Both the position numbers and the translations under genes were made by a program. 64,000 nucleotides of DNA from Vibrio sp. AND4 (GTDB lineage: Bacteria > Pseudomonadota > Gammaproteobacteria > Enterobacterales > Vibrionaceae), in assembly GCF_000171815.1 (NCBI RefSeq), contig NZ_ABGR01000003.1:62001-126000 (forward strand). Reading direction: 5' to 3'. The notes below the pieces were generated by a model that was given only the letters and a program-made list of their open reading frames with translations, was not told where the DNA came from and searched no databases. Every line of letters begins with the position of its first letter. Position 1 is the first letter of the stretch. Of this stretch, positions 1 to 64,000 are shown in pieces.

Positions 1-650
1 GACGACGCATAGCATGCTTCGTCATCACGCAGAACCGGATGATCTTCAATGGTGAATGCCGACTTATCTTTTCGTAGTCGGTGTGTGTTTTGCGCAATCA
101 CAGGCCCACTCTCACAGTGCGTCACAATCAACACAGGTGAATCGCGGAAAATTTCATCTAAGGCTTGTGGCGCTTCGACCAACAAATCACCCGTAGAAGC
201 ACCCATAAACACTTTCACGCCGCAGTGCTTCTTCGGATCAAGCTGTTTGATTTGCTCAAGATTATCTTCTGTCGCACCTAGGTAGAAAGAGTAGTTAGCA
301 AGCGAATTTTGCTCGGCAATCGCAAATTTGCGTTCCAACGCTTCTATAGTAGTGGTTGCGGGGCTGACATTTGGCATTTCCATATAACTTGTAATACCAC
401 CAGCAACCGCAGCCCGAGATTCTGAAGCGATTGAACCTTTGTGCGTCAGCCCCGGCTCACGAAAGTGCACTTGATCATCAATCATACCCGGAATCAGATA
501 GCACCCTTTCGCATCAATCACCGTATCTTCCGGTTTAGCCGCGATGTTGGTTGAGATAGTTTCGATTCGCTGATCGACAATTCTCAAGTCAGTCTCAGTA
601 ATGGTTCCTTCGTTGACGACAAGAGCGTTTTTAATCAGTGTTGCAGGCAT
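1..650 (-). CDS. Dihydroorotase / class I amidohydrolase (3' end beyond window)
   Basis: The reading frame starts at ATG 648-650 and runs off the left edge, leaving about 216 codons. The first ~55 residues form the small beta-sandwich typical of amidohydrolases (IKNALVVNEG...), followed by the metal-site strand IDDQVHFREPGLTHKG, which is diagnostic of dihydroorotases/allantoinase relatives (FREPG motif binds the carboxylate). The family normally has HxH here; this protein has QxH, a variant known in a subset of dihydroorotases. It would close carbamoyl-aspartate to dihydroorotate in pyrimidine synthesis. C-terminal catalytic residues are outside the window, so a related hydantoinase-type role is not excluded. 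Confidence 0.85.
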   Translation of the reverse strand, partial: MPATLIKNALVVNEGTITETDLRIVDQRIETISTNIAAKPEDTVIDAKGCYLIPGMIDDQVHFREPGLTHKGSIASESRAAVAGGITSYMEMPNVSPATTTIEALERKFAIAEQNSLANYSFYLGATEDNLEQIKQLDPKKHCGVKVFMGASTGDLLVEAPQALDEIFRDSPVLIVTHCESGPVIAQNTHRLRKDKSAFTIEDHPVLRDDEACYAS

Positions 651-755
651 AGCGGTTCAGGGCTCCTTGCTGATGATGCTAGTAATTGGAAGGGATAAAT
701 GTTAACGACGTGGTGGTGAGTGCGTAGGTAAGAGGACATTCAAAAACAAACATAT

Positions 756-1214
756 CTACTTGGGTTTCGCGCAGTCATCACAAACACCATTGATCTCTAG
801 TTGAGGGCTGATAACGGTGAAACCTTTTTCTTTTGCATGGGATTGCAGACCATGAATCAAGGTTGGGTCGATGGCTTGCTCACTGATTTTGTTGCACTCA
901 GAACAAATGAGGAATTGGGGCACTCCATGCTCGTGCTCGCAGAGAATATGAGAGCAAACGATGTATTTATTGGAGGCTTTAAGCTTATGAGCTAAGTGCT
1001 CGCCTTCAAGAAAATCCAAGATCCGATAAACTGACATAGCCGAAATATTCTTATTGAAATGGTTTTTGCAATAATCCACCAATTCATAAGCAGAAAGGGC
1101 ATTATCAGCATGGAGCAAAGCTTGCAACACCAGTTTCCTTTGCGAAGTTAACTGCTTCCCTTGAGCTTTAAAACTAACCTCTACATGCTCAATAATGGCG
1201 TCAATATCGCTCAT
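756..1214 (-). CDS. zur: Zur, Fur-family zinc uptake regulator
   Basis: A Fur-fold protein of about 152 residues: winged-helix DNA-binding half (QLTSQRKLVLQALL...SAMSVYRILDFLEG) then a metal-binding dimerisation half rich in His/Cys (CSHILCEHEHG, CSECN, terminal CDDC). This Cys pattern fits Zur better than Fur. ATG 1212-1214 is chosen because GAGGTGAG lies just upstream; a GTG at 1236-1238 would add eight residues with no better site. It faces a patatin-like gene across a perfect palindrome at 1261-1276 that resembles a Zur box, so autorepression or control of the divergent gene by zinc is likely (inference). Confidence 0.88.
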   Translation of the reverse strand: MSDIDAIIEHVEVSFKAQGKQLTSQRKLVLQALLHADNALSAYELVDYCKNHFNKNISAMSVYRILDFLEGEHLAHKLKASNKYIVCSHILCEHEHGVPQFLICSECNKISEQAIDPTLIHGLQSHAKEKGFTVISPQLEINGVCDDCAKPK

Positions 1215-1260
1215 TCTCACCTCACACAAGACACACACCGCTGAATAACATTCATAATTG

Positions 1261-1276
1261 TTATGTTATAACATAA
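1261..1276. promoter_or_regulatory. Putative Zur operator (perfect palindrome)
   Basis: TTATGTTATAACATAA is a perfect 16-bp palindrome in the divergent zur / patatin-like intergenic region. The core matches the known gammaproteobacterial Zur box pattern (TGTTATA-TATAACA). It lies 47 bp upstream of the chosen zur start and 105 bp from the divergent gene, close enough to overlap either promoter. Confidence 0.65.
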
Positions 1277-1380
1277 ATACAAAATTCTTCAAGATAACAA
1301 CCAAGCGAAGACAACTTGGGGAGTAGCATTAAATCCGTTACTCTAATGGGATAGTATTTAAATCAGAATAACCGAAACGG

Positions 1381-2247
1381 ATGGCTAGGATGGAACAGGT
1401 TGGTTCTCGAGCGCTGATTGTCGAAGGAGGCGCAATGCGCGGGGTATTCTCCTGCGGCATACTCGATCACTTCATGGAACAAGACTTTTCCCCTTTTGAC
1501 AGCTTTTGGGGCGTCTCGGCTGGCGCAAGTAACTTAGCGGCTTACCTCGCAAAAATGCCGGGCAGAAACCTCAAGATCTACCTAGATTACAGCCTACGCA
1601 AAGAGTTTATTTCACCCACTCAATGGATACGTGGTGGCGATATGATGGATTTAAATTGGATGTGGGAAGTCACACTCAAAGAGCTTGGCATTGATAGGTC
1701 AGCGCTTTCTGCCGATCCTCGGCCATTCTTTTTAGGTGTCACTCGCCAAGATAACGGGCAGGCAGAATATCTTACGCCTTCTGTAGACATGCTGGCAGAA
1801 ACCATGAAAGCCAGCAGCGCGTTACCGATCATGTACCGCGATGGTGTGTCATTAGATGGCGTAAAATATGTAGACGGTGGTGTAGCGGATGCCATTCCTG
1901 TTGCCGAAGCCATCCAACGAGGCGCAACAAAAATCATGGTATTAAGAAGCCGCCCTGCCAGTTATCGTAAATCCAAACCCAAGTTTGCAAAACTCATTTC
2001 TCGTTTACTGAGAGATCATCCGGCGTTGGTCGAGCCAATGCTTACACGTCATATTCGTTACAACCAGACTTTGGAATTAATAGAGAATCCACCCGCTGGC
2101 ATTGAAATCATGCAAGTCTGCCCACCAGAAGGCTTTAAGTTAAAGCGTTTAAGCCGCTCACCCGACCCTTTGCGTGAAGCTTATGAAATGGGGGTTAAGC
2201 AAAGCAAGCTCGCCATTGAACGCTGGAAGAAAACCGTCAAAGGTTAA
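1381..2247 (+). CDS. Patatin-like phospholipase (YjjU type)
   Basis: 288 residues with the complete patatin signature: glycine-rich oxyanion loop GGAMRG (16-21), nucleophile elbow GVSAG with Ser46, and the dyad aspartate in DGG at 165-167. These give a Ser-Asp lipid acyl hydrolase. The layout and C-terminal region resemble E. coli YjjU. No signal peptide or membrane segment is seen, so it is probably cytoplasmic. A second in-frame ATG at 1390 is possible; neither has a strong ribosome site. It is divergent from zur and may share the palindrome at 1261-1276, which would tie lipid turnover to zinc status (inference). Family assignment is firm; substrate is unknown. Confidence 0.88.
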   Translation: MARMEQVGSRALIVEGGAMRGVFSCGILDHFMEQDFSPFDSFWGVSAGASNLAAYLAKMPGRNLKIYLDYSLRKEFISPTQWIRGGDMMDLNWMWEVTLKELGIDRSALSADPRPFFLGVTRQDNGQAEYLTPSVDMLAETMKASSALPIMYRDGVSLDGVKYVDGGVADAIPVAEAIQRGATKIMVLRSRPASYRKSKPKFAKLISRLLRDHPALVEPMLTRHIRYNQTLELIENPPAGIEIMQVCPPEGFKLKRLSRSPDPLREAYEMGVKQSKLAIERWKKTVKG

Positions 2248-2503
2248 GGTAGTCCTATTACCTCCATTTTTTAGCACGAGAAGAAATTGAAAATAAATGT
2301 AGCTATTTTCTAAAAAAGAGGTAATATTGAACGCGGCTCTAAAAAGAGTTGTTAATGCTACATTTAGTTTAAGTTCCTTCTCAGTAACACCTTGAATCTC
2401 TGATTCAGATACCTGCGTAAAACTTCCTCTTGATTGCACATTCAATAGCTTAAAAAAAGAACCAACCAAAAACGTATATTATTGTTTAAATTCAGAGGTT
2501 TTT
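2248..2503 (+). promoter_or_regulatory. Promoter and long 5' leader of cold-shock gene
   Basis: This gap has no convincing gene. TAATAT near 2322-2327 is a likely -10, followed by TGAACGCGGCTC, which resembles the start of a cold-shock leader. Positions 2335-2385 form a short hairpin (GGCTCT-AAAA-AGAGTT) then a conserved tract TACATTTAGTTTAAG...TTCTCAGT that reappears in the leader of the second cold-shock gene (10366-10418, minus). The leader would be about 165 nt, as in known cspA mRNAs. An overlapping minus-strand frame is judged accidental. Confidence 0.6.
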
Positions 2504-2713
2504 ATGTCTAAAGTAACTGGTTCAGTAAAATGGTTTAACGAATCTAAAGGTTTCGGTTTTCTAACTCAAGATGATGGCGGCAAAGATGTATTCGTACACT
2601 TCAACGCTATCGTTTCTGACGGTTTCAAAACGTTGGCTGAAGGTCAGAAAGTAAGCTTCAAAGTAGAAGAAGGCCAAAAAGGTCCTCAAGCTACTGAAGT
2701 GACTCCTTTATAA
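2504..2713 (+). CDS. CspA-family cold-shock protein
   Basis: 69-residue single cold-shock domain, the usual family length. RNP1 (KGFGF) and RNP2 (VFVHF) single-strand nucleic-acid binding motifs are intact, with the standard GSVKWFN opening. It should act as an RNA chaperone that melts secondary structure in mRNA at low temperature. AGAGG at 2492-2496 is the ribosome site. The long, conserved leader argues for post-transcriptional cold control. A hairpin at 2724-2751 follows the stop. Confidence 0.95.
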
Positions 2714-2723
2714 GAGTCCTTTC

Positions 2724-2751
2724 TTGGTGCAGTACTCCTTTGCTGCACCAA
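2724..2751 (+). terminator. Hairpin terminator after cold-shock gene
   Basis: TTGGTGCAG and CTGCACCAA pair across a 10-nt loop, 10 nt after the stop codon. The downstream tract is C/T-rich rather than pure T, so termination may be partial. Confidence 0.6.
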
Positions 2752-2894
2752 ACACCCCTCTCTCCTTTCTAAAATTCCTCATTATTTAACTCAGCAAGTG
2801 TACTTTTGCGCGAGCTTTTGCTGCCTGAAATAAATAGGCCGCGAACCAATCTAGTCATTATTGGAATTATATTTACTTAACATCAGGAAAAATC

Positions 2895-2978
2895 ATGCAG
2901 AAAAGAACAGGTCGTCAAAGACACTGGTATCAACTATTTATTAAAGAAAAAATCACTAAAAAACAGGAGAATAAATGA
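2895..2978 (+). CDS. 27-residue basic peptide ORF, translationally coupled
   Basis: ATG 2895 is preceded by CAGGA at good spacing and encodes a 27-residue, strongly basic peptide (many K, R, Q) ending in TGA 2976-2978. That stop overlaps the ATG of the next ORF (ATGA at 2975-2978), the classic signature of translational coupling. No family is recognised. The coupling and ribosome site make it more than chance, but a leader-peptide role is as plausible as a stable protein. Confidence 0.5.
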   Translation: MQKRTGRQRHWYQLFIKEKITKKQENK

Positions 2979-3184
2979 TAGAGATTAAATTCCATTTAAA
3001 CCACCCCGACATTTCTTGGAACGCTAAAATTCATCAGCTTAATGGTGATATATTAATGCGCCATATATTGCCAAAACTCCAATCCACTCGTTACCTCATA
3101 AACTTTAAATACTGTGAGAAAACCAACTCTGGCGACATTCTTTGTGACGCAGGTTCAAAGCTAGGAAGTTTTATTATTAAATAA
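2975..3184 (+). CDS. Small hypothetical protein (69 aa)
   Basis: Starts inside the stop of the 27-residue ORF (ATGA overlap) with AGGAGA upstream. The product has no signal peptide or membrane segment and reads as a small soluble alpha/beta protein (MIEIKFHLNHPD...). No family is recognised. It sits in a run of tiny ORFs directly after a cold-shock gene, so co-expression in the cold is possible but not shown. Confidence 0.6.
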   Translation: MIEIKFHLNHPDISWNAKIHQLNGDILMRHILPKLQSTRYLINFKYCEKTNSGDILCDAGSKLGSFIIK

Positions 3185-3247
3185 ATCAATTTCCATGCAT
3201 TAATGCATGATTCAGAAATTTTAGAAGAAGTTCCTCAGGTAAAAACA

Positions 3248-3388
3248 ATGGCAAAGAAATGTAAAAAACAGAGCGCACAAGAAAAAAAAGCCTCTGAACA
3301 AAGTGCAGCAATGATTAAGCAGCAAACTCGCCGCAGAATTGAGGATATCATAGATCAAAGAGAGTTCGACAAAATGTTCAACCTATAG
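3248..3388 (+). CDS. Small basic protein with RRRIEDI..QREFDK C-terminal motif (46 aa)
   Basis: ATG 3248 is preferred over an upstream in-frame start at 3203 because CAGGT lies 8 nt before it. The product is Lys/Gln/Glu-rich and ends RRRIEDIIDQREFDKMFNL. The same C-terminal pattern (R-R/K-R-I-E-D/E-I-x-x-Q-R-E-F/W-D-K-x-F/W-x-L) ends the 54-residue protein at 9170-9334, near the second cold-shock gene. The shared motif suggests a genuine small-protein family of unknown role. Confidence 0.6.
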   Translation: MAKKCKKQSAQEKKASEQSAAMIKQQTRRRIEDIIDQREFDKMFNL

Positions 3389-3783
3389 TGGCATTTTCCT
3401 CCTACTCTTTTATTCCTCCTCCTCTCTATCTACAACATTGACATGCAAGGTATCGCTCACCCTTCCTCAGCTAAAAATGGGCAACGCACAATAACCTAGA
3501 TAGAAATTCCATTATTGCTCGCATTGGGATATTTGCTCTCGGCTCCTCAGGTGTACGCTGACAGCATAATTGTCATACCATCGATACATTATAAAGTTCA
3601 AAGATACTAATAATCCCTAAGAACTTTCCATCTCCCCATCAACCTGACTACATCTCTAAAAGTTCGAAGATATTTGGGCGATCCAAACTCACGTTATTTA
3701 CACCTACGTTGGGTAGATGAGAAACAGCCCTGTCGACACATCGCAAAGCTCTAAATCCTGTATCTTGAAGTCAGTTGGGTATG
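3389..3783. other. Intergenic gap with a repeat fragment
   Basis: No gene is supported in these 395 bases. Positions 3760-3781 (core TATCTTGAAGTCAGTTGGGT) match one end of the Vibrio-type palindromic repeat seen complete at 60921-61241. Confidence 0.5.
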
Positions 3784-4191
3784 TTAACGCATGCGCACGA
3801 CACTGGTTTCTTGCTTACGCTGCATTTCAGCGAAAGTCATAACAAATGGAGAAGATTGTTTAACCCGGCTTGGCAATGAGGACCGCGCATTGTAAGCATC
3901 CTGCTTCGTTTTAAAGTCTCCGACAGTGACGGTATACCAACGAGTGCCACGACTATTCTTCCAATTCACCCAAACTGGGTGTTTAGAATCGATGTAGCGA
4001 ATGTACTCTTTCACGTCTTTTTCTTTCTTCAACGCCAACACCTGCATGGTGTAATGGTTTGGGTTTTGGTATCCATAAGCATCTTGAGATGACATCACCC
4101 CCATACACTGCCCAGTATTGACAGTTCCATGCTGTGGCATAACACAGCCAGTAAGTGACATGGCCAAGGTCAAAGATAGAATCTTGCGCAC
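3784..4191 (-). CDS. SPOR-domain lipoprotein
   Basis: 135 residues with a short type II signal peptide and lipobox LTGC (Cys16). Residues ~45-125 read as a SPOR repeat (TMQVLALKKEKDVKEYI...GTRWYTVTVGDFKTKQDAYNARSSLP), the fold that binds denuded septal peptidoglycan. It is therefore probably an outer-membrane-anchored septal or cell-wall-associated protein. No partner genes flank it. Basic C-terminus (RKQETSVVRMR) is unusual but compatible with cell-wall binding. Confidence 0.82.
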   Translation of the reverse strand: MRKILSLTLAMSLTGCVMPQHGTVNTGQCMGVMSSQDAYGYQNPNHYTMQVLALKKEKDVKEYIRYIDSKHPVWVNWKNSRGTRWYTVTVGDFKTKQDAYNARSSLPSRVKQSSPFVMTFAEMQRKQETSVVRMR

Positions 4192-4333
4192 GCATAACTC
4201 CGTTTTTATTCTGAAGATTTCTCTTAATGAGTTTCAAAATAAAAGGGCGACCATTTCGCTCACCTTAGTAAATTTAATATCGGACAATTTTTAGTTCACT
4301 GGCTATGAATATTGAGCTAATACCATAAAAAAA

Positions 4334-4356
4334 CCCCAAGCTCGTGTGAGTTGGGG
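4334..4356 (-). terminator. Rho-independent terminator of yghU-like gene
   Basis: CCCCAA-CTC / GAGTTGGGG hairpin; on the minus strand it is followed by TTTTTTT. It lies 137 nt after the yghU-like stop. Confidence 0.75.
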
Positions 4357-4492
4357 CGATAAAAGCAAGGAGTTAATGGTTAAGGGATACTCGCTTACTG
4401 CTAAAACAGCGTTATCATCCCTTTGTTACGCAGTTCTCCTTAAAAGCGATCAAAAAGGTATACCGTGGCATCCCTTTTTTCTCTGAGAAGTA

Positions 4493-5353
4493 TTATTGCG
4501 GTTTCTTCATAAGTGCCGCGTCAATGTCTGCTGCACTATGGCGCTCTGCGACTTGATCCCACTCTTCACCCCAAACACGGTTAACAATACGACCACGTTG
4601 CACGGCTTCACGTTGATCAATGACTTTTGCCCAACGAACAAGGTTCTTGTAACTGGCTACATTTAAAAATTCGGCTGCATCGTAAATTCGACCTAATACT
4701 AGGTTACCGTACCATGGCCATGTTGCGATGTCGGCTATACTGTAATCGTCACCCCCCAGAAATTCACTATTCGCAAGCCGCTTATCTAATACATCTAACT
4801 GGCGCTTGATCTCCATGGTAAAACGGTTGATTGGATACTCAAACTTCTCTGGGGCGTACGCATAAAAATGGCCAAAGCCGCCGCCTAAGTATGGCGCAGA
4901 ACCCTGCAGCCAAAATAACCAGTTCATGACCTCAGCGCGCTTCGCGCCCTCTTTTGCCAAGAAGTGACCAAACTTCTCCGCGAGGTAGAACAAGATGTTG
5001 CCGGACTCGAAAACGTTCACGGGTTCAGCACCTGAACGGTCAACCAAAACAGGAATCTTCGAGTTCGGGTTTACAGATACAAAACCAGAACCAAATTGAT
5101 CACCATCACCAATCTTAATCAGGTATGCGTCGTATTCTGCTTCTTGCACGCCGACGGCTAGTAGCTCCTCAAGCATGACCGTTACTTTCTGACCGTTTGG
5201 TGTACCCATTGAGTAAAGCTGGAACGGGTGATTACCAACAGGAAGCGCTTGCTCATGACGGGCGCCGGAATCCGGACGATTGATACTCGCCCACTGACCG
5301 CCACTTTCGTTATCGTTTGTCCAAACTTTTGGTGGAATGTATCCGTTAGCCAT
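4493..5353 (-). CDS. yghU: YghU-type glutathione transferase / disulfide reductase
   Basis: 286 residues, matching E. coli YghU in length and in the characteristic N-terminal extension before the thioredoxin-like GST domain (approx. 45-130: FQLYSMGTPNGQKVTVMLEELL, NPNSKIPVLVD, ESGNILFYLAEKFG). The helical GST C-domain follows (DDYSIADIATWPW). YghU binds two glutathiones and reduces disulfides rather than conjugating electrophiles. ATG 5351-5353 has AAGGGATAACG upstream. Single-gene unit ended by the hairpin at 4334-4356. Confidence 0.93.
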   Translation of the reverse strand: MANGYIPPKVWTNDNESGGQWASINRPDSGARHEQALPVGNHPFQLYSMGTPNGQKVTVMLEELLAVGVQEAEYDAYLIKIGDGDQFGSGFVSVNPNSKIPVLVDRSGAEPVNVFESGNILFYLAEKFGHFLAKEGAKRAEVMNWLFWLQGSAPYLGGGFGHFYAYAPEKFEYPINRFTMEIKRQLDVLDKRLANSEFLGGDDYSIADIATWPWYGNLVLGRIYDAAEFLNVASYKNLVRWAKVIDQREAVQRGRIVNRVWGEEWDQVAERHSAADIDAALMKKPQ

Positions 5354-5744
5354 CGTTATCCCTTTTACGGTTGAATGCTTATTAACATTGACGCATCTAA
5401 CACGCCAACAAGCATGCTGAAAATCTTCCCTCTACCATCGACTTTGGGCATGACCAAAATGTTAGATTACACCCTTTGTTGCCAATGAGGTGCTTACCTT
5501 TACGTCAAGTAACGAACACCAAAGCAGACGGTTATCCAACAACTCACTGGTGATGAATTTATCAACTGCTAAATATCAAGTTTATCTCTAATTAATTCTA
5601 TAAGAATACATTAATTTGAGACTTTGTTCCGCACACTGAAACAAAAAAAAGCGGCTAAGTTTTATACAAATCTTGGTTGTTGATAAGTTAGTTCTTATAG
5701 GGTGAAGGCTCTATTAATGATAGAAATTAAAATAAGGACTTTTT
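5354..5744. other. Intergenic gap, divergent promoters
   Basis: About 390 bases between divergent genes (yghU-like left, DUF3103-like right). No gene or strong structure is visible; the stretch becomes AT-rich towards 5745 and must hold both promoters. Confidence 0.5.
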
Positions 5745-6947
5745 ATGAGAGCATCTTTTTCAATCTTCATAGCGCTTTCTGCAACAGTTGTTGGGTTCTA
5801 TTCTCATGCAGACAGTATCAATACAACCGGCTCATCAGTGACTTCAACCAAAGCTATTGTACAAAAACAGTCATTAGCATCGCTTATCAGTGAAAACTAC
5901 GCCGATCTTGAGTCTTCTTTAAGGAAGCAAATCACCGAGAATAGTTTATCTATACCGATAGACAAGTTGAACTCTATCCAGAACCGTTCCAATTTCTCTA
6001 TTAAAATGCAGAGAGCCGATCTTAACTATCGTAAGATGAGAGGAATTAGCGACTTCGTTGATTCCGTCCTTGAAATACGCATCGCTGATGAAACCATGGT
6101 TGAAGCTTGGAAAGAGGGGGTAAGTCCGCTGTTTGCATACGAACCGCCTGGTGATGAGGCCAACTGGCAGTACATCGAGGCGTATGACGTTAATGGGCAA
6201 GTTCATGAATTAGACCTCTACCAAATGCCTAACGTCCCCGTATTTGTTATTGATAGCAATGGCAAAAAAGAGCTCAAAGCAAGCCTTATGGCCATGCAAG
6301 CAGAGATGAATCGGCTCGGTATCACGACCCAAATCAATGCTGATAATGCTTACGTTGACACCAGCTCCGCGCAAAAAAAGCCAATTAAAAGTAACACACA
6401 TCACTCGCTATCCGAACAGGAAGAGCTCAATACGACTCAGCTTACGAAAATTCGTTTAGCGGTAGATAACGAGCCTTGGATCTCTGGTAGAGCAGAAATC
6501 TATGCGATTGTGACTGGTGTCGACGCGAGTCGCGTAGCGCCACAGATTGATCTGGTCGAAATGCCCTACTTGGATTACGATAAGCAAACCTACTACCCAA
6601 ATCAAACCATCATATTTTGGCCTCGTTATCGCTGGGGGGCAGCCGACATCATTCTGATGGAGCATGATGATGGTACCAATTACAAAGATCTCGCAAAACT
6701 ATTAGTCAACGGCGCTGAAGAAGTACTGAAAATGATTCCGGACCCAGAAGTACAGGGGTATGTCATCATTCCCCAGATCACCAGTAAAATCATTGAACTA
6801 ATACCTGATCACATATTGACTAACGATGATGACTTCGTGGACGTGTACTACACCCTGTTACAGAAAAATTCTTATGATGATCGTCCAGGCGCGAGTGGAA
6901 ACGCAGTAGCATCTTTTGAGTCAGTCACCATATTACCAACCGAGTAA
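5745..6947 (+). CDS. Secreted DUF3103-like protein (400 aa)
   Basis: A Sec signal peptide (MRASFSIFIALSATVVGFYSHA) precedes ~378 residues of mixed, acidic, soluble sequence. The middle part (EAYDVNGQVHELDL...PVFVIDSNGKKEL) and the C-terminal half (TKIRLAVDNEPWISGRAEIYAIVTGVD...IILMEHDDGTNYKDL) resemble the DUF3103 family, which is found mainly in vibrios. No catalytic motif is evident. ATAAGGACTTTTT before ATG 5745 gives a ribosome site. Monocistronic, followed by a clear terminator. Function unknown; family call from memory of the pattern. Confidence 0.72.
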   Translation: MRASFSIFIALSATVVGFYSHADSINTTGSSVTSTKAIVQKQSLASLISENYADLESSLRKQITENSLSIPIDKLNSIQNRSNFSIKMQRADLNYRKMRGISDFVDSVLEIRIADETMVEAWKEGVSPLFAYEPPGDEANWQYIEAYDVNGQVHELDLYQMPNVPVFVIDSNGKKELKASLMAMQAEMNRLGITTQINADNAYVDTSSAQKKPIKSNTHHSLSEQEELNTTQLTKIRLAVDNEPWISGRAEIYAIVTGVDASRVAPQIDLVEMPYLDYDKQTYYPNQTIIFWPRYRWGAADIILMEHDDGTNYKDLAKLLVNGAEEVLKMIPDPEVQGYVIIPQITSKIIELIPDHILTNDDDFVDVYYTLLQKNSYDDRPGASGNAVASFESVTILPTE

Positions 6948-7025
6948 CTTTCTGATCCTTTAATCGGTCAATAGGTTCTCACTGTTTAAGCTTATGTCGC
7001 TACCTGATGAGATAGTTAGAACAAA

Positions 7026-7063
7026 AAAAGCGCCTTTCCTAGAAACAGGAAAGACGCTTTTTC
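7026..7063. terminator. Bidirectional Rho-independent terminator
   Basis: AAAGCGcCTTTCCT pairs with AGGAAAGaCGCTTTTT across a short loop, with A-tract before and T-tract after. It serves the DUF3103-like gene and possibly the convergent DUF805 gene. Confidence 0.85.
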
Positions 7064-7178
7064 TCTTCGAAATCTACGCTCGCTAGAGCTCGTTTTGGCT
7101 AGGAGTGATGATAAAAAACCGCTAGCTCGCACACATTAACTAGACCACAAACACGAGCATCGAATCTACATGGAATAG

Positions 7179-7538
7179 TCAGGCAATTGAACCGTCCGCT
7201 TCTTTTGGATCTGAGCCATATTCATTAGTACCTTTATCACCCTCTGTAGCTGCAAAGATAATAAGTACAATCAATCCGATAAGCGGGATAAAACTAATTA
7301 ACACCCACCAACCAGTTCGACCAATATCATGTAACCGACGGACTGAGACCGCAATCCCAGGAATGAGAACAGCTAATCCATAAATAGTGCCAATAAATAC
7401 CGTACCAAGTAACCCGTCGATAGCCCCAAGCACCAAAGAGAAAATAAGGTTAAACAGAAAAAACATCCAATATTCTTTTCGTCTCGCTCTTCCACTGAAC
7501 AGCGCGTACTTTTTCAAAACAGTCAAATACCAATCCAT
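7179..7538 (-). CDS. DUF805 inner-membrane protein
   Basis: 119 residues from ATG 7536-7538, which has GAGGAAATAAAA upstream; longer in-frame starts lack a site. The protein opens with MDWYLTVLKKYALFSGRARRKEYWMFFLFN, the DUF805 hallmark (FxGRARRxEYW), followed by hydrophobic helices and the RRLHDIGRTGWW signature, then a polar tail. DUF805 members are small inner-membrane proteins (E. coli YhaH type) without an assigned activity. It is followed upstream by the RDD-family gene in the same direction, 150 nt away. Confidence 0.9.
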   Translation of the reverse strand: MDWYLTVLKKYALFSGRARRKEYWMFFLFNLIFSLVLGAIDGLLGTVFIGTIYGLAVLIPGIAVSVRRLHDIGRTGWWVLISFIPLIGLIVLIIFAATEGDKGTNEYGSDPKEADGSIA

Positions 7539-7687
7539 TTTTATTTCCTCTTTATTAATAATCTTACTTAGCGCCCAATTAAAGCGTGCGCAATTCGTCC
7601 CAAACCATACCACCAAAAAACAAGTTCAATAATGGAATCATAATACTAAATAAAGGCCATCGCTTTTAAATATGTTTTATGCCAGTT

Positions 7688-8170
7688 TTAGGAAAACTCA
7701 ACCTCGTGAGTTTTTTTTCGTGCTTTTTCACTAATAACGACTGTGTTAGCTAACTTGTCATGCCAACCTTGTTTACGCCTATCCCACGCAACCCACAAGA
7801 TGCCAAGCCCAAGTGGCATCCCCGCTATAAAGTAGCCTAAATACCTTATGGTGCACTGTCTAAGTGTCGGCTTCTCTCCAGTTTTCGCATCCACTATTCT
7901 TGCAGAAATCGCTATTTTACCGGGTGTTGCCTGGCGATATAACCAAAACCCAATGATTGCAAGCAATGGGAAAATCCAACTTAACATCAGATCAGTAACA
8001 CCTTGCACTAAGTCGTCGCTTTCAAAGTATGCCCAACCGTATACCGCCACCAAAATTGGGTACGTTAAGGTGCATATTATAACGGTATCAATAAGACTAG
8101 CACCAACTCGGGGCCAAAAGCCCGAATACTCATATAAATCGCTCATTTTGGTTGGAGCGTTATCATTCAT
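7688..8170 (-). CDS. RDD-family membrane protein
   Basis: ATG 8168-8170 (AAGGTAAATGAT upstream) gives 160 residues. The N-terminal GFWPRVGASLIDTVII holds the R-D pair that names the family, and later WDRRKQGWHDKLANTVVI gives the RRxxWHD segment that is the second hallmark. Three to four hydrophobic helices. RDD proteins are inner-membrane proteins of mostly unknown function, some linked to transport or ion balance. Upstream of the DUF805 gene, same direction; the 150-nt gap leaves an operon uncertain. Confidence 0.88.
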   Translation of the reverse strand: MNDNAPTKMSDLYEYSGFWPRVGASLIDTVIICTLTYPILVAVYGWAYFESDDLVQGVTDLMLSWIFPLLAIIGFWLYRQATPGKIAISARIVDAKTGEKPTLRQCTIRYLGYFIAGMPLGLGILWVAWDRRKQGWHDKLANTVVISEKARKKTHEVEFS

Positions 8171-8368
8171 ATCATTTACCTTGTATATAACCAATGTAAC
8201 CAAATGATACTTAATGCATTTATGATCTCAAGATGAATATGAAATAAATAACACTTCAACTCGGATAAAGGCGATATATTGCAGACCGTTCAATGTGCCA
8301 CTGACAAAGTTTGCTATCGCTCTAGATTGGCACCTAGACTGCCTTTAACCAAACCTTAACAATATTAT

Positions 8369-8665
8369 TTAGATGTATTTATCTCGTTCATCCAAGCATT
8401 CATCTGAGGCCATTTCGAACTCGCGGCATATCCAAGGGCGATTTTCATAGATAGTGCACATAAGGGTATCCCTGTCGAGAGCGGCGCACCATCCATCATA
8501 CAAACGCTTCATTGTCTCACCACCATACTGATCTCGTTTTATAAATTGCTCTGGTACACCTGTATCAGAAATGATCATGACTTCCAGGCGGCAACAACAT
8601 GCTTTACAGTTTGAGCAAGATACTTTGAAGGAGTCGTTCGGCTCAGTAGTGATGGGTATGTTCAT
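8369..8665 (-). CDS. YkgJ-type cysteine-cluster protein
   Basis: 98 residues. The N-terminal CSNCKACCCRLEV is the YkgJ/UPF0153 CxxCxxCC cluster, and further cysteines occur in WCAALD, MCTIYENRPWICREFE and DEC, matching the conserved CxxY..RPxxCR pattern. The family is thought to bind zinc or an Fe-S centre; no reaction is known. Standalone gene on the minus strand; the peculiar extra cysteine run (CCC) is within family variation. Confidence 0.85.
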   Translation of the reverse strand: MNIPITTEPNDSFKVSCSNCKACCCRLEVMIISDTGVPEQFIKRDQYGGETMKRLYDGWCAALDRDTLMCTIYENRPWICREFEMASDECLDERDKYI

Positions 8666-8738
8666 AGGTAGCTACAGTTCGTTTAATTACACATAATACC
8701 GTAAATCAAGAACGATTGATCTTCATTTATGAGATTAA

Positions 8739-8863
8739 CTATCTTGTCATTGGTTTCGCCATAAAAACAGGCAGGTAGAGTATGATGATACCAACACCGA
8801 GGAGAACAATGAAAAATAGTAATAGTGTGAGGTTTAGGGGCAGGATTAAATAAATCCAATCAT
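8739..8863 (-). pseudogene. Possible frameshifted small membrane-protein ORF
   Basis: AAAGG followed by ATG at 8861-8863 reads five codons (MIGFI) into a stop, while another frame continues without a start codon as a hydrophobic segment (LILPLNLTLLLFFIVLLGVGI, residues in pieces) and ends FMAKPMTR-stop at 8739. Joined by a one-base shift these make a ~41-residue single-span membrane protein. It could be a decayed small gene, a programmed frameshift or a sequencing error. Weak evidence, based only on composition and the ribosome site. Confidence 0.3.
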
Positions 8864-8957
8864 TACCTTTAAAATCAGTAAGTTAATTAAAAATCAAAGT
8901 CGAGTGACGCTTGGTGTAAGCCAGATCTAAAAGGTAAAAGGTGACGTTTGACAGCAA

Positions 8958-9173
8958 TCAAAAGTCGTTTGGCGTATCGTGAATAAATACGCAAACCTGA
9001 TTAGTTTTGCGTAAAAGCTTCTGACACAGTTTAATTTGCTTCTCTGACAGGGCTTGTTTACGGTTAAGTTGGTCAAGAAAACCTGAAAGCATGTCTCTGT
9101 CAAAATTACTCAACTTCTCCGAGTATAGGAGCAGTGTCGTATTTATAAGTTCAGGGAGGTTTCTCGAACTCAC
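8958..9173 (-). CDS. Small hypothetical protein (71 aa)
   Basis: GTG 9171-9173 is chosen as start because it overlaps the stop of the upstream 54-residue ORF by four bases (GTGA) and has GGAG 8 nt upstream. The product is a soluble helical protein (SSRNLPELINTTLLLYSEKLSN...DQLNRKQALSEKQIKLCQKLL). No family is recognised. Translational coupling to the motif protein upstream suggests the two work together. Confidence 0.55.
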   Translation of the reverse strand: MSSRNLPELINTTLLLYSEKLSNFDRDMLSGFLDQLNRKQALSEKQIKLCQKLLRKTNQVCVFIHDTPNDF

Positions 9174-9334
9174 AATCCCCACTCCTTATCCCATTCCCTT
9201 TGTTCCTCAATCTCTTCTATGCGTTTGCGAACCCCCATTGTTTTTAACTCTTCAGGTATCCGCTTAATCCCTTTTCCTTCGGGATTAATACTAAATTGCT
9301 TCTGCTTTTTTGTTGGTTTAGGTAGCTTACTCAC
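9170..9334 (-). CDS. Small basic protein with RKRIEEI..QREWDK C-terminal motif (54 aa)
   Basis: GTG start at 9332-9334, open to TGA 9170-9172. It is Lys-rich at the N-terminus (KLPKPTKKQKQF), has a middle PEGKGIKRIPEELKTMG, and ends RKRIEEIEEQREWDKEWGL. The end aligns without gaps to that of the 46-residue protein at 3248-3388. The ribosome site is weak, which is the main doubt; conservation of the motif and the GTGA coupling to the next ORF support it. Confidence 0.55.
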   Translation of the reverse strand: MSKLPKPTKKQKQFSINPEGKGIKRIPEELKTMGVRKRIEEIEEQREWDKEWGL

Positions 9335-9734
9335 ATATCACTCTATTTTGGTTGTTAACTGAATTTAGCACCGCGCATGTGTTGACTGGAAAGGTATCAG
9401 ACACCACACAAATGAGGATAGCAATGGATAACAATAATTCAATGACTTTCCGATGATTAGATAAGTACGGATTAGGTCAAGCATTGTAGATGACATAAAG
9501 ACAGACTTCTAAGAACAAACAGCTTGCCTGTTATTTAGCAAACTATTTATTCTAATATCTTGAGAATGCTTTTTGCGCCATAAATTCTGATTATGGCATA
9601 CACTCTTAATATACTACGCTTAATGTTTATCTTTATCCAAACCAAATATATCACTGACAACATTGATGCTTATCAATATATAAAATTAGCTATTCTACAA
9701 AGAATATTAGATGGCTTAAAGTAGGATAAAGCTT
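9335..9734. other. AT-rich intergenic gap
   Basis: 400 bases with no supported gene, hairpin or repeat. Very AT-rich towards 9540-9720; likely carries the promoter for the leftward small-ORF pair. Confidence 0.4.
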
Positions 9735-9935
9735 TTATTTTTTATTTATGTATCGCTCAGCATTTGCAAAAAGTCTATCGCATACTTTTTTCTGAACTAG
9801 ATATTCTGGTGAACCTTCGGTCATTGAGTCAAGATTTTCTTTCGCTTCCTGATACTCTTTTACCATCAGAGCAAATCGCTCTTCAAAGTTGTTTTTTTGG
9901 GTTTTCTTACTCGATTTTCTTGCTGGTTTTCTCAT
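9735..9935 (-). CDS. Small basic hypothetical protein (66 aa)
   Basis: ATG 9933-9935 is preferred to an upstream TTG. The first ~18 residues are very basic (RKPARKSSKKTQK), the rest is an amphipathic helix-rich segment (NFEERFALMVKEYQEAKENLDSM...VCDRLFANAERYINKK). The pattern suggests a nucleic-acid- or ribosome-associated small protein, but no family is recognised. It lies directly after the second cold-shock gene in the same direction; a bidirectional terminator separates them. Confidence 0.6.
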   Translation of the reverse strand: MRKPARKSSKKTQKNNFEERFALMVKEYQEAKENLDSMTEGSPEYLVQKKVCDRLFANAERYINKK

Positions 9936-10014
9936 GTAGCTTCTTACCTTACTAGAGCCCAAAGTTAATTTTTATTATTTTTCTGGTCTTTGGAGTCTTA
10001 ATTAACACTATAGT

Positions 10015-10046
10015 AAAAAGGTCTCATCGATAGAAGAGACCTTTTT
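10015..10046. terminator. Bidirectional Rho-independent terminator
   Basis: AAAAAGGTCTC and GAGACCTTTTT form a perfect 11-bp stem with A and T tracts on both sides, just after the second cold-shock gene. Confidence 0.88.
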
Positions 10047-10054
10047 AAAAATTC

Positions 10055-10267
10055 TTACGCTGGAGTAACGTTGCCTGCTTGTGGGCCTTTATTACCTTGC
10101 TCAACATTAAAAGAAACCTTTTGGCCTTCAGTTAATGTTTTAAAACCTTCACTAGCAATTGATTTGAAATGAACAAATAGGTCAGAACCACCGTTATCAG
10201 GAGTGATGAATCCAAAACCTTTTGATTCGTTAAACCATTTTACTGAGCCAGTTGTTTTATTTGACAT
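10055..10267 (-). CDS. CspA-family cold-shock protein (second copy)
   Basis: 70 residues from ATG 10265-10267; a much longer in-frame extension is leader RNA, not protein. The cold-shock domain is complete with RNP1 KGFGF and RNP2 LFVHF, and differs from the first copy (2504-2713) mainly in surface positions (e.g. PDNGGSD, KSIASEG). Acts as an RNA chaperone. The ~150-nt leader carries the same element as the first copy (10366-10418), so both are likely cold-induced by the same mechanism. Confidence 0.94.
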
Positions 10268-10440
10268 AATATATCTCGATACATTGATTAAATTAAATAG
10301 AAAGCTACCAAATAAGGAATGAAGAATAAGGTATCGCAGAATGGGTATGACGAATTTAATCGAAAAACTGAGAAGATCTTGAACTAAATATACTATTAAT
10401 AACTCACCGTTTGAGCTTGCGTCACTATACACTAAGTGAA
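10268..10440 (-). promoter_or_regulatory. Promoter and leader of second cold-shock gene
   Basis: On the minus strand TATAGT is a likely -10, followed by TGACGCAAGCTC. Positions 10366-10418 hold the hairpin AGCTCA-AACGG-TGAGTT, then TATATTTAGTTCAAG..TTCTCAGT. Compared with 2335-2385 the hairpin stem changes in a compensatory way (CTCT/AGAG there, CTCA/TGAG here) while the tract after it is nearly identical. Confidence 0.6.
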
Positions 10441-10544
10441 AATAATAGATATGTATTTCTTTTTTTATTTTTAATCCATTTAAAATCAACAGCTTAAAAA
10501 GTGGCATTCAGGTGGCTTTGAGGTGCCTAGTTCAGCAATCAACG

Positions 10545-10570
10545 AAACACCCTTACTGTGAAGGGTGTTT
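10545..10570. terminator. Hairpin after FabG-like gene
   Basis: AAACACCCTT and AAGGGTGTTT pair across six bases, 24 nt after the SDR stop. The T-tract is short, so it is a modest terminator. Confidence 0.6.
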
Positions 10571-10593
10571 GTCATCTAAATTTTCTTGGTTAG

Positions 10594-11313
10594 CTATAGC
10601 ACTAAACCCCCGTCGATTTTGAGCACTTGCCCTGTAATATAAGCGCTCTTGTCTGAAGTGAGGAAAGAGACACCATTGGCAATATCTTGCACCGACCCCA
10701 TCCGACCTAATGGGGTTTTGTCCTCCATCATTTGAATGACTTTTTCTGGCAAGTTCTTAGTCATGTCGGTAACAATAAAGCCTGGTGCGACACAATTTAC
10801 GCGAATCTGGGCACCCTTTCTTGATAGTTCTTTTGCCCAGCCTTTACTCATCGAGATAACACCGCCTTTACTTGCGCCGTAGTTACTCTGACCGATGTTG
10901 CCGTCTGTACCCACAATAGAGGAGATATTGACAATACTGCCAGCCCCATGCTCTAACATCACAGCGGCGACACGTTGAGTAAGTAAGAATACTGCTTTTA
11001 AATTGACGTCAATCACGCTATCCCAATCTTGCTCTAGCATATCTGGTAACAGCGCATCACGCGTAATACCCGCATTATTGACCAGTGCATCGATTCTTCC
11101 ATGCTGCTTTACGATACTGCCTACGACTTCGCTGACGCCTGCGGCATCACATAAGTTAACTTGATAACTGCTTAGCTGAGCCGACTGGCTCCATTCTATC
11201 GGTGATACATCCAGCCCAACGACGTGGAATCCATCCTCTAGTAATTGCTCGCATATGGCTTGGCCAATACCGCGAGCCGCTCCAGTAACGACTGCTACCT
11301 TTTCCGCTTTCAT
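10594..11313 (-). CDS. FabG-like short-chain dehydrogenase/reductase
   Basis: 239 residues with all classical SDR marks: TGAARGIG (10-17) for NADP(H), NNAG (79-82), catalytic Ser in NISSIVG (~132) and Tyr145/Lys149 in YGASK. The PGFIVTDMT and IDGGLVL segments match the 3-oxoacyl-ACP / acetoacetyl-CoA reductase branch. It probably reduces a 3-oxoacyl thioester with NADPH. The gene stands alone, away from any fab cluster, so it is likely a second reductase (fatty-acid variant or PHB-type) rather than the essential FabG. Confidence 0.88.
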   Translation of the reverse strand: MKAEKVAVVTGAARGIGQAICEQLLEDGFHVVGLDVSPIEWSQSAQLSSYQVNLCDAAGVSEVVGSIVKQHGRIDALVNNAGITRDALLPDMLEQDWDSVIDVNLKAVFLLTQRVAAVMLEHGAGSIVNISSIVGTDGNIGQSNYGASKGGVISMSKGWAKELSRKGAQIRVNCVAPGFIVTDMTKNLPEKVIQMMEDKTPLGRMGSVQDIANGVSFLTSDKSAYITGQVLKIDGGLVL

Positions 11314-11728
11314 CTTGGTCTTCCTTAAATGTTGAGATTACAAGTTGCTTTTCCCTGGCGTTTTTCATTTTTATGCCTAGCTGCACTTCCCATACTCAGA
11401 GGTTTGCATACTGACTTAAACCATAACAACAGTCTGGGAGCCAGATGTGAACTAATCAAGACAGCTTGATGATAATTTGCGAAATAACAAATTTCAGTTG
11501 TCGATCTAACAACGCAACAAAGACGCTTTTATTGCACTGCTCACCTTTTAATTTTGCCCGATGGAACTAGCGCCCAAATTGTGCAGCAAAGTCACAATAA
11601 AAATGTGGTTTTGTTGTTTTTGTTAGCAAAACTATCGATTACATTTAAAAAGTATGGCGTACTTTTAAATGTAATCGCAAAAATGGACGCCTTACTAATA
11701 CAGATAACAAAAACTAACGAGAGCTAAA
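11314..11728. other. Divergent regulatory gap with large inverted repeat
   Basis: 415 bases between the SDR gene and the DUF1800 gene. No gene is seen. The outstanding element is the inverted repeat at 11636-11677 (listed separately). GAGAGC upstream of ATG 11729 is the ribosome site. Confidence 0.5.
11636..11677. promoter_or_regulatory. Near-perfect 18-bp inverted repeat, candidate operator
   Basis: Left arm CGATTACATTTAAAAAGTA and right arm TACTTTTAAATGTAATCG are reverse complements apart from one extra A, separated by TGGCG. It ends 51 bp before the DUF1800 start. There is no T-tract, so an operator for a dimeric regulator is more likely than a terminator. Confidence 0.55.
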
Positions 11729-13213
11729 ATGAATCAGAACTACACAGATGCAGCAAGAACATTGCTTCAATGCACGTTCGGGCCATCCCAACGCGACATT
11801 AATGATCTTGTTCAATCAGGGAATATCGAAAACTGGGTCAATCAACAAACGCTTATTGCCCCATCCTCTTGGTTGGCTCATTTTGAGCAAGATGAGCTCA
11901 AAGTTCCGAACTTATCACAAGGCTTGTATTACGCCAGCAGTTGGACGCGCATGACGGTAGAAGGACAGGATATCTTACGCCAGCGCATTGCGTATACCCT
12001 ATCTCAACTGTTTGTCGTTAGTGTAAAAGATCCCGCGTTTCGCTCGGTTTCTAGACGTCGTTACATGTGTAATTACTTCGATGGGTTACTTGACAATGCC
12101 TTTGGAAACTTCCGTGATGTGATTCGTTTTGCATCGAAGTCGCCAATAATGGGTGAGTATCTAACGTTTGTGAATAACGTGTCTAACGAATTTACTGCGC
12201 CAGATGAGAACTATGCTCGTGAGCTGTTGCAGTTGTTTACGCTAGGCCCAGTTAAACTGCGTAATAACGGTGAAGTACGTTTGGACAAAGAAGGTAACGA
12301 AGAGCCTTCTTACACCCAAGAAGACATCGAACAACTAGCGCGTGTATTCACTGGTTGGAAGTTTATTGATATTCGCGGAGACGAAAAATACAGCCAGCCA
12401 ATGTTGCCACGCGGTGAACACGACATGGGCGAAAAGCGTATTCTTGGTAAAACCTTTCCAGCAGGTGTGGGAGCAGAGGAAGAACTGGAAGCGGTGATCG
12501 AACATTTGATGAACCAAAATACGCTCTACACCTTTGTCACTAAATTCTTCATCAACAAGCTTGTAACCAGTAACCCAAGGGCTGGCTATATTCGCCGTGT
12601 ACGCCGCAAGTTCAAACGCTCTGATGGCGACATGAAAACCCTAGTGATCGCAATTCTCACTGACAGAGACGCCCTTCAATCTGGCAGCACTGTCGGGAAG
12701 TTACGTGATCCGATGACTGTGTTTACGCATGCCATGCGTGCATTACAAGTGAAGCGCCGTGAGGGCGTGATGATGTGGCCAAAACAGTTCAACGGGTATA
12801 GCCGAATGTTACCGCTGTCTGCGCCTTCTGTCTTTTACTATTACCAACCAGATGATGCACCGAACCATCCTGATTTTAATCATCTGGTTGCGCCAGAACT
12901 TAACGTATACCAATGGCATGACATCTACCAATACGGCATTCAGTTTCGTGAGCTTATCGCTCGTTTCGAGGAGGAAGGCAAAGATTGGTACATGGATGAG
13001 ACGCTGTTTAGCCGCTACTTAGCGTTTGATGACGAAGGCGTTGTGGATTACCTCAACGAACATTTGTTTGCTTACCAGATGAGCCTGCAAGCTCGTCAAT
13101 GTTATCTCGATTACCTCGCTCAGTGTCCAAGCCGCCAATCTAAATGGCGCAAAGAGATTAAGAATCTCGTTATGAACGCACTGCTTTCACCAGAATTCAT
13201 CATACAGGGATAA
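11729..13213 (+). CDS. DUF1800 family protein
   Basis: 494 residues. The opening AARTLLQCTFGPSQRDINDL, the central ENYARELLQLFTLG and the GHDxxxK-like EHDMGEKRILGKTFPAG segments are hallmarks of DUF1800. No signal peptide is seen in this copy. DUF1800 genes are almost always followed by a DUF1501 gene, as here (gap 5 nt), so the pair is an operon. The biochemical role is unknown; the partner's Tat signal points to a periplasmic or surface function. Confidence 0.9.
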   Translation: MNQNYTDAARTLLQCTFGPSQRDINDLVQSGNIENWVNQQTLIAPSSWLAHFEQDELKVPNLSQGLYYASSWTRMTVEGQDILRQRIAYTLSQLFVVSVKDPAFRSVSRRRYMCNYFDGLLDNAFGNFRDVIRFASKSPIMGEYLTFVNNVSNEFTAPDENYARELLQLFTLGPVKLRNNGEVRLDKEGNEEPSYTQEDIEQLARVFTGWKFIDIRGDEKYSQPMLPRGEHDMGEKRILGKTFPAGVGAEEELEAVIEHLMNQNTLYTFVTKFFINKLVTSNPRAGYIRRVRRKFKRSDGDMKTLVIAILTDRDALQSGSTVGKLRDPMTVFTHAMRALQVKRREGVMMWPKQFNGYSRMLPLSAPSVFYYYQPDDAPNHPDFNHLVAPELNVYQWHDIYQYGIQFRELIARFEEEGKDWYMDETLFSRYLAFDDEGVVDYLNEHLFAYQMSLQARQCYLDYLAQCPSRQSKWRKEIKNLVMNALLSPEFIIQG

Positions 13214-13218
13214 TCATC

Positions 13219-14565
13219 ATGAACTTAACACGACGTCGCTTTTTACAAACAGGTTCTGCTGGTGTAGGCGTATCTGCACTTAATCTTGCTGCCTTTCCTG
13301 CTTTTGCAACCTCATTCAATCAGTGCAAAAACGGCTATCGCGCCGTGGTAGGTATCGACCTTGCAGGTGGTAACGATGGCTACAATATGCTGATCCCAAC
13401 CGCCGCCCCTGCGAACAGCCAATACCAAGCGCTGCGCGGCAACTTAGCTTTGGATGAGACGAGCTGTATACACTTAGATGCTGTTAATGATAAAGCCAAA
13501 TTGGCATTAAACCCTGCCATGGCAGCACTAAAAACCTGTTGGGATAATGCTAGCCTTGTCCCCGTTGTGAACCTAGGTACGCTAACACAGCGCGTGAACA
13601 ACGTGGTTTACAGCAAAAATACTCGCCCCGCTCACTTATTCAGCCACTCGCATCAATCGACCATGGTGCAATCTCATGCGACCCAGTCTCTGTCAAAAGA
13701 GGGGTTTGGTGCGAAGACATCGACAGAGCTCGGCACCATGCTGCGAAGTTTAAATGAGCTGTCACCTATGTTTGATATTGGCGGCACGCAAGTTTGGACC
13801 AACTGCATTGACGCACAATCTAACTCCGTCGGCTCACAACCACCTAGCGATATCTTTAATGATCAACGATCGCGAGGTCTGTTTGATCAGCTTCAAAGCA
13901 CAGCCAGTTACGATAATGTTTTTCAGTCTCACTATGCCGGTGTCGCGGTGGACTCAACCAGAATGTATCAAGAGTTCAGCGCCATTTTGAATGCCGAGAT
14001 TACCGACATTTTCCCAGAGACACGCATCGGTAAGCAGCTAAAAGCGGTATTTAAACTGCTACTGCACAAAGATCAGTTCCAGCATCCTGCTCAGTACTTT
14101 AGTTGTAAATTAGGCGGGTTTGATACCCACTCTGCGCAAATTAGTCGCCAAACGGTTTTGCTACAAGAGTTGGCAGAAGCCATGGCTGCGTTCCAATTAG
14201 CACTAGAAAACAACGGCCTTTATGACCAAGTGACAACCTTCACCCATTCCGAATTTGGTCGTACTTTGATTCCAAACGGTACCGATGGTACGGACCACGG
14301 TTGGGCAAGCCACGCATTGGTCATGGGTGGTGGTGTAGCAGGAAAGGCGATTGTGGGTGAATATCCAGATTTATCTGATACAAGTCCTTACTTGCTCTCG
14401 CGTGGTCGTGTCATTCCGACCATCTCTTCCGATCAGCTTCATGCAAGTCTAATGGCATGGTTAGGGCTATCTGAAACAGGCATTAATCAATTATTCCCTG
14501 CGCTAGATAACACTTTGGCTGATTCAATCAAGCCTCAGACCCTCCCTTTGTTCAAATCTTGCTAA
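13219..14565 (+). CDS. DUF1501 family protein, Tat-exported
   Basis: 448 residues starting MNLTRRRFLQTGSAGVG, a twin-arginine signal with hydrophobic stretch and AFA cleavage region (~30). DUF1501 proteins belong to the alkaline-phosphatase/sulfatase-like superfamily; conserved pieces here are GGNDGYNMLIP, SHSHQSTM and THSEFGRT...GTDHGWASH, where Asp/His residues may bind metal. It follows the DUF1800 gene by 5 nt. The Tat route suggests folding with a cofactor before export. Substrate is unknown. Confidence 0.9.
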   Translation: MNLTRRRFLQTGSAGVGVSALNLAAFPAFATSFNQCKNGYRAVVGIDLAGGNDGYNMLIPTAAPANSQYQALRGNLALDETSCIHLDAVNDKAKLALNPAMAALKTCWDNASLVPVVNLGTLTQRVNNVVYSKNTRPAHLFSHSHQSTMVQSHATQSLSKEGFGAKTSTELGTMLRSLNELSPMFDIGGTQVWTNCIDAQSNSVGSQPPSDIFNDQRSRGLFDQLQSTASYDNVFQSHYAGVAVDSTRMYQEFSAILNAEITDIFPETRIGKQLKAVFKLLLHKDQFQHPAQYFSCKLGGFDTHSAQISRQTVLLQELAEAMAAFQLALENNGLYDQVTTFTHSEFGRTLIPNGTDGTDHGWASHALVMGGGVAGKAIVGEYPDLSDTSPYLLSRGRVIPTISSDQLHASLMAWLGLSETGINQLFPALDNTLADSIKPQTLPLFKSC

Positions 14566-14644
14566 TATAGAAGAAGATAAACGAGTAACTAAGCAATTTA
14601 TTAATAGTATGCATGGTTACTAATAAGAAAAAGCAGTGCTAACC

Positions 14645-14673
14645 AAAAGGCTCCGTTCTCGCGGGGCCTTTTT
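14645..14673. terminator. Terminator of DUF1800-DUF1501 operon
   Basis: AAAAGGCtCC pairs with GGgGCCTTTTT across a short loop and ends in a T-tract; it also sits just past the end of the convergent AraC-type gene. Confidence 0.8.
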
Positions 14674-14704
14674 ATCATTTTGCTTGTGGCCAGGCTGTCT
14701 TTCT

Positions 14705-15574
14705 TCAAAAGAAGCCTATCGGTAGATAAAAATCTAACTCAAATACTTCTTCATGATTAAGAAAATGGTTTTTGTGATAATGAACGTATGCTGGCGTTGA
14801 ACGTTGCTTAAAGCCCGAGTGCGGTAACCATTTCTCCAATACCATGCTGATCTGCGGTAACAATTCACCATACACACCTGTCAGTCGAAATACCGCATGT
14901 AAACCACCCGGTATGGTCATTTGATTCACAACTCCGCGATACTGAAGCGGCTGGTCAATCGCCATGCACGCCACGTAACGGCATTTGTCCAAATCAACCC
15001 ATGCAGGGTTAGAGTGATGCAAACCGTATTGAGTCGAGAAGTCACGGTGCTCTGAGTTAGCCCAAGCTTTTAACACCAGCCAAGCATTGCGGATAGAACG
15101 GTTGTAGCCCTCATGCCTTACATAAGCGGCGAGGCGTTGTGGCACTTCAATAATTTTGGGCTCTGGTAACGCTCGCCTAGCCACTCTGTGATAGCCCGCC
15201 GCGACCTCTGGGTCTTTTAAGTAAGGTTTCTCTGCCACTTGCAAATCATGTTTCCGCCAAGCACCAGGGGACAGGTTAAAAGACGCTTTAAACGCTCGAC
15301 TGAAAGACGACACCGAGCTGAAACCACATTTATTGGCAATCTCCAGCACCGATGATTTGGTATCGAACATCAACTGGTTTGCGGCGTATTCCATTCGCGT
15401 TCGACGAACGTATTGATGGATTGATTCCCCGACGGTCTCTTTAAAGATACGATGAAAGTGCTGCTCAGAATATGCGGCTATATCAGCAAGTTTTTTAGCG
15501 GGCAACTCTCTACTAATGTCTTGATGAATGTACGACAACACATCATTGATTCTGGAAATCTGTTGCTGACTCAT
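14705..15574 (-). CDS. AraC-family regulator with GyrI-like effector domain
   Basis: 289 residues. N-terminal double helix-turn-helix (LADIAAYSEQHFHRIFKETVGESIHQYVRRTRME...LEIANKCGFSSVSSFSRAFKASFNLSPGAWR, ~25-107) is a full AraC DNA-binding domain. Residues ~135-289 form a GyrI/SbmC-like small-molecule-binding domain (RLAAYVRHEGYN...CRYVACMAID...PGGLHAVFRLTGVYGEL...FELDFYLPI). This Rob/MarA-plus-GyrI layout senses hydrophobic or cationic compounds. It is divergent from the aminotransferase at 15779, its most likely target. Confidence 0.92.
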   Translation of the reverse strand: MSQQQISRINDVLSYIHQDISRELPAKKLADIAAYSEQHFHRIFKETVGESIHQYVRRTRMEYAANQLMFDTKSSVLEIANKCGFSSVSSFSRAFKASFNLSPGAWRKHDLQVAEKPYLKDPEVAAGYHRVARRALPEPKIIEVPQRLAAYVRHEGYNRSIRNAWLVLKAWANSEHRDFSTQYGLHHSNPAWVDLDKCRYVACMAIDQPLQYRGVVNQMTIPGGLHAVFRLTGVYGELLPQISMVLEKWLPHSGFKQRSTPAYVHYHKNHFLNHEEVFELDFYLPIGFF

Positions 15575-15778
15575 AAATTGATACTTTGATTAATTAGCAT
15601 AAGTGGACATGTTTAACAGCATAAATGGACACACCAAGAATGGCAATTACCATATAATGTTAATTCAAACCCGACCAATCACAGGAAGTTGTAACCAAGC
15701 GTTCTAATAAGCGAGAGTTAACTGTTATTTACTTCGATTGGTACAGAACCAAAATAAAAAATACGAGAAGCACAACAC

Positions 15779-16927
15779 ATGGAAATCGCAAAGTCACTGC
15801 AAAAAGTAAAGTCATCATACATTCGAGAGATCCTCGCTGCTGCTAGCGATAAAAACGTCATATCACTTGCTGGCGGCTTGCCCGACGCAAAAACCTTTCC
15901 AATCGACTTAATGAAGCCAACCCTAGAAAACTTGGCAAACATGCCGGAGGTTTTCCAATATGGTTCCACCGCCGGTTACGCCCCACTGCTTGAATTCCTA
16001 AATGGTTATTTCACATTACCTGAAACGCATACTGCAATGGTCACCACTGGCTCACAGCAGGGTTTGGATCTTATCGCGCGCGCTTACGTAAACCCAGGCG
16101 ACAAAATCGTAATGGAAGCACCGAGCTACCTCGGTGCGATGCAGGTCTTTGGCTTAGTTCAGGCAAACATAGTGACTGTCTCTCAAACAGAATTTGGTCC
16201 GAATCTTAAAGAGCTAGAACAGTGCTTCGCGGAACAAAAACCGAAAATGTTTTATGCCGTACCTGATTTCCATAACCCAACAGGGGTTTGCTGGGCACTA
16301 GAAACCCGTCAGAAAGTCGCAGCGCTTTGTATCCAATACAAGGTGACTTTTATTGAAGATGCGCCCTACCGCGAGTTGCGTTTCTCTGGTGAAGCACTGC
16401 CGCTTGTGTCGGATTTTTGCCCTCAGCATTCCATTGTATTGCGTTCATTCTCGAAAATCGCTTCTCCGGGCCTTCGCATCGGTGTGGTAACCGGTAAAAA
16501 CTCTTATCTAGAGCCGCTGATCAAAATCAAACAGGGTGCGGATCTGCATTCCAGCGTACCAATGCAAGCACTGCTGCACGGCTTGCTGCAACACGATAAT
16601 TTTGAAACCCACATCACCACCATTTGTCAGCTCTACAAGTCACGTTACGATGTGATGTACGCCGAGCTAGAAAAACAGCTTCCTAACTATTGTGTATTGA
16701 AACCTGTTGATGGTGGCATGTTCGTATGGGTGGAAATTCCAGAATGCGACACATTTGAACTCGCGAAATCACTGTTAGCGAATGGTGTTGCCGTCGTACC
16801 TAGCCCTGTGTTTTATCCAGAGGGGTCCAATGCGCGAGCAGCACTGCGCCTTAACTTCACGAATGCAACGCCTGATGAGCTTAAAATCGCCGTGACGCGT
16901 TTAGCCCATGTGCTGAACGCGCTGTAA
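15779..16927 (+). CDS. PLP-dependent class I/II aminotransferase
   Basis: 382 residues, fold type I. Key residues are visible: GGLPD (32-36), substrate/PLP loop GSQQGLDL (91-98), NPTG (166-169), Asp194 in IEDAPY, and the Schiff-base Lys226 in SFSKIASPGLRIG. It resembles the 2-aminoadipate / aromatic / valine-pyruvate aminotransferases related to the MocR catalytic domain, but lacks a DNA-binding domain. The substrate cannot be fixed from sequence. ATG 15779 has GAGAAGCACAAC upstream. Control by the divergent AraC-GyrI gene is inferred. Confidence 0.88.
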   Translation: MEIAKSLQKVKSSYIREILAAASDKNVISLAGGLPDAKTFPIDLMKPTLENLANMPEVFQYGSTAGYAPLLEFLNGYFTLPETHTAMVTTGSQQGLDLIARAYVNPGDKIVMEAPSYLGAMQVFGLVQANIVTVSQTEFGPNLKELEQCFAEQKPKMFYAVPDFHNPTGVCWALETRQKVAALCIQYKVTFIEDAPYRELRFSGEALPLVSDFCPQHSIVLRSFSKIASPGLRIGVVTGKNSYLEPLIKIKQGADLHSSVPMQALLHGLLQHDNFETHITTICQLYKSRYDVMYAELEKQLPNYCVLKPVDGGMFVWVEIPECDTFELAKSLLANGVAVVPSPVFYPEGSNARAALRLNFTNATPDELKIAVTRLAHVLNAL

Positions 16928-17363
16928 TATCAATCACACCTTAAAATATCTTCACCTGCCTTTGAGATGCGAATTAAGTCTCAAAGGCAAGGTTGCAAAA
17001 AGTTCCCCCGAAAATTTATTTTTTTCTCTCTAAATCAACTCTCTACGTTAAGTGCCTGTTTTCGTTTGATCCTCTTACCGTCGCAAAAAAGAGACCTTCA
17101 TCACACATTTGATGCCTTGAAAAGTTACGTCTATCTTTCAGGAAAAGGCATCGACCTTGCGGCACTGTCAATTATTTCAAAGGTTTTTGGGCAAGAGGGC
17201 TAATCACTATCTAACATCCCTCGGGATCCGCCAACTCATCATTCTGTGAATGATGTGTACTGCAAGGACGCAATTACAACCATTCTGAATGTCGCCATGC
17301 CAACCCGTGATTGGACTGTCGCACGTCGGCTTAGCGCATCATATTACAGAGGGGTTTATCAGG
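16928..17363. other. Intergenic gap
   Basis: 436 bases after the aminotransferase. Open frames here lack ribosome sites and recognisable sequence. A short hairpin CATCATTC..GAATGATG occurs near 17236-17255. Nothing else is seen. Confidence 0.4.
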
Positions 17364-18392
17364 ATGAAGATTCGACCACCAAGAGGGCTTGTTATCACAG
17401 GCTTGACCACCATACTGTCTCTCGCAGGCGCCCAATCAGCACACGCGAGCAATTCACCAAACTGCAGCGACGTACTTGCAGGCAACAAAACCGCCGTGTC
17501 GCAGAAAATGACCGTGTTACTGGGTGAAGACATCACACAATCCAACCTTGTGACGACCGTTGTTCCAGCAAAGAACAATCCATTCGTCACAGAACAACTG
17601 GTTTCAGTTTCTAACGATGTGTCACCCAACGGTTTGCTACCGAAGAAGTCTCTACAGGAAATACAGCAGGTCCGCGAAAACATTAAACAAGCAAGCATTG
17701 AAGTGAGCAAGCTACAAAGTACCTTTGAAGTCGCGTTCGTCAGCCTTATCGACGGACATTGTCAGTTCTCAACCAATAGGCTCACCGCGAACGCTAAGAT
17801 TGATTTTGACCACTTAGAAGGTCTATCTGCCTATTCTATTCCCGCACTTTTGACCATGGTCGATAAGTCTTACGCTATGGCCGAATCTCGCATAAAAGCT
17901 GAAAAAACAAATGCGGCAGAATTGGAGCGAGAGAAAGAGAGGCAACGTGAGAGGTTAGCTGCTGTGACGGCCGCGCGTTATCAGGATGCGAACGTATTGG
18001 TAAGAGTTGAGAAATTTGATGGTTCCAATGTGATCTTCTCTGTGACCAATCTTGCATCTGATGGCGAGTTACAACCGAGTTTCAATACCTTTAGAGCCTA
18101 TCAAACCGATAAGGGTGAGTTGATTTACAAGTCGGAATCGCTGCTCAGTCTCATCGATCACCAAGGGAACGGCCTCAGCACCATTGGCATCGCGGAGCTC
18201 AGCCCTAGCAGCGGAACCGAGGTAACCATCTCCCCAGGAGAAACTCGCAAGTTCATTACCAGCATCAAATCCGAAGTGACGCCAGAAGCAAAATTGCACT
18301 TAAAGTTCCCAGCAAAAGTGCTTAACACCGATGAAGCCTTCACCCTATCCTTTACAGATTCTGTTGCGATGGCGACTGCAGGGTTAAATTAG
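17364..18392 (+). CDS. Secreted hypothetical protein with coiled-coil segment
   Basis: ATG 17364 is chosen over an upstream in-frame start because it opens a clean Sec signal peptide (MKIRPPRGLVITGLTTILSLAGAQSAHA). The mature ~314 residues include a charged helical stretch around 175-205 (ESRIKAEKTNAAELEREKERQRERL) and a beta-rich C-terminal half (VLVRVEKFDGSNVIFSVTNLASDGEL...). A Cys pair (NCSDVL, HCQF) could form a disulfide. No family is recognised. Monocistronic, with a terminator at 18470-18500. Confidence 0.7.
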   Translation: MKIRPPRGLVITGLTTILSLAGAQSAHASNSPNCSDVLAGNKTAVSQKMTVLLGEDITQSNLVTTVVPAKNNPFVTEQLVSVSNDVSPNGLLPKKSLQEIQQVRENIKQASIEVSKLQSTFEVAFVSLIDGHCQFSTNRLTANAKIDFDHLEGLSAYSIPALLTMVDKSYAMAESRIKAEKTNAAELEREKERQRERLAAVTAARYQDANVLVRVEKFDGSNVIFSVTNLASDGELQPSFNTFRAYQTDKGELIYKSESLLSLIDHQGNGLSTIGIAELSPSSGTEVTISPGETRKFITSIKSEVTPEAKLHLKFPAKVLNTDEAFTLSFTDSVAMATAGLN

Positions 18393-18469
18393 ATGGCAAA
18401 GACATAAGATCGCCAAGATGGTATCGCTGTATCGAACCCATTCTGTTTCTTTACAGCAAATATCAACAC

Positions 18470-18500
18470 AAAAGCAGGCTTTATCGTCTGCTTTTCTTTT
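18470..18500 (+). terminator. Rho-independent terminator
   Basis: AAAAGCAG and CTGCTTTT pair across a 10-nt loop and are followed by CTTTTGG. It lies 78 nt past the secreted protein's stop. Confidence 0.7.
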
Positions 18501-18677
18501 GGTTTTACACTGGTGAACATTAGCGAACAACAAAAGTCGTCATGCTTTCCATCGCCGTCTGTTCAACGATTTTTTTATTAATTTACCAGCGATCAATCGA
18601 TGAAAAACTAGAACATTATTGGATTTCGTGATCAAATTAGAGTAACACTGAAGAGTAGACGAAAAGAGGACATAAAT

Positions 18678-19388
18678 TTGGCCGCCAAAAATAAACTCAT
18701 CCGTTATCAGTCCATTGAAGTCAGTGATGTCTTCAGTAAAGAAGATGAGTTAGTCAAACTCGTACAAGCGGATCAACTCTCCCAAGTATTGTTGTTATGG
18801 CAAGTAAAAAGCCCAACACTGGTTCTTCCAGCAGGAAAAAAGTGGCCTATTTCGGACGTGCTTGAGCAAGCTCTTGAGGACAAAAACTGGAAACTATTCT
18901 CAAGAAAAACAGGAGGCGCGCCTGTCCCACAAGTTCCGGGAATTATTAATCTCTCCCACATTTACCACTGGCCAGAAAACCAGCCGTACGATATTAAGAA
19001 GGCATATCTTGATTTGTGTGACGTTCTCACGTCCTTCTTTGAACAGCTTGGGGTCAAGGTCGACGTGCATGCGACACCAAACTCCTATTGTGATGGCGAC
19101 TACAACCTAAACATTGGTGGTCAAAAAGTGGTGGGCACAGCGCAACGCGTATTACTGAAGAAAGGTGGCGGACAAGTGATACTTTCTCAAGCCTGTATCC
19201 TCATTGATGCCGATGTTGAAAAAATCGTCGAGCCGGTAAAACTTTGCAATCAAGTATGCGGCCATACCAATTCTATTCGCGGTGATGTCCATACAACTCT
19301 TTTTGACCACATTCCGCAAACGACTAGTGTGGATGGCTTGTTCCAACGTATCACTCAAGCTTTCTTAGATCGCGTAAAGCAAGATTAG
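18678..19388 (+). CDS. Lipoate-protein ligase A-like protein
   Basis: 236 residues from a TTG start with AGAGGACATAAAT upstream. The BPL/LPL fold is indicated by RKTGGAPVPQVPGIIN (76-91), matching the RxTGGGxVxHxxG..N lipoyl-adenylate loop, and by Lys150 in GGQKVVGTAQR, the position of the ligase lysine. Residues NSYCDGDYNLNI match the usual NDL/NDxxxN segment. It probably attaches or transfers lipoate/octanoate to a carrier domain. It lacks a lipoate-domain neighbour, and the VPQ in place of xH is a departure from LplA, so a specialised ligase is possible. Confidence 0.78.
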   Translation: MAAKNKLIRYQSIEVSDVFSKEDELVKLVQADQLSQVLLLWQVKSPTLVLPAGKKWPISDVLEQALEDKNWKLFSRKTGGAPVPQVPGIINLSHIYHWPENQPYDIKKAYLDLCDVLTSFFEQLGVKVDVHATPNSYCDGDYNLNIGGQKVVGTAQRVLLKKGGGQVILSQACILIDADVEKIVEPVKLCNQVCGHTNSIRGDVHTTLFDHIPQTTSVDGLFQRITQAFLDRVKQD

Positions 19389-19926
19389 TCACTCTTGAAA
19401 GCCCCATACCTTTTGGGATCAAAGCGCACGGATAAGCCCCTCCGGCATTGCTTATCGAGTATCGATTTTCCTTACATCACCATACGGGTTGAGCCCTATT
19501 CAGCACCAGCACCAGCACCATATTATAAGTATGTGATGTTATAACAGAGATTAATTTTAATTATTTCTCAACCATTATCTCTTAATTACTAAAACCTATA
19601 TTAAGATCCTCTTCATTAAAGGTTGGTAATATATATTAAATAATATTCACCTTATTTTTATGCAACCAATAACTTGACAGTGTTTTTATGGTTAATTCGT
19701 AAAAATATTTTTAACTGCAATATAAGATTAGCTTAATTAGCAACCACTAATGGCTTATGTGACCGCTGTTTAAGTTATTTATATATAAACCATTTAATAA
19801 CAGAAATATTTTTACAAATTATGCTTTATGTGTATTTTATTTACCTGACAAATACCATAACCCCAGTACCATTTGTCTCATGTATAGGAAATTTTTTATT
19901 CACGCTAAAACATAACAGGTAAATAA
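19389..19926. other. AT-rich region upstream of fimbrial locus
   Basis: 538 bases without a gene. A hexanucleotide repeat (CAGCAC three times) occurs at 19501-19518. From 19530 on it is extremely AT-rich, with TTGACA near 19674-19679 as a possible -35. AT-rich tracts before fimbrial operons commonly bind H-NS; this is inference. Confidence 0.45.
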
Positions 19927-20361
19927 ATGAATACATTTGTAAAAATTACTACGCTATCTGCTCTCACCCTTTCATCTATGAACACTTTTGCCGTGAGCGA
20001 TACTTTTGACGCGACTCTAGAAGTAAAACAAGCAATCACTATGACCAGAACGTCGAATCTTGATTTCGGTATTATCACTTCAGACCGTACGGCAGATGTT
20101 GTGATTGCTCAAGGCGACGCGGGCGCTGCGACCTTTAATATCGACGGTGGTGCCGGTGAAGTCGTTGATGTTGCTATCGCTGGTACTAACCTTGTAAATG
20201 GTGCAAACAACGTTGCAGCGACCTTTGACTTTTCTCCTACACTAACGCTAACGGGCGGCACAGCAGAGCTTAAAATTGGCGGTACAGCACAAGTATCAAC
20301 AGCAACACTTGTTGCTGGAACGTACTCTGCAAGCGTTCCAGTTGATGTTACTTACCAGTAA
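19927..20361 (+). CDS. DUF4402 pilin-like subunit
   Basis: 144 residues with a Sec signal peptide ending near TFA (~22). The mature part is Gly/Ala/Thr-rich and beta-stranded: ATLEVKQAITMTRTSNLDFGIIT... and the terminal AGTYSASVPVDVTYQ are the DUF4402 pattern (FGxI... PG.Y.G...V.V.Y), a subunit class found with non-classical chaperone-usher systems. No cysteines, unlike classical type 1 pilins. It is the first gene of a four-gene locus and likely the main structural subunit. Confidence 0.8.
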   Translation: MNTFVKITTLSALTLSSMNTFAVSDTFDATLEVKQAITMTRTSNLDFGIITSDRTADVVIAQGDAGAATFNIDGGAGEVVDVAIAGTNLVNGANNVAATFDFSPTLTLTGGTAELKIGGTAQVSTATLVAGTYSASVPVDVTYQ

Positions 20362-20427
20362 TCAATAGTATCGTTTAATGAAATGGCGGCAATAATATAG
20401 TGCCGCCATTATTACTATTAGAATATC

Positions 20428-20862
20428 ATGCTATTAAAAGTCAATTTTTATTTAGGGTTATTTTTATTTACCCACCAAAGTTGCTTGGCATTGACGATCG
20501 TACCAGAAAATATGGGTATCTCTTTTCCAGGAATATATTTATCTGGACGAGGACAAAATGCGATTTCTAATCCTGCCCACAATCAACTGTATGTTGTCCG
20601 TTTTTATGTTGAAGGTCAACCAGGTAAAAAAATTATCGTCACCGTACCTAATAACCAATATCTTAATCATAACAAGTCATCTCGAAAAATTAAGATACGT
20701 CGAATTTTTTACGGGTGTGGCTTATCTAAACGCGGGCGCACAAAAATAAACAGCAATGGAAGAAGCAAATTGCTATGTATCGGCGCAAAGATTCGGATAG
20801 GCGCAAAAATTCCAGCTGGCAACTACTCTGGCACCATTCCTTTTGAGGTTAATTATCGATGA
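20428..20862 (+). CDS. Second, basic DUF4402-like subunit (candidate tip/minor pilin)
   Basis: 144 residues with signal peptide (YLGLFLFTHQSCLA). The end (AGNYSGTIPFEVNYR) matches the DUF4402 C-terminal strand, so it belongs with the gene before it. Unlike that neighbour it is strongly basic (KSSRKIKIRRIFYGCG, KRGRTKINSNGRSK) and has two cysteines in the mature part (CGLS, LCIG) that could make a disulfide. This fits a minor or tip subunit. Its stop overlaps the chaperone start by four bases (ATGA at 20859). Confidence 0.7.
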   Translation: MLLKVNFYLGLFLFTHQSCLALTIVPENMGISFPGIYLSGRGQNAISNPAHNQLYVVRFYVEGQPGKKIIVTVPNNQYLNHNKSSRKIKIRRIFYGCGLSKRGRTKINSNGRSKLLCIGAKIRIGAKIPAGNYSGTIPFEVNYR

Positions 20863-21551
20863 AGCACTTAATTCTACTGCTGGCAACAGTGATCATCTCG
20901 CTACCTATTCATGCGCAACTTTTGATTGCTCCGACGCGCTTGGTGCTGAATGCAGATCAGTCGGTGACAGAGAAGATTATCGTCGAAAACAGCTCGGACA
21001 AACCCATTCGACTTGAAATCAAACCGGTTTATCGCCCTATTACTTTGAGAGGCGTCACCCGCACCGCTCAAAACATCGCGCAAACGGAAGATATTGCGGA
21101 TTGGATTAAAGTCTCTCCACCTGTCATTCGTGAATTAAAGCCAAACCAACGACGCACCATTCGCTTGAGATTTAGCGCTTTGCCTGCAGATAAAGCCGAT
21201 GGTGAATATAGAGCGTATTTGTGGTTCTCTCCGATCACGTTGGCCCAAGGCAAAACCACAGACGCTCAAAGCACAGGCCCCTCTTTCAATCTCGACTTCA
21301 GAGTGAACAGCTATATCCCGGTTTACGTACAACGCGGCGAGATAAAACAAGATGTGTCCTTCCAGTGCAACAGCGGCGAGTTACGCATTCAAAATAAAGG
21401 TAAACATCAGTTTAATGCCATATTAAACATTGAAAATATTCAAGAAAAGTTTGTACTACTTAGACAGTCAGAGCTTGTGAGAACGCTACCGGCTAAGACT
21501 AAAGTTCTTATCACACAAGACGAACAATCACTACACGAATGTACCTTGTAA
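20859..21551 (+). CDS. PapD-like periplasmic fimbrial chaperone
   Basis: 230 residues with a signal peptide (to HA, ~19). First Ig-like domain: LLIAPTRLVLNADQSVTEKIIVENSSDKPIRLEIKP, then ADWIKVSPPVIRELKPNQRRTIRLRF, the donor-strand G1 region with alternating hydrophobics. YRAYLWFSPI matches the YR..LxF segment of PapD chaperones, and the second domain follows. The pattern is nearer the archaic/alternative chaperones than PapD/FimC. It overlaps the minor subunit gene by four bases; the usher follows 43 nt later. Confidence 0.85.
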   Translation: MKHLILLLATVIISLPIHAQLLIAPTRLVLNADQSVTEKIIVENSSDKPIRLEIKPVYRPITLRGVTRTAQNIAQTEDIADWIKVSPPVIRELKPNQRRTIRLRFSALPADKADGEYRAYLWFSPITLAQGKTTDAQSTGPSFNLDFRVNSYIPVYVQRGEIKQDVSFQCNSGELRIQNKGKHQFNAILNIENIQEKFVLLRQSELVRTLPAKTKVLITQDEQSLHECTL

Positions 21552-21594
21552 CCTGTCTTACATCGATTCACGCACCGAGCCCAATCTGACCAGA

Positions 21595-24024
21595 ATGAGA
21601 CTGCATTACATTGGGCTGTGCTTGTCGATGATCTTCGCCCTATCCTTTCCTTCATCCGCCAAAGAACCATCTCAATTGGCCTTGTACCCTGCACACATTG
21701 AAGTCCGGCTAGGCAATGTAGGAGACAGTTTTTATCGTGTCATGATGGACGATGAGGAAGAGCCCTACCTGCCTATCGAGAGCAGTATTGCTTACTTATT
21801 AGAAATGCATGGAGATTGTGTTCAACAGCGATGTGAAATTCACTTGCCACAGGACGTGGCACGAGAGACTCCGGCCTTCATTATCGACCTAGCACATGGT
21901 GTGTGTTACCGGTCTAACTCCTCACAACAGCCTATTCAGGTCCTCAATTATGAACAGGAATGGCTTATCCACTGGCGTAGCCTTAACGACTGCTTGCCCG
22001 TTAAAGCTCGTTGGTACATCGAAGACTATCAACTTATCATCGACAAGGGCTATAAGTCTCCCTCAGAGCTGGAAGAAGAAATTCAAAAGCTAAAACGCGA
22101 CTCCCGAGAAAAGGCCAAACAACTTGAAAAACTGGCACGACAACCCGCAGTCAGGCCATTATCAACGCTGGGATTCTCCACACGCCTTTCCGCAACCGCG
22201 TCATATGAGAGCGATAACAAGGAGGGAGGCTACCTTCTCTCTGACTCGCTGATGAGCACCAAAAACTGGATAGGTCAGCTGTCTGTTGACTCACGGGAAG
22301 ATCAACCTGTGGCTTACTACAACTTCACGCTCGCCCCACCAAACAATAGTAATCAAGTTCAACTCGGGCATGTGTTACTAGATGGTGGCCTCTACTCCAA
22401 CCCTGTGATTCTAGAAAATGGTTTTCACTACACCAATCATGAAACAACACCTAAATTTGGCGATCTGCAACTTGAGCGAGCAACGCAGCCAAACATCAAC
22501 ATCGATGTGTTGGTCAACGGGATTTATCAAAGCTCGTATCGCTCTGATGATTTTGGGCGCTTTGTCATCGAAGAGAACAATATCGCACCAGGTGACACAC
22601 TCACGTTTCGCTATTACTTGGCGAAAGGCGTTTGGCAACAAGAGGAAGTCGTTATCGCAGGCTTGGATGGAGGTTTCCTTCCGAAAGGAAAGTGGGGAGT
22701 AGATGCCATCGTCGACTTTGAAGACGCCAAAGTTGGAGCGGGTATCATAGAGTACGGCATAGATGACTATCTAACCTTTGGAACCACCGCGTTAATCGCG
22801 GAACACGACACGCTGTTGGCTTTCCAAACACGTTACCTTCTGAGCCACTGGCTAGCCATGCAAGTAGGTTGGATTCCTGAATTACAACACTTCCCTGTAG
22901 AGCTAGACATGCAGTTTGGCCGCGCCCAATCGTTAAGCTTAGAGCTCAACAAGTCTGTGAATCTCACACGGAATTCTGACTTGTATGACGCCTTAAAATA
23001 CAGCTATTCAGGCGATTACTATAACGCCTATCTGGATCTAAGGCATGAAGACGGTGGCTATAAAATCTCACCTCAAGTCAGCATGAGAGTCGCTCGTAAT
23101 CTTTTTCTCCGCTTTGAATCTAATTACACCCACGATAAGAAAGCGAGTGTCGACGACTTCTTACATACTATCGAACTCGCCAAAAATGGCTTTTCAAATA
23201 CCTCATGGCGTGTGAAAGGGGCATGGGATAAATCCGGCTCTCTAGAGCAGACTGAAGCTTCATTACGAAATATTTGTACCGATTGCTGGCTCAACCACGG
23301 GCAGTACTTCGAGGAAGTCATGTCGAGCCTGTCTGCCACCTATAACAATAGCGATCTCGAATTGTCCGCAATGGTCGAAGTCCGAGTGAACTCAAACTTC
23401 AAAATCAAACTGTTTGGCAATCATGAACATTACGGTGTCGAGCTTACGACAGAAGCTGCGGCTCGCAGCCATTTCGACGACAACATTGCCGAGCTGTTAG
23501 ATTGGAGCAAATACAGTTACGCAAAACTTGTCGGCACCGTCGTCGACCAACAAGGCAACGTAATCCCGAATGTGAGTCTGCGCGTACTTGACCAGTTCGC
23601 CATGAGCGATGAAAACGGTGAGTTTGTTTTTCACCAAGTCCCTGCTCACCATAATCTCTCCATCCACGTTGATGAGAGTGCACTTGACCTTAACTTAACT
23701 GCGCAGCGTAACCCCATTCTCGTCAATACGCGCCAAGCAGGGATCACACAAATATCCGTGGTTTTGATCGCCTCTTTTGGCGTTGATGGCTTGATAGAAG
23801 GCCATCTCGAAAGCAACAGTTACCTGCACTTTAAACACATGGCCAATGATATGGAGTTCTCAAGCAAGATTGAGGAGGATGGCTTTTATATGGTGGAAGG
23901 GCTAACGTCCGGCCTCTATCTCATTACTTTAGAAAACGGCCAAGAAAAAAGAATGATGCAAGCGCATCTAGACAATGAATTTTGGATAAGCGGACTTAAC
24001 TACCAAGTATCCGACTTCTATTGA
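21595..24024 (+). CDS. Non-canonical outer-membrane usher with C-terminal regulatory-type beta-sandwich
   Basis: 809 residues with a signal peptide (SFPSSA). After ~150 residues and a short charged helix (~165-185) comes a region of alternating beta strands consistent with a barrel (FSTRLSATASYES...QLGHVLLDGGLYSNP) and a plug-like middle insert (NIDVLVNGIYQSSYRSDDFGRFVIEENNIAPGD), as in ushers. Residues ~644-700 read as a CarboxypepD-regulatory-like domain (GTVVDQQGNVIPNVSLRVLD). Position after a chaperone and two DUF4402 subunits supports the usher role; similarity to FimD itself is slight. Confidence 0.72.
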   Translation: MRLHYIGLCLSMIFALSFPSSAKEPSQLALYPAHIEVRLGNVGDSFYRVMMDDEEEPYLPIESSIAYLLEMHGDCVQQRCEIHLPQDVARETPAFIIDLAHGVCYRSNSSQQPIQVLNYEQEWLIHWRSLNDCLPVKARWYIEDYQLIIDKGYKSPSELEEEIQKLKRDSREKAKQLEKLARQPAVRPLSTLGFSTRLSATASYESDNKEGGYLLSDSLMSTKNWIGQLSVDSREDQPVAYYNFTLAPPNNSNQVQLGHVLLDGGLYSNPVILENGFHYTNHETTPKFGDLQLERATQPNINIDVLVNGIYQSSYRSDDFGRFVIEENNIAPGDTLTFRYYLAKGVWQQEEVVIAGLDGGFLPKGKWGVDAIVDFEDAKVGAGIIEYGIDDYLTFGTTALIAEHDTLLAFQTRYLLSHWLAMQVGWIPELQHFPVELDMQFGRAQSLSLELNKSVNLTRNSDLYDALKYSYSGDYYNAYLDLRHEDGGYKISPQVSMRVARNLFLRFESNYTHDKKASVDDFLHTIELAKNGFSNTSWRVKGAWDKSGSLEQTEASLRNICTDCWLNHGQYFEEVMSSLSATYNNSDLELSAMVEVRVNSNFKIKLFGNHEHYGVELTTEAAARSHFDDNIAELLDWSKYSYAKLVGTVVDQQGNVIPNVSLRVLDQFAMSDENGEFVFHQVPAHHNLSIHVDESALDLNLTAQRNPILVNTRQAGITQISVVLIASFGVDGLIEGHLESNSYLHFKHMANDMEFSSKIEEDGFYMVEGLTSGLYLITLENGQEKRMMQAHLDNEFWISGLNYQVSDFY

Positions 24025-24287
24025 AGAGCTAACCATTAAGAATGCTGCTGATTTAAAAGACAAATATACAGAGCTCGGCATCACAGACCACTCCCCCTTT
24101 TTGAATGAAAAAGCAGTATGCCGAGCCCTAGCTCCGTTGTGCAATTTGAAAATGAGATCTGGCTCAAATATTTATCCATGACGGAAATGGTTGAAGACAG
24201 CGCCTAAAAGCCTCAGAATGGCGCACTTTTCGCGTCTAAAATAAATTAGGCGCATTTTATCCAATTCGACAATTGAGAATCATACAT

Positions 24288-25706
24288 ATGGGTTTTACCT
24301 CGTTAGGTCTATCTGTTCCAATCCTTAAAGCTATTCAAGAAAAAGGCTACGACACCCCTTCGCCAATTCAGGCTCAAGCAATTCCTGCGGTATTGGAAGG
24401 GAAAGACGTAATGGCAGCAGCGCAGACTGGTACAGGTAAAACAGCAGGCTTCACACTTCCGATCCTTGAGCTTTTGTCTAACGGCCCTCGCGTCCGCGCT
24501 AACCACGTTCGCGCACTTATTCTGACACCAACGCGTGAGCTTGCCGCTCAGGTGCAAGAAAGCGTGTTCACGTACAGCCAGCACCTTCCTCTAAACAGCG
24601 CTGTCGTGTTCGGTGGTGTGAAAATCAACCCACAAATGCAGCGTCTTCGCAAAGGTGCTGATGTATTGGTTGCAACGCCTGGTCGCTTGATGGACCTTTA
24701 CAGCCAAAACGCTGTGAAATTCGACCAACTGGAAGTATTAGTCCTAGACGAAGCCGATCGCATGTTGGATATGGGCTTTATCCGCGACATTCGTAAGATA
24801 CTTGATTTGCTGCCTAAGCAACGTCAAAACCTGCTTTTCTCTGCCACTTTCTCAGATGAGATTCGTGACCTAGCGAAAGGCCTAGTGAACAACCCAGTAG
24901 AGATTTCAGTCAACCCAGCAAACTCGACAGCACGCACGGTAGAGCAAAGTATTTACCCATCGGATGCAAAGAAAAAAGCGCCGATGTTGGTAAAACTGAT
25001 CAAAGAAGGGGACTGGAGACAAGTACTGGTCTTCACTCGCACTAAACATGGGGCAAACCGTCTAGCGAAGTTCCTAATAGATGAAAAGCTACCCGCTGCT
25101 GCGATTCACGGTAATAAGAGCCAAAGCGCTCGTACTAAAGCGTTGGCTGATTTCAAATCTGGCGCGATTCGTGTACTGGTTGCCACGGACATTGCTGCAC
25201 GTGGTATCGATATTCCTCAGCTTCCTCAAGTGGTTAACTTTGAGCTTCCTAAAGTAGCAGAAGATTACGTTCACCGTATTGGTCGTACAGGCCGTGCTGG
25301 TGAAATGGGTAAAGCGATCTCATTGGTGTCTGCACTGGAAGCGCCAGAGCTATTTGCTATTGAGCGTTTGATCCAACAGCTACTGCCTCGTAAAGAGCTA
25401 GCCGGCTTTGCACCAACCAATGTGGTACCAGAGTCTAAATTAGACACTCGTCCAATCAAACCTAAGAAACCGAAAAAGCCAAAGAGCCCATCAGCAGGCG
25501 GCGGCAGTGCACAAGCGAACGAAAGAAACGCAGCAAACAAACCTAAACGTCGTTTTAACAGTGACAACAAAAGCGGCCGAGGTGAAGCAGTTAAGAGTGG
25601 CAACGGTGGCAAGCCATCGGGTAATCGTAAGCCTAACAGCGGTAACTCAGGTGGCGCCAAGCCTTCAGGACAGCGTCGTAAGCCACGTCCACAAGCTGCA
25701 AAGTAA
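24288..25706 (+). CDS. rhlE: DEAD-box RNA helicase, RhlE type
   Basis: 472 residues from ATG 24288 (a TTG 15 nt upstream is less likely). All motifs are present in order: Q motif (FTSLGLS...GYDTPSPIQ), [37 protein letters not shown] and HRIGRTGR. Two RecA domains fill ~1-370; the remaining ~100 residues are a Lys/Gly/Asn/Arg-rich disordered tail typical of RhlE. It unwinds RNA duplexes in ribosome assembly and mRNA decay, often in the cold. Monocistronic with a strong terminator. Confidence 0.92.
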
Positions 25707-25728
25707 TTTGATACCAGAATAAACCAAT

Positions 25729-25760
25729 AAAGCCGCTGCTCCCCTCAGCGGCTTTGTTTT
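25729..25760 (+). terminator. Rho-independent terminator of rhlE
   Basis: AAAGCCGCTG and CAGCGGCTTT form a perfect 10-bp stem with a 7-nt loop, followed by GTTTT. Confidence 0.88.
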
Positions 25761-25793
25761 ATCCCGCGCATGTACATCCCCCAATAACAAGAA

Positions 25794-26054
25794 AACACCG
25801 TCGTTATAACTAGTCATACCGTGGCTTTGAAACTGTTCTCTGCTTTTATTTTTGCGTAAAATATGCCCATAAAGTAAAAGGAATACCAAATGAAAAACAG
25901 ATGGTTAGGTATGGCTTGTGTGCTTCCTTTACTGGTTGCGTGCAATAGCGACAGTTCAGCAATCGAGGTGTCTAGCGAGACCGTCTCTCAACAGCAAATC
26001 GATACGATTGTGTCGAACATCAATAAGCTTTATCCAGAAGCAACTCAAGAGCAG
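25794..26054 (+). repeat. Duplicated promoter/signal-peptide block, copy 1
   Basis: About 261 bases (96 upstream plus ~165 of coding sequence) nearly identical to 27108-27368, at a constant offset of 1314 with no indels. It opens AACACCGTCGTTATAACTAG and covers the promoter, ribosome site (AAAGGAATACCAA) and lipoprotein signal of the gene at 25890. Confidence 0.85.
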
Positions 26055-26972
26055 AAGCAGAAAGCGGCAGAAGTGGTAGTTCGCGCTATCGAGAACATGG
26101 TGTTCGTGGAGGGTGGCAGCTTCGATATGGGTGATTTCAAGATGGATTGTGATTTCCCAACAAAATCAGAAAACCGTTTAGATTGGTCTCCTAATGCGCA
26201 GTGCTTTAACTTTGCCACCAATCTCTCTGGTGCGCAACATTTACATAGAGTCACTCTCGACTCTTATTCGATGTCTAAATATGAGACCAGCTTTATGGAT
26301 ATGGAGTGGATGCGTCAAATAAATGAGCTCCCTGTCGCTGCTGGAATCATAACAAGTTATAAGCCATTAAAAGATAAACAGATGCTTAGAACAGATGAAG
26401 AATACAAAAGAATCGTTGATTCGGAGACAAAACATAACAAAGCGGCGTCAACTAAAAGCTGGCAAGAGGCTAAAGATTATTGCCTATGGCTAGGAAAGGT
26501 ATCTACTTTATCTTTTGATCTCCCGACTGAGGCTCAGTGGGAATTCGCCGCTAGAAGTCGTGGACAGCACTATTATTATGCTACTAATGATGGCTATCGC
26601 TCCCTCTCAGAAGATCAATATTTCGATGTAAATCTTGATAAATATGTTCAAGTTTCTCCTTCAACTATTAACAGCAGTACAAAAGAAGAGAAGTATATTG
26701 GTTACTGGCCAGCAAACCCACTAGGTATCTTTGGGATGAACAACAGCATCAGTGAATGGGTCAATGATTGGTATGAAAAAGATTATTACCTTAAGTCACC
26801 TAAAAAAAACCCTCGAGGCCCCAAGGTTGGTCAACTAAAAGTTATTCGCGATGGCTCGGGAAATGTTATGACCTTTGACCGTTTCGGTGAGGAACCTGTT
26901 CTAGACCATTATTTTTCAAATGGAAGCTTTCGATGTGCTGTTCAACAAGACTCTCCACTTAGTTCATTATGA
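25890..26972 (+). CDS. SUMF1-fold (formylglycine-enzyme-like) lipoprotein, copy 1
   Basis: 360 residues with lipobox LVAC (Cys18). From ~70 it follows the FGE-sulfatase/SUMF1 C-type-lectin-like pattern: MVFVEGGSFDMGDF, SKYETSF, SWQEAKDYCLWL, LPTEAQWEFAAR, NPLGIFGMNNSISEWVNDWY, and terminal SFRCA. The two closely spaced cysteines of genuine formylglycine-generating enzymes are missing, so catalysis is unlikely. It is paralogous to the gene at 27204 and lies beside a VgrG-adaptor-cargo module of opposite orientation. A periplasmic immunity or binding role is a reasonable hypothesis, not shown. Confidence 0.8.
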   Translation: MKNRWLGMACVLPLLVACNSDSSAIEVSSETVSQQQIDTIVSNINKLYPEATQEQKQKAAEVVVRAIENMVFVEGGSFDMGDFKMDCDFPTKSENRLDWSPNAQCFNFATNLSGAQHLHRVTLDSYSMSKYETSFMDMEWMRQINELPVAAGIITSYKPLKDKQMLRTDEEYKRIVDSETKHNKAASTKSWQEAKDYCLWLGKVSTLSFDLPTEAQWEFAARSRGQHYYYATNDGYRSLSEDQYFDVNLDKYVQVSPSTINSSTKEEKYIGYWPANPLGIFGMNNSISEWVNDWYEKDYYLKSPKKNPRGPKVGQLKVIRDGSGNVMTFDRFGEEPVLDHYFSNGSFRCAVQQDSPLSSL

Positions 26973-27107
26973 AACAAATAATATATAGACCAACACATCT
27001 CCCTCCGGTTGATTCAAACATTATCGCCTGTTCTCTCGTACCAAAATAAGTGCCCATATTTAAGCTTATCACTGCACTACTTCTTCTCCTTTCAAAGATC
27101 AAACCTG

Positions 27108-27368
27108 AACACCGTCGTTATAACTAGTCATACAGTGTCTTTGAAGTTGTTCTCTCCTGCTCTTTTTGCGTAAAATATGCGCATAACGTAAAAGGAATAC
27201 CAAATGAAAAACAGATGGTTAGGTATGGCTTGTGTGCTTCCTTTATTGGTTGCGTGCAATAGCGAGAGTTCAGCAATCCCAGTGTCTAGCGAGACCGTCT
27301 CTCAACAGCAAATCGATACGATTGTGTCGAACATCAATAAGCTTTACCCAGAAGCAACTCAAGAGCAA
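27108..27368 (+). repeat. Duplicated promoter/signal-peptide block, copy 2
   Basis: Near-identical to 25794-26054. After position ~27368 the two genes diverge sharply although they stay homologous, so the 5' block has been homogenised or the 3' parts have diversified quickly. Confidence 0.85.
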
Positions 27369-28259
27369 AAATTGAGAGCTGCAAAAACCGTAGTTCGAGC
27401 GATTGAAGAACTTGTCTTTGTTGAAGGCGGTAGCTTTGAGATGGGGGACTTTGGTGCTCCATGCGAAATCCCAAGCGGCACACCAAATCGTATGGATTGG
27501 TCACCGGATGTACAATGTTTGAGTGATCCATCCAGCGGTGAAACAGGGGCTTATAACCTGCACAAGGTAACATTAGACTCGTATTCCATTGCAAAGTTTG
27601 AAACACGCTTTGTCGATATGGAGTGGATGCGATGGATCAATAAGCTGCCAGTGGCAGAAGATGACTCTAGAGATCGCACTCACGTCCCTCGAGACTCTGT
27701 TAAATATAAATACTTGCTAGAAGATAGACAAAAGGCTGCCGCTTCAGCAAAGCAGTGGCAAGAAGCGAAAGATTACTGTCAATGGCTGAGCAATGTCAGT
27801 GCACTGCCTTTTGACTTACCAACAGAAGCACAATGGGAATATGCGGCAAGAAGCCGCGGGGGAAAGGTATATTTCGCGACTAATAATGGCTATCGTCAAA
27901 TGTACAACTCACATTATTTCGATCCAGAGGCCGGACATTACGTGGACTACAAAAAGGATGAGGTAAATAGCTCAACAGATATCGAAAATGTTGACTCATC
28001 CCCCCCGAACCCGTTAGGTGTCGCTGGCATGTCTAATCAAGTGAGCGAATGGGTGAATGATTGGTACTCACCGACATATTACCAGAATTCACCGGAAAAG
28101 AATCCGCAAGGCCCAGACTCTGGCACAGAAAAAGTGCTCCGTGATGCGGCGGGAAGGACGATGGTATTCTCACGCATTCATAAGACTACTAAGCTAAAAG
28201 GGTACTTCCCATCGGTGAGTTTTCGCTGCGCCCTTCAACAATCTATGCCAGCTAAATAA
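27204..28259 (+). CDS. SUMF1-fold (formylglycine-enzyme-like) lipoprotein, copy 2
   Basis: 351 residues, lipobox LVAC (Cys18), first ~55 residues almost the same as copy 1. The SUMF1-type domain is complete (LVFVEGGSFEMGDF, AKFETRF, QWQEAKDYCQWL, LPTEAQWEYAAR, NPLGVAGMSNQVSEWVNDWY, SFRCA) but also lacks the catalytic cysteine pair. It has its own duplicated promoter. It ends 52 nt from the end of the convergent LysM-headed T6SS cargo gene, with a shared hairpin between. Tandem variant copies next to a toxin-like gene recall immunity arrays. Confidence 0.8.
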   Translation: MKNRWLGMACVLPLLVACNSESSAIPVSSETVSQQQIDTIVSNINKLYPEATQEQKLRAAKTVVRAIEELVFVEGGSFEMGDFGAPCEIPSGTPNRMDWSPDVQCLSDPSSGETGAYNLHKVTLDSYSIAKFETRFVDMEWMRWINKLPVAEDDSRDRTHVPRDSVKYKYLLEDRQKAAASAKQWQEAKDYCQWLSNVSALPFDLPTEAQWEYAARSRGGKVYFATNNGYRQMYNSHYFDPEAGHYVDYKKDEVNSSTDIENVDSSPPNPLGVAGMSNQVSEWVNDWYSPTYYQNSPEKNPQGPDSGTEKVLRDAAGRTMVFSRIHKTTKLKGYFPSVSFRCALQQSMPAK

Positions 28260-28264
28260 TTACG

Positions 28265-28303
28265 CAAAGTAAGAGGCTATAACAACCTAGCCTCTTACTT
28301 TTG
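28265..28303. terminator. Bidirectional terminator between convergent genes
   Basis: AAGTAAGAGGCTA and TAGCCTCTTACTT form a 13-bp perfect stem with an 8-nt loop, flanked by A- and T-rich ends. Confidence 0.85.
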
Positions 28304-28310
28304 GTCGCGA

Positions 28311-30812
28311 TTACCGATACGGCAAATACTCATCAGCATGAGCTGCTGTTTGAACTTTCTTACGTGCGGCTATTTGGTCTCTCTTACGTGCAAGCGCATC
28401 ACCACTAAGTGGGGTATAAGGCTGACCAGTCGCATCACTCTTGCCTTTTTCTGCCAGTTGAGTGACCCACAAGTTGAAATCATGCTGTTGCGTGTTATCC
28501 AATATAGCGTTGATACGCGCAAGGTTATCAAACATCACTTTATCACCCAAGACAGCTTGACCCTTTGGATTCATACATTGCAAAATCTCTTCAAACTTAT
28601 GCCAGCTGTAGGTACTCTTTCTCAGCAGCTTATATATCGCACTCTCTTGCTGCTCATTGAAACTAAACAAAAATTCTTCAATTAAGGTATCGAGCATAAT
28701 GCCAATTGCTTCCGGTAGCAGCTGTTCAAACGATACTCCGGATAACGTCGACTCATCAAGAATGCGATCCGCCAGCACTAATGCTTTCTTTTGACGCTCT
28801 CCAATTCCATTAAAATCCTTCATCCACTCATTTACTTGGTCCTCTCCACTTAGTACTATCGTCTCAAATGTTTGACTTGGATCAGTAATCAAATCTCTAG
28901 TAAAAGTAATTAGTGTTGAGTTGAGCAGATACTTATATGCTTCTTCACTTATATTGCTCAAGTAACGATAATCGACATATTGCAATGCCTTTAAAATGAC
29001 AGTGACGAGGTCCCACAGCTTTTCAGCATCGACAAGTACACCAAAACCACCACCACCACCACCGCCCCAGACAAGCTGGCCGGAACACATTAAGTAAAAT
29101 TTACCACCAGTGAGTGCGAGTTGAAAGTCTGCATCAAAACCAGCGCCCACGCCGATATTTGCTGCTAAGCTGACCTTTGCAAGCGAATCAAAACGGGCGG
29201 ACTTTCCCCCTCCCGGAGCTTGCCACTCTATTGCTCCGGCTAATTGGCCACTCACATTGCCTCCGGCAAAGCCTTGAACTTTGAATCCCACCTGTCCCTT
29301 TGTCGATGTGGCCATATTAATTCGAGGGGTAAATAGAACGCCTACACTTTCGCCGTTTTCGTCATCCCTAGAGCCCAGAGTCGTTTCCCCCTCCATTGCT
29401 AATCCAACAAAGCACCCAATGGTTAGCGCCCCATTGAGGCGAAAGCAACCAAATGAATAAGTGGCATCATCTCCATTAGCATCGCGATAATTTAACCGAG
29501 CAGCAAAACCACTTTCATAAGGTAGGAACAAATTCGCTTCTGCTTTGGCTTCAAAAAACGATATGCTTGCGTCAGCACCGATGCCTACATCTATTTTGCC
29601 TTTCGCAGGTTCAAAGTTACTAGCTGCGGTCGCCTGAGCTCCCCATCGAAAAAGCTGCGCCTCACCGCTGACGGCAAAAATGGCATTACCTTCATACTCC
29701 AATAAGTTGTGAGTCGTCTTCCACTCAGCCAATTTATTACCCTCGGCTTTCCACTGCGCTAACTTCGTCGCAATTTTAAGTTTATTTTTTCCCTCTTTAA
29801 TATCTTCGGCAACGGCGTTACCAAAACCTTTGTAATCTTTTTGCTCAAGGGCCTTCATCGCATTTGTATGTTTGTAGGAGCGTTGCCAACGTTTTTCCTC
29901 GCGCTCATGAAAACGTGAGCGCATATATACATAACGACCTTGTTTTACAGAATAGACTTCAGCAACGTGCGTTTTGACCTTACGTGTTTTGAGTTTCTTT
30001 TTTTTCGAATTGCCTACGGGGTTAACTTTTGTAACCGCCTCCTCATTTTTTTTGCTTTCCGCCTGCTCCTCTAAAACGCGATAATAATTAATTTCATTTT
30101 GAATATTTTCTAAGACTTGTTTTCTTAACGCTTCTGTCGAGCCTTCAGAAATGAAAGTGGTCTTATGATACTTTTCAACAAACGCTTTACGATCCTCTAA
30201 TGATTTCTTAGATGACCTCGCCCGCTGTAAATTGAAGTTAGTTGGAGGCTGAGTTTCTTTTATTTGTGCCACTCGTCGACTTGCAGGGTTATTCTGAACC
30301 TCTTCCGTCGCAAACATTTCGGCATAGTTTGCATCAGCAAGCCAAGCTTCTTTCTTTCGTGCATGTGCCTCCATCGCCTCCCGAGTGATGTTGCTCCCTT
30401 TTGGTGCAGATTCTAATAGTGTCTTGTAGTTATCCAAAAGAAGGTCTGTCTTTTGACTTTCTTGCTCAAGTTCCTTGGCTGCTTTCTCATCTAGTAACCA
30501 ATATTCAAAGGGACTATCCCCAGTTAAGAAAATAACATCATGAACATCAATAGGTTGGCAAAGAGGGCCTGAGCATAAGGGGCTGTCTGAAACTAACTCT
30601 CGCATATCTGAAACAGGCTCTACTGGATGCTTAGGCTCGACAACTTCTGTTGGTGTATCGTCAGGTAGCGTAAGTACCTCTCCGACACGAATAAAATCAG
30701 GGTTCTCTTGGTATTGAGGGTTCAGCTCAAGCAGCGTCGTGAAGTCCACCTCTTGCTCAATCGCGATTTTAAGTAGAGTATCGCCGCCTTTGATGGTGTA
30801 AGTTTGGCTCAT
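28311..30812 (-). CDS. LysM-headed T6SS cargo protein, candidate antibacterial effector
   Basis: 833 residues from ATG 30810-30812, whose A overlaps the TAA of the adaptor gene (TAATG) with GGAG upstream. Residues 3-49 are a LysM fold (YTIKGGDTLLKIA...NPQYQENPDFIRVGEVLTLP). Then come a charged helical region with a basic patch (KKKKLKTRKVKTH, ~285-300), a Gly/Ala-rich beta section ~375-590 ending in seven glycines, and a helical C-terminus with no recognised enzyme motif. VgrG, then DUF4123 adaptor, then cargo is the standard order for T6SS effectors. The killing mechanism is not evident; the beta-rich part could act on membranes. Confidence 0.72.
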   Translation of the reverse strand: MSQTYTIKGGDTLLKIAIEQEVDFTTLLELNPQYQENPDFIRVGEVLTLPDDTPTEVVEPKHPVEPVSDMRELVSDSPLCSGPLCQPIDVHDVIFLTGDSPFEYWLLDEKAAKELEQESQKTDLLLDNYKTLLESAPKGSNITREAMEAHARKKEAWLADANYAEMFATEEVQNNPASRRVAQIKETQPPTNFNLQRARSSKKSLEDRKAFVEKYHKTTFISEGSTEALRKQVLENIQNEINYYRVLEEQAESKKNEEAVTKVNPVGNSKKKKLKTRKVKTHVAEVYSVKQGRYVYMRSRFHEREEKRWQRSYKHTNAMKALEQKDYKGFGNAVAEDIKEGKNKLKIATKLAQWKAEGNKLAEWKTTHNLLEYEGNAIFAVSGEAQLFRWGAQATAASNFEPAKGKIDVGIGADASISFFEAKAEANLFLPYESGFAARLNYRDANGDDATYSFGCFRLNGALTIGCFVGLAMEGETTLGSRDDENGESVGVLFTPRINMATSTKGQVGFKVQGFAGGNVSGQLAGAIEWQAPGGGKSARFDSLAKVSLAANIGVGAGFDADFQLALTGGKFYLMCSGQLVWGGGGGGGFGVLVDAEKLWDLVTVILKALQYVDYRYLSNISEEAYKYLLNSTLITFTRDLITDPSQTFETIVLSGEDQVNEWMKDFNGIGERQKKALVLADRILDESTLSGVSFEQLLPEAIGIMLDTLIEEFLFSFNEQQESAIYKLLRKSTYSWHKFEEILQCMNPKGQAVLGDKVMFDNLARINAILDNTQQHDFNLWVTQLAEKGKSDATGQPYTPLSGDALARKRDQIAARKKVQTAAHADEYLPYR

Positions 30813-31405
30813 TAGGTGTTCACTCCTTGCCAGTGAGCTAAGATTGCGTTCATGGTTTGTGTTTGCGACTCGGTTAAATCCCAAATCATTGGAATGTTCT
30901 GGCGTTGATCTAACGTGTGCCATGAAGTGTCTAACCATTCACGATCAAACCATTGAATGCGATTTAGTAATGGAAAAAACTGCTGCCTTTGGTGCACATT
31001 CATGGACCCCATGAGAGTGACAAGTTTACGAGGTTCATAAAAACGCATCATAGCTTGTGCCTTTCCATACTGTACAATGAGTCGATCTCGTAAAGACGAA
31101 GCAAGACTTTCTGTATCTATTGAACTTACGGCAACAATAAGGCAACCAGAAGGCGTCACTTCTAAATGGCCTTTTACCGTATTTAGCTTCTGTTTATCGG
31201 TAACTTCCACCAATAGAGGGCCATTACTCACTGCTGCGAATCGAGTTTTGGCAAAGAGTGGAACAGCTTCACTTTCAGGAAACAAGTCCTCCCATTCTGG
31301 CCATAACATGGGCTCAAACAGCACATAAAGCTTTTCGTCAGACGACGGGAACAGTGGTGGTGTAAGTTGAATGTCCCATTCAGGGTTTAACTGTGCAATT
31401 GACAT
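30812..31405 (-). CDS. DUF4123 T6SS effector adaptor (Tap/TEC)
   Basis: 197 residues from ATG 31403-31405; the start lies inside the vgrG 3' end (19-nt overlap) and the stop overlaps the cargo start by one base. The pattern LYVLFEPMLWPEWEDLFPESEAVPLFA...GPLLVEVTD...GCLIVAVSSIDTESLASSLRDRLIV...RFYEPRKLVTLMGSM is DUF4123. Such adaptors load a specific effector on the VgrG tip and are not themselves secreted. Tight overlaps mean the three proteins are made together. Confidence 0.88.
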   Translation of the reverse strand: MSIAQLNPEWDIQLTPPLFPSSDEKLYVLFEPMLWPEWEDLFPESEAVPLFAKTRFAAVSNGPLLVEVTDKQKLNTVKGHLEVTPSGCLIVAVSSIDTESLASSLRDRLIVQYGKAQAMMRFYEPRKLVTLMGSMNVHQRQQFFPLLNRIQWFDREWLDTSWHTLDQRQNIPMIWDLTESQTQTMNAILAHWQGVNT

Positions 31406-33645
31406 GTTCTTCCACTCCCACAATCACAAATTTCTTGAAGTAAACTGCCTTCTTCAACCAATCCGGCGTAAGACGCAGGTGACATCAAAGGCATAGGTTT
31501 CATTGCCAGCGATGGTTTCTTAGGCCTTCTTGTAGAAACGCTGTTGTTTCCGTTCGCAGCGCCACCCGGGTTGATGTCCACTTTGCCGCCCTTTACAGCG
31601 ACACTACTTGCACCATCAATCATGATTGAAGTGCCGTTTAAATGGATGTTGCCACTGCTTTTGAGTACTAGACTGGAAGCACCAACTAAGACTCTGATTT
31701 CATCAGCTGAAATAACCGATGTCTCTCCGTCAGAACGAATGGAAGTATTGCCATTTACTTCAACACTGAGGTTATTACCTATGCTCTGTGTATCGTCTGC
31801 ACCAACATCAATAGAGCGTGACGCCATAACGACAGTATTGTGCTCTTGTCCAATCTCCGTTGAGTCATCTTTGCCAATCAAGGTACGGCGATTTTCATCA
31901 ATATATAAATCGCGGTTGTTGGTGATTTTCTCTGATTCATTCGCGTTGTAAGTAACGTGAACATCTTTCTCTACCTGCTCCATAAAGGTTTGCTTGGTAG
32001 TGGAGGTTTTATGCCCATCAATCACTTCTTTACGGTCGCCTAAGATGTTGTTTTCTTGATTGTTGCCGACCTTCAGCTCTTCATCATTGCCGATGTCTCG
32101 GTAACGGTTATTGAGCACTTTGGTTTTCATGTCTTTTTGAGCGCGGAAATGTACCTCTTCTTGGTCATTTTCATCCTCAAAATACATTTCGTTGTAACCC
32201 TCCGCCTTATGGCTTTGGGTTCTGAAAACCGTACGCGTTTTGTTTTCTGGTAATGGGTATGGCGGCGTGTGTAAACCGTTGTACACCGCGCCCGTCACTA
32301 GTGGACGGTCTGGGTCGCCTTCTAGGAAAGTCACAATCACTTCATGCCCAATACGAGGTAGATAGACGGCTCCCCAGTTGGGCGCTGCCATTGACTGACT
32401 GACGCGCAGCCAACATGAGCTGTGTTCATCGCTTTGCGCATAGCGGTCCCAATGGAACTGAACTTTGATGCGACCATATTCATCGGTGTAGATTTCTTCG
32501 CCCGCAGGACCAACCACAACCGCAGTTTGAGGACCATCAACGACAGGTGAAGCCATTTTAGGCGCCCGGAATGTTACGTCTCGTGGTAAGCAGACAAACT
32601 GATTGTGATAAGTCGTAGGCTCATCGCTCGATTCTTCTTCGTGTACACGAGGGTTAAAGCCCGTGTGCATCACAGTCAACATGAGATAATCACGGTTGAT
32701 GTTTGAGCGAGGGTGCTGGCTGATATCAAAACTGAAACCGGCGGTGAGACGCATGATATCGCTTGCCGCTTCAACCTGATGGCTGTCCACCGTGTATTCA
32801 GACATCCACTCCGTTACACGCTGCTGGCCTAAATCCGGGGTGGTGTAGCGACCAAGATAGTCGTAACGCTGCAAATCAAAGTTTGGTCCTTGATCGGCGC
32901 ACTTACCCTGCGGGATTTTCGGCGTGAGATAATTGTAATCACCGTAACTGACTAGGCCAGTGCGAGTTCGATTGATTTGCTCTAGGTCGAAAATGTGTTC
33001 TCGGTCTGACGTGCCGCCACCTTGGGCATGATACACCACCGGACCTAAGTAAGAGGCATTGATAGGCGAACTGACAAGCGCTGGTATCGCATCATTACTG
33101 TCGACAATCACCATGGTATGCCCAGCAGTGCCGTGCTCAAAGTAATACCAAAGGCCATGCTCTGCCATTAATCGCTGCACAAAATGCTGGTCATTCTCTC
33201 GGTATTGAAGAACGTACTCTTTCGCCTCATATTGCGCTGACAGCTCAAAGCGGTAATCGCTCATGCCTGCATCATCAAAAACCTGACGAATAATGTCAGG
33301 CGCCGCTTGCATCTGAAAGATACGACAGTCTTGGCGCTGAGTAAGAAACCAGAGATTTGGGACTAAGGTGATGTGATACCGCGAGAAACGACGACCAGTG
33401 CCTAAATAGCGCAGCTCAGAGATGCTTCCGTTAAACTGGCGAGCAGTGCCCATGCCTTGACCAAACAGGCTCAAGACGCCCATTTTTCGACTTAACGCAT
33501 CAAACGAGATTGCATCGTTATCCGATAACACCGTCAGGTTCATTTCAAAGGGAGAAGAGACCGCTTCCGTTATGCGAAAGCTTTCTACTTTAAATGCACC
33601 GAGAAAACCAGGAACATAAAAAGTAAAGTTTACATCATTAACCAT
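31387..33645 (-). CDS. vgrG: VgrG, T6SS spike protein
   Basis: 752 residues. The gp27-like N-terminal part (ITEAVSSPFEMNLTVLS...YRENDQHFVQRLMAEHGLWYYFEH), OB-fold signature (YTDEYGRIKVQFHWDRY, SCWLRVSQSMAAPNWGAVYLPRIGHEVIVTFLEGDPDRP) and gp5-like triple beta-helix repeats are all present. The tail after ~690 adds a short Pro-rich and Cys-rich end (CDCGSGRTC) that probably docks the adaptor or PAAR. Core T6SS genes are absent, so this is an auxiliary (orphan) vgrG module using a sheath encoded elsewhere. Confidence 0.95.
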   Translation of the reverse strand: MVNDVNFTFYVPGFLGAFKVESFRITEAVSSPFEMNLTVLSDNDAISFDALSRKMGVLSLFGQGMGTARQFNGSISELRYLGTGRRFSRYHITLVPNLWFLTQRQDCRIFQMQAAPDIIRQVFDDAGMSDYRFELSAQYEAKEYVLQYRENDQHFVQRLMAEHGLWYYFEHGTAGHTMVIVDSNDAIPALVSSPINASYLGPVVYHAQGGGTSDREHIFDLEQINRTRTGLVSYGDYNYLTPKIPQGKCADQGPNFDLQRYDYLGRYTTPDLGQQRVTEWMSEYTVDSHQVEAASDIMRLTAGFSFDISQHPRSNINRDYLMLTVMHTGFNPRVHEEESSDEPTTYHNQFVCLPRDVTFRAPKMASPVVDGPQTAVVVGPAGEEIYTDEYGRIKVQFHWDRYAQSDEHSSCWLRVSQSMAAPNWGAVYLPRIGHEVIVTFLEGDPDRPLVTGAVYNGLHTPPYPLPENKTRTVFRTQSHKAEGYNEMYFEDENDQEEVHFRAQKDMKTKVLNNRYRDIGNDEELKVGNNQENNILGDRKEVIDGHKTSTTKQTFMEQVEKDVHVTYNANESEKITNNRDLYIDENRRTLIGKDDSTEIGQEHNTVVMASRSIDVGADDTQSIGNNLSVEVNGNTSIRSDGETSVISADEIRVLVGASSLVLKSSGNIHLNGTSIMIDGASSVAVKGGKVDINPGGAANGNNSVSTRRPKKPSLAMKPMPLMSPASYAGLVEEGSLLQEICDCGSGRTCQLHS

Positions 33646-34045
33646 ACTATTCGGCTCTTATGACAACGAGGAAGTGAACGGTATATCTGTCACCGCTGCA
33701 CGCTAAATAGTCGAACTGTATCAAGTTATTAGAGGCTTATCACCGTGATGATTTAACAGAAATATCATGCATTAAGCTTGGTTTTTCACCAAACAAAACA
33801 CCCAATTCATCTACAACATCAAAAATATGACTTTTTATCTAGTTATTTGGTCGAGTACATACCGACATTGGTTGTGTCAGTATGTGATATAACTCCGCAG
33901 AAAAGCGATAGAAGCTTACAAATAGGCTTGTTTCTACCCCTGAGCCGCATCTAGATCTACCTCTACAAGCGTCCAAATATAAAAAAACAGCCCCTGGCTC
34001 ATTAGGGGCTGTTGTTCTGAGGTTATGGCTAGCGACAAACTGACA
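33646..34045. other. vgrG upstream region
   Basis: 400 bases between vgrG (leftward) and the end of the MBL gene. It must contain the vgrG promoter. A strong hairpin at 33987-34013 is listed separately. No gene is seen. Confidence 0.45.
33987..34013 (-). terminator. Terminator of MBL-fold gene
   Basis: AACAGCCCCT and AGGGGCTGTT pair perfectly; on the minus strand the stem is followed by TTTTTTT. Confidence 0.88.
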
Positions 34046-34918
34046 TTAGTGCCATTTCATCTCACCACTTAGCACTTTTGCACCCAGCTCAAGATCCCCT
34101 TCGGTGGCGGTAAACGCTGGGTACTTGGCCTTCATCGTTTCTACGATTTCGCTTGATGTTGGCTTGCTTGATTTTTCTAGCGCCAACTCAATGTCTGCGA
34201 TGTAATCTAAGGTGAACTGAATGCTTTCCATGCCCTTAGGTACGTCACCAAGGTAATGTCCCGGAATCACGGTTTCTGGTTGCAGCTTTTTCATGCGCTC
34301 TAATGATTGGGACCATTGAGTACGCTCTTGTTTCAACGCAGTGTCCGCCATCCATACGTGAACGCCACTATAAACCGACACACCACCAAATACGGTTTTC
34401 TCAGAAGGTACCCATAGGTAAGCGTCATGAGAGTTGATCTCTTTCACTTCGATGCGCTTTCCTTCCAGTGTCAGTGTTGTGTCGTTAAGTACGGTAGGCA
34501 CAACGATGTTTGATGGTGCACCATCTTCCAGAATTGGACCCCAATACGCCAGTTTTGCATCTTTTGTTTTCTCGATATGCTTAACAACCGCTTCGCTGGC
34601 TACCACTTTGACATCAGGAAATGCGGCGACAATAGGCTCTAGACCAAAGTAGTAATCAGGATCACCACCACTGATATAAATCATCGACAGCGCTTTGCCG
34701 CTCTCTTTTATCTGCTCGACCAATTTTTGTCCGTCTTTGATGCTAAATTGTGCATCAAATAACATCAGCTCTTTTTCACCAGAAATAAGCACTGAGGTTG
34801 CAGGAAAGATCGCATCTTCAGCAGGGTTGTAGTGGGTAATCGTTAAATCCGCCGCTGACACGTAGTTCGATGCCGCTAATGCAGTAACCAATAAAGTAAG
34901 TGAACGCTTTTTCATCAT
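34046..34918 (-). CDS. Periplasmic MBL-fold protein with degenerate metal site (Vmh-like)
   Basis: 290 residues with a signal peptide (LAASNYVSA, ~22). The metallo-beta-lactamase fold is visible: PATSVLISGEKELMLFDAQFS, the strand ending MIYISGGDPDYYFGL, VPTVLNDTTLTLEG, and TVIPGHYLGD. The usual HxHxDH at 82-91 has become SGGDPDYY, leaving only the Asp, while the PGH histidine remains. Zinc hydrolysis of the usual type is therefore doubtful. It resembles the Vibrio Vmh-type MBL proteins. Divergent from a LysR regulator (35076) that probably controls it. Confidence 0.8.
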   Translation of the reverse strand: MMKKRSLTLLVTALAASNYVSAADLTITHYNPAEDAIFPATSVLISGEKELMLFDAQFSIKDGQKLVEQIKESGKALSMIYISGGDPDYYFGLEPIVAAFPDVKVVASEAVVKHIEKTKDAKLAYWGPILEDGAPSNIVVPTVLNDTTLTLEGKRIEVKEINSHDAYLWVPSEKTVFGGVSVYSGVHVWMADTALKQERTQWSQSLERMKKLQPETVIPGHYLGDVPKGMESIQFTLDYIADIELALEKSSKPTSSEIVETMKAKYPAFTATEGDLELGAKVLSGEMKWH

Positions 34919-35075
34919 GTTATTCCGTACTAGAGAACCAACTCATGTGGCTCGTTTAATGTTGAGCCCATCTTATTTGATTAGTTTTAGATAAAATAGA
35001 CAGTAAATTAACTTTCACTATTGCGAAATCCGGACATATACTGGAGCCGTAATTTTATTAAGGTGAAATAACAGA

Positions 35076-35969
35076 ATGGACAGACTTGAGGCAATGAACG
35101 TCTTTGTCACAATCGTGGAGCGAGGAAGCTTGAGCGCAGCAGCAGAACACCTCGACCTTTCACGCACCAAGGTGACGCGTTATCTAGGGGAGCTCGAAAA
35201 GTGGATGGACACTCGTTTACTGCACCGCACCACTCGCAGCCTCAGTTTAACCGATGCGGGGAGAGAAACGCTTGAGGTAGCACGGGAGTTACTTGCGCTT
35301 GAAGAATCCCTGAGTGGGATTCGAAACCAAAATCGCGTGAGCCTAAAGGGCCAGTTACGCATCACCGCAAGCTATTCCATTGTCAATAGCTTCCTAATTG
35401 ATGCGATCACCAGTTTTGTTGAACAATGGCCTAATGTTGCGATTGATATCGTGTCGACAGATGAGGCCGTCAACCTCGTGGAATCTCGCATTGATCTTGC
35501 GATACGTGTTACTAACGCGCTGCCTTCCAATGTCGTCGCAAAACAGCTCGCCGAGTGCCGTTCCGTCGTATGTGCTTCGCCCAAATACATTGAGCAAAAA
35601 GGTACGCCGTTGAACGCTCAAGATTTAGCGGATCACAACTGCCTTTCTTTCAGCTATTTTGGTCGCTCTGAATGGGCCTTTCGTGGACCAAACGGTGATG
35701 AATCTGTGTCAATTAAAGGAAGCATCAGCGCCAATACCCCTGAAGTGCTGCTCGCAGCGGCTTTAAATGGGAGCGGGATAAGTTTGCAGCCTTTCCCATC
35801 CGTCAAGCACCTACTCGATGAAGGTAAGTTGATTCAACTGTTACCGGAATGGCACCCAAGAACGTTAGGCGTTCACGCCATCTACGGCACGCGCAAACAG
35901 GTGACGCCGTTATTAAGAGCCTTCATCGACCACCTATCAGACAGTATGAAGGATGCCGAAAACTGGTAA
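35076..35969 (+). CDS. LysR-family transcriptional regulator
   Basis: 297 residues: winged HTH in residues ~1-60 (MDRLEAMNVFVTIVERGSLSAAAEHLDLSRTKVTRYLGELE, in the LysR form), then the periplasmic-binding-like co-inducer domain (~88-297: LRITASYSIVN...EPRIDLAIRV-type segment ESRIDLAIRV). AAGGTG 9 nt before ATG 35076. It belongs to the large CrgA/DsdC-like branch. The 157-bp divergent spacer with the MBL gene is the expected operator location. Confidence 0.92.
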   Translation: MDRLEAMNVFVTIVERGSLSAAAEHLDLSRTKVTRYLGELEKWMDTRLLHRTTRSLSLTDAGRETLEVARELLALEESLSGIRNQNRVSLKGQLRITASYSIVNSFLIDAITSFVEQWPNVAIDIVSTDEAVNLVESRIDLAIRVTNALPSNVVAKQLAECRSVVCASPKYIEQKGTPLNAQDLADHNCLSFSYFGRSEWAFRGPNGDESVSIKGSISANTPEVLLAAALNGSGISLQPFPSVKHLLDEGKLIQLLPEWHPRTLGVHAIYGTRKQVTPLLRAFIDHLSDSMKDAENW

Positions 35970-36042
35970 TTTCACTACAAAACAGAACAGGCTTTATACC
36001 CAAAGGGGCAGTATAACAAACGCTCTACCGTGTCTCCCAATA

Positions 36043-36076
36043 AAAAATCACCCCCTACGACAAGGGAGTGATTTTT
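36043..36076. terminator. Bidirectional terminator between LysR and telA-like genes
   Basis: AAAATCAC-CCCT pairs with AGGG-GTGATTTTT; A- and T-tracts on either side make it work in both directions. Confidence 0.85.
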
Positions 36077-36088
36077 CGCTGGTTCAGT

Positions 36089-37147
36089 TTATAAGGTTTG
36101 TTTAAGCGCTTGTTTAAGTTCCGCTTCTGCCTTTTCAATCACTTGCTGAGCCTGCTCACGTTGCGCCCTGCCTTCCTTCACTCGCGAGAGTGTATTGTTC
36201 AGGGTTTCTATCGTCAGTTGATTTACGGTTTCAAGAGAATCAAGGTCAAGAATGCCACGCTGGTAGTTGGCGGCAATTTGCTCTTCTAATGCTTTTAGTT
36301 TCTCGGCATTTTGTACATATTGCTTGTTGGTGTAATCCTTGACCGCGCGCGTCACCTTCAGGGCTTTTTCTTTCTCGTAATTTGAAATCGCGATCAAGAA
36401 TTGGCGCTTCCACAATGGGAAGGTGTTGTGGACGATATCTTGAATGTCTTCCATCAACATTTTATTGCCTTCTTGAGACAATCGAATCTGAGGCGCGGTT
36501 TGGATAGCAGCAAGGCGAGTGAGCTCAAGGTTGTGCACGCGCTTTTCTAAACGAGCAACGGCTTGAGTCGCATCACGGTATTTCTGGGCGTCCAACGCAT
36601 CACCACTTTGCTCAGATTGTGCCAGTAAACTTGGCAGCACATTCTGAGTCAACTGATTCAACTTGTATTTGCCAGCCGCAATGTACTGCTCCAACCCACC
36701 AAGTAGTTCAAGATTATGATCGTAAAGCGTATCGAGCTGGGTAATATCATGAGCTAACTTCATTTCTTGTGCTTCTAAGCGTCCAGAAAGCTGCTCTAGC
36801 TGACTCTTCACAGAATCAAAGCTGGCTGAAAACTTTTTGAAGGAATCGAAAAGCTCTCCAACCAAAGGAAGTCTCGACAGCAAGCTGGTTTTGCCTAAAT
36901 TAGAGAATTCTGCGCTGTCCATGGAAGATACCATCGCATGCAGAATATCACCCGCTTCACCGCTATCTCGAACACGTACTTGTTCCAACACTTCATCAGA
37001 GAAAGTGGTAATTTTTTCTAGCGCCTGTTTACCAAAAGTGATCGTCGCGACACTGTCAAAAGCATCAAATTGTTCTGCGAGTGCGACGATTTGAGGAGTC
37101 ACTTCTACCTCAAGTAACTGATGTTCAGAATTCATCAATTCGGTCAT
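36089..37147 (-). CDS. TelA-like toxic-anion resistance family protein
   Basis: 352 residues, nearly all helical. Pieces such as SLLSRLPLVGELFDSFKKFSASFDSVKSQLEQLSGRLEAQ, LYDHNLELLGGLEQYIAAG and NTFPLWKRQFLIAIS are those of the TelA family (named for tellurite resistance in plasmid operons). Members appear in stress and membrane-associated Ter-type clusters; the actual biochemical role is unknown. It is the last gene of a five-gene leftward block and starts 15 nt after the PLD-like stop. Confidence 0.88.
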   Translation of the reverse strand: MTELMNSEHQLLEVEVTPQIVALAEQFDAFDSVATITFGKQALEKITTFSDEVLEQVRVRDSGEAGDILHAMVSSMDSAEFSNLGKTSLLSRLPLVGELFDSFKKFSASFDSVKSQLEQLSGRLEAQEMKLAHDITQLDTLYDHNLELLGGLEQYIAAGKYKLNQLTQNVLPSLLAQSEQSGDALDAQKYRDATQAVARLEKRVHNLELTRLAAIQTAPQIRLSQEGNKMLMEDIQDIVHNTFPLWKRQFLIAISNYEKEKALKVTRAVKDYTNKQYVQNAEKLKALEEQIAANYQRGILDLDSLETVNQLTIETLNNTLSRVKEGRAQREQAQQVIEKAEAELKQALKQTL

Positions 37148-37162
37148 GGGAACTCCCTATGT

Positions 37163-37867
37163 TTATGACGGCTTATGACAGGGAAACTTCTGCCATAACG
37201 TTTCAAATTGTCGTGAGAACGCAGAAACAAACCTACGATCATCGGTAAGCGTTATATCTTCTTGATTGTACTTTGACGCGCTGCGTGTCCAGTTAAAGCT
37301 GCCATTGATCAACCTTTGTTGATCGAATACCGCGAACTTATGGTGCATATGGTATCGCGTTGTATCAATTTTGACCGCAACGCCCTGTTTTGCAAGATAT
37401 TCGATATCACTGCCTTTATCGTACATTTTGTCGTTGTCGGTGACGATCCGGACCGCCACGCCTCTTTTGTGCGCCGCAAGGATCTGATCGGTAAGGTCGT
37501 TATCCGCGATGGTGAAAACGCAAATATCCACCGAGCGACGAGCCAGTTTCAGCTGCTCAACGATACCGGATGCACAAGCCCTTCCCGGAGAAAACCAGCT
37601 CGAAGCATTATCCGAGAAGTTCTCACTCATCACATTGTCTAAGACTTTGACCACGCGCTCTAACCAGCGGACTAAAGCGGTAGCATCTCCCTGACTTTGT
37701 ATTTCTTGCTGCACCAGTTTAAAGGCCAGATTACGCAGGAACGAGCGGTCTTCATGACTTAACACCGAATTTTGTAACTCCGATTTAAGTTCTCTGCGCT
37801 CGCTATCATCAAGACGGTAATCCTTTATCGAGGCCTCTAACCAAGCTGACCATTTTTGTCGATTCAT
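37163..37867 (-). CDS. Phospholipase-D-like phosphodiesterase, single HKD motif
   Basis: 234 residues. The C-terminal ~145 residues form one PLD domain with the HxK(x4)D motif (His175, Lys177, Asp182) followed by NGSFNW. With a single HKD motif the active enzyme would be a dimer, as in Nuc endonuclease or mitoPLD/FAM83 relatives. The N-terminal ~90 residues (helical, KDYRLDDSERRELKSEL) look like a small stress-associated helical module. Substrate could be DNA/RNA or phospholipid. Its ATG directly abuts the ATPase stop (TAGATG). Confidence 0.85.
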   Translation of the reverse strand: MNRQKWSAWLEASIKDYRLDDSERRELKSELQNSVLSHEDRSFLRNLAFKLVQQEIQSQGDATALVRWLERVVKVLDNVMSENFSDNASSWFSPGRACASGIVEQLKLARRSVDICVFTIADNDLTDQILAAHKRGVAVRIVTDNDKMYDKGSDIEYLAKQGVAVKIDTTRYHMHHKFAVFDQQRLINGSFNWTRSASKYNQEDITLTDDRRFVSAFSRQFETLWQKFPCHKPS

Positions 37868-40800
37868 CTAGTTTTTCTCCTGATCATGACGACCAAAACG
37901 AGCAACGTGTTGATTCAGCATGGCAAGTTGCTGCACCACCTGTCCTGCTCTATCGTCGGAATCACCCATCATTTGCTGACGCTGATAACCTTCTTTGATT
38001 TCAGACCAACGAGAGCTTTGCTCAGCGGTCATATCACCGCGTAACTCAGCGAGCTTGAGTAGGTTTTCCTCGGTACCCGCTGCCAGTGTCTGCGCTTCGC
38101 CCTGATAATGGTCTTGAAGCAGCGTGTTCATCTCTTGGTCAGTCATCACCGATGATATTTTTTCCGCCAGCTTGTTCATATTTCGATATGAGCCTTGCAG
38201 CTTAAATGGCGGCTCAACACGATATTGATCCGCGGTTGCAGCTGACTTGATGTACTGCTGATTCACTTTCAAGACGATTTGTTGCGCCATGATCAATTTT
38301 TGCAAGGTCGTCACGATCTCGCCAGACTCGATTGCAGAGTATGAGTGGCTCATCTCACTGAGTGCGATATTTTCCCCTTCTGCCATTCTGACAAAACGGT
38401 ACAAATCGTTCAGATCGCGTGTTGCTAAGGGCGCGAGAACACTGTTGGATGTCAGCGAGTTTTCGATAAAGCTTAAATCGAAGATTGCTTTTTGATCAGA
38501 CAGCATGTCACCGAGGTTGTATATGTCCGCTCGGTTAGACAACATATCTGGGATCCGGAACGCTTCGCCCGTTTCTGTGTAAGGGTTACCCGCCATCACG
38601 ACCGCAAACTTTTTGCCGCGCATGTCGTAGGTTTTGGTTTTCCCTTTCCACGTACCTTCGATTCGACGCGTACCATCACACAGTGAAATGAACTTCTGTA
38701 AAAACTCAGGATGGGTATGCTGAATATCATCCAAGTAGAGCAACACGTTATTACCCATTTCAAAAGCGAGGTTGATCTTTTCAATTTCACGCGCAGCGTT
38801 TTGATCTGGTGCATCCGCAGGATCAAGGGATGTCGCTTGATGACCAATAGACGGACCATTGATCTTCATGAACACCAAACCTAATTTGTGGGCAACATAC
38901 TCAATTAACGTCGTTTTACCGTAACCAGGAGGAGAGATGAGCAATAGCATCCCCATTAAGTCGGTGCGCTTTTTGTCGCCTAACGTGCCCATTTGCTTGG
39001 CAAAGTTGTCACCAATAAGAGGTAAATAACTCTCACTGATGAGTTTATTGCGCACAAATGACGTCAATGGACGAGGTTTAAACTCGCTCAGGCGGAACTC
39101 CTCTTTTGCTGAACTCAGCAACTGAGTACGTTGGGATAAATAGGCCTCAAAATTCGGAACCACCGAGCTGCGGTGATGTTCGTTCCTTTGGATAAAATCA
39201 TCCAGAACGAGCTCTAAACTGCCCTTGTTAATTCGAGCATGCTCACCCAACAGCCCCTCGACATGACACAGCAATGAAAAGTCGACGCTGCTTAACCTTT
39301 GCTCGGACAGAGTATTCACCACAGCAACCGTTGCTGCCTCGTACGCGAATGCCTGACCATATTGCTTTTTCGCAGTGTACGCACTTAACCACTGCTGGTG
39401 ATCGTTAAATGACTCAGCAAAACTGAGCGATTGCGGTTGCCACCCTAAGCTGCGTCTGAATTGCAAATAATCCTCGCAAAGGGAAAGCGAGTCCTGACTC
39501 ACTTCGATTTGCCAATCACGCTGACCTAATAACTGTGCGAGGTAGTCAGCGGCTTCATGTTGCTCACCGCCAAGGGAATCAACCAACTGTTTTTGCAGTG
39601 CTTGATATGCTTGTGACGCATTTAAATGCTCTCGCAATAACTTTGCGTTTTGCGCCTGTTGTTGATAGTGCTCGATTTTCTGCGCATCTTGTTCCAATAA
39701 CCATAAGATGGCTTTCGAGCGAGCGGTTTGGCTGTAACGCAATAACCCAGCTTGCTGATAAACGGGCAGCACTTTGCGCAATATGTTAACCGCATCATGG
39801 TCGTGGATGCCTTTGACGTACCCTTCTCGATAACGTGGCGCCGCAAAGCGTTGAACCAGTTCGTTCAATTTATCTTCTTTCAACGCTTCATAAAGCTTGT
39901 CTAAGCTGTGTCCATCTTGATTGATAGACGCTTGATGCAAGATTAAATATGCCAGATATTCTGCTCGATAAACGTCTTCACTTTCTGAGGCCACATCCAA
40001 ACGAGAAACGGTTTGCAGGTCGAGAAATGCACTGTCTTCCACCGTTTGGTAAAAGTCCGTGCCTGAGATGTGCAGTGCCAGTTCACCACTTTGGTCGACC
40101 AAGCTGAGGTCAAGTGGCTGCTGGTTCACGCTAAACCTATGTTTGCCCAAGCGCAGAACCGTACCACCCTTTTCGAAGATGTCTTGGTTATCTCGTAATG
40201 CACGCATGGATTGGTCTTGAAGCGACTTCAATTTAGAGTCGACACTGTCAGCTTTCACACTGTCGCCAAGCTCACGAATGGTCTGAGACAACTGTTGCAG
40301 CTTAAGCACCATAGCGTCAGTCGCAAAGTAACTGTTTAGCCCAGCAACATCATCGAATCGCTCCACGCGCTTTTCTATGCTGCTCATGGTGACGTTCGCC
40401 GCTTGGAGCAAGTTTTGAACCCGGCGCTGTTGGCCCGCGATGAGCTGCTGCTTGTGGTTATCCAACGTTGATTGGATCTCATCACGCTTAGAATAAATCT
40501 CGCTTAAGAACTGGTCGAAATCCGCGAAGCGCGACTCTAACTTATCCAGTTGTCCAACGAGCTTCGCAAGCTGAGTATCACAATCATCTGGTGTTAACGC
40601 TTGCTCCATAGCACTGCTGACCGATTGGCTGAGCAGCTTAAATTGAGCACTAAATTCAGCTTGGGCCTCTTCACTTTGTAAGCCTTTAGATTTCGCTCTG
40701 AGTTTCGCTGAAGCAGTATTAAGCAGAGACGTGACCTCTGTGGTGAGATCTAAGATCCGAGTGGCTTGTGTCGGGTCTTCTGTTTCGATGTCCGTGACTT

Positions 40801-42730
40801 CTTCGGTGACTATTTGCAGCTCATGACGGAGCGTTTCCACCTCTTCGCTAAGCTTTTGAATCTCCGCCGTTTTACTCACACCTTCGAGCTGTAATTCAAT
40901 TTTTTGAATTTGCTTCTTGAAGGGGGTGTAAGCTTTTTCGTCCTGAAGAAGGGTAAGCAAATGCAGGTTAAGTGACTCGCGCTGCGCCTGTAACTCTTCA
41001 AACAAGCGATCAACCTGTACCTCGTCAATGTAATGCTGCTGACGGAGCGACATGGTCACGCCAACTTGCCCCTTCACATCACTCAGTAAGCTCAATAGCG
41101 TGTTCGCTTGTTCTTTGGGAGCCAATTTGATTTTGCCAATGAGCTCGGAAACCGCCAACTTTTGCTCTTCAAGACTGCTTGCAGCCTGTTTCTGTAGCTG
41201 TTGTACCTTGGCAAACTCATCGATGATCTTATCGGCGGTATCCATGAGTTCATCAATCGCACTGCCTATCCCGCAAGCGTAATCGTGATTGAGCCAAGTA
41301 TAGTGATCCAGCGTTGAACGACACTGCTTTATCAGTACTTCATAGGCTGCTTGAGTCACCTCTTCACTCTGCGCTAGTTGGCAAATTGAGAGAACCGAAG
41401 ACAGCGCTCGCACCAACTCCGTATTACCAAGGTTGAACAGTGGACTGCTGCCTTGGGCTTGCGCATTAAGCTTGGCGTAGTGCTCTGGCGTAGAAAATGG
41501 CGTGTCCCAAATTCTCATTGGATGAATGGTCGACGCTTCTTCATTCTCCGACAGTTGAAACACTAACCAGCGGCCATCTGGGTACAAACTGTAACCGTGG
41601 CTTTCCATTGGTGCTTCAAACTTCTTTTCAATCAAGTTGTAGGTATACGCAATGTAATGACCTTCAACGGCGTTAAAAAAGATATAAAGAATGTCTTCAC
41701 CATTCGGTGACGTAATCTGCTGGAAGAACTTGAGCTGGTGAGATTCAAACGCAAACTGTTTATCTTCACCATTGGATAGAACATAACCTTTGGCATAGAG
41801 CACACCATGGTCTTCAGGCAAGGTTTTGGCGCTTCGCTCTAGCGCATCTGCCCTCACCACGGACTGAGTCACTGAATTGTACAGGAAGTATCGAGCGTGT
41901 TTTTCGCGGTTTGGTTTTATTCGCAGGGCGATCAAATCTCCGACAAACGCGTAATCGATGTGCGCATCAGCAACACTTTGATGAGGATCTTCAACCTCTT
42001 CTCGGTAAATACCTTTCCCATCTTTGGTGTTGTCTTCCACCTTGATGGTTAAGTCCCCACCGACACATTCAACAAACAGTCTATCTTGAATAGACACGTG
42101 CGGATGATCGCCAAGCACGTGGTCATCTCGCGTTGTTGGGATCCAATCAAAGTCATGCTGAGGAACGCTGGTCAGTGCATTTTGCCCCAAAGAATCAATG
42201 TACTCGATCGAATGAGCGTTGATCTGAAAACGAAAGACTTTTCTGTCTTCAGGCCGCATACCAATTTGAAAGGCGATATACAGCGTGCTTTCTTGACGAG
42301 AGATTTGAGAAAGCTTTGCGTCTCGATAATAAGTAAACAGTTCCGTCAATTCATGGGTAAAACGGGAATCGGATAAAAAACTGGATTCGAGTGGAAGGCG
42401 CTCTACACGGAACGTACCATCATTTTCATGGAGATGATAAAGCCCGAAGACATCATCAAGTGAAGGGGTCGCTTTCATCCCAACCTGCACATGATAGCCG
42501 AACAATAAATGCTGGTTTACCTGAGCCATATCGATTGGAATGCACTTAGCATCAGTTTGAACGTTGACCTTACCGATCAACGTAAAGTCTTGGCCGCCGA
42601 ACGTCTCTTGGCGTTGTTGATTGAAAGATTGGGAGAGAGACTTTAGCTGGCTGCCTTGCTGCAACAAACGCGTCTTTAAAACATCGTATGCACCAGCATC
42701 ACTCACCGCTTTTTGAGTCATATCTGACAT
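37868..42730 (-). CDS. Giant AAA+ ATPase with coiled coils (so-called DNA repair ATPase)
   Basis: 1620 residues. The first ~480 are a beta-rich region (FTLIGKVNVQTDAKCIPIDMAQVNQH...), residues ~500-900 are long coiled coils, and ~1260-1450 is a single AAA+ module: Walker A SPPGYGKTT (~1268), Walker B LLYLDDIQ (~1330), sensor 1 VVMAGNP (~1378), and an arginine-containing MLSNRADI segment. Proteins of this layout are labelled DNA repair ATPase without direct proof. Its place between a flotillin and a PLD protein points to membrane-linked remodelling. Third gene of the block. Confidence 0.82.
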   Translation of the reverse strand: MSDMTQKAVSDAGAYDVLKTRLLQQGSQLKSLSQSFNQQRQETFGGQDFTLIGKVNVQTDAKCIPIDMAQVNQHLLFGYHVQVGMKATPSLDDVFGLYHLHENDGTFRVERLPLESSFLSDSRFTHELTELFTYYRDAKLSQISRQESTLYIAFQIGMRPEDRKVFRFQINAHSIEYIDSLGQNALTSVPQHDFDWIPTTRDDHVLGDHPHVSIQDRLFVECVGGDLTIKVEDNTKDGKGIYREEVEDPHQSVADAHIDYAFVGDLIALRIKPNREKHARYFLYNSVTQSVVRADALERSAKTLPEDHGVLYAKGYVLSNGEDKQFAFESHQLKFFQQITSPNGEDILYIFFNAVEGHYIAYTYNLIEKKFEAPMESHGYSLYPDGRWLVFQLSENEEASTIHPMRIWDTPFSTPEHYAKLNAQAQGSSPLFNLGNTELVRALSSVLSICQLAQSEEVTQAAYEVLIKQCRSTLDHYTWLNHDYACGIGSAIDELMDTADKIIDEFAKVQQLQKQAASSLEEQKLAVSELIGKIKLAPKEQANTLLSLLSDVKGQVGVTMSLRQQHYIDEVQVDRLFEELQAQRESLNLHLLTLLQDEKAYTPFKKQIQKIELQLEGVSKTAEIQKLSEEVETLRHELQIVTEEVTDIETEDPTQATRILDLTTEVTSLLNTASAKLRAKSKGLQSEEAQAEFSAQFKLLSQSVSSAMEQALTPDDCDTQLAKLVGQLDKLESRFADFDQFLSEIYSKRDEIQSTLDNHKQQLIAGQQRRVQNLLQAANVTMSSIEKRVERFDDVAGLNSYFATDAMVLKLQQLSQTIRELGDSVKADSVDSKLKSLQDQSMRALRDNQDIFEKGGTVLRLGKHRFSVNQQPLDLSLVDQSGELALHISGTDFYQTVEDSAFLDLQTVSRLDVASESEDVYRAEYLAYLILHQASINQDGHSLDKLYEALKEDKLNELVQRFAAPRYREGYVKGIHDHDAVNILRKVLPVYQQAGLLRYSQTARSKAILWLLEQDAQKIEHYQQQAQNAKLLREHLNASQAYQALQKQLVDSLGGEQHEAADYLAQLLGQRDWQIEVSQDSLSLCEDYLQFRRSLGWQPQSLSFAESFNDHQQWLSAYTAKKQYGQAFAYEAATVAVVNTLSEQRLSSVDFSLLCHVEGLLGEHARINKGSLELVLDDFIQRNEHHRSSVVPNFEAYLSQRTQLLSSAKEEFRLSEFKPRPLTSFVRNKLISESYLPLIGDNFAKQMGTLGDKKRTDLMGMLLLISPPGYGKTTLIEYVAHKLGLVFMKINGPSIGHQATSLDPADAPDQNAAREIEKINLAFEMGNNVLLYLDDIQHTHPEFLQKFISLCDGTRRIEGTWKGKTKTYDMRGKKFAVVMAGNPYTETGEAFRIPDMLSNRADIYNLGDMLSDQKAIFDLSFIENSLTSNSVLAPLATRDLNDLYRFVRMAEGENIALSEMSHSYSAIESGEIVTTLQKLIMAQQIVLKVNQQYIKSAATADQYRVEPPFKLQGSYRNMNKLAEKISSVMTDQEMNTLLQDHYQGEAQTLAAGTEENLLKLAELRGDMTAEQSSRWSEIKEGYQRQQMMGDSDDRAGQVVQQLAMLNQHVARFGRHDQEKN

Positions 42731-42742
42731 GCTAATACCTAT

Positions 42743-42770
42743 AAATCCCGCTTACAAAGAAGCGGGATTT
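42743..42770. terminator. Internal hairpin between yqiK-like and ATPase genes
   Basis: AAATCCCGCTT and AAGCGGGATTT form an 11-bp stem. The better T-tract is on the plus strand; on the transcribed minus strand only ATTTATA follows, so partial attenuation or an RNA processing site is more likely than full termination. Confidence 0.5.
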
Positions 42771-42788
42771 TTTAGAGAGAATGAAAAG

Positions 42789-44876
42789 TTAAGATTTATC
42801 GCTGGTTGTCGTATTTAGCGAGCTTTGAATTTTCTTCATCAGCTCCGCAGCACCACCTTGTGAATTGAGTAAACTCGCGAGCGCGACATTACTTAAATCA
42901 CTGCTTTTCAGTTCTGTGCTCTCTAACACGTCTTTGATGTCTTGTGGCAGGCTTCGGTTGCCATTCACATACTCTGAAACCAATGGGTTGAGCACCTCTG
43001 ATTCATTAAACTTCGCATCAACGAGGGCCGAATCCATGATGGTGCGACGGATTTGCTCCATGCCTTCACCACCGAAGAGACGAATATCCGCTTTAGATAA
43101 GGCTTCGCCAAGAGCCTGAGCATTCGCTCCAACCACAGTTTTCTGAGCATCAATACGCGCCAATTCCAGATCTTTGTCTTGTTGCAGCTGCATAACCCAC
43201 TTATCGTGCTCGCGGGTATGGTCGTCGTATTGCTGAGCGGCCTCAAAGCGAGCGGTTTGTGCTTCTGCTTCTGCCAAGCCTTTCGCTCTTAGCGCTTGAG
43301 CTTCCGCTTCACCCGCACTTTGCAAGATGTAAGCTTCTGCTTCGCCCGTTTCTTTGATCGCCAATGCACGTTCGCGCTCGACTTCCACTTCAGCTAAGCC
43401 TGTCGCACTGATCATTTCTTTTTCTGCTTGTGCCATACGTTCTTTCGCTGCTGCTTCGCGGTCTTTCGCAACAAACTCAGCTTCCGCACGCTTAGTCGTC
43501 ACCACCTGATCCGCTTCTGCTTGACGTGTCTTCACTGCTAGCTCGTTTTCTGCATCGCGCGTTTTGATTTTCAGCTCAGCTTCGTTCTCGATTAAGACGC
43601 GTTCAGAGCGTTCGCGAGCGGCCTCTTTTTCTGCTCGAGCGGCAACCAGAAGTTCGATTTGCGCAGATTCCGCTATCGCCTCTGCTTCAGTCAATTTGAT
43701 GCGCTTGTCTCGGTTAACGCGCTCATTCACGCGCAAGTTTTCGGTCTCTTCTTCTTCTCGAGCGATCTTGCGTTCAATTTCAACACGTTGGGAGCGAGTT
43801 TCTGCGACAGTCTTCATCGCTTCTTCTACTGTCGTCTCTTTCTGCATTTCTCGCTCAGCAACTTCGGCGGAGGTGCGAACTCGCTCAGTCTCAACAGATC
43901 GGTTGAGCTCTTCTTGTTGAATTGCCACTTGGCGTTGGTTTGCGATGCGCGTCATCTCAACTTCCATCTCAACACTTTCGCGCTTCTTAGATACTTCTTC
44001 TTCAGTTTCAAGTTCCGCTAGCTTGGTGATTCGCTCATATTCTTCACGTTTCTCCGCAGCTAGGGCTTCCTCTTGCGCTTTAATAATATCGATTTCACGC
44101 TGAGTACGGGCAATACTCTCTTTTTCTTGCTTATCAAGCTGTAAGCGGTTTGCTTCCGCTTCAACGTTTTTCTTCTTGATCGTTGTGCGTTCATCCTGAC
44201 GAATCGCGTTGGTTTCCGTATTCTTTTGCGCTGTGATGGCAGAGATCTTACGGATACCTTCTACGTCAAGAATGTTGCCCGGGCTATGAGCGTCCAGCGC
44301 GGTTTGGTCAACTTTATCGATTACCACGTCGTAGATTTTAAAGCCGTCCATTTCGCTACCGATGACTTCAACAACGGCATCACGGAAAGCACGACGATTC
44401 GTTAACAGCTCTTCAAATTCAAACTGTTTTACTGCCGTTTTAAGGGCTTCGGAGAACTTAGGCTGGAAGTGCTCCTTTAGGCGATCTAGGTTAGAAGCAT
44501 CGTGAGCAGTAAAGAGTTTTGCCACTCGGACAATGTCTTCTTCTTCATGATTCACACCAATGTAGAAATCAACTTTAAGGTCAGCACGAATGTTGTCTCG
44601 GCAATGGAGACCCTCATACTCTTCACCCTCTTGGTCTTTTCGACCACTTCGAACAACAGAAATCTTTTTTCGAGTAATATCCATAAACTCAAATCTGTTG
44701 ATTACTGGCCATACAAAGGTACCAGTTAAGGACGCGCGTGTGGCGTGCAATCCATTGACAATTAATGCATCGCCTTCCCCTCGAACCTTTTTATATCGGG
44801 TGGTAAGAAAGACAAGAAGAATCAAAAAAATCCCGATACCAATTCCAAGGAATATCAGACTTGGAGAAATCTGCAT
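42789..44876 (-). CDS. yqiK: YqiK-type flotillin (SPFH) membrane scaffold
   Basis: 695 residues. One N-terminal membrane helix (LIFLGIGIGIFLILLVFLTT, ~8-27), then the SPFH/band-7 domain (~35-215: YKKVRGEGDALIVNG...NIRADLKVDFYIGV...IYDVVIDKVDQTAL), then ~350 residues of Glu/Ala/Arg-rich coiled coil with repeated EAEAxA units, and a conserved flotillin C-terminus. Flotillins organise fluid lipid microdomains and scaffold other proteins. The YqiJ-like gene upstream is its usual partner. This places the ATPase and PLD-like proteins on a membrane platform (inference). Confidence 0.92.
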   Translation of the reverse strand: MQISPSLIFLGIGIGIFLILLVFLTTRYKKVRGEGDALIVNGLHATRASLTGTFVWPVINRFEFMDITRKKISVVRSGRKDQEGEEYEGLHCRDNIRADLKVDFYIGVNHEEEDIVRVAKLFTAHDASNLDRLKEHFQPKFSEALKTAVKQFEFEELLTNRRAFRDAVVEVIGSEMDGFKIYDVVIDKVDQTALDAHSPGNILDVEGIRKISAITAQKNTETNAIRQDERTTIKKKNVEAEANRLQLDKQEKESIARTQREIDIIKAQEEALAAEKREEYERITKLAELETEEEVSKKRESVEMEVEMTRIANQRQVAIQQEELNRSVETERVRTSAEVAEREMQKETTVEEAMKTVAETRSQRVEIERKIAREEEETENLRVNERVNRDKRIKLTEAEAIAESAQIELLVAARAEKEAARERSERVLIENEAELKIKTRDAENELAVKTRQAEADQVVTTKRAEAEFVAKDREAAAKERMAQAEKEMISATGLAEVEVERERALAIKETGEAEAYILQSAGEAEAQALRAKGLAEAEAQTARFEAAQQYDDHTREHDKWVMQLQQDKDLELARIDAQKTVVGANAQALGEALSKADIRLFGGEGMEQIRRTIMDSALVDAKFNESEVLNPLVSEYVNGNRSLPQDIKDVLESTELKSSDLSNVALASLLNSQGGAAELMKKIQSSLNTTTSDKS

Positions 44877-44897
44877 AGCTGCTCCTTAATTTTCTAG

Positions 44898-45497
44898 CTA
44901 CTGATTAATAATGTAATATTTTTTTTGTTTATTGAGAGAAACGATCACAACGTCGCTTCCATATTCAATGGGAAGATCGGATTCCAAAACCCGAGCGTCT
45001 AATAGAAATTCACTGCTGTTATGCTGAACCATAATTTCACCGCGTTGACTGTTCACCTCACAACTATGAACTCTTGCTTTCATTCCAATAAAATCAACCT
45101 TAGCGAAAGCTTTACTTTTATCAAAAAGTGGCGCCAAAGGGCTCAGTAACTTAGCGCTTATATACAAGGATAAGTAAAAATTAACTGGAATAGAGACAAG
45201 CTCCGTTACCGTTAAAAGCACGGAACTGAGGTGTTGCCCTAGGAAAGATGACGAATAAAACGACAAAGTAGTGGCGAAAAAGAAACTGACACACAAACCT
45301 ACGGCCAAAGGCACTTTAGATAATATCGGTGGCAGTAACAGTCCACCGCTAAATAAGCTGCCTGACTCGAATAAATCGATATCTGCAACAGCCACATCTA
45401 CCACATTGAACACGAGATCGATGCACATAATTAGGAGAAGAAAAACAAAAGGAACAAAGAACACATTTGTCGGGAAAGACAGTAATATATCAGTCAT
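44898..45497 (-). CDS. yqiJ: YqiJ-like membrane protein with OB-fold C-terminus
   Basis: 199 residues from ATG 45495-45497 (a TTG four codons earlier is possible; neither has a strong site). Three hydrophobic segments (VFFVPFVFLLLIMCIDLVF; VGLCVSFFFATTLSFYSSS; TELVSIPVNFYLSLYISA) are followed by ~65 residues with an NfeD-like OB fold (FIGMKARVHSCEVNSQRGEIMVQ...YGSDVVIVSLNKQKKYYIIN). This is the YqiJ pattern, normally paired with YqiK flotillin. First gene of the five-gene block. Confidence 0.8.
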   Translation of the reverse strand: MTDILLSFPTNVFFVPFVFLLLIMCIDLVFNVVDVAVADIDLFESGSLFSGGLLLPPILSKVPLAVGLCVSFFFATTLSFYSSSFLGQHLSSVLLTVTELVSIPVNFYLSLYISAKLLSPLAPLFDKSKAFAKVDFIGMKARVHSCEVNSQRGEIMVQHNSSEFLLDARVLESDLPIEYGSDVVIVSLNKQKKYYIINQ

Positions 45498-45915
45498 TAC
45501 TAGCTGCAATATAAAATGGTGAGAATCATCACGTTATGGTAATGGATCCTTAATTAAGTTTATTTGCTTACCTTTTCTTTTGTGACTGACATCGCCAAAT
45601 TTAATACCACCTGCATCACCAATCACTAAATCAACCAATACTAATATTTACAGCATCACATTATTGATTGATTTAAAATACAAATTTATTAGTAAAATGC
45701 TCTTTAAGGGCAGTATCAATATTGAATTAGAATATGTAAGACGCCATTTAATATTATTTATTCTTATCGCACTCGTTTTTTATTTAACCTTTCCTTTTTT
45801 GCCATTAGTTCCCTTTCCTCAAACAATCTAATGTCGATGATAAGGGCGCTCCCCCCTTTCTTTGCGGCTGACGACTGGTTAAAATGGACAAAATTGCGCA
45901 CAAACTGGATAGAAC
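45498..45915. other. Divergent promoter gap of the five-gene block
   Basis: 418 bases between the YqiJ-like gene and the DUF2058 gene. AT-rich in 45600-45800; no gene, repeat or clear operator was found. Promoters for both directions must lie here. Confidence 0.45.
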
Positions 45916-46437
45916 ATGGCAAAACTTACCCTTCAAGAGCAAATGCTGAAAGCAGGCTTGGTTAACGAAAAGAAACTAAAGAAAGCTAAAAAAGGCTCTA
46001 AAAAATCACGCGTTCAAGCTCGCGAAGTCAAAGCGGCGGTTGAAGAAAAAAAACGCGAACAGCTCGAGCGTGACAAGCAATTGAGTGAGCAACAAAACGC
46101 TGAACGCTTGAACAAAGAAATCAATGCGCAGATCAACCAATTGATCGAAACGAACAAGATTGATCTGAAAGATGGCGACATCAAGTACAACTTCACTCAC
46201 GGTACACTAGTGAAATCACTCTACGTCGATTCACTCATTCGTGATCAATTGATCAAAGGTATCTTAGCCATTGCCATCGTTGGTGAGAGCTACGTGGTCA
46301 TTCCTCGCCCTGTCGCAACCAAAATTGCGCAACGCGATGAATCTGTGATCATTGAACAAAAAGAACCTGAAGCAGATATTCCCGCCGAAGATGACCCGTA
46401 TGCAGATTTCGTCGTACCAGACGATTTGATGTGGTAA
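45916..46437 (+). CDS. yaiL: DUF2058 (YaiL-type) nucleoprotein
   Basis: 173 residues. LTLQEQMLKAGLVNEKKLKKAKKGSKKSRVQAREVK is the conserved basic N-terminus of DUF2058, followed by a charged helix and a compact domain (INQLIETNKIDLKDGDIKYNFTHGTLVKSLYV...GESYVVIPRPVATKIAQRD). The tail is acidic. The family is described as nucleoprotein/polynucleotide-associated; no enzymatic activity is known. Single gene. Confidence 0.9.
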   Translation: MAKLTLQEQMLKAGLVNEKKLKKAKKGSKKSRVQAREVKAAVEEKKREQLERDKQLSEQQNAERLNKEINAQINQLIETNKIDLKDGDIKYNFTHGTLVKSLYVDSLIRDQLIKGILAIAIVGESYVVIPRPVATKIAQRDESVIIEQKEPEADIPAEDDPYADFVVPDDLMW

Positions 46438-46461
46438 GTCGATTTAGCCGTAAAATTCTTG

Positions 46462-46535
46462 AGTAAGGTCAAGCCCCTAGGTGGTTTCGGTAGTAGTAAG
46501 CAATCACACTAAAAGTTGAGGTTGCTTGACCTTTA
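46462..46535. repeat. Long inverted repeat between convergent genes
   Basis: AGTAAGGTCAAGC (46462-46474 region) and GCTTGACCTTTACT (ending ~46535) are reverse complements with a single bulged base, separated by ~47 nt. It may act as a shared transcription end for the DUF2058 and zinc-peptidase genes. Confidence 0.45.
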
Positions 46536-46558
46536 CTAGAATTTGGTTTCACCATTGC

Positions 46559-47461
46559 CTAGTTAGTTTCAAACGTTTGGCATTGGTTTGGGTCACCGGT
46601 TTGAAAGCCCTTTTTGAACCATGCGACTCGCTGCTCTGAAGAACCATGAGTAAAACTGTCTGGCTGTACACTTTGCCCTGCCATGGATTGTAACCGATCA
46701 TCACCCACAGCACTTGCCGCGGCAATCCCTTCTTCCATGTCGCCAGGTTCTAGCAGTTTCATCTGGTTATTAACGTAGGCCCCCCAAACGCCTGCATAGC
46801 AATCGGCTTGCAGTTCAAGCTTAACGCTCAAATCGTTTGCCTGAACTCTGGAAGATTTTTGCTGCAGTCGGCGCACTTCGTTGCTGGTACCAAGCAGAGT
46901 TTGCACATGGTGACCAACTTCATGAGCGATGACATATGCAAAGGCAAAATCACCCGGAGCGCCAAGCTTTTTCAGCTCATCCATAAAGCTCAAGTCTAAG
47001 TATATTTTTCGGTCTGCCGGACAGTAAAACGGCCCCGTCACCGCTCTACCAACGCCGCACCCTGTCATTGTAGAACCGCTGTATAGCACCAGAGCAGGCT
47101 CAGAATAACCATTGGGTAAGAGATCGCTCCAAACACTTTCCGTTGTCCCGAGTATCGCCGCAACAAACTGGGCGTTCTCATCCGTCAACTCTTGGTTATT
47201 TGTGGGGTTGTTTGGCTGTTGGGTCGATGGTGGTGTACCCGCAATTTGTCCAACAAGGTTGCCGTCTCCCATCAGCGCCTGATAGCCAAAAAACAGAACA
47301 CCACCAAGCAAAACCACTCGACCAACCTTACTTTTTAAAAGAAATGGCAGAAAACGGACTAACTGAGCCACCAACAAACCAGTAGAAGCAGCACCTCTCG
47401 GCCCAGGCTGTCCTCGGCGATCCTCTACGTTTGAACTTTTTTTACTATTGCGCCATCGCAT
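46559..47461 (-). CDS. ypfJ: YpfJ-type neutral zinc metallopeptidase
   Basis: 300 residues from ATG 47459-47461, which has GGAGGAAAAC directly upstream; a longer frame is rejected. One membrane anchor at ~47-63 (VGRVVLLGGVLFFGYQALMG), a Pro/Asn/Gln linker, then the peptidase domain: YSGSTMTGCGVGRAVTGPFYCPADRKIYLDLSF and HEVGHH (180-185) zinc motif, with ELQADCYAGVW as the third-ligand region. This matches the YpfJ/KPN_02809 family. It should face the periplasm; the substrate is unknown. Confidence 0.92.
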   Translation of the reverse strand: MRWRNSKKSSNVEDRRGQPGPRGAASTGLLVAQLVRFLPFLLKSKVGRVVLLGGVLFFGYQALMGDGNLVGQIAGTPPSTQQPNNPTNNQELTDENAQFVAAILGTTESVWSDLLPNGYSEPALVLYSGSTMTGCGVGRAVTGPFYCPADRKIYLDLSFMDELKKLGAPGDFAFAYVIAHEVGHHVQTLLGTSNEVRRLQQKSSRVQANDLSVKLELQADCYAGVWGAYVNNQMKLLEPGDMEEGIAAASAVGDDRLQSMAGQSVQPDSFTHGSSEQRVAWFKKGFQTGDPNQCQTFETN

Positions 47462-47614
47462 GTTTTCCTCCAAGCACTTTGCTTTTTGTACTCTACATTG
47501 TGGGTCATTTTTGATGCTTCTGCCGAAACCGTTCATCTTCTGCTAACCATAAATACTCGGCTCAAGTGTCTAGAATCACCTAGACACTTATTTTTTTCAT
47601 TACCCAGTTTGAGT

Positions 47615-48400
47615 CTACTGAGTAACATCGACCCCAAAATGCTCAGTGCACGTTATTTGGCTAGGTTGACCACCCGAGTCGTAGCCACAATAATCTTCGG
47701 TAAGTATGCTGTATTCAGCACGCGCTTCGGCAAGCTGCTTGATAAATTCCTCTTCAGTGACTTTCTTTTCTCGGTAAAAACTTGCGTAAGTTGGTTGGTT
47801 CATAAAGAAGCCTTGAGCCGTTCGCACTCTTGTTTCGTTGGGTGGAAGCGTGGTCAATTGATTCTGCATAATGCTTCCATCAGGCAAATGAACTTGATAC
47901 AAGACACTGTCTTCTCCCATCAATGTAGTAGCAGTGTTTACTGTCATTCCAAATGCTTCATACGCACCAGCTAAACCACCATCACAATCCGATGCACTTT
48001 GATCAGCACTGAAGATTTTTTCGTTACCATTCGTACCACAGATGCCCGAGCCAATCACATCTGAGTCATCGGTACAGTCCTGAGCTAACTTTGGCGGATA
48101 GAGGAAGACATTACGCTGTTTAATGCTGTTTCCGATGACTTCTAAATGGATGAACCCTTTATAATGATCATAGCGATACGGCCAACTTGACGAAACATTC
48201 GGGTTCCCGTCGGCTCCTAAGAAAGTGTATTCTCCAACCCACCAGCCCTCTTCTCTCTGCCAAGCTTCAAAATCAAGCAAGTTGACAGCTTCTAAATCAC
48301 AAGAGGATTGGGGAGAGAAAGTGGTTTCTTCCGTCGTGTCACTGTTACATGCTACTACTAAACTGCACGCGATAATGGAAATAATGGTGCGTGGATGCAT
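47615..48400 (-). CDS. Hypothetical lipoprotein (261 aa)
   Basis: Lipobox LVVAC (Cys18) after a short signal; AAGGAGGTTTT is a very strong ribosome site before ATG 48398-48400. The mature part holds at least six further cysteines (SSCDLE, DCTDD, GICGT, DCDGG, YCGYD, TCTEH), suggesting disulfides in the periplasm, and reads as a beta-rich lipocalin-like or heme-free binding domain (EEGWWVGEYTFLGADGNPN...SSWPYRYDHYKGFIHLEVIG). No family is recognised. Confidence 0.72.
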   Translation of the reverse strand: MHPRTIISIIACSLVVACNSDTTEETTFSPQSSCDLEAVNLLDFEAWQREEGWWVGEYTFLGADGNPNVSSSWPYRYDHYKGFIHLEVIGNSIKQRNVFLYPPKLAQDCTDDSDVIGSGICGTNGNEKIFSADQSASDCDGGLAGAYEAFGMTVNTATTLMGEDSVLYQVHLPDGSIMQNQLTTLPPNETRVRTAQGFFMNQPTYASFYREKKVTEEEFIKQLAEARAEYSILTEDYCGYDSGGQPSQITCTEHFGVDVTQ

Positions 48401-48547
48401 AAAACCTCCTTGACTGGCCTATATTTGTTATCCGAGAACGCCAATGCAGATTTTATGCCCTTAAACGCATAACATGACCAAAGTTCCCACTGCCATGCTA
48501 GTTAACTGGTAGATTTCAGGAAATAATATTCAACTAAATCAATATTT

Positions 48548-48940
48548 TTACAGGTTTTCCGCATCAAAACGTGCTGTCCTTGCTTGAACTAAAGAGCAGT
48601 TCGTTTCTGCCATTAACTCCGCTAAAGTAATCGCTGGATTTTCACAAACTAGGCGAATTAATTTAGTTTCGAGCGGTTCAAGTTTGTCGCTGTGTTTGGT
48701 AAGACCAATTTCCAAGCGTTGAATTACAAAATGCAAACCTTCGGCTTCTTGTAAGCGAACTAAGTCCAGAAATGCCTTTATATCTAATGCATTGCCTTCA
48801 ATTTTCCAATTGCGAGAGCGTCGTATCCGCTTCAATTGACACTTACACTGTGCCGCAATAATTTTGGCTCGCTTGGCATGCTCGCCACCGATGCGATGAA
48901 TTAAAGATGGTAGTGGAATCGAAATCAAAGAATCTGTCAT
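48548..48940 (-). CDS. RRF_GI-like small protein
   Basis: 130 residues, soluble, basic in the first half (ISIPLPSLIHRIGGEHAKRAKIIAAQCKCQLKRIRRSRNWKIEG), with a C-terminal helix-turn-helix-like part (LETKLIRLVCENPAITLAELMAETNCSLVQARTARFD). The pattern matches the small Vibrio family called ribosome recycling factor family (RRF_GI), despite little resemblance to real RRF. It lies 2 nt after the LysR gene stop, so the two are co-transcribed. A nucleic-acid-binding role is the simplest reading. Confidence 0.6.
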   Translation of the reverse strand: MTDSLISIPLPSLIHRIGGEHAKRAKIIAAQCKCQLKRIRRSRNWKIEGNALDIKAFLDLVRLQEAEGLHFVIQRLEIGLTKHSDKLEPLETKLIRLVCENPAITLAELMAETNCSLVQARTARFDAENL

Positions 48941-48942
48941 TT

Positions 48943-49818
48943 TTATCCCTCAACCATTGCGACATTGTCACTCACCCACTTCAACAGCTGTTTGGCCGCT
49001 TTGGATAGCACCTGATTCTGACGCACTATGTAGCCAAAGTCAGTGTTGGGAAAGCGAGGCAACGATGTCACTTTGCGTGAGAGCTTTAATCTAGGGTCGA
49101 GTGAGAAATCTGGCACAATCGCAGTCCCAAAACCGGCTTCAGCCCAATCAATTTGAGCTTCAACACTGCCCACTTCCATGACTCTGTGATTCGGCAATTG
49201 CAATTCTGGCAGCGCAGCATCAATCAGCTCACGCGTTCGAGTATCATGCCCAAGTAGAATCAAGGTTTGGTTTTCTGACGTGTTCTCTTTCCACTCGAGC
49301 AGATCATCACCAAAGGCGCACCAATGAATTTGGGTCAAAGGCGTGAAGTGTAATGGTTGGCTTTCTTTCTGAGCAATAACAAACCCAATATCAGCACGGG
49401 CACTTTTTACCAACTCTACCGCTTGTGATGACGTGGTGTTGAACAGCGCTAAGTCGATACCGGGATATTCGTTTTTGAATTGTTGGAATGGCTTGATAAG
49501 TAACAGGCGCGAGACAATATCGCTCGCCGCAATCGAGAGTGTCCCTTGCGTCAAATCGTTAATCGCATTGAGATCAGATTGACAAATTTGCAGTTCATTC
49601 AACATGTGCTGTGCGGTGTCTAACAAACGCTTCCCGGCTTGGGTCAATTGTACTGGGTTCCGTTCAATCAACTTAGCCCGCGTTGCTTGCTCTAGCTGTT
49701 TGATATGAAGACTCACATTTGGCTGCGTCATGTGCAGTTCAATCGCTGTTTTACCAAAGTGCTTTACTTCAGCCAAGGTGACGAATGTTCGCAGCCAGTT
49801 CAAATCTAACATAGACAA
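48943..49818 (-). CDS. LysR-family regulator, divergent from purA paralogue
   Basis: 291 residues. N-terminal LysR winged helix (LDLNWLRTFVTLAEVKHFGKTAIELHMTQPNVSLHIKQLEQATRAKLIERN) and co-inducer domain from ~90 (LSIAASDIVSRLLLIKPFQQFKNEYPGIDLALFN). The spacing of 101 bp to the divergent adenylosuccinate synthetase gene makes that gene its probable target. Followed after 2 nt by the RRF_GI-like gene. Confidence 0.92.
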   Translation of the reverse strand: MSMLDLNWLRTFVTLAEVKHFGKTAIELHMTQPNVSLHIKQLEQATRAKLIERNPVQLTQAGKRLLDTAQHMLNELQICQSDLNAINDLTQGTLSIAASDIVSRLLLIKPFQQFKNEYPGIDLALFNTTSSQAVELVKSARADIGFVIAQKESQPLHFTPLTQIHWCAFGDDLLEWKENTSENQTLILLGHDTRTRELIDAALPELQLPNHRVMEVGSVEAQIDWAEAGFGTAIVPDFSLDPRLKLSRKVTSLPRFPNTDFGYIVRQNQVLSKAAKQLLKWVSDNVAMVEG

Positions 49819-49919
49819 TTATCCGATATGATTTTCTTATCAAGCTAATGAGTATAATTAATTTCTCTTATTCAAGCGAGCATCTTAAGCTTTTCCGGTC
49901 TGTTTTTGGAGAATGAATT

Positions 49920-51176
49920 ATGTCGTCTATCGTTGTTGTGGGTGCAAACTGGGGTGATGAAGGCAAAGGCCGCATCGTTGACTTTTTGGCAGAGCAAGCT
50001 TCTGCAAGCATTCGTTTCCAAGGTGGTAACAACGCGGGTCATACCGTGGTGAACGACCTAGGTACGTTCAAGCTGCACCAGTTACCAAGTGGCGTTTTCA
50101 ACCCTGACTGTTTGGCAGTTTTAGGTCCGGGTATGGTTATCAGCCCTGCGTCGCTGTCTGAGGAGATTGCGGAAGTTGAAGAAGCGGGCGTTAAAGTGAA
50201 CATGTGCATTTCTGATCGCGCAACACTGTGTCTGCCTCTACACGCACTAGAAGATACGCTAGAAGAGCAACGCTTGGGCGACAAAGCATACGGTTCAACT
50301 CGTCAAGGTATTGCACCTGCATACGGTGACCGTGTGATGAAAAAAGGCATCCTAGTCGGTTGGTTGAAGCAACCAGAAGTTCTAGTAGAACGCATCAAGT
50401 TCTGGATGGAGTGGAAACTTCCACAATTGCGTGCCCTTTACCCAAGCTTCGAATTTGAACAAACCGCTGAAGAGATGGCGAACTGGTTACTAGAAGTATC
50501 TGCACCTTGGCGTGATGCCATCTGCAACGTAACGCTGCCATTAAAAGAACTGCAAGCAAAAGACCAAACTCTACTATTCGAAGCGCAGCTAGGTGCGGGT
50601 CGTGACCTTGTTTACGGTGAATACCCATGGACAACCTCTTCAAACGTTGTGTCTATGTACGCAGGTATCGGTAGCGGTCTTCCTACTCTGCGTCCAGAGC
50701 GCGTTATTGCAGTCGCAAAAGCGTTCAGCTCATCAGTAGGTACTGGTACGCTAATCACTGCAATGGAAGAGCAAGATGCATTCCGTGAATTAGCGGGTGA
50801 GTTCGGCGCAACAACAGGTCGCCCACGTGACATGGGCTACTTTGATGCAGTAGCGACTAAGAACGGCGTTGAGCTTCAGGCTGCGACTGAAATCGCACTG
50901 ACAAAAGTAGACTGTCTGACAGGTCTTAACGATCTTAAAATCTGTGTTGGTTACGAAGGCGAGCACAGTGAGAACCCAATTTGGCCTCAAACAGCATCGC
51001 TTGCGCCAATCTACGAGAAGATGGAAAGCTGGAGCGAAGACATTACTGGTTGTCGTAAATTTGAAGAACTACCAGTCGCGGCACAACAATACGTTCTGCG
51101 CATTGAAGAGCTGATGGGCGTACCAGTGAAGATGGTATCGGTTGGCCCTGGCCGTGAACAAATGATCATGCGCTAA
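49920..51176 (+). CDS. purA: Adenylosuccinate synthetase paralogue
   Basis: 418 residues. The catalytic Asp13 in GANWGDEGKG (8-17) and His41 in NNAGHT are kept, so IMP/GTP/aspartate chemistry is expected to work. Compared with housekeeping PurA (GTQWGDEGKGK; TGRGIGPAY; FEGAQG), it reads GANWGDEGKGR, STRQGIAPAY and FEAQLGAG, so three substrate-contacting loops differ. The DEGKG aspartate distinguishes it from phage PurZ. Presence of a dedicated LysR regulator suggests an inducible or substrate-shifted second synthetase rather than the essential copy. Confidence 0.88.
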   Translation: MSSIVVVGANWGDEGKGRIVDFLAEQASASIRFQGGNNAGHTVVNDLGTFKLHQLPSGVFNPDCLAVLGPGMVISPASLSEEIAEVEEAGVKVNMCISDRATLCLPLHALEDTLEEQRLGDKAYGSTRQGIAPAYGDRVMKKGILVGWLKQPEVLVERIKFWMEWKLPQLRALYPSFEFEQTAEEMANWLLEVSAPWRDAICNVTLPLKELQAKDQTLLFEAQLGAGRDLVYGEYPWTTSSNVVSMYAGIGSGLPTLRPERVIAVAKAFSSSVGTGTLITAMEEQDAFRELAGEFGATTGRPRDMGYFDAVATKNGVELQAATEIALTKVDCLTGLNDLKICVGYEGEHSENPIWPQTASLAPIYEKMESWSEDITGCRKFEELPVAAQQYVLRIEELMGVPVKMVSVGPGREQMIMR

Positions 51177-51199
51177 GACGTTTAAAAATTGCCTACATC

Positions 51200-51232
51200 T
51201 ATACCCGAGTAACCTCAAGGTGCTTGGGTATA
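51200..51232. repeat. Short Vibrio-type palindromic repeat
   Basis: 33 bases bounded by TATACCC and GGGTATA, core GAGTAACCTCAAGGTGCTT. It is a compact member of the same family as 60921-61241 and lies just after the purA paralogue stop, where it could act as a hairpin. Confidence 0.6.
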
Positions 51233-51455
51233 TAAATAAGTTGAAATTAAACAATTGTTAAACAAGCTACCGTAACCACTTACTTGTTAATCAAGCACAC
51301 AGACCAAGTTAAATGGTTGATTTAATGTTCTTTAAATGATGAGTTGATCACGATTTACATCTGCGAATAGGTGAAGTTGTACTCAAAAAATTTATTGTTC
51401 TGTTTTTAGGATAGGTGATGCTTCCCCAACATCTAACCCAAAACAGGTGATACCT

Positions 51456-52520
51456 ATGAGCAAAACGTTTCTCCGCATCAGCGCAATCGCACTCGGTTTG
51501 AGCATGAGTGCTTTATCCATGGCCAATACTGACCTGCCAAACATCAAGATCCTAGCAACTGGCGGCACTATCGCTGGCGCAGGGCAATCCGCAACTGAAT
51601 CGAAATACACTGCAGGTCAGGTCGGAGTAGATTCACTGATCAACGCGGTGCCTAGCATGACCAAAATTGCAGACATCTCTGGTGAGCAAGTGGTGAGTAT
51701 TGGCTCTCAAGACATGAACGATGAAGTCTGGTTGCAGTTAGCCAAACGCGTAAACGAATTACTCGCCCAAGATGATGTCGACGGCATTGTGATTACTCAT
51801 GGAACAGACACACTCGAAGAGACCGCCTATTTCCTTGATTTGACGGTAAAAAGCGACAAGCCCGTTGTGATCGTTGGGGCAATGCGCCCTTCAACTGCAA
51901 TGAGTGCTGATGGTCCAGTTAACCTTTACAACGCCATAGTGACCGCAACGGATGAAGATTCTCAAGGTCGAGGCGTTTTAGTCGCGATGAACGACACCAT
52001 CTTTGATGCGCGAGACGTAACGAAAACCAACACAACCTCAGTTAGCACCTTCCAATCACCGAATTTTGGCCCGCTCGGTTACATCCACAACAGCGATGCG
52101 AAATATCAAAGAAACCCAGAACGCAAACACACTACTAGCACAACCTTCGACGTTTCCAAGCTCGATAAACTGCCACAAGTGGGCATCGTTTATAACTATG
52201 CCAATGCGTCGAGCTTACCTGTCAAAGCGTTCATCGATGCTAAATTTGATGGCATCATCAGCGCTGGGGTCGGCAATGGTAACTTGTACCACACAGTGTT
52301 TACTGAGTTAGCAAAGGCAAGTAAAGACGGTATTGTCGTCGTTCGTAGCGCTCGCACGCCATCAGGTGCGACTACCTTAGATGCCGAAATTGACGACGAC
52401 AAATACGGTTTTGTTGCATCAGGTACCCTGAATCCGCAAAAAGCACGTATTTTGCTCATGCTGTCGCTAACACAAACTCAAAACTACAAAGACGTGCAGA
52501 AGATGTTTCAGCGCTACTAG
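51456..52520 (+). CDS. ansB: Periplasmic type II L-asparaginase
   Basis: 354 residues from ATG 51456 (AGGTGATACCT upstream; an ATG three codons earlier has no site). Sec signal peptide ends at SMA (~24). Catalytic motifs are present: ATGGTIAG with the nucleophilic Thr, and VITHGTDTLEET with the Thr-Asp pair. It hydrolyses periplasmic asparagine to aspartate and ammonia, supplying nitrogen and, under anaerobiosis, fumarate precursors. Its position 280 bp after the adenylosuccinate synthetase paralogue (which consumes aspartate) may be coincidental. Confidence 0.94.
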   Translation: MSKTFLRISAIALGLSMSALSMANTDLPNIKILATGGTIAGAGQSATESKYTAGQVGVDSLINAVPSMTKIADISGEQVVSIGSQDMNDEVWLQLAKRVNELLAQDDVDGIVITHGTDTLEETAYFLDLTVKSDKPVVIVGAMRPSTAMSADGPVNLYNAIVTATDEDSQGRGVLVAMNDTIFDARDVTKTNTTSVSTFQSPNFGPLGYIHNSDAKYQRNPERKHTTSTTFDVSKLDKLPQVGIVYNYANASSLPVKAFIDAKFDGIISAGVGNGNLYHTVFTELAKASKDGIVVVRSARTPSGATTLDAEIDDDKYGFVASGTLNPQKARILLMLSLTQTQNYKDVQKMFQRY

Positions 52521-52544
52521 TCCACCAGCTTTATGCCTATTCAG

Positions 52545-52590
52545 TAAGTAACTATTCTGTAAATAAATAACTATTCTATAAATAACTATC
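52545..52590. repeat. Short AT-rich tandem repeat
   Basis: The unit TAACTATTCTRTAAATAA occurs about two and a half times in tandem between ansB and ppsR. Confidence 0.5.
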
Positions 52591-52604
52591 AACAGTAAAA
52601 ATCT

Positions 52605-52626
52605 GAGGAGGCGCTGAAGCCTCCTC
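52605..52626. terminator. Hairpin between ansB and ppsR
   Basis: GAGGAGGC and GCCTCCTC pair across a 6-nt loop. Tails are not T-rich, so strength is uncertain. Confidence 0.5.
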
Positions 52627-52652
52627 CTATCGTGACCTTTTAACTCTACTAC

Positions 52653-53489
52653 TTAACCAAACAAACGGCGCTTCATTCCTGCTTTCTCAAGAATTCGTGT
52701 GGTGATTTCTTCCACCGATAAAGACGAGGTATTGATGTACGGAATCGCCTCTCGCCTAAATAACGCTTCGACTGTATTAAGCTCCAGTTTGCATTGCTCA
52801 GTGCTCGCATATTCACTGCCCGATAATCGGTTTTCACGTATCTCGTTCAAACGTTCAGGGTTAATGGTTAAACCAAACAACTTGTGGCGATGAATCTCAA
52901 ACTCGGGCAACAAGCGCATCATCTTGACGTCTTCGGCAATAAATGGGTAATTGACCACACGTAAACCAAACTGCATGGCCATGTACAAGCTGGTTGGCGT
53001 TTTTCCACTGCGAGAAACACCAAGGAGGATGATATCGGCCTCATCTAAACCTTTTAGTGTGATGCCATCATCATGTGCCAATGTGTACTCTATCGCCGCA
53101 ATACGATCAAAGTAAGTATCCGAATCTTTACTGACACTGCGAGAACGCTGCATCTTAGGTTGTGGTTCCATTTGAATATCATCTTGCACCTTCTGCACAA
53201 TATTCTCTAACACGTCATAACTGAAGGCTGGGGCTTTAAGCAGCATTTCGCGTATCTCTGGCACCACAATGGATAAAAAGACCAAAGGCTTCACTCCACC
53301 CCGTTGGTAGGAGATCTCGATTTCTTTGATGACATCGGCAACTTTGTCCTCACTTTCGACAAAAGGGAAGGTTTTTTCATTAGGAATGAATGAAAACTGC
53401 CCTAAAACAACATGGCCTAATGTCTCACATGTTATGGCCGTTCCATCAGAAACATAGAATACATCACGACTTTGGCTTTTTATCTGCAT
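52653..53489 (-). CDS. ppsR: PEP synthase regulatory kinase/pyrophosphorylase
   Basis: 278 residues of the DUF299 family: [25 protein letters not shown] at the start and the P-loop [16 protein letters not shown] (~155-170), then [38 protein letters not shown]. It phosphorylates (with ADP) and dephosphorylates (with Pi) a threonine of PEP synthase to switch it off and on. The divergent neighbour is PEP synthase itself, as in other gammaproteobacteria. Confidence 0.95.
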
Positions 53490-53853
53490 TATTGTTTATT
53501 TTTCCAAATTCATTTGAGTAGGATGGTTTACATAATATTAATAAATCAGTTTGGCTTGCAATTACGTTCCCCGCAGCTTTAAAAATTTTTCGGAGTTTTT
53601 TTAAGCCAGCACGTAATCGTTTGCCTTTATATCAACTAAGAAATGCGTTGAACCATGTTTGCGTCGGGAAAGTCGTTTAAGCCCTAGTTGGGAAGTTGTA
53701 GTTAGCGTTCTTTAACTGCAATGGTTGCTGTAGCTGTGATGGCTGCGTAAACCCGATACTTCCTCTTTATGACATTGACCTGCAAGGATGCATCACCACT
53801 GCTCAAGGTTGGTATTAATCCCCTACAAAGCTGCAATGTTTCTGGAGAAAGAC
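53490..53853. promoter_or_regulatory. ppsR-ppsA divergent intergenic region
   Basis: 364 bases. The ppsA start is set at ATG 53854 by TGGAGAAAG; an upstream in-frame ATG at 53788 would add 22 unlikely residues. Promoters lie here; no repeat or operator is clear by eye. Confidence 0.5.
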
Positions 53854-56229
53854 ATGCAAAAGAACACCCTCTGGTTTAATGGCCTATCCATGGATGATGT
53901 CGACAAAGTCGGCGGTAAGAATGCTTCACTTGGCGAAATGGTATCGAACCTAGCTAATGTTGGTGTGTCAGTGCCAAACGGTTTTGCGACCACCTCCCAT
54001 GCGTTTAATCAATTTCTCGATCACGAAGGCTTGGATGAGCGTATTCACCAACTTCTTGATGAGCTCGACGTTGAAGATGTAGAAGCCCTACGTGAAACAG
54101 GTGCGAAGATCCGACAATGGGTATTAGAAGCCCCGTTTCCTGTGGACCTTGAACAGGATATCCGTGATAACTACAAAGAGCTAACAGACAATCATCCTGA
54201 GATTTCTGTTGCCGTTCGCTCTTCTGCAACAGCAGAGGATCTTCCGGACGCGTCATTTGCTGGTCAGCAAGAGACATACCTAAATGTAAAGGGCATTGAT
54301 GCCGTTCTAGAAGCGACTAGACACGTTTACGCTTCTCTGTTCAATGACCGTGCAATTTCATACCGGGTACACCAAGGTTTTGACCACCGTGGCATCTCGC
54401 TATCGGCTGGCATTCAACGCATGGTCCGCTCGGATAAAGCCTCATCCGGTGTTATGTTCACCCTAGATACCGAATCTGGCTTCGACCAAGTGGTCTTCAT
54501 CACCTCTTCTTGGGGCTTAGGTGAAATGGTGGTTCAGGGCGCGGTTAACCCCGATGAATTCTACGTTCACAAGCCAATGCTAGAAGCGGGTCAACACCCT
54601 ATTGTTAAGAAGACCTTCGGCTCTAAACAGATCAAAATGATCTACTCAAATAGCCAAGAGATCGGTAAACAAGTTGAAATCATCAATACCTCAGTAGAAG
54701 AGCGTCATGCCTTCTCTCTGAACGATGAGGAGATCAAAGAGCTAGCAAAACAAGCGATGGTCATCGAGAAGCACTACCAGCGCCCGATGGACATTGAGTG
54801 GGCCAAAGATGGTATCGATGGCAAGCTTTACATTGTACAAGCGCGCCCAGAGACAGTCTGTTCGCAAAACGAGCAAAACGTGATTGAACGCTACGAGCTA
54901 AACAACAAAGCAGACGTTTTGGTTGAAGGCCGCGCCATCGGTCAGCGTATCGGTAAAGGCCCAGTGCGTTTGGTGGATTCTCTAGACCAAATGTCTTTAG
55001 TACAAGAAGGCGATGTGCTGGTAACTGACATGACTGACCCTGATTGGGAGCCAGTGATGAAGAAAGCGTCTGCCATTGTCACCAACCGAGGCGGACGCAC
55101 TTGTCACGCCGCGATCATCGCCCGTGAACTCGGTATTCCTGCTATCGTAGGTTGTGGTGACGCCACTCGTAAGCTGACAAATGATGAAACCGTTACTGTG
55201 TCTTGTGCTGAAGGCGAAACAGGTTACGTTTATCAGGGTGAATTGGAGTTCGAAATCAAACGTTCTGCGGTTGATGAACTGCCAATGCTTCCAACCAAAG
55301 TGATGATGAACGTGGGTAACCCAGACCGTGCCTTTGACTTCGCGCAGATTCCAAATGAAGGTGTGGGCCTTGCTCGTCTTGAGTTTATCATCAACAAAAT
55401 GATTGGTATCCATCCGAAAGCGCTACTTAACTTCGATGCACAAAGCGATGAGCTAAAAGCAGAAATCAATGAACGTATCCGTGGCTACAACGACCCTATC
55501 GATTTCTATGTTAGTAAGCTAACAGAAGGCATCGCGACCATCGCATCGGCATTCTGGCCAAAACGTGTAATTGTGCGTATGTCTGACTTTAAATCAAACG
55601 AGTACAGCAACTTGGTTGGCGGTAAAGGTTACGAACCACATGAAGAAAATCCAATGTTGGGCTTCCGTGGCGCGTCTCGTTACATTTCTCCAGTGTTTGA
55701 GGACTGTTTCGAGCTAGAAACTCAAGCAATCAAACGCGTTCGTAATAAAATGGGGCTCAAGAACGTTGAAATCATGATTCCATTCGTTCGTACACCAAGC
55801 GAAGCCGCTTCCGTAATTGATTTGCTGGCGAAGTTCGATTTACGTCGTGGCGACCAAGGTCTTAAAGTCATTATGATGTGCGAGCTGCCATCAAACGCAG
55901 TCCTTGCTGAAGAGTTCCTAAAGTATTTTGATGGCTTCTCTATCGGTTCTAACGACATGACTCAACTCACACTAGGTCTTGATCGTGACTCAGGCGATGT
56001 TGCCCATCTATTCGATGAGCGTAACCCCGCAGTGAAAGCCATGCTGCAAATGGCGATCGACGCTGCAACCAAAGCAGGCAAATATGTTGGCATTTGTGGT
56101 CAAGGCCCATCCGACCACGATGACCTGGCAGAATGGTTGATGGAACAAGGCATTAGCTCGGTATCATTGAACCCAGACACGGTTATTGATACTTGGCTCA
56201 AACTAGGTAACGTAAGTAAACCGCTCTAG
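53854..56229 (+). CDS. ppsA: Phosphoenolpyruvate synthase
   Basis: 791 residues, the family's normal length. N-terminal ATP-grasp domain ([38 protein letters not shown]), central phosphohistidine domain with [18 protein letters not shown] (catalytic His), and C-terminal PEP/pyruvate barrel ([42 protein letters not shown]). It makes PEP from pyruvate and ATP for gluconeogenesis. The SATAED/GGRTCH region carries the threonine acted on by PpsR, whose gene is divergent. A terminator follows. Confidence 0.97.
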
Positions 56230-56240
56230 TTCAAGAATCT

Positions 56241-56273
56241 AGCCCTCAAGCCACTGAGTTTGAGGGCTTTTTC
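56241..56273 (+). terminator. Rho-independent terminator of ppsA
   Basis: AGCCCTCAA and TTGAGGGCT pair across a 10-nt loop and are followed by TTTTTC. Confidence 0.88.
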
Positions 56274-56400
56274 TTTGCTTGCGTATACACAAAACTGCAC
56301 GAGTTCGTGACAACAATCCCAATCAATTGAGCCCATCAATTCTCCCAGCTAAAGTTTTCACCTAGAATAAAAAGAAACCACCTCATAAAAGAATGGATTT

Positions 56401-57180
56401 ATGAAAAAACCTCTCGCTCTAATCACTGTCTTAACCCTGCTCGCCTCTCCCGCTTATGCCGACTGGGATGAGATTTCCAATAGCCTTTCCGATCTGGGTG
56501 ACGCTGTTACTGGTACTGCAAAGGAAACTTGGGACAGCACCAAAGAATTCTCACAACAAGCTTGGCAAGACTTCACTAACTGGTCAGAAGGAGCAATCAA
56601 CACTGCTGGCGAATGGACCGATGCCAGCATTGAGACCAGTAAAGAGTGGATCGACAAAGCTGACAGTAAAATTGTTGATCTTATGAAAGGCGATACACCA
56701 GAAGAGGCTCGTCAAGCGATTGACCTTATGGCGGACAGCACCCTTCTGAAGTTGTTTAATGAGAAGCCAGAAGCTAAAGCGCTGTACGATAAAGCTTACG
56801 GTTATTCTGTATTTGATTCACGCAAGCTGTCACTGCTGTTTCATACTAACTCTGGCTCCGGCGTTGCCATCAACAAATCAACCAGCCAACGTACTTACAT
56901 GAACATGTTTGGTGCAGGCGTTGCACTCGGTGTTGGCGGCAAGTTTTACCAACAAGTGGTGTTTTTTGAGCAGGAAGCTGACTTCAATACCTTTGTCGAA
57001 GAAGGTTGGGAAGCATCAAGTGAAGCCTCTTTAGTTGCGGGTGAGGATGGCGAAGAGATGACAGCACAATTCAATAGTGGCGTCGCTGTATATCAGCTAA
57101 ACACCACGGGCTTACTGGTTGATGCCAACCTCTCGGGCTCAAAATACTGGGTAAATAAAGAGCTAACAGACTCACAGTAA
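56401..57180 (+). CDS. YSC84/SYLF-domain lipid-binding protein
   Basis: 259 residues with a Sec signal peptide (SPAYA, ~20). Residues ~25-95 are a charged, Trp-punctuated helix (KETWDSTKEFSQQAWQDFTNWSEG...EWTDASIETSKEWIDK), an amphipathic repeat. Residues ~105-250 form the SYLF/YSC84 domain (KALYDKAYGYSVFDSRKLSLLF...GSGVAINK...YMNMFGAGVALGVGGK...FNSGVAVYQLNTTGLLVDANLSG), which binds phosphoinositides in eukaryotes and lipid in bacteria. Likely an envelope lipid-binding protein. Confidence 0.85.
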   Translation: MKKPLALITVLTLLASPAYADWDEISNSLSDLGDAVTGTAKETWDSTKEFSQQAWQDFTNWSEGAINTAGEWTDASIETSKEWIDKADSKIVDLMKGDTPEEARQAIDLMADSTLLKLFNEKPEAKALYDKAYGYSVFDSRKLSLLFHTNSGSGVAINKSTSQRTYMNMFGAGVALGVGGKFYQQVVFFEQEADFNTFVEEGWEASSEASLVAGEDGEEMTAQFNSGVAVYQLNTTGLLVDANLSGSKYWVNKELTDSQ

Positions 57181-57202
57181 TTACGCAGACACAACAATTT
57201 TT

Positions 57203-57223
57203 AAGGGAGCACCGTGCTCCCTT
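57203..57223. terminator. Hairpin after SYLF gene
   Basis: AAGGGAGCAC and GTGCTCCCTT form a 10-bp stem around a single base; both flanks are T/A-rich (ATTTTT before). Confidence 0.7.
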
Positions 57224-57294
57224 TGCTTAATTTGATACCTGTTTTGTCGTCTCTGCCAACCCAAACGAGTCAAGAAACCTCTTGCCGTACATTG

Positions 57295-58827
57295 TTACAC
57301 TTGCAAAATTTCTGCTCTGTCCAATTCGGTTGTACTCGCTTGTTCGAGCAAAAAGTTCGCAATATCACGATTATTAGAAACCCTAGGAATTTTCTGTTGA
57401 CTGTCGACTTGCTTCTTATTCTGAGAAAAGTAATGACAAAATGAACGCTCTTTGAGTCTTGTCACTATCGGCGCACTTAACTCCCCCTTACTACGAAACG
57501 CCTGATAAAACGCACATTGTGAAATTAATGCTTTATCAAGCTCTTTCGATAAAAGCGATAGATTGACCTGTTCATTGTCAGGTAACTCAATAAACCATTG
57601 GTGATAAAACAGCTTGGTGTCATTACCAATTGGGCTTGGTGCGACCGTAAATTCATGGACACTAACATTCAATTTCTTCGCTACCTGACTCATCACCAAC
57701 TCGACGTGCTCGCTACGGATATGTTCTCCCATGATATTTAGCTCATGTTGCATCCGGCCGCATACCACAATACGGTAAGGGTTAATGGAAACGAATCTCA
57801 CTATATCGCCGACACAATATCGGTATAAGCCTGAGAACGTAGAGATCAACATAACGTAGGCTTGATCAAGCTCTACCTCTTGTAAAGATAGAGAAGTAGG
57901 AGCTTCATTATGAAACTCATTCAGTGGGATAAATTCAAAAAAGACGCCATTATGACTATCGATCAACATACCATCTTCCTCCAAATCTTGTAGAGCAAAG
58001 AAGGCTTCAGAAGAACCATAAAACTCTCGAACAGTCACCTTATGACCCAACATCTTTTCTATTGCGGGTAAGTAAGATTGGTAACGGGTGCCAGAAGAAA
58101 AAAAGGTATCAAGGTGGGGAAATATATGATCTAAACACTCAGATCCAGACGCTTTTTGGCAAGCTTGTAAAAACACAACTACCCAAGAAGGAAAACCGAC
58201 GATGACACGAATATCCTTAGCAGCAATAGCTTCGCGAGCAATCTGTAACATCATTTCTTCATGATCAGGTATGTCTAAGGTTTCCTCCGCGGGTATCACC
58301 CCTTTAAATAGCATTTTGGGTAGGTGTTTACGAATTAACCCAGACAACCTCCCAATCGGGAAATCATTCATAGAATCGGTTTTACACGAACCCGTTAGGC
58401 CAATGTGATTGGAGTACACTAATGATTTCTTCTGACTGATCAAAGGGTATAAATGCGCCATTTGCATTGAGCCTAATAATTGATTCGTCAAGCTGTCTTT
58501 TGTCACGGGTACATATTTGATTTCCCCCGTTGTGCCTGATGTGCATGCAAAATAGCGCGGCTTACCCGGCCAAAGTATATCCGCTTCTCCTTGAACAATT
58601 TTCTGCATATAGGGTGCAACCGTTTCATTGGTCTGAATAGGAACAAGTGACTGAAAATCTTTAATAGTACGTATGTCGGAAAAATTATATTGTTGGCCAA
58701 ATTCAGTTTTCCGCCCTGATTTTATCAGTGTTTTAAATACGTTATCTTGACCGATAATAGGGTCATTAAGAAGTTTTTTATATTTTCTCTTAATTTGAGC
58801 ATATCTAAGGGTATGGATAAGTTTCAC
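57295..58827 (-). CDS. GH3-family acyl-adenylating enzyme
   Basis: 510 residues. The ATP loop TSGTTGE (96-102), FYGSSEAFFALQ (~273-284), YRYCVGDIVRF (~335-345) and ICxR-like VVCGRMQHELNIMGEHI are the GH3 pattern, the ANL-superfamily group best known as plant auxin/jasmonate amido synthetases. The bacterial members activate an acid as acyl-AMP and probably couple it to an amine; the substrate is unknown. No acyl-carrier or pathway gene is adjacent. Start ATG 58825-58827 follows AAGGAATAA. An unusual accessory enzyme for a Vibrio. Confidence 0.85.
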   Translation of the reverse strand: MKLIHTLRYAQIKRKYKKLLNDPIIGQDNVFKTLIKSGRKTEFGQQYNFSDIRTIKDFQSLVPIQTNETVAPYMQKIVQGEADILWPGKPRYFACTSGTTGEIKYVPVTKDSLTNQLLGSMQMAHLYPLISQKKSLVYSNHIGLTGSCKTDSMNDFPIGRLSGLIRKHLPKMLFKGVIPAEETLDIPDHEEMMLQIAREAIAAKDIRVIVGFPSWVVVFLQACQKASGSECLDHIFPHLDTFFSSGTRYQSYLPAIEKMLGHKVTVREFYGSSEAFFALQDLEEDGMLIDSHNGVFFEFIPLNEFHNEAPTSLSLQEVELDQAYVMLISTFSGLYRYCVGDIVRFVSINPYRIVVCGRMQHELNIMGEHIRSEHVELVMSQVAKKLNVSVHEFTVAPSPIGNDTKLFYHQWFIELPDNEQVNLSLLSKELDKALISQCAFYQAFRSKGELSAPIVTRLKERSFCHYFSQNKKQVDSQQKIPRVSNNRDIANFLLEQASTTELDRAEILQV

Positions 58828-59475
58828 GGTTTATTCCTTATAATTAGGGTAAGAGTATTTAAATGTTCCGTGTAACAAAAAGGTTATCGATAATACAATG
58901 TTGAATACCGTTTAATTTTTGAGATAAGATGATTTAGAAATTAAAGTGCAGCATACTGCGATAATGTAAATTTGAATTTTTCTTTTAGAACACAATGATA
59001 TTCTTCGTCTTTCTTAAGTCGTTATATTCTTATCTATTCCAAACAGTAACCTCTTGTCACTTTGATAATATCAGACAAGCAAATAATAAGTATATAGCCT
59101 CATAATAAAAAATATTATCAGGACCTCCTTATTTTTGACCAATCTATTATTAACCATGGCAGACTCATATTATTCATTACGATAAAAGAACGACTCACTT
59201 GAAGAAAACCTGCATTTTGATTAACAGTTGAAAACAAGAATTCCTTATTGTAGTTTGGCGACCTCTGCCGTAATAAAAGCTAGATAATTACAATTCTAAC
59301 AGTAAGTTACCGGCCATTATATTTATGATGCCCATCAAAAACCTGTAAGGTTCACTTGACTAGAACACGCAGTCAAATTACCGTTCAAGGTTATTTCTTA
59401 TCACTTTTATTACGTTATCAACCTGTGAGTTAGATAAAAATAATCCAGACTTTTCAGGAGTTTAAGACTACGCCA
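58828..59475. other. Long AT-rich intergenic gap
   Basis: 648 bases between divergent genes. Very AT-rich, without a supported ORF. A weak hairpin TTGACT..AGTCAA occurs near 59355-59375, and CAGGAG precedes the next gene. A low-G+C gap around the GH3 gene and the following membrane protein hints at horizontal acquisition. Confidence 0.45.
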
Positions 59476-60339
59476 ATGAATTTAACCAATAACCAATCCG
59501 TAAATGAAAACAATAAGGGCAAACGACTACAAATTTACTGTTATGGAACCAGCCTATTATTTTTCTTGTTTGCATTATTTTATTGCCAACTACTGATATA
59601 TCTATCTAGAAAAAGTGTATTTTTTGAGGTAAGCGTATCAATAGGATTAATTATTATTGCACTGCCTTTTTTAAAAAAAGGAGAAAACTTTCACACTGTT
59701 AAACGTTTGTTAATTATAGAAACATACTTTAACTTTATTTGTATTGCACTTAAGTTAACTTCGTTACTAGAAATAACGCGTTTCTCCACCCTATTTGATT
59801 GGATGTTTTTGGTCTTTTTTATCCTTCAGATAGGTGGATTTATCGTTTTTCAAACCAAAGAAAAAGCTTGGTTAAGCCTGCCATCAACAATTTCAATGAG
59901 CATTGCCATTTTCTATTGGGCTTATCAGTGCGTTGGTCAAGGGAGTGGACTAGGGAGCAATAATGAAATTTATTTTTGGGGTTCTGATGTCCCGCTCTAT
60001 TTACAATGGACTTATGGTTTTTGGCTGTTAACCCTTGTTGTGATCCAATACGCCAGTGCGCTGCCAAAATTAACCTTTTTGCTAGTTCACTTAGCGTCCT
60101 ATTGCGTGGCATTAACTTCCAGTGAATTTTTTCATGCAAGAGTGCTAACCGCCTGCCATTTATTTGTACTGAATGCCTTATTTGTTTTTGCAGCACAAGA
60201 TTGGATCAATCAACATTTTGCGAGTATCAACCACTTGACCACGTTTAAAACAGGAAAAATACCACACTACATTCTGGCTCTGGCGCTAAACATAGGCACA
60301 ATTAGTTGTACTTTACTTTATATTTTTAACGAGGCTTAA
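59476..60339 (+). CDS. Hypothetical multi-pass membrane protein (287 aa)
   Basis: Seven or so hydrophobic segments (e.g. LLFFLFALFYCQLLIYLS, VSVSIGLIIIALPFL, WMFLVFFILQIGGFIVF, SMSIAIFYWAY, YGFWLLTLVVIQYASAL, LTFLLVHLASYCVALTS, YILALALNIGTISCTLLYIF) and a polar Asn-rich N-terminus. CAGGAGTTTAAGACTACGCCA precedes ATG. The coding sequence is AT-rich and uses rarer codons than neighbours. No family is recognised. Confidence 0.7.
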   Translation: MNLTNNQSVNENNKGKRLQIYCYGTSLLFFLFALFYCQLLIYLSRKSVFFEVSVSIGLIIIALPFLKKGENFHTVKRLLIIETYFNFICIALKLTSLLEITRFSTLFDWMFLVFFILQIGGFIVFQTKEKAWLSLPSTISMSIAIFYWAYQCVGQGSGLGSNNEIYFWGSDVPLYLQWTYGFWLLTLVVIQYASALPKLTFLLVHLASYCVALTSSEFFHARVLTACHLFVLNALFVFAAQDWINQHFASINHLTTFKTGKIPHYILALALNIGTISCTLLYIFNEA

Positions 60340-60425
60340 ACCTATTTTTTGAAGCGAAAGGATACCGTTATGCGTTATAGTCTTGTTCTCCAAACACGAC
60401 AAAATAGACCGGGATTACAAGGACC

Positions 60426-60722
60426 ATGATCAGACACATTCTACTCATCAAGTTTAAAACATCTGCCACCGATGAAAAAATCCAACAACTGATGGGGCTA
60501 TTCGAGGCCATGCCAGATAAGGTCGAAGGTGTAAGCGAGGTTGAGTGGGGCAAAAACAACAGCCCAGAAGGTAAAAACAAAGACTACACACACGTTGTAA
60601 TGATGACGTTTGCAGATGAAGCTGGTCGTCAAAACTATCTGCCTCACCCAGAACATGACGCATTGAAGGACATATTTAGGCCATTGCTCGAAGACATTAT
60701 CGTGTTCGATTACAAGATTTAG
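60426..60722 (+). CDS. Dabb (stress-responsive alpha/beta barrel) protein
   Basis: 98 residues matching the Dabb fold: MIRHILLIKFKTSATDEKIQQLMGLFEAMPDKVEGVSEVEWGKNNSPEGKNKDYTH, then VVMMTFADEAGRQNYLPHPEHDALKDIFRPLLEDIIVFDY. The H(x)L..FK start and the YLPHPEH..F box are the family marks. Members are dimeric ferredoxin-like proteins; some are stress proteins, others small-molecule cyclases. No partner genes are visible. Confidence 0.92.
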   Translation: MIRHILLIKFKTSATDEKIQQLMGLFEAMPDKVEGVSEVEWGKNNSPEGKNKDYTHVVMMTFADEAGRQNYLPHPEHDALKDIFRPLLEDIIVFDYKI

Positions 60723-61290
60723 TGTCGGTTACTGATATATCGGCTCGCGTTTTCTGTTTACAAATACCTTAGACAAACGACTGGCATGGACCACGTAACT
60801 GAGCAAAAAACTAATAAAATCAAAAAATAAAATTCCAAAAATAGAGCATTAGATATAACAAAAAACTAACAAAGAAAGGCTATTCAGCATTAATACTCCC
60901 ACTCCTGCCATAGGTAGCGATACTCAAGTAACCTCGAGATGCTTGGTTTAGCGCGAATGATTTGGTTTGTAAACCTGACGGCGACTTGAAGGTCTAGTAG
61001 ATCACAATCAAGAATCGACAACAAAGCTTACAAGCTAAGAGCCATACTATTCGCGAAAAGTGCCCTTTGGGAGTGTGTCATTGACTCTTGTTTTTGTTAA
61101 TGATTCCTGTTAGTGAATAGCCCTCCATCAAGAAACTTGGAAATAACAGACTATCACGCTCTGTTGTTCTCCTTGCTTACGTTCGGTAAACAGGGAGCAA
61201 TAACTGCACTCTCACTCCTGCATCTTGAAGCCATTTGGGTATATACAATTAATAAAACTTAAAAAGTAAATCAGCAAAGGCCTCAACATT
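60723..61290. other. Gap holding a palindromic repeat element
   Basis: 568 bases with no supported gene; the central ~320 bases are the repeat element listed next. Confidence 0.5.
60921..61241. repeat. MITE-like element with ~22-bp imperfect terminal inverted repeats
   Basis: Left end TACTCAAGTAACCTCGAGAT and right end (reverse complement TACCCAAATGGCTTCAAGAT) match at 16 of 22 positions including the flanking GC. It carries no ORF. The ends also occur alone at 3760-3781 and compacted at 51200-51232, so this is a dispersed Vibrio-type intergenic family. Confidence 0.6.
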
Positions 61291-61446
61291 ATGATGAGTT
61301 TAATATTTCTAATACTTCTCGGCGCTATGACAAGCGCATTTCTTGGTAAAAAGGGGCTCAGCTACACGTGCTTTGCCGTTTCCATACTTCTTAGTTTGTA
61401 TTGGTTTAACCACCATGCAACAGATAGCTTGTCAATTTTGTTGTAG
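61291..61446 (+). CDS. DUF5993-like 51-aa membrane peptide, copy 1
   Basis: ATG ATG at 61291 opens a 51-residue protein of two short hydrophobic stretches (LIFLILLGAMTSAFLG, CFAVSILLSLYWFNHH) ending ATDSLSILL. It is close to the peptide at 62348-62503 (same HHATDxLxILL end). It precedes a DsbB-like gene by 12 nt, and GGAGG in its own stop region (TAGGAGGG) is that gene's ribosome site, so they are coupled. This fits the small DUF5993 partner of DsbB-like proteins. Confidence 0.8.
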   Translation: MMSLIFLILLGAMTSAFLGKKGLSYTCFAVSILLSLYWFNHHATDSLSILL

Positions 61447-61458
61447 GAGGGTAAACCA

Positions 61459-62007
61459 TTGAATAATAAAACTATAGATACGCTCAATACTCTTGGACTT
61501 TTGGGTATGACACTTGTTTTACTCGCTGGTTCGGTTCTGCAGTTTACCTTGGGAGAACTACCTTGCCCGCTGTGCTTATTACAGAGGCTAGGATTTGTGA
61601 TGGTTATGTTTGGATTTTTGCTCAATGTCGTTTTCGGCGTTGAACAAAAACACTACGGTATCGTGCTTGTTGGCGCCTTATTTGGTGTCGCCACATCGCT
61701 AAGACAAATATCACTGCATGTGATACCAGGCACTCCTGGTTTCGGAAGCCCAATTCTGGGCATGCACTACTATACTTGGGCATTCGTCATCTTTTGCATG
61801 GCTATTGCAGGTGTCGCCCTACTTCTCATTCTATGGAATACCGAGTACTCAAATAAGAACTACGAAATGAGCACATTTGGTAAAAGTGTTTGTTTGTTGG
61901 CCATCGTAGCGGTTTTGATCAACGTCATCTCAACGTTTGTCGAATGCGGGCCATTTGAGTGTCCAGCCGACCCCGTCAGCTATTGGCTGCTTGAAATGTT
62001 CAAATAA
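61459..62007 (+). CDS. DsbB-like disulfide oxidoreductase, copy 1
   Basis: 182 residues from TTG 61459 with GGAGGGTAAACCA upstream. Four membrane helices. The first periplasmic pair is CPLC (Cys36, Cys39) and the second is ECGPFEC (Cys163, Cys168) at the C-terminus, unlike the C104/C130 loop of E. coli DsbB, as in the BdbC/DsbI-like branch. It re-oxidises a thioredoxin-fold partner using quinone; no DsbA/DsbL gene is adjacent. Paralogue at 62516. Confidence 0.88.
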   Translation: MNNKTIDTLNTLGLLGMTLVLLAGSVLQFTLGELPCPLCLLQRLGFVMVMFGFLLNVVFGVEQKHYGIVLVGALFGVATSLRQISLHVIPGTPGFGSPILGMHYYTWAFVIFCMAIAGVALLLILWNTEYSNKNYEMSTFGKSVCLLAIVAVLINVISTFVECGPFECPADPVSYWLLEMFK

Positions 62008-62058
62008 CACTCAGTATTACCGAGTCAAATCTCGGATACGAATAGCGGAAAAACGCGA

Positions 62059-62091
62059 AAGCCCTAGAGCACTTCACTCTAGGGCTTTTTA
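62059..62091 (+). terminator. Terminator after first DsbB-like unit
   Basis: AAGCCCTAGAG and CTCTAGGGCTT form an 11-bp stem followed by TTTATT. Confidence 0.88.
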
Positions 62092-62347
62092 TTATAAATA
62101 AACTTATACCCGATTCTTTATTCAAACCCACTTGAGCTTTACGTCACCACCATTCATGCAAACCAAATCATTCTCGTAAAGCTAAGCACCTCACGGTGAC
62201 ACGGGAATCGTGTAATTTGTCTCTAACATGTGCAAATACTATGTAAAAGCCCAAAAGTTTTTCTTTTTTTATATATAAAGTCGCGCATTAGAAACCATTA
62301 TCTATAGTTAAAAGGATTGAAATCATAGAGTAAGGAAGGAGCTCCTC
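62092..62347. other. Gap between the duplicated units
   Basis: 256 bases with the promoter of the second unit; AAGGAAGGAGCTCCTC precedes ATG 62348. TTTATATATAAAGT around 62266-62280 may be part of the promoter. No gene is seen. Confidence 0.4.
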
Positions 62348-62503
62348 ATGATGACGTTAATTTTTTTACTGTTGTTCATCGCAATGCTATGCGCGTTTTT
62401 AGATAAGAAAGCAGTGGGCTACGCCTTCTTTGCTTCCTCAGTGATCATTGGTTTGTATTGGTTCAATCATCACGCCACCGATACGCTTCCAATCCTGCTA
62501 TAA
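62348..62503 (+). CDS. DUF5993-like 51-aa membrane peptide, copy 2
   Basis: Same length and layout as copy 1: MMTLIFLLLFIAMLCAFL, a KK turn, a second hydrophobic stretch with GLYWFNHHATDTLPILL. Ends 12 nt before the second DsbB-like start. GGAAGGAG gives a ribosome site. Duplicated together with its partner, which is strong evidence that the two work as a unit. Confidence 0.8.
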   Translation: MMTLIFLLLFIAMLCAFLDKKAVGYAFFASSVIIGLYWFNHHATDTLPILL

Positions 62504-62515
62504 AAGGGACCGCAC

Positions 62516-63055
62516 ATGAATCGAAACTACCTAGCTTTTCTTAATACACTTGGTTTACTTGGCATGACTGCCATTCTGTTGATTGGTTTTGTGCTGCAGT
62601 TTGTTTTGAATGAACTGCCCTGCCCGCTGTGTCTATTGCAACGTATTGGCTTCATAATGATCATGTTTGGTTTATTGTTGAACGTGGTCTACGGCCCGCA
62701 ATCACGACACTATGGGGTTGTACTAATCGGGGCACTTTACGGCGTGGCAACGTCATTGCGACAAGTATCTCTGCATGTGATTCCGGGCACGCCCGGTTAC
62801 GGTAGCCCGATCCTTGGCATGCATTACTACACTTGGGCGTTTGTCTTATTCGTTACCACTATCTTGGTGGTCGCAGTCATCCTCATGCTTACCAATAAAG
62901 GTGAGTCGTCAGCCCCTTACGAGATGACTAGTCTCGGGAGAGTTTCATGCCTGCTCGCCATCTCTGTCGTGGCACTTAATGTGATTGGCACGTTTGCCGA
63001 GTGTGGTCCTTATCAATGTCCAGATAACCCAGAGAGCTACTGGATGTTTAATTAA
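62516..63055 (+). CDS. DsbB-like disulfide oxidoreductase, copy 2
   Basis: 179 residues, collinear with copy 1 (about two thirds identical by eye), starting ATG with AAAAGGGACCGCAC upstream. CPLC at 36-39 and ECGPYQC with Cys163 and Cys168 are conserved, as is the SLRQxSLHVIPGTPGxGSPILGMHYYTWAF stretch shared by both copies. Same reaction expected. Differences cluster in helix 4 and the loop before the second Cys pair. Confidence 0.88.
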   Translation: MNRNYLAFLNTLGLLGMTAILLIGFVLQFVLNELPCPLCLLQRIGFIMIMFGLLLNVVYGPQSRHYGVVLIGALYGVATSLRQVSLHVIPGTPGYGSPILGMHYYTWAFVLFVTTILVVAVILMLTNKGESSAPYEMTSLGRVSCLLAISVVALNVIGTFAECGPYQCPDNPESYWMFN

Positions 63056-63208
63056 CGAGCCATGGCAAGCAATCCGAAGCAGCTCCAACCGCCAAGATGG
63101 TCTTGAGTCAGCTCTAAACCATGTCGTTGATGGTTAACACACTTAGCTAAAAGGAAAGTTATTCTCTGTTTTATAAATCGGATTGTCTATTTCCCTCCCC
63201 TTTCGTTA

Positions 63209-63232
63209 AAAGAGGTCACACTAGTGGCCTCT
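63209..63232. terminator. Hairpin after second DsbB-like gene
   Basis: AAGAGGtCAC and GTGgCCTCTT pair; no T-tract follows, so weak. Confidence 0.4.
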
Positions 63233-63329
63233 TACTGCATGCGTATAAATATTGCTACCTTCGCCCCCTTGACCCAGTTGTATAATACCCTTTCGAAACG
63301 TATTTATTACCAAACCTAAAACTCTCGTA

Positions 63330-63590
63330 ATGAAAATAAACAGCAGCAAATGGGTTGGCGTGTCAACCGGCGCACTCTTTTTAATCGGCATACTCTTGCT
63401 CTTTGGCTCAACCGTTCATGAGACGTGGTACAAGATGCCAGTGGAGGCCGTAAACAGCATCGCGTTTACCTTATCTTTCGGCCTAGGGTTCAATCACTTT
63501 TTTGCCTACGCCTTTGCACTAGTAGTAATAATAACTCTGTTCTACTTTGGATACGCAATTGGTTGCTATCTCCATAAAAAAACCAAGTAA
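63330..63590 (+). CDS. Small hypothetical membrane protein (86 aa)
   Basis: Two or three hydrophobic segments (VGVSTGALFLIGILLLFGS; AFTLSFGLGF; FFAYAFALVVIITLFYFGYAIG) and a basic C-terminus (LHKKTK), so the C-terminus is probably cytoplasmic. The ribosome site is weak (AACTCTCGTA). No family is recognised; no partner in sight. Confidence 0.55.
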   Translation: MKINSSKWVGVSTGALFLIGILLLFGSTVHETWYKMPVEAVNSIAFTLSFGLGFNHFFAYAFALVVIITLFYFGYAIGCYLHKKTK

Positions 63591-64000
63591 ACATCTCAAA
63601 ATTAAGACGAGATCACGGTAAAAACTAGCACTTAAGCATTAGTTTTTACTCGTTATATTCTTTGTTCGCCCAGTTTTTATGTGGACATATTGAGATCGGA
63701 GCATTTTCCCGAAAACCGAATAGTTTTATACAACTTCGCCTCATAGAATGGTTTATAAAACGGCAGTAGGTATCGAGCAACTTTATGAAATGTAGTGTAG
63801 CTTGAAGACGAGAGAGACGCCCGAAAAAGCAGATATGCATCGAACTTTATATTTCAATCGATGCTATTTATTGTTTCTCACGTTCTTCATTCGCACGTCT
63901 CTCATACCGACTCTTCTCTCTAGCTGCCCATTATTTGCTGTTTCTTTGAGACGTAACTATGGACAGAACGCAGTTCACCAACATTTTTATACGCGATTAC
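63591..64000. other. Right-edge region, no supported gene
   Basis: 410 bases. A small hairpin GCATCGA..TCGATGC occurs at 63837-63864. A frame may begin at ATG 63959 with GAGACG upstream and run off the edge (14 codons), too short to judge. Confidence 0.35.

Follow-up and report, generated by a model that had tools for sequence, protein, structure and literature searches.

The window analysed here, a 64,000-nt stretch of the Vibrio sp. AND4 genome (contig NZ_ABGR01000003.1), carries a block of five minus-strand ORFs encoding a YqiJ-like membrane protein, a flotillin, a DUF3686-containing AAA+ ATPase, a phospholipase D (PLD)-superfamily protein with a single HKD motif, and TelA. A sequence-only reading of the region had described five tightly spaced leftward genes at this position, and we confirmed their coordinates, their strand and their spacing, the gaps measuring 21, 58, 0 and 15 nt in the order from the YqiJ-like gene to telA. 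The features of the block and its surroundings are as follows.

44898..45497, minus strand: YqiJ/YuaF-like (NfeD2-type) membrane protein, 199 aa from ATG (from its neighbours and hydrophobic windows)
42789..44876, minus strand: flotillin/SPFH protein, 695 aa, with one N-terminal hydrophobic segment (from the PF01145 match of its orthologue L005)
37868..42730, minus strand: ATPase, 1620 aa, with DUF3686 (29-477), DUF7902 (599-682) and a C-terminal AAA+ domain (1262-1385) (Pfam)
37163..37867, minus strand: single-HKD PLD-superfamily protein, 234 aa, with a conserved N-terminal region of ~80 aa (Pfam and motif)
36089..37147, minus strand: TelA (PF05816), 352 aa, without a hydrophobic segment (Pfam)
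36051..36067, minus strand: terminator-like hairpin followed by a T run, ~20 nt beyond the TelA stop (hairpin scan)
45498..45915, no strand assigned: divergent intergenic region of 418 nt with a DUF2058 gene at its far side, the presumed promoter region (from position)

The block is flanked by the DUF2058 gene on one side and a LysR gene on the other. Its first gene starts with the ATG at 45497, an in-frame TTG lying at 45509, and no sigma-70-like site was found on the minus strand of 45498..45915. Terminator-like sites are not in excess in this region, nine having been found against a mean of 11.7 in shuffled sequences. Hydrophobic segments of the membrane type occur in two of the five proteins.

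Neither the flotillin nor the YqiJ-like protein of the window matched any Pfam model at E ≤ 0.1. The flotillin was assigned because an orthologue of 30 % identity in the same gene order (L005) matches Band_7 (PF01145, 9.3e-11), and the record names of other orthologues also back this name. The putative YqiJ identity of the 199-aa protein rests mainly on gene order together with hydrophobic windows at residues 3-43 and 52-82; its match to YuaF (2k14) was non-significant (E 0.71), and one of its orthologues carries the record name 'DUF1449' with no Pfam model at 0.001.

The ATPase, which shares 95 % identity with its V. jasicida counterpart, matches DUF3686 (1.5e-159), DUF7902 (2e-17) and AAA_5 (6.9e-08), with AAA also matched. 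All 73 ATPase rows retain both the Walker A motif GYGKT and a Walker B motif of the form hhhhDD, the usual form being hhhhDE. For the single-HKD protein, Pfam returned PLDc_2 (PF13091, 7.5e-31), and the one H-x-K-x4-D motif that had been claimed was found, its H175, K177 and D182 being invariant in 15 rows and its gene directly abutting that of the ATPase. By profile, the nearest solved relatives of this protein are mitochondrial cardiolipin hydrolase (4.9e-35), Nuc (3.4e-15) and NucT (9.9e-12), whilst Foldseek, run on a modest model (pLDDT 60.8), ranked Zucchini first. Zucchini/MitoPLD has been reported as a lipid hydrolase and also as a ribonuclease. The window protein resembles MitoPLD/Zucchini in its single HKD motif and in these nearest-relative searches, but differs in having no hydrophobic anchor segment and in possessing its own N-terminal region of ~80 aa. 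The final protein of the block matches TelA (PF05816) over profile positions 3-331 of 332 (5.5e-78; 262.8 bits against a cut-off of 30). To our knowledge, no mechanism has been established for TelA proteins, which are named after tellurite resistance.

In order to place the block in a wider context, we collected DUF3686 genomes from partly overlapping samples, where they numbered eight of 398 at the level of phylum, 10 of 369 for the class, 30 of 295 for the order and 21 of 227 for the genus. Additionally, the ATPase was found in 12 records of a plasmid collection, belonging to Pseudomonadota, Deinococcota, Actinomycetota and Bacteroidota. A total of 76 loci were annotated and 73 counted, among which a flotillin gene lies directly upstream of the ATPase in 72, a YqiJ-like gene in 69 and a same-strand pspA in 24, whilst downstream there is a PLD gene in 26 and telA in 23. 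Across four phyla, 69 of the 73 loci have the YqiJ-flotillin pair ahead of the ATPase, an association that is more than chance. The block stood up to a check of co-occurrence across genomes, which the sequence-only reading had proposed, as a conserved and transferable unit. That reading had also held that the lack of a conserved neighbourhood outside close relatives would refute its proposal; here the YqiJ-flotillin-ATPase trio and the PLD extend more widely, but the full five-gene set was found in only 18 of the 73 loci, all of them in Vibrionaceae.

A quick IQ-TREE phylogeny of the ATPase (LG+G4, SH-aLRT only, midpoint root) places the window protein in a clade of 24 loci with a support of 100 and on a long branch, comprising Vibrio, Photobacterium and one genome of another family (G1016); the tree drew long-branch warnings, one of which touches the attachment of this clade. 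Within the clade, telA lies downstream in 23 of 24 loci, whilst it does so in none of the other 49. The exceptions are L004, which has no telA, and five of the 24 loci in which the PLD gene is absent. Outside the clade, a PLD gene follows that of the ATPase, directly or one gene on, in seven of 49 loci, and the N-terminal region of ~80 residues is common to all six of these seven PLD proteins that were aligned. As the outside-clade proteins share this region, the PLD is an old or recurrent component of these loci.

The behaviour of the five genes as a unit is best seen at a site other than that of the window. Twelve of the 21 Vibrio genomes carry the block with mutS at one end and cinA-recA at the other, alaS also being present on the latter side in 11 (flanks were named on cluster representatives, e.g. 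L030). We searched for cinA in 80 genomes of the genus, found it in 79, and examined the best 30 of these 79 loci. Divergent mutS and cinA are direct neighbours in 25 of these 30, including L132 of the window's own genome, with 99-178 nt between the aligned ends in 23; two others have a telA that stops 75-88 nt short of cinA; and in the remaining three neither mutS nor telA was found within the 1.5-kb flank. Since the mutS-cinA junction is found either occupied or empty, the block is present or absent there as a unit whose ends are the YqiJ-like gene and telA. This site comparison provides the strongest evidence that the five genes including telA form one unit.

Operons in which YqiJ, a flotillin and an AAA+ ATPase occur together, either with a CesT-PspA pair or in a shorter form, and in some Proteobacteria with a PLD protein, have been described as membrane-dynamics operons (Ravi et al., 2024; PMC11237479). 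According to that work, the shorter operons without PspA are the more widespread, and the set is read as membrane-dynamics machinery acting in envelope stress (PMC11237479). The window block shares with the operons of PMC11237479 the YqiJ-like protein, the flotillin, an AAA+ ATPase with a long N-terminal part and the HKD PLD protein, but it does not contain the CesT/Tir-PspA dyad, ends with telA, and encodes an ATPase whose N-terminal half has diverged. The published ATPase combines an N-terminal beta-propeller with a coiled coil; the domains matched in that of the window are AAA+ and DUF3686. Furthermore, the block shares its first two genes with the E. coli yqiJ-yqiK and B. subtilis yuaF-yuaG operons (NfeD2-SPFH2; PMC2636767); the ATPase, PLD and TelA, all three of which the window block has, are unnamed in the available portion of that source. 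The sequence-only reading had stated that the set matches no characterised operon, which holds only for TelA, because the other four components are described together in the 2024 paper (PMC11237479). The main text of that paper uses none of the terms TelA, tellur, YaaN and Vibrio, and no title or abstract opening found in our literature search, which covered subscription journals thinly, names an operon of TelA with a flotillin and an AAA+ ATPase. The literature searched likewise contained no mention of DUF3686, nor of a 'DNA repair ATPase' together with a flotillin. New here is the presence of TelA within the flotillin-AAA+ operon of one ATPase clade, which adds to the published PSP-linked operon a form that has TelA but no PspA. 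This compact, transferable operon brings a flotillin scaffold, a large AAA+ ATPase and a PLD protein together with TelA, for which it also supplies a testable set of partners.

The distribution of TelA is complementary to that of PspA. A same-strand pspA lies upstream in none of the 24 clade loci versus 24 of the 49 others, and none of the 73 loci has both genes. Searching whole genomes with Pfam gave the same picture: all 21 Vibrio genomes have TelA no more than ~6 kb from DUF3686, versus one of 41 others (0 of 13 and one of 28), whilst PspA is that close in none of these 21 versus six of 13 others. This complementarity is one evolutionary event; on the ATPase tree there are two changes for TelA and eight for PspA, and an independent-pairs test of their exclusion is without power. 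PspA need not be replaced by TelA, moreover, because all 34 genomes searched for PspA have a match somewhere, those of the window's genome lying on other contigs and outside the block. The positions of the two genes differ as well, telA standing at the downstream end of the operon and pspA upstream of the YqiJ-like gene. Homology of TelA to PspA was considered but gained no support, as shallow alignments gave no profile similarity between the two (hhalign probability ~0.1 %). An AlphaFold model of TelA, built from three near-identical rows, reached a pLDDT of 46.9 and is too poor for fold comparison.

The ATPase itself differs between the clade and the remaining loci in a regionally uneven manner. 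From 150 random pairs for each comparison, identity in DUF3686 was 0.40 between the TelA clade and the rest versus 0.56 among the rest, and in the first coiled coil 0.25 versus 0.38, whilst the AAA domain gave 0.74 versus 0.78; residues 861-1010 and the C-terminal part resembled the AAA domain in dropping by only ~0.04. That the largest divergence falls in the N-terminal half fits a changed partner in this part of the protein, although the long branch alone could explain part of the pattern.

Taking these results together, we read the block as the TelA-type variant of the published YqiJ-flotillin-AAA+ operon, an envelope-stress module whose genes are passed on and transferred together, and assign this reading a probability of roughly 0.6. 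Gene order, behaviour as a unit, distribution and motifs are its observed parts, and the following working is proposed. Judging from their families, the YqiJ-like protein and the flotillin would form an oligomeric scaffold in the inner membrane. The ATPase may dock on this scaffold via the DUF3686/coiled-coil half at its N-terminus, and the single AAA+ domain at its C-terminus, in which the ATP-binding motifs are present, would then remodel or extract clients. TelA, which is predicted to be all-helical, would act as the stress-responsive partner, the complementary distribution suggesting that it takes the role which PspA would have in the operons of other lineages. Finally, the PLD protein would cleave a phosphodiester at the scaffold, for which a phospholipid such as cardiolipin seems a likelier substrate than nucleic acid in view of its nearest solved relatives, although both activities are known among these.

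Several observations on related proteins are in keeping with an envelope-stress module. The B. subtilis sigma-W regulon contains pspA-ydjGHI, yuaF-floT, xpaC-yaaN and yceC-H, according to the available part of PMC3498285, and YaaN is termed TelA/YaaN in that of PMC12791056. Excerpts on Listeria report that a mutant in a telA homologue became 4-fold more sensitive to nisin and 2-fold more sensitive to tellurite (PMC12791056; PMC11765107), whilst telA1 and an XpaC-like gene were raised upon membrane-protein overproduction in Lactococcus (PMC3139573, in part). YdjI, an SPFH protein, is described as required for PspA to reach the membrane (PMC8581546, in part), and the S. aureus flotillin as stabilizing unfolded proteins in membrane domains (PMC11222466, in part). 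The likeness of the window protein to the Gram-positive TelA/YaaN proteins (B. subtilis sigma-W, Listeria LiaR) is one of family name, PF05816 also occurring in B. subtilis; in the source portions available those proteins are found beside XpaC, whereas the TelA of the window belongs to a flotillin-ATPase operon. YceH is a further member of the TelA/YaaN family. A more specific form of the envelope-stress reading, which we regard as speculative and on balance doubtful, is that TelA might be a functional stand-in for PspA, acting as a polymer or helical adaptor on the flotillin scaffold whose assembly would be driven or dismantled by the DUF3686 ATPase, much as Vps4 acts on ESCRT-III, whilst a cardiolipin-type phosphodiesterase trims the lipid. 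If true, the 'tellurite resistance' family of TelA would gain a defined machine.

The sequence-only reading had left membrane repair and phage defence side by side, of which membrane stress proved the better supported, whilst for defence neither a system-level match nor a defence-rich neighbourhood was found. We consider it unlikely that the block is an anti-phage system, in which a membrane-anchored sensor and the AAA+ ATPase would be coupled to a nuclease-type PLD destroying phage or host nucleic acid. Its patchy spread (21 of 227 Vibrio genomes) and the finding that one site carries it either whole or not at all would suit such a role, as would the matches of the PLD protein to three nuclease models (NucT, DrmC and DpdK), those in NCBIfam falling short of the curated cut-offs. 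With PADLOC 2.0.0, this protein matches 22 models, the best being DrmC (3.3e-11), and its N-terminal region weakly matches Mokosh MkoB (1.7e-6). Furthermore, in four loci of one genus (L088-L091) the PLD gene is followed by an ORF of 935-1064 aa; the two of these ORFs that were scanned have Mokosh MkoC/MkoA as their best named PADLOC models, and Pfam, applied to one, shows an AAA_11/AAA_12 helicase. Taken with the weak MkoB match, this Mokosh-type ORF is the one hint towards a possible nucleic-acid role. The other four proteins of the block, however, have no PADLOC match at E ≤ 1, and at 0.001 none was obtained for the 10 proteins neighbouring the block in the window. For other loci, 97 neighbours were picked from 152 listed, with mutS-site loci and some near-copies left out, and 18 PADLOC models were matched at 1e-10 by one member each (13 cyclase, four phospholipase-effector and one PDC-M42C), which looks like one CBASS locus. 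The ATPase has no match in the phage collection, and pattern scans of viral contigs, made with narrow patterns, found neither TelA nor the ATPase. No sign of a defence system was found for the block.

A unit for DNA repair or nucleic-acid processing is less probable still. It is suggested by the name 'DNA repair ATPase' that DUF3686 carries in Pfam and in sequence records, by the weak match of the ATPase profile to RuvB (0.0032), its best in the PDB, by Nuc and NucT among the PLD relatives, and by the mutS-recA location in 12 Vibrio genomes. In disagreement with this, however, no assay behind the name was found in the literature searched, two of the five proteins have the membrane-type segments noted above, and the block is missing from the mutS-cinA junction in 25 of the best 30 of 79 cinA loci, the copy in the window lying elsewhere. 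Least probable of all is a Ter-type unit for resistance to metal oxyanions (tellurite), for which the TelA (PF05816) of the block would speak. Neither the block nor the 13 window neighbour proteins scanned matched TerB, TerC, TerD or StiP, whereas a separate TelA copy in the genus (L103) sits with StiP, PRTase_2, C-C_Bond_Lyase and TerD; moreover, the core works without TelA, which is missing beside the ATPase in all 49 loci that lie outside the clade.

With regard to the N-terminal region of the PLD protein, a D-x-x-L-D-x-x-E start prompted us to consider a TerB-like domain, which was rejected at an hhalign probability of 1.5-6 % and without support from a PDB search. Weak DUF533 matches were seen in four of eight members of this region, the best at 0.036. 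Other Pfam matches of the 81-aa fragment, including a helical toxin-domain model (0.058), were at chance level. Finally, the genes of the ATPase and the PLD protein are separated by a rhomboid-protease gene in two loci, L016 and L079.

Among Vibrio genomes, the junction between mutS and cinA was found to be a site that carries the block in some genomes and lacks it in others, as judged from L132 (G000:C129, the window's own genome) and 29 other cinA loci, these 30 being the best-scoring of 79. At three of the 30 (L124, L129 and L134) neither mutS nor TelA was seen next to cinA, and these loci may carry other inserts there.

Within the ATPase family (window 37868-42730), the Walker B motif ends in DD, not DE, in all 73 sequences. 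Two copies are broken genes or assembly errors: at L048 (genome G399) three ORFs stand in place of one ATPase gene, whilst the DUF3686 row of L019 (G007) contains one in-frame TGA. Two further copies lie in plasmid-collection records of 2-4 Mb, L012 (NZ_CP050465.1) and L011 (NZ_OL790812.1); as these records are probably chromosomes, the copies are not established as 'plasmid-borne'.

Additional genes flank the PLD gene in several flotillin-ATPase operons:

L088:3774-6644, large ORF 3' of PLD
L090:13398-16241, large ORF 3' of PLD
L091:13337-16531, large ORF 3' of PLD
L016:6708-7262, rhomboid-protease gene between ATPase and PLD
L079:6651-7229, rhomboid-protease gene between ATPase and PLD

The large ORFs, all from one genus, follow the PLD gene by ∼140-190 nt, and for the two scanned (L088 and L091) the best named PADLOC models were MkoC/MkoA of the anti-phage system Mokosh. 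Both rhomboid-protease genes overlap the ATPase gene end by 4 nt, with PLD coming next.

Other Vibrio TelA copies (L103-L106) adjoin a second, divergent TelA-like gene; at L103, the only one of these scanned with Pfam, the neighbours were StiP, PRTase_2, C-C_Bond_Lyase and TerD.

Elsewhere in the window, domain matches identified one further gene row:

28311-33645, (-) strand, consecutive genes: VgrG, DUF4123 protein, ORF of 875 aa

The VgrG matched PF05954 and Gp5 parts and the 875-aa ORF contains a LysM domain; together the three genes have the appearance of a type VI secretion vgrG-adaptor-cargo set.
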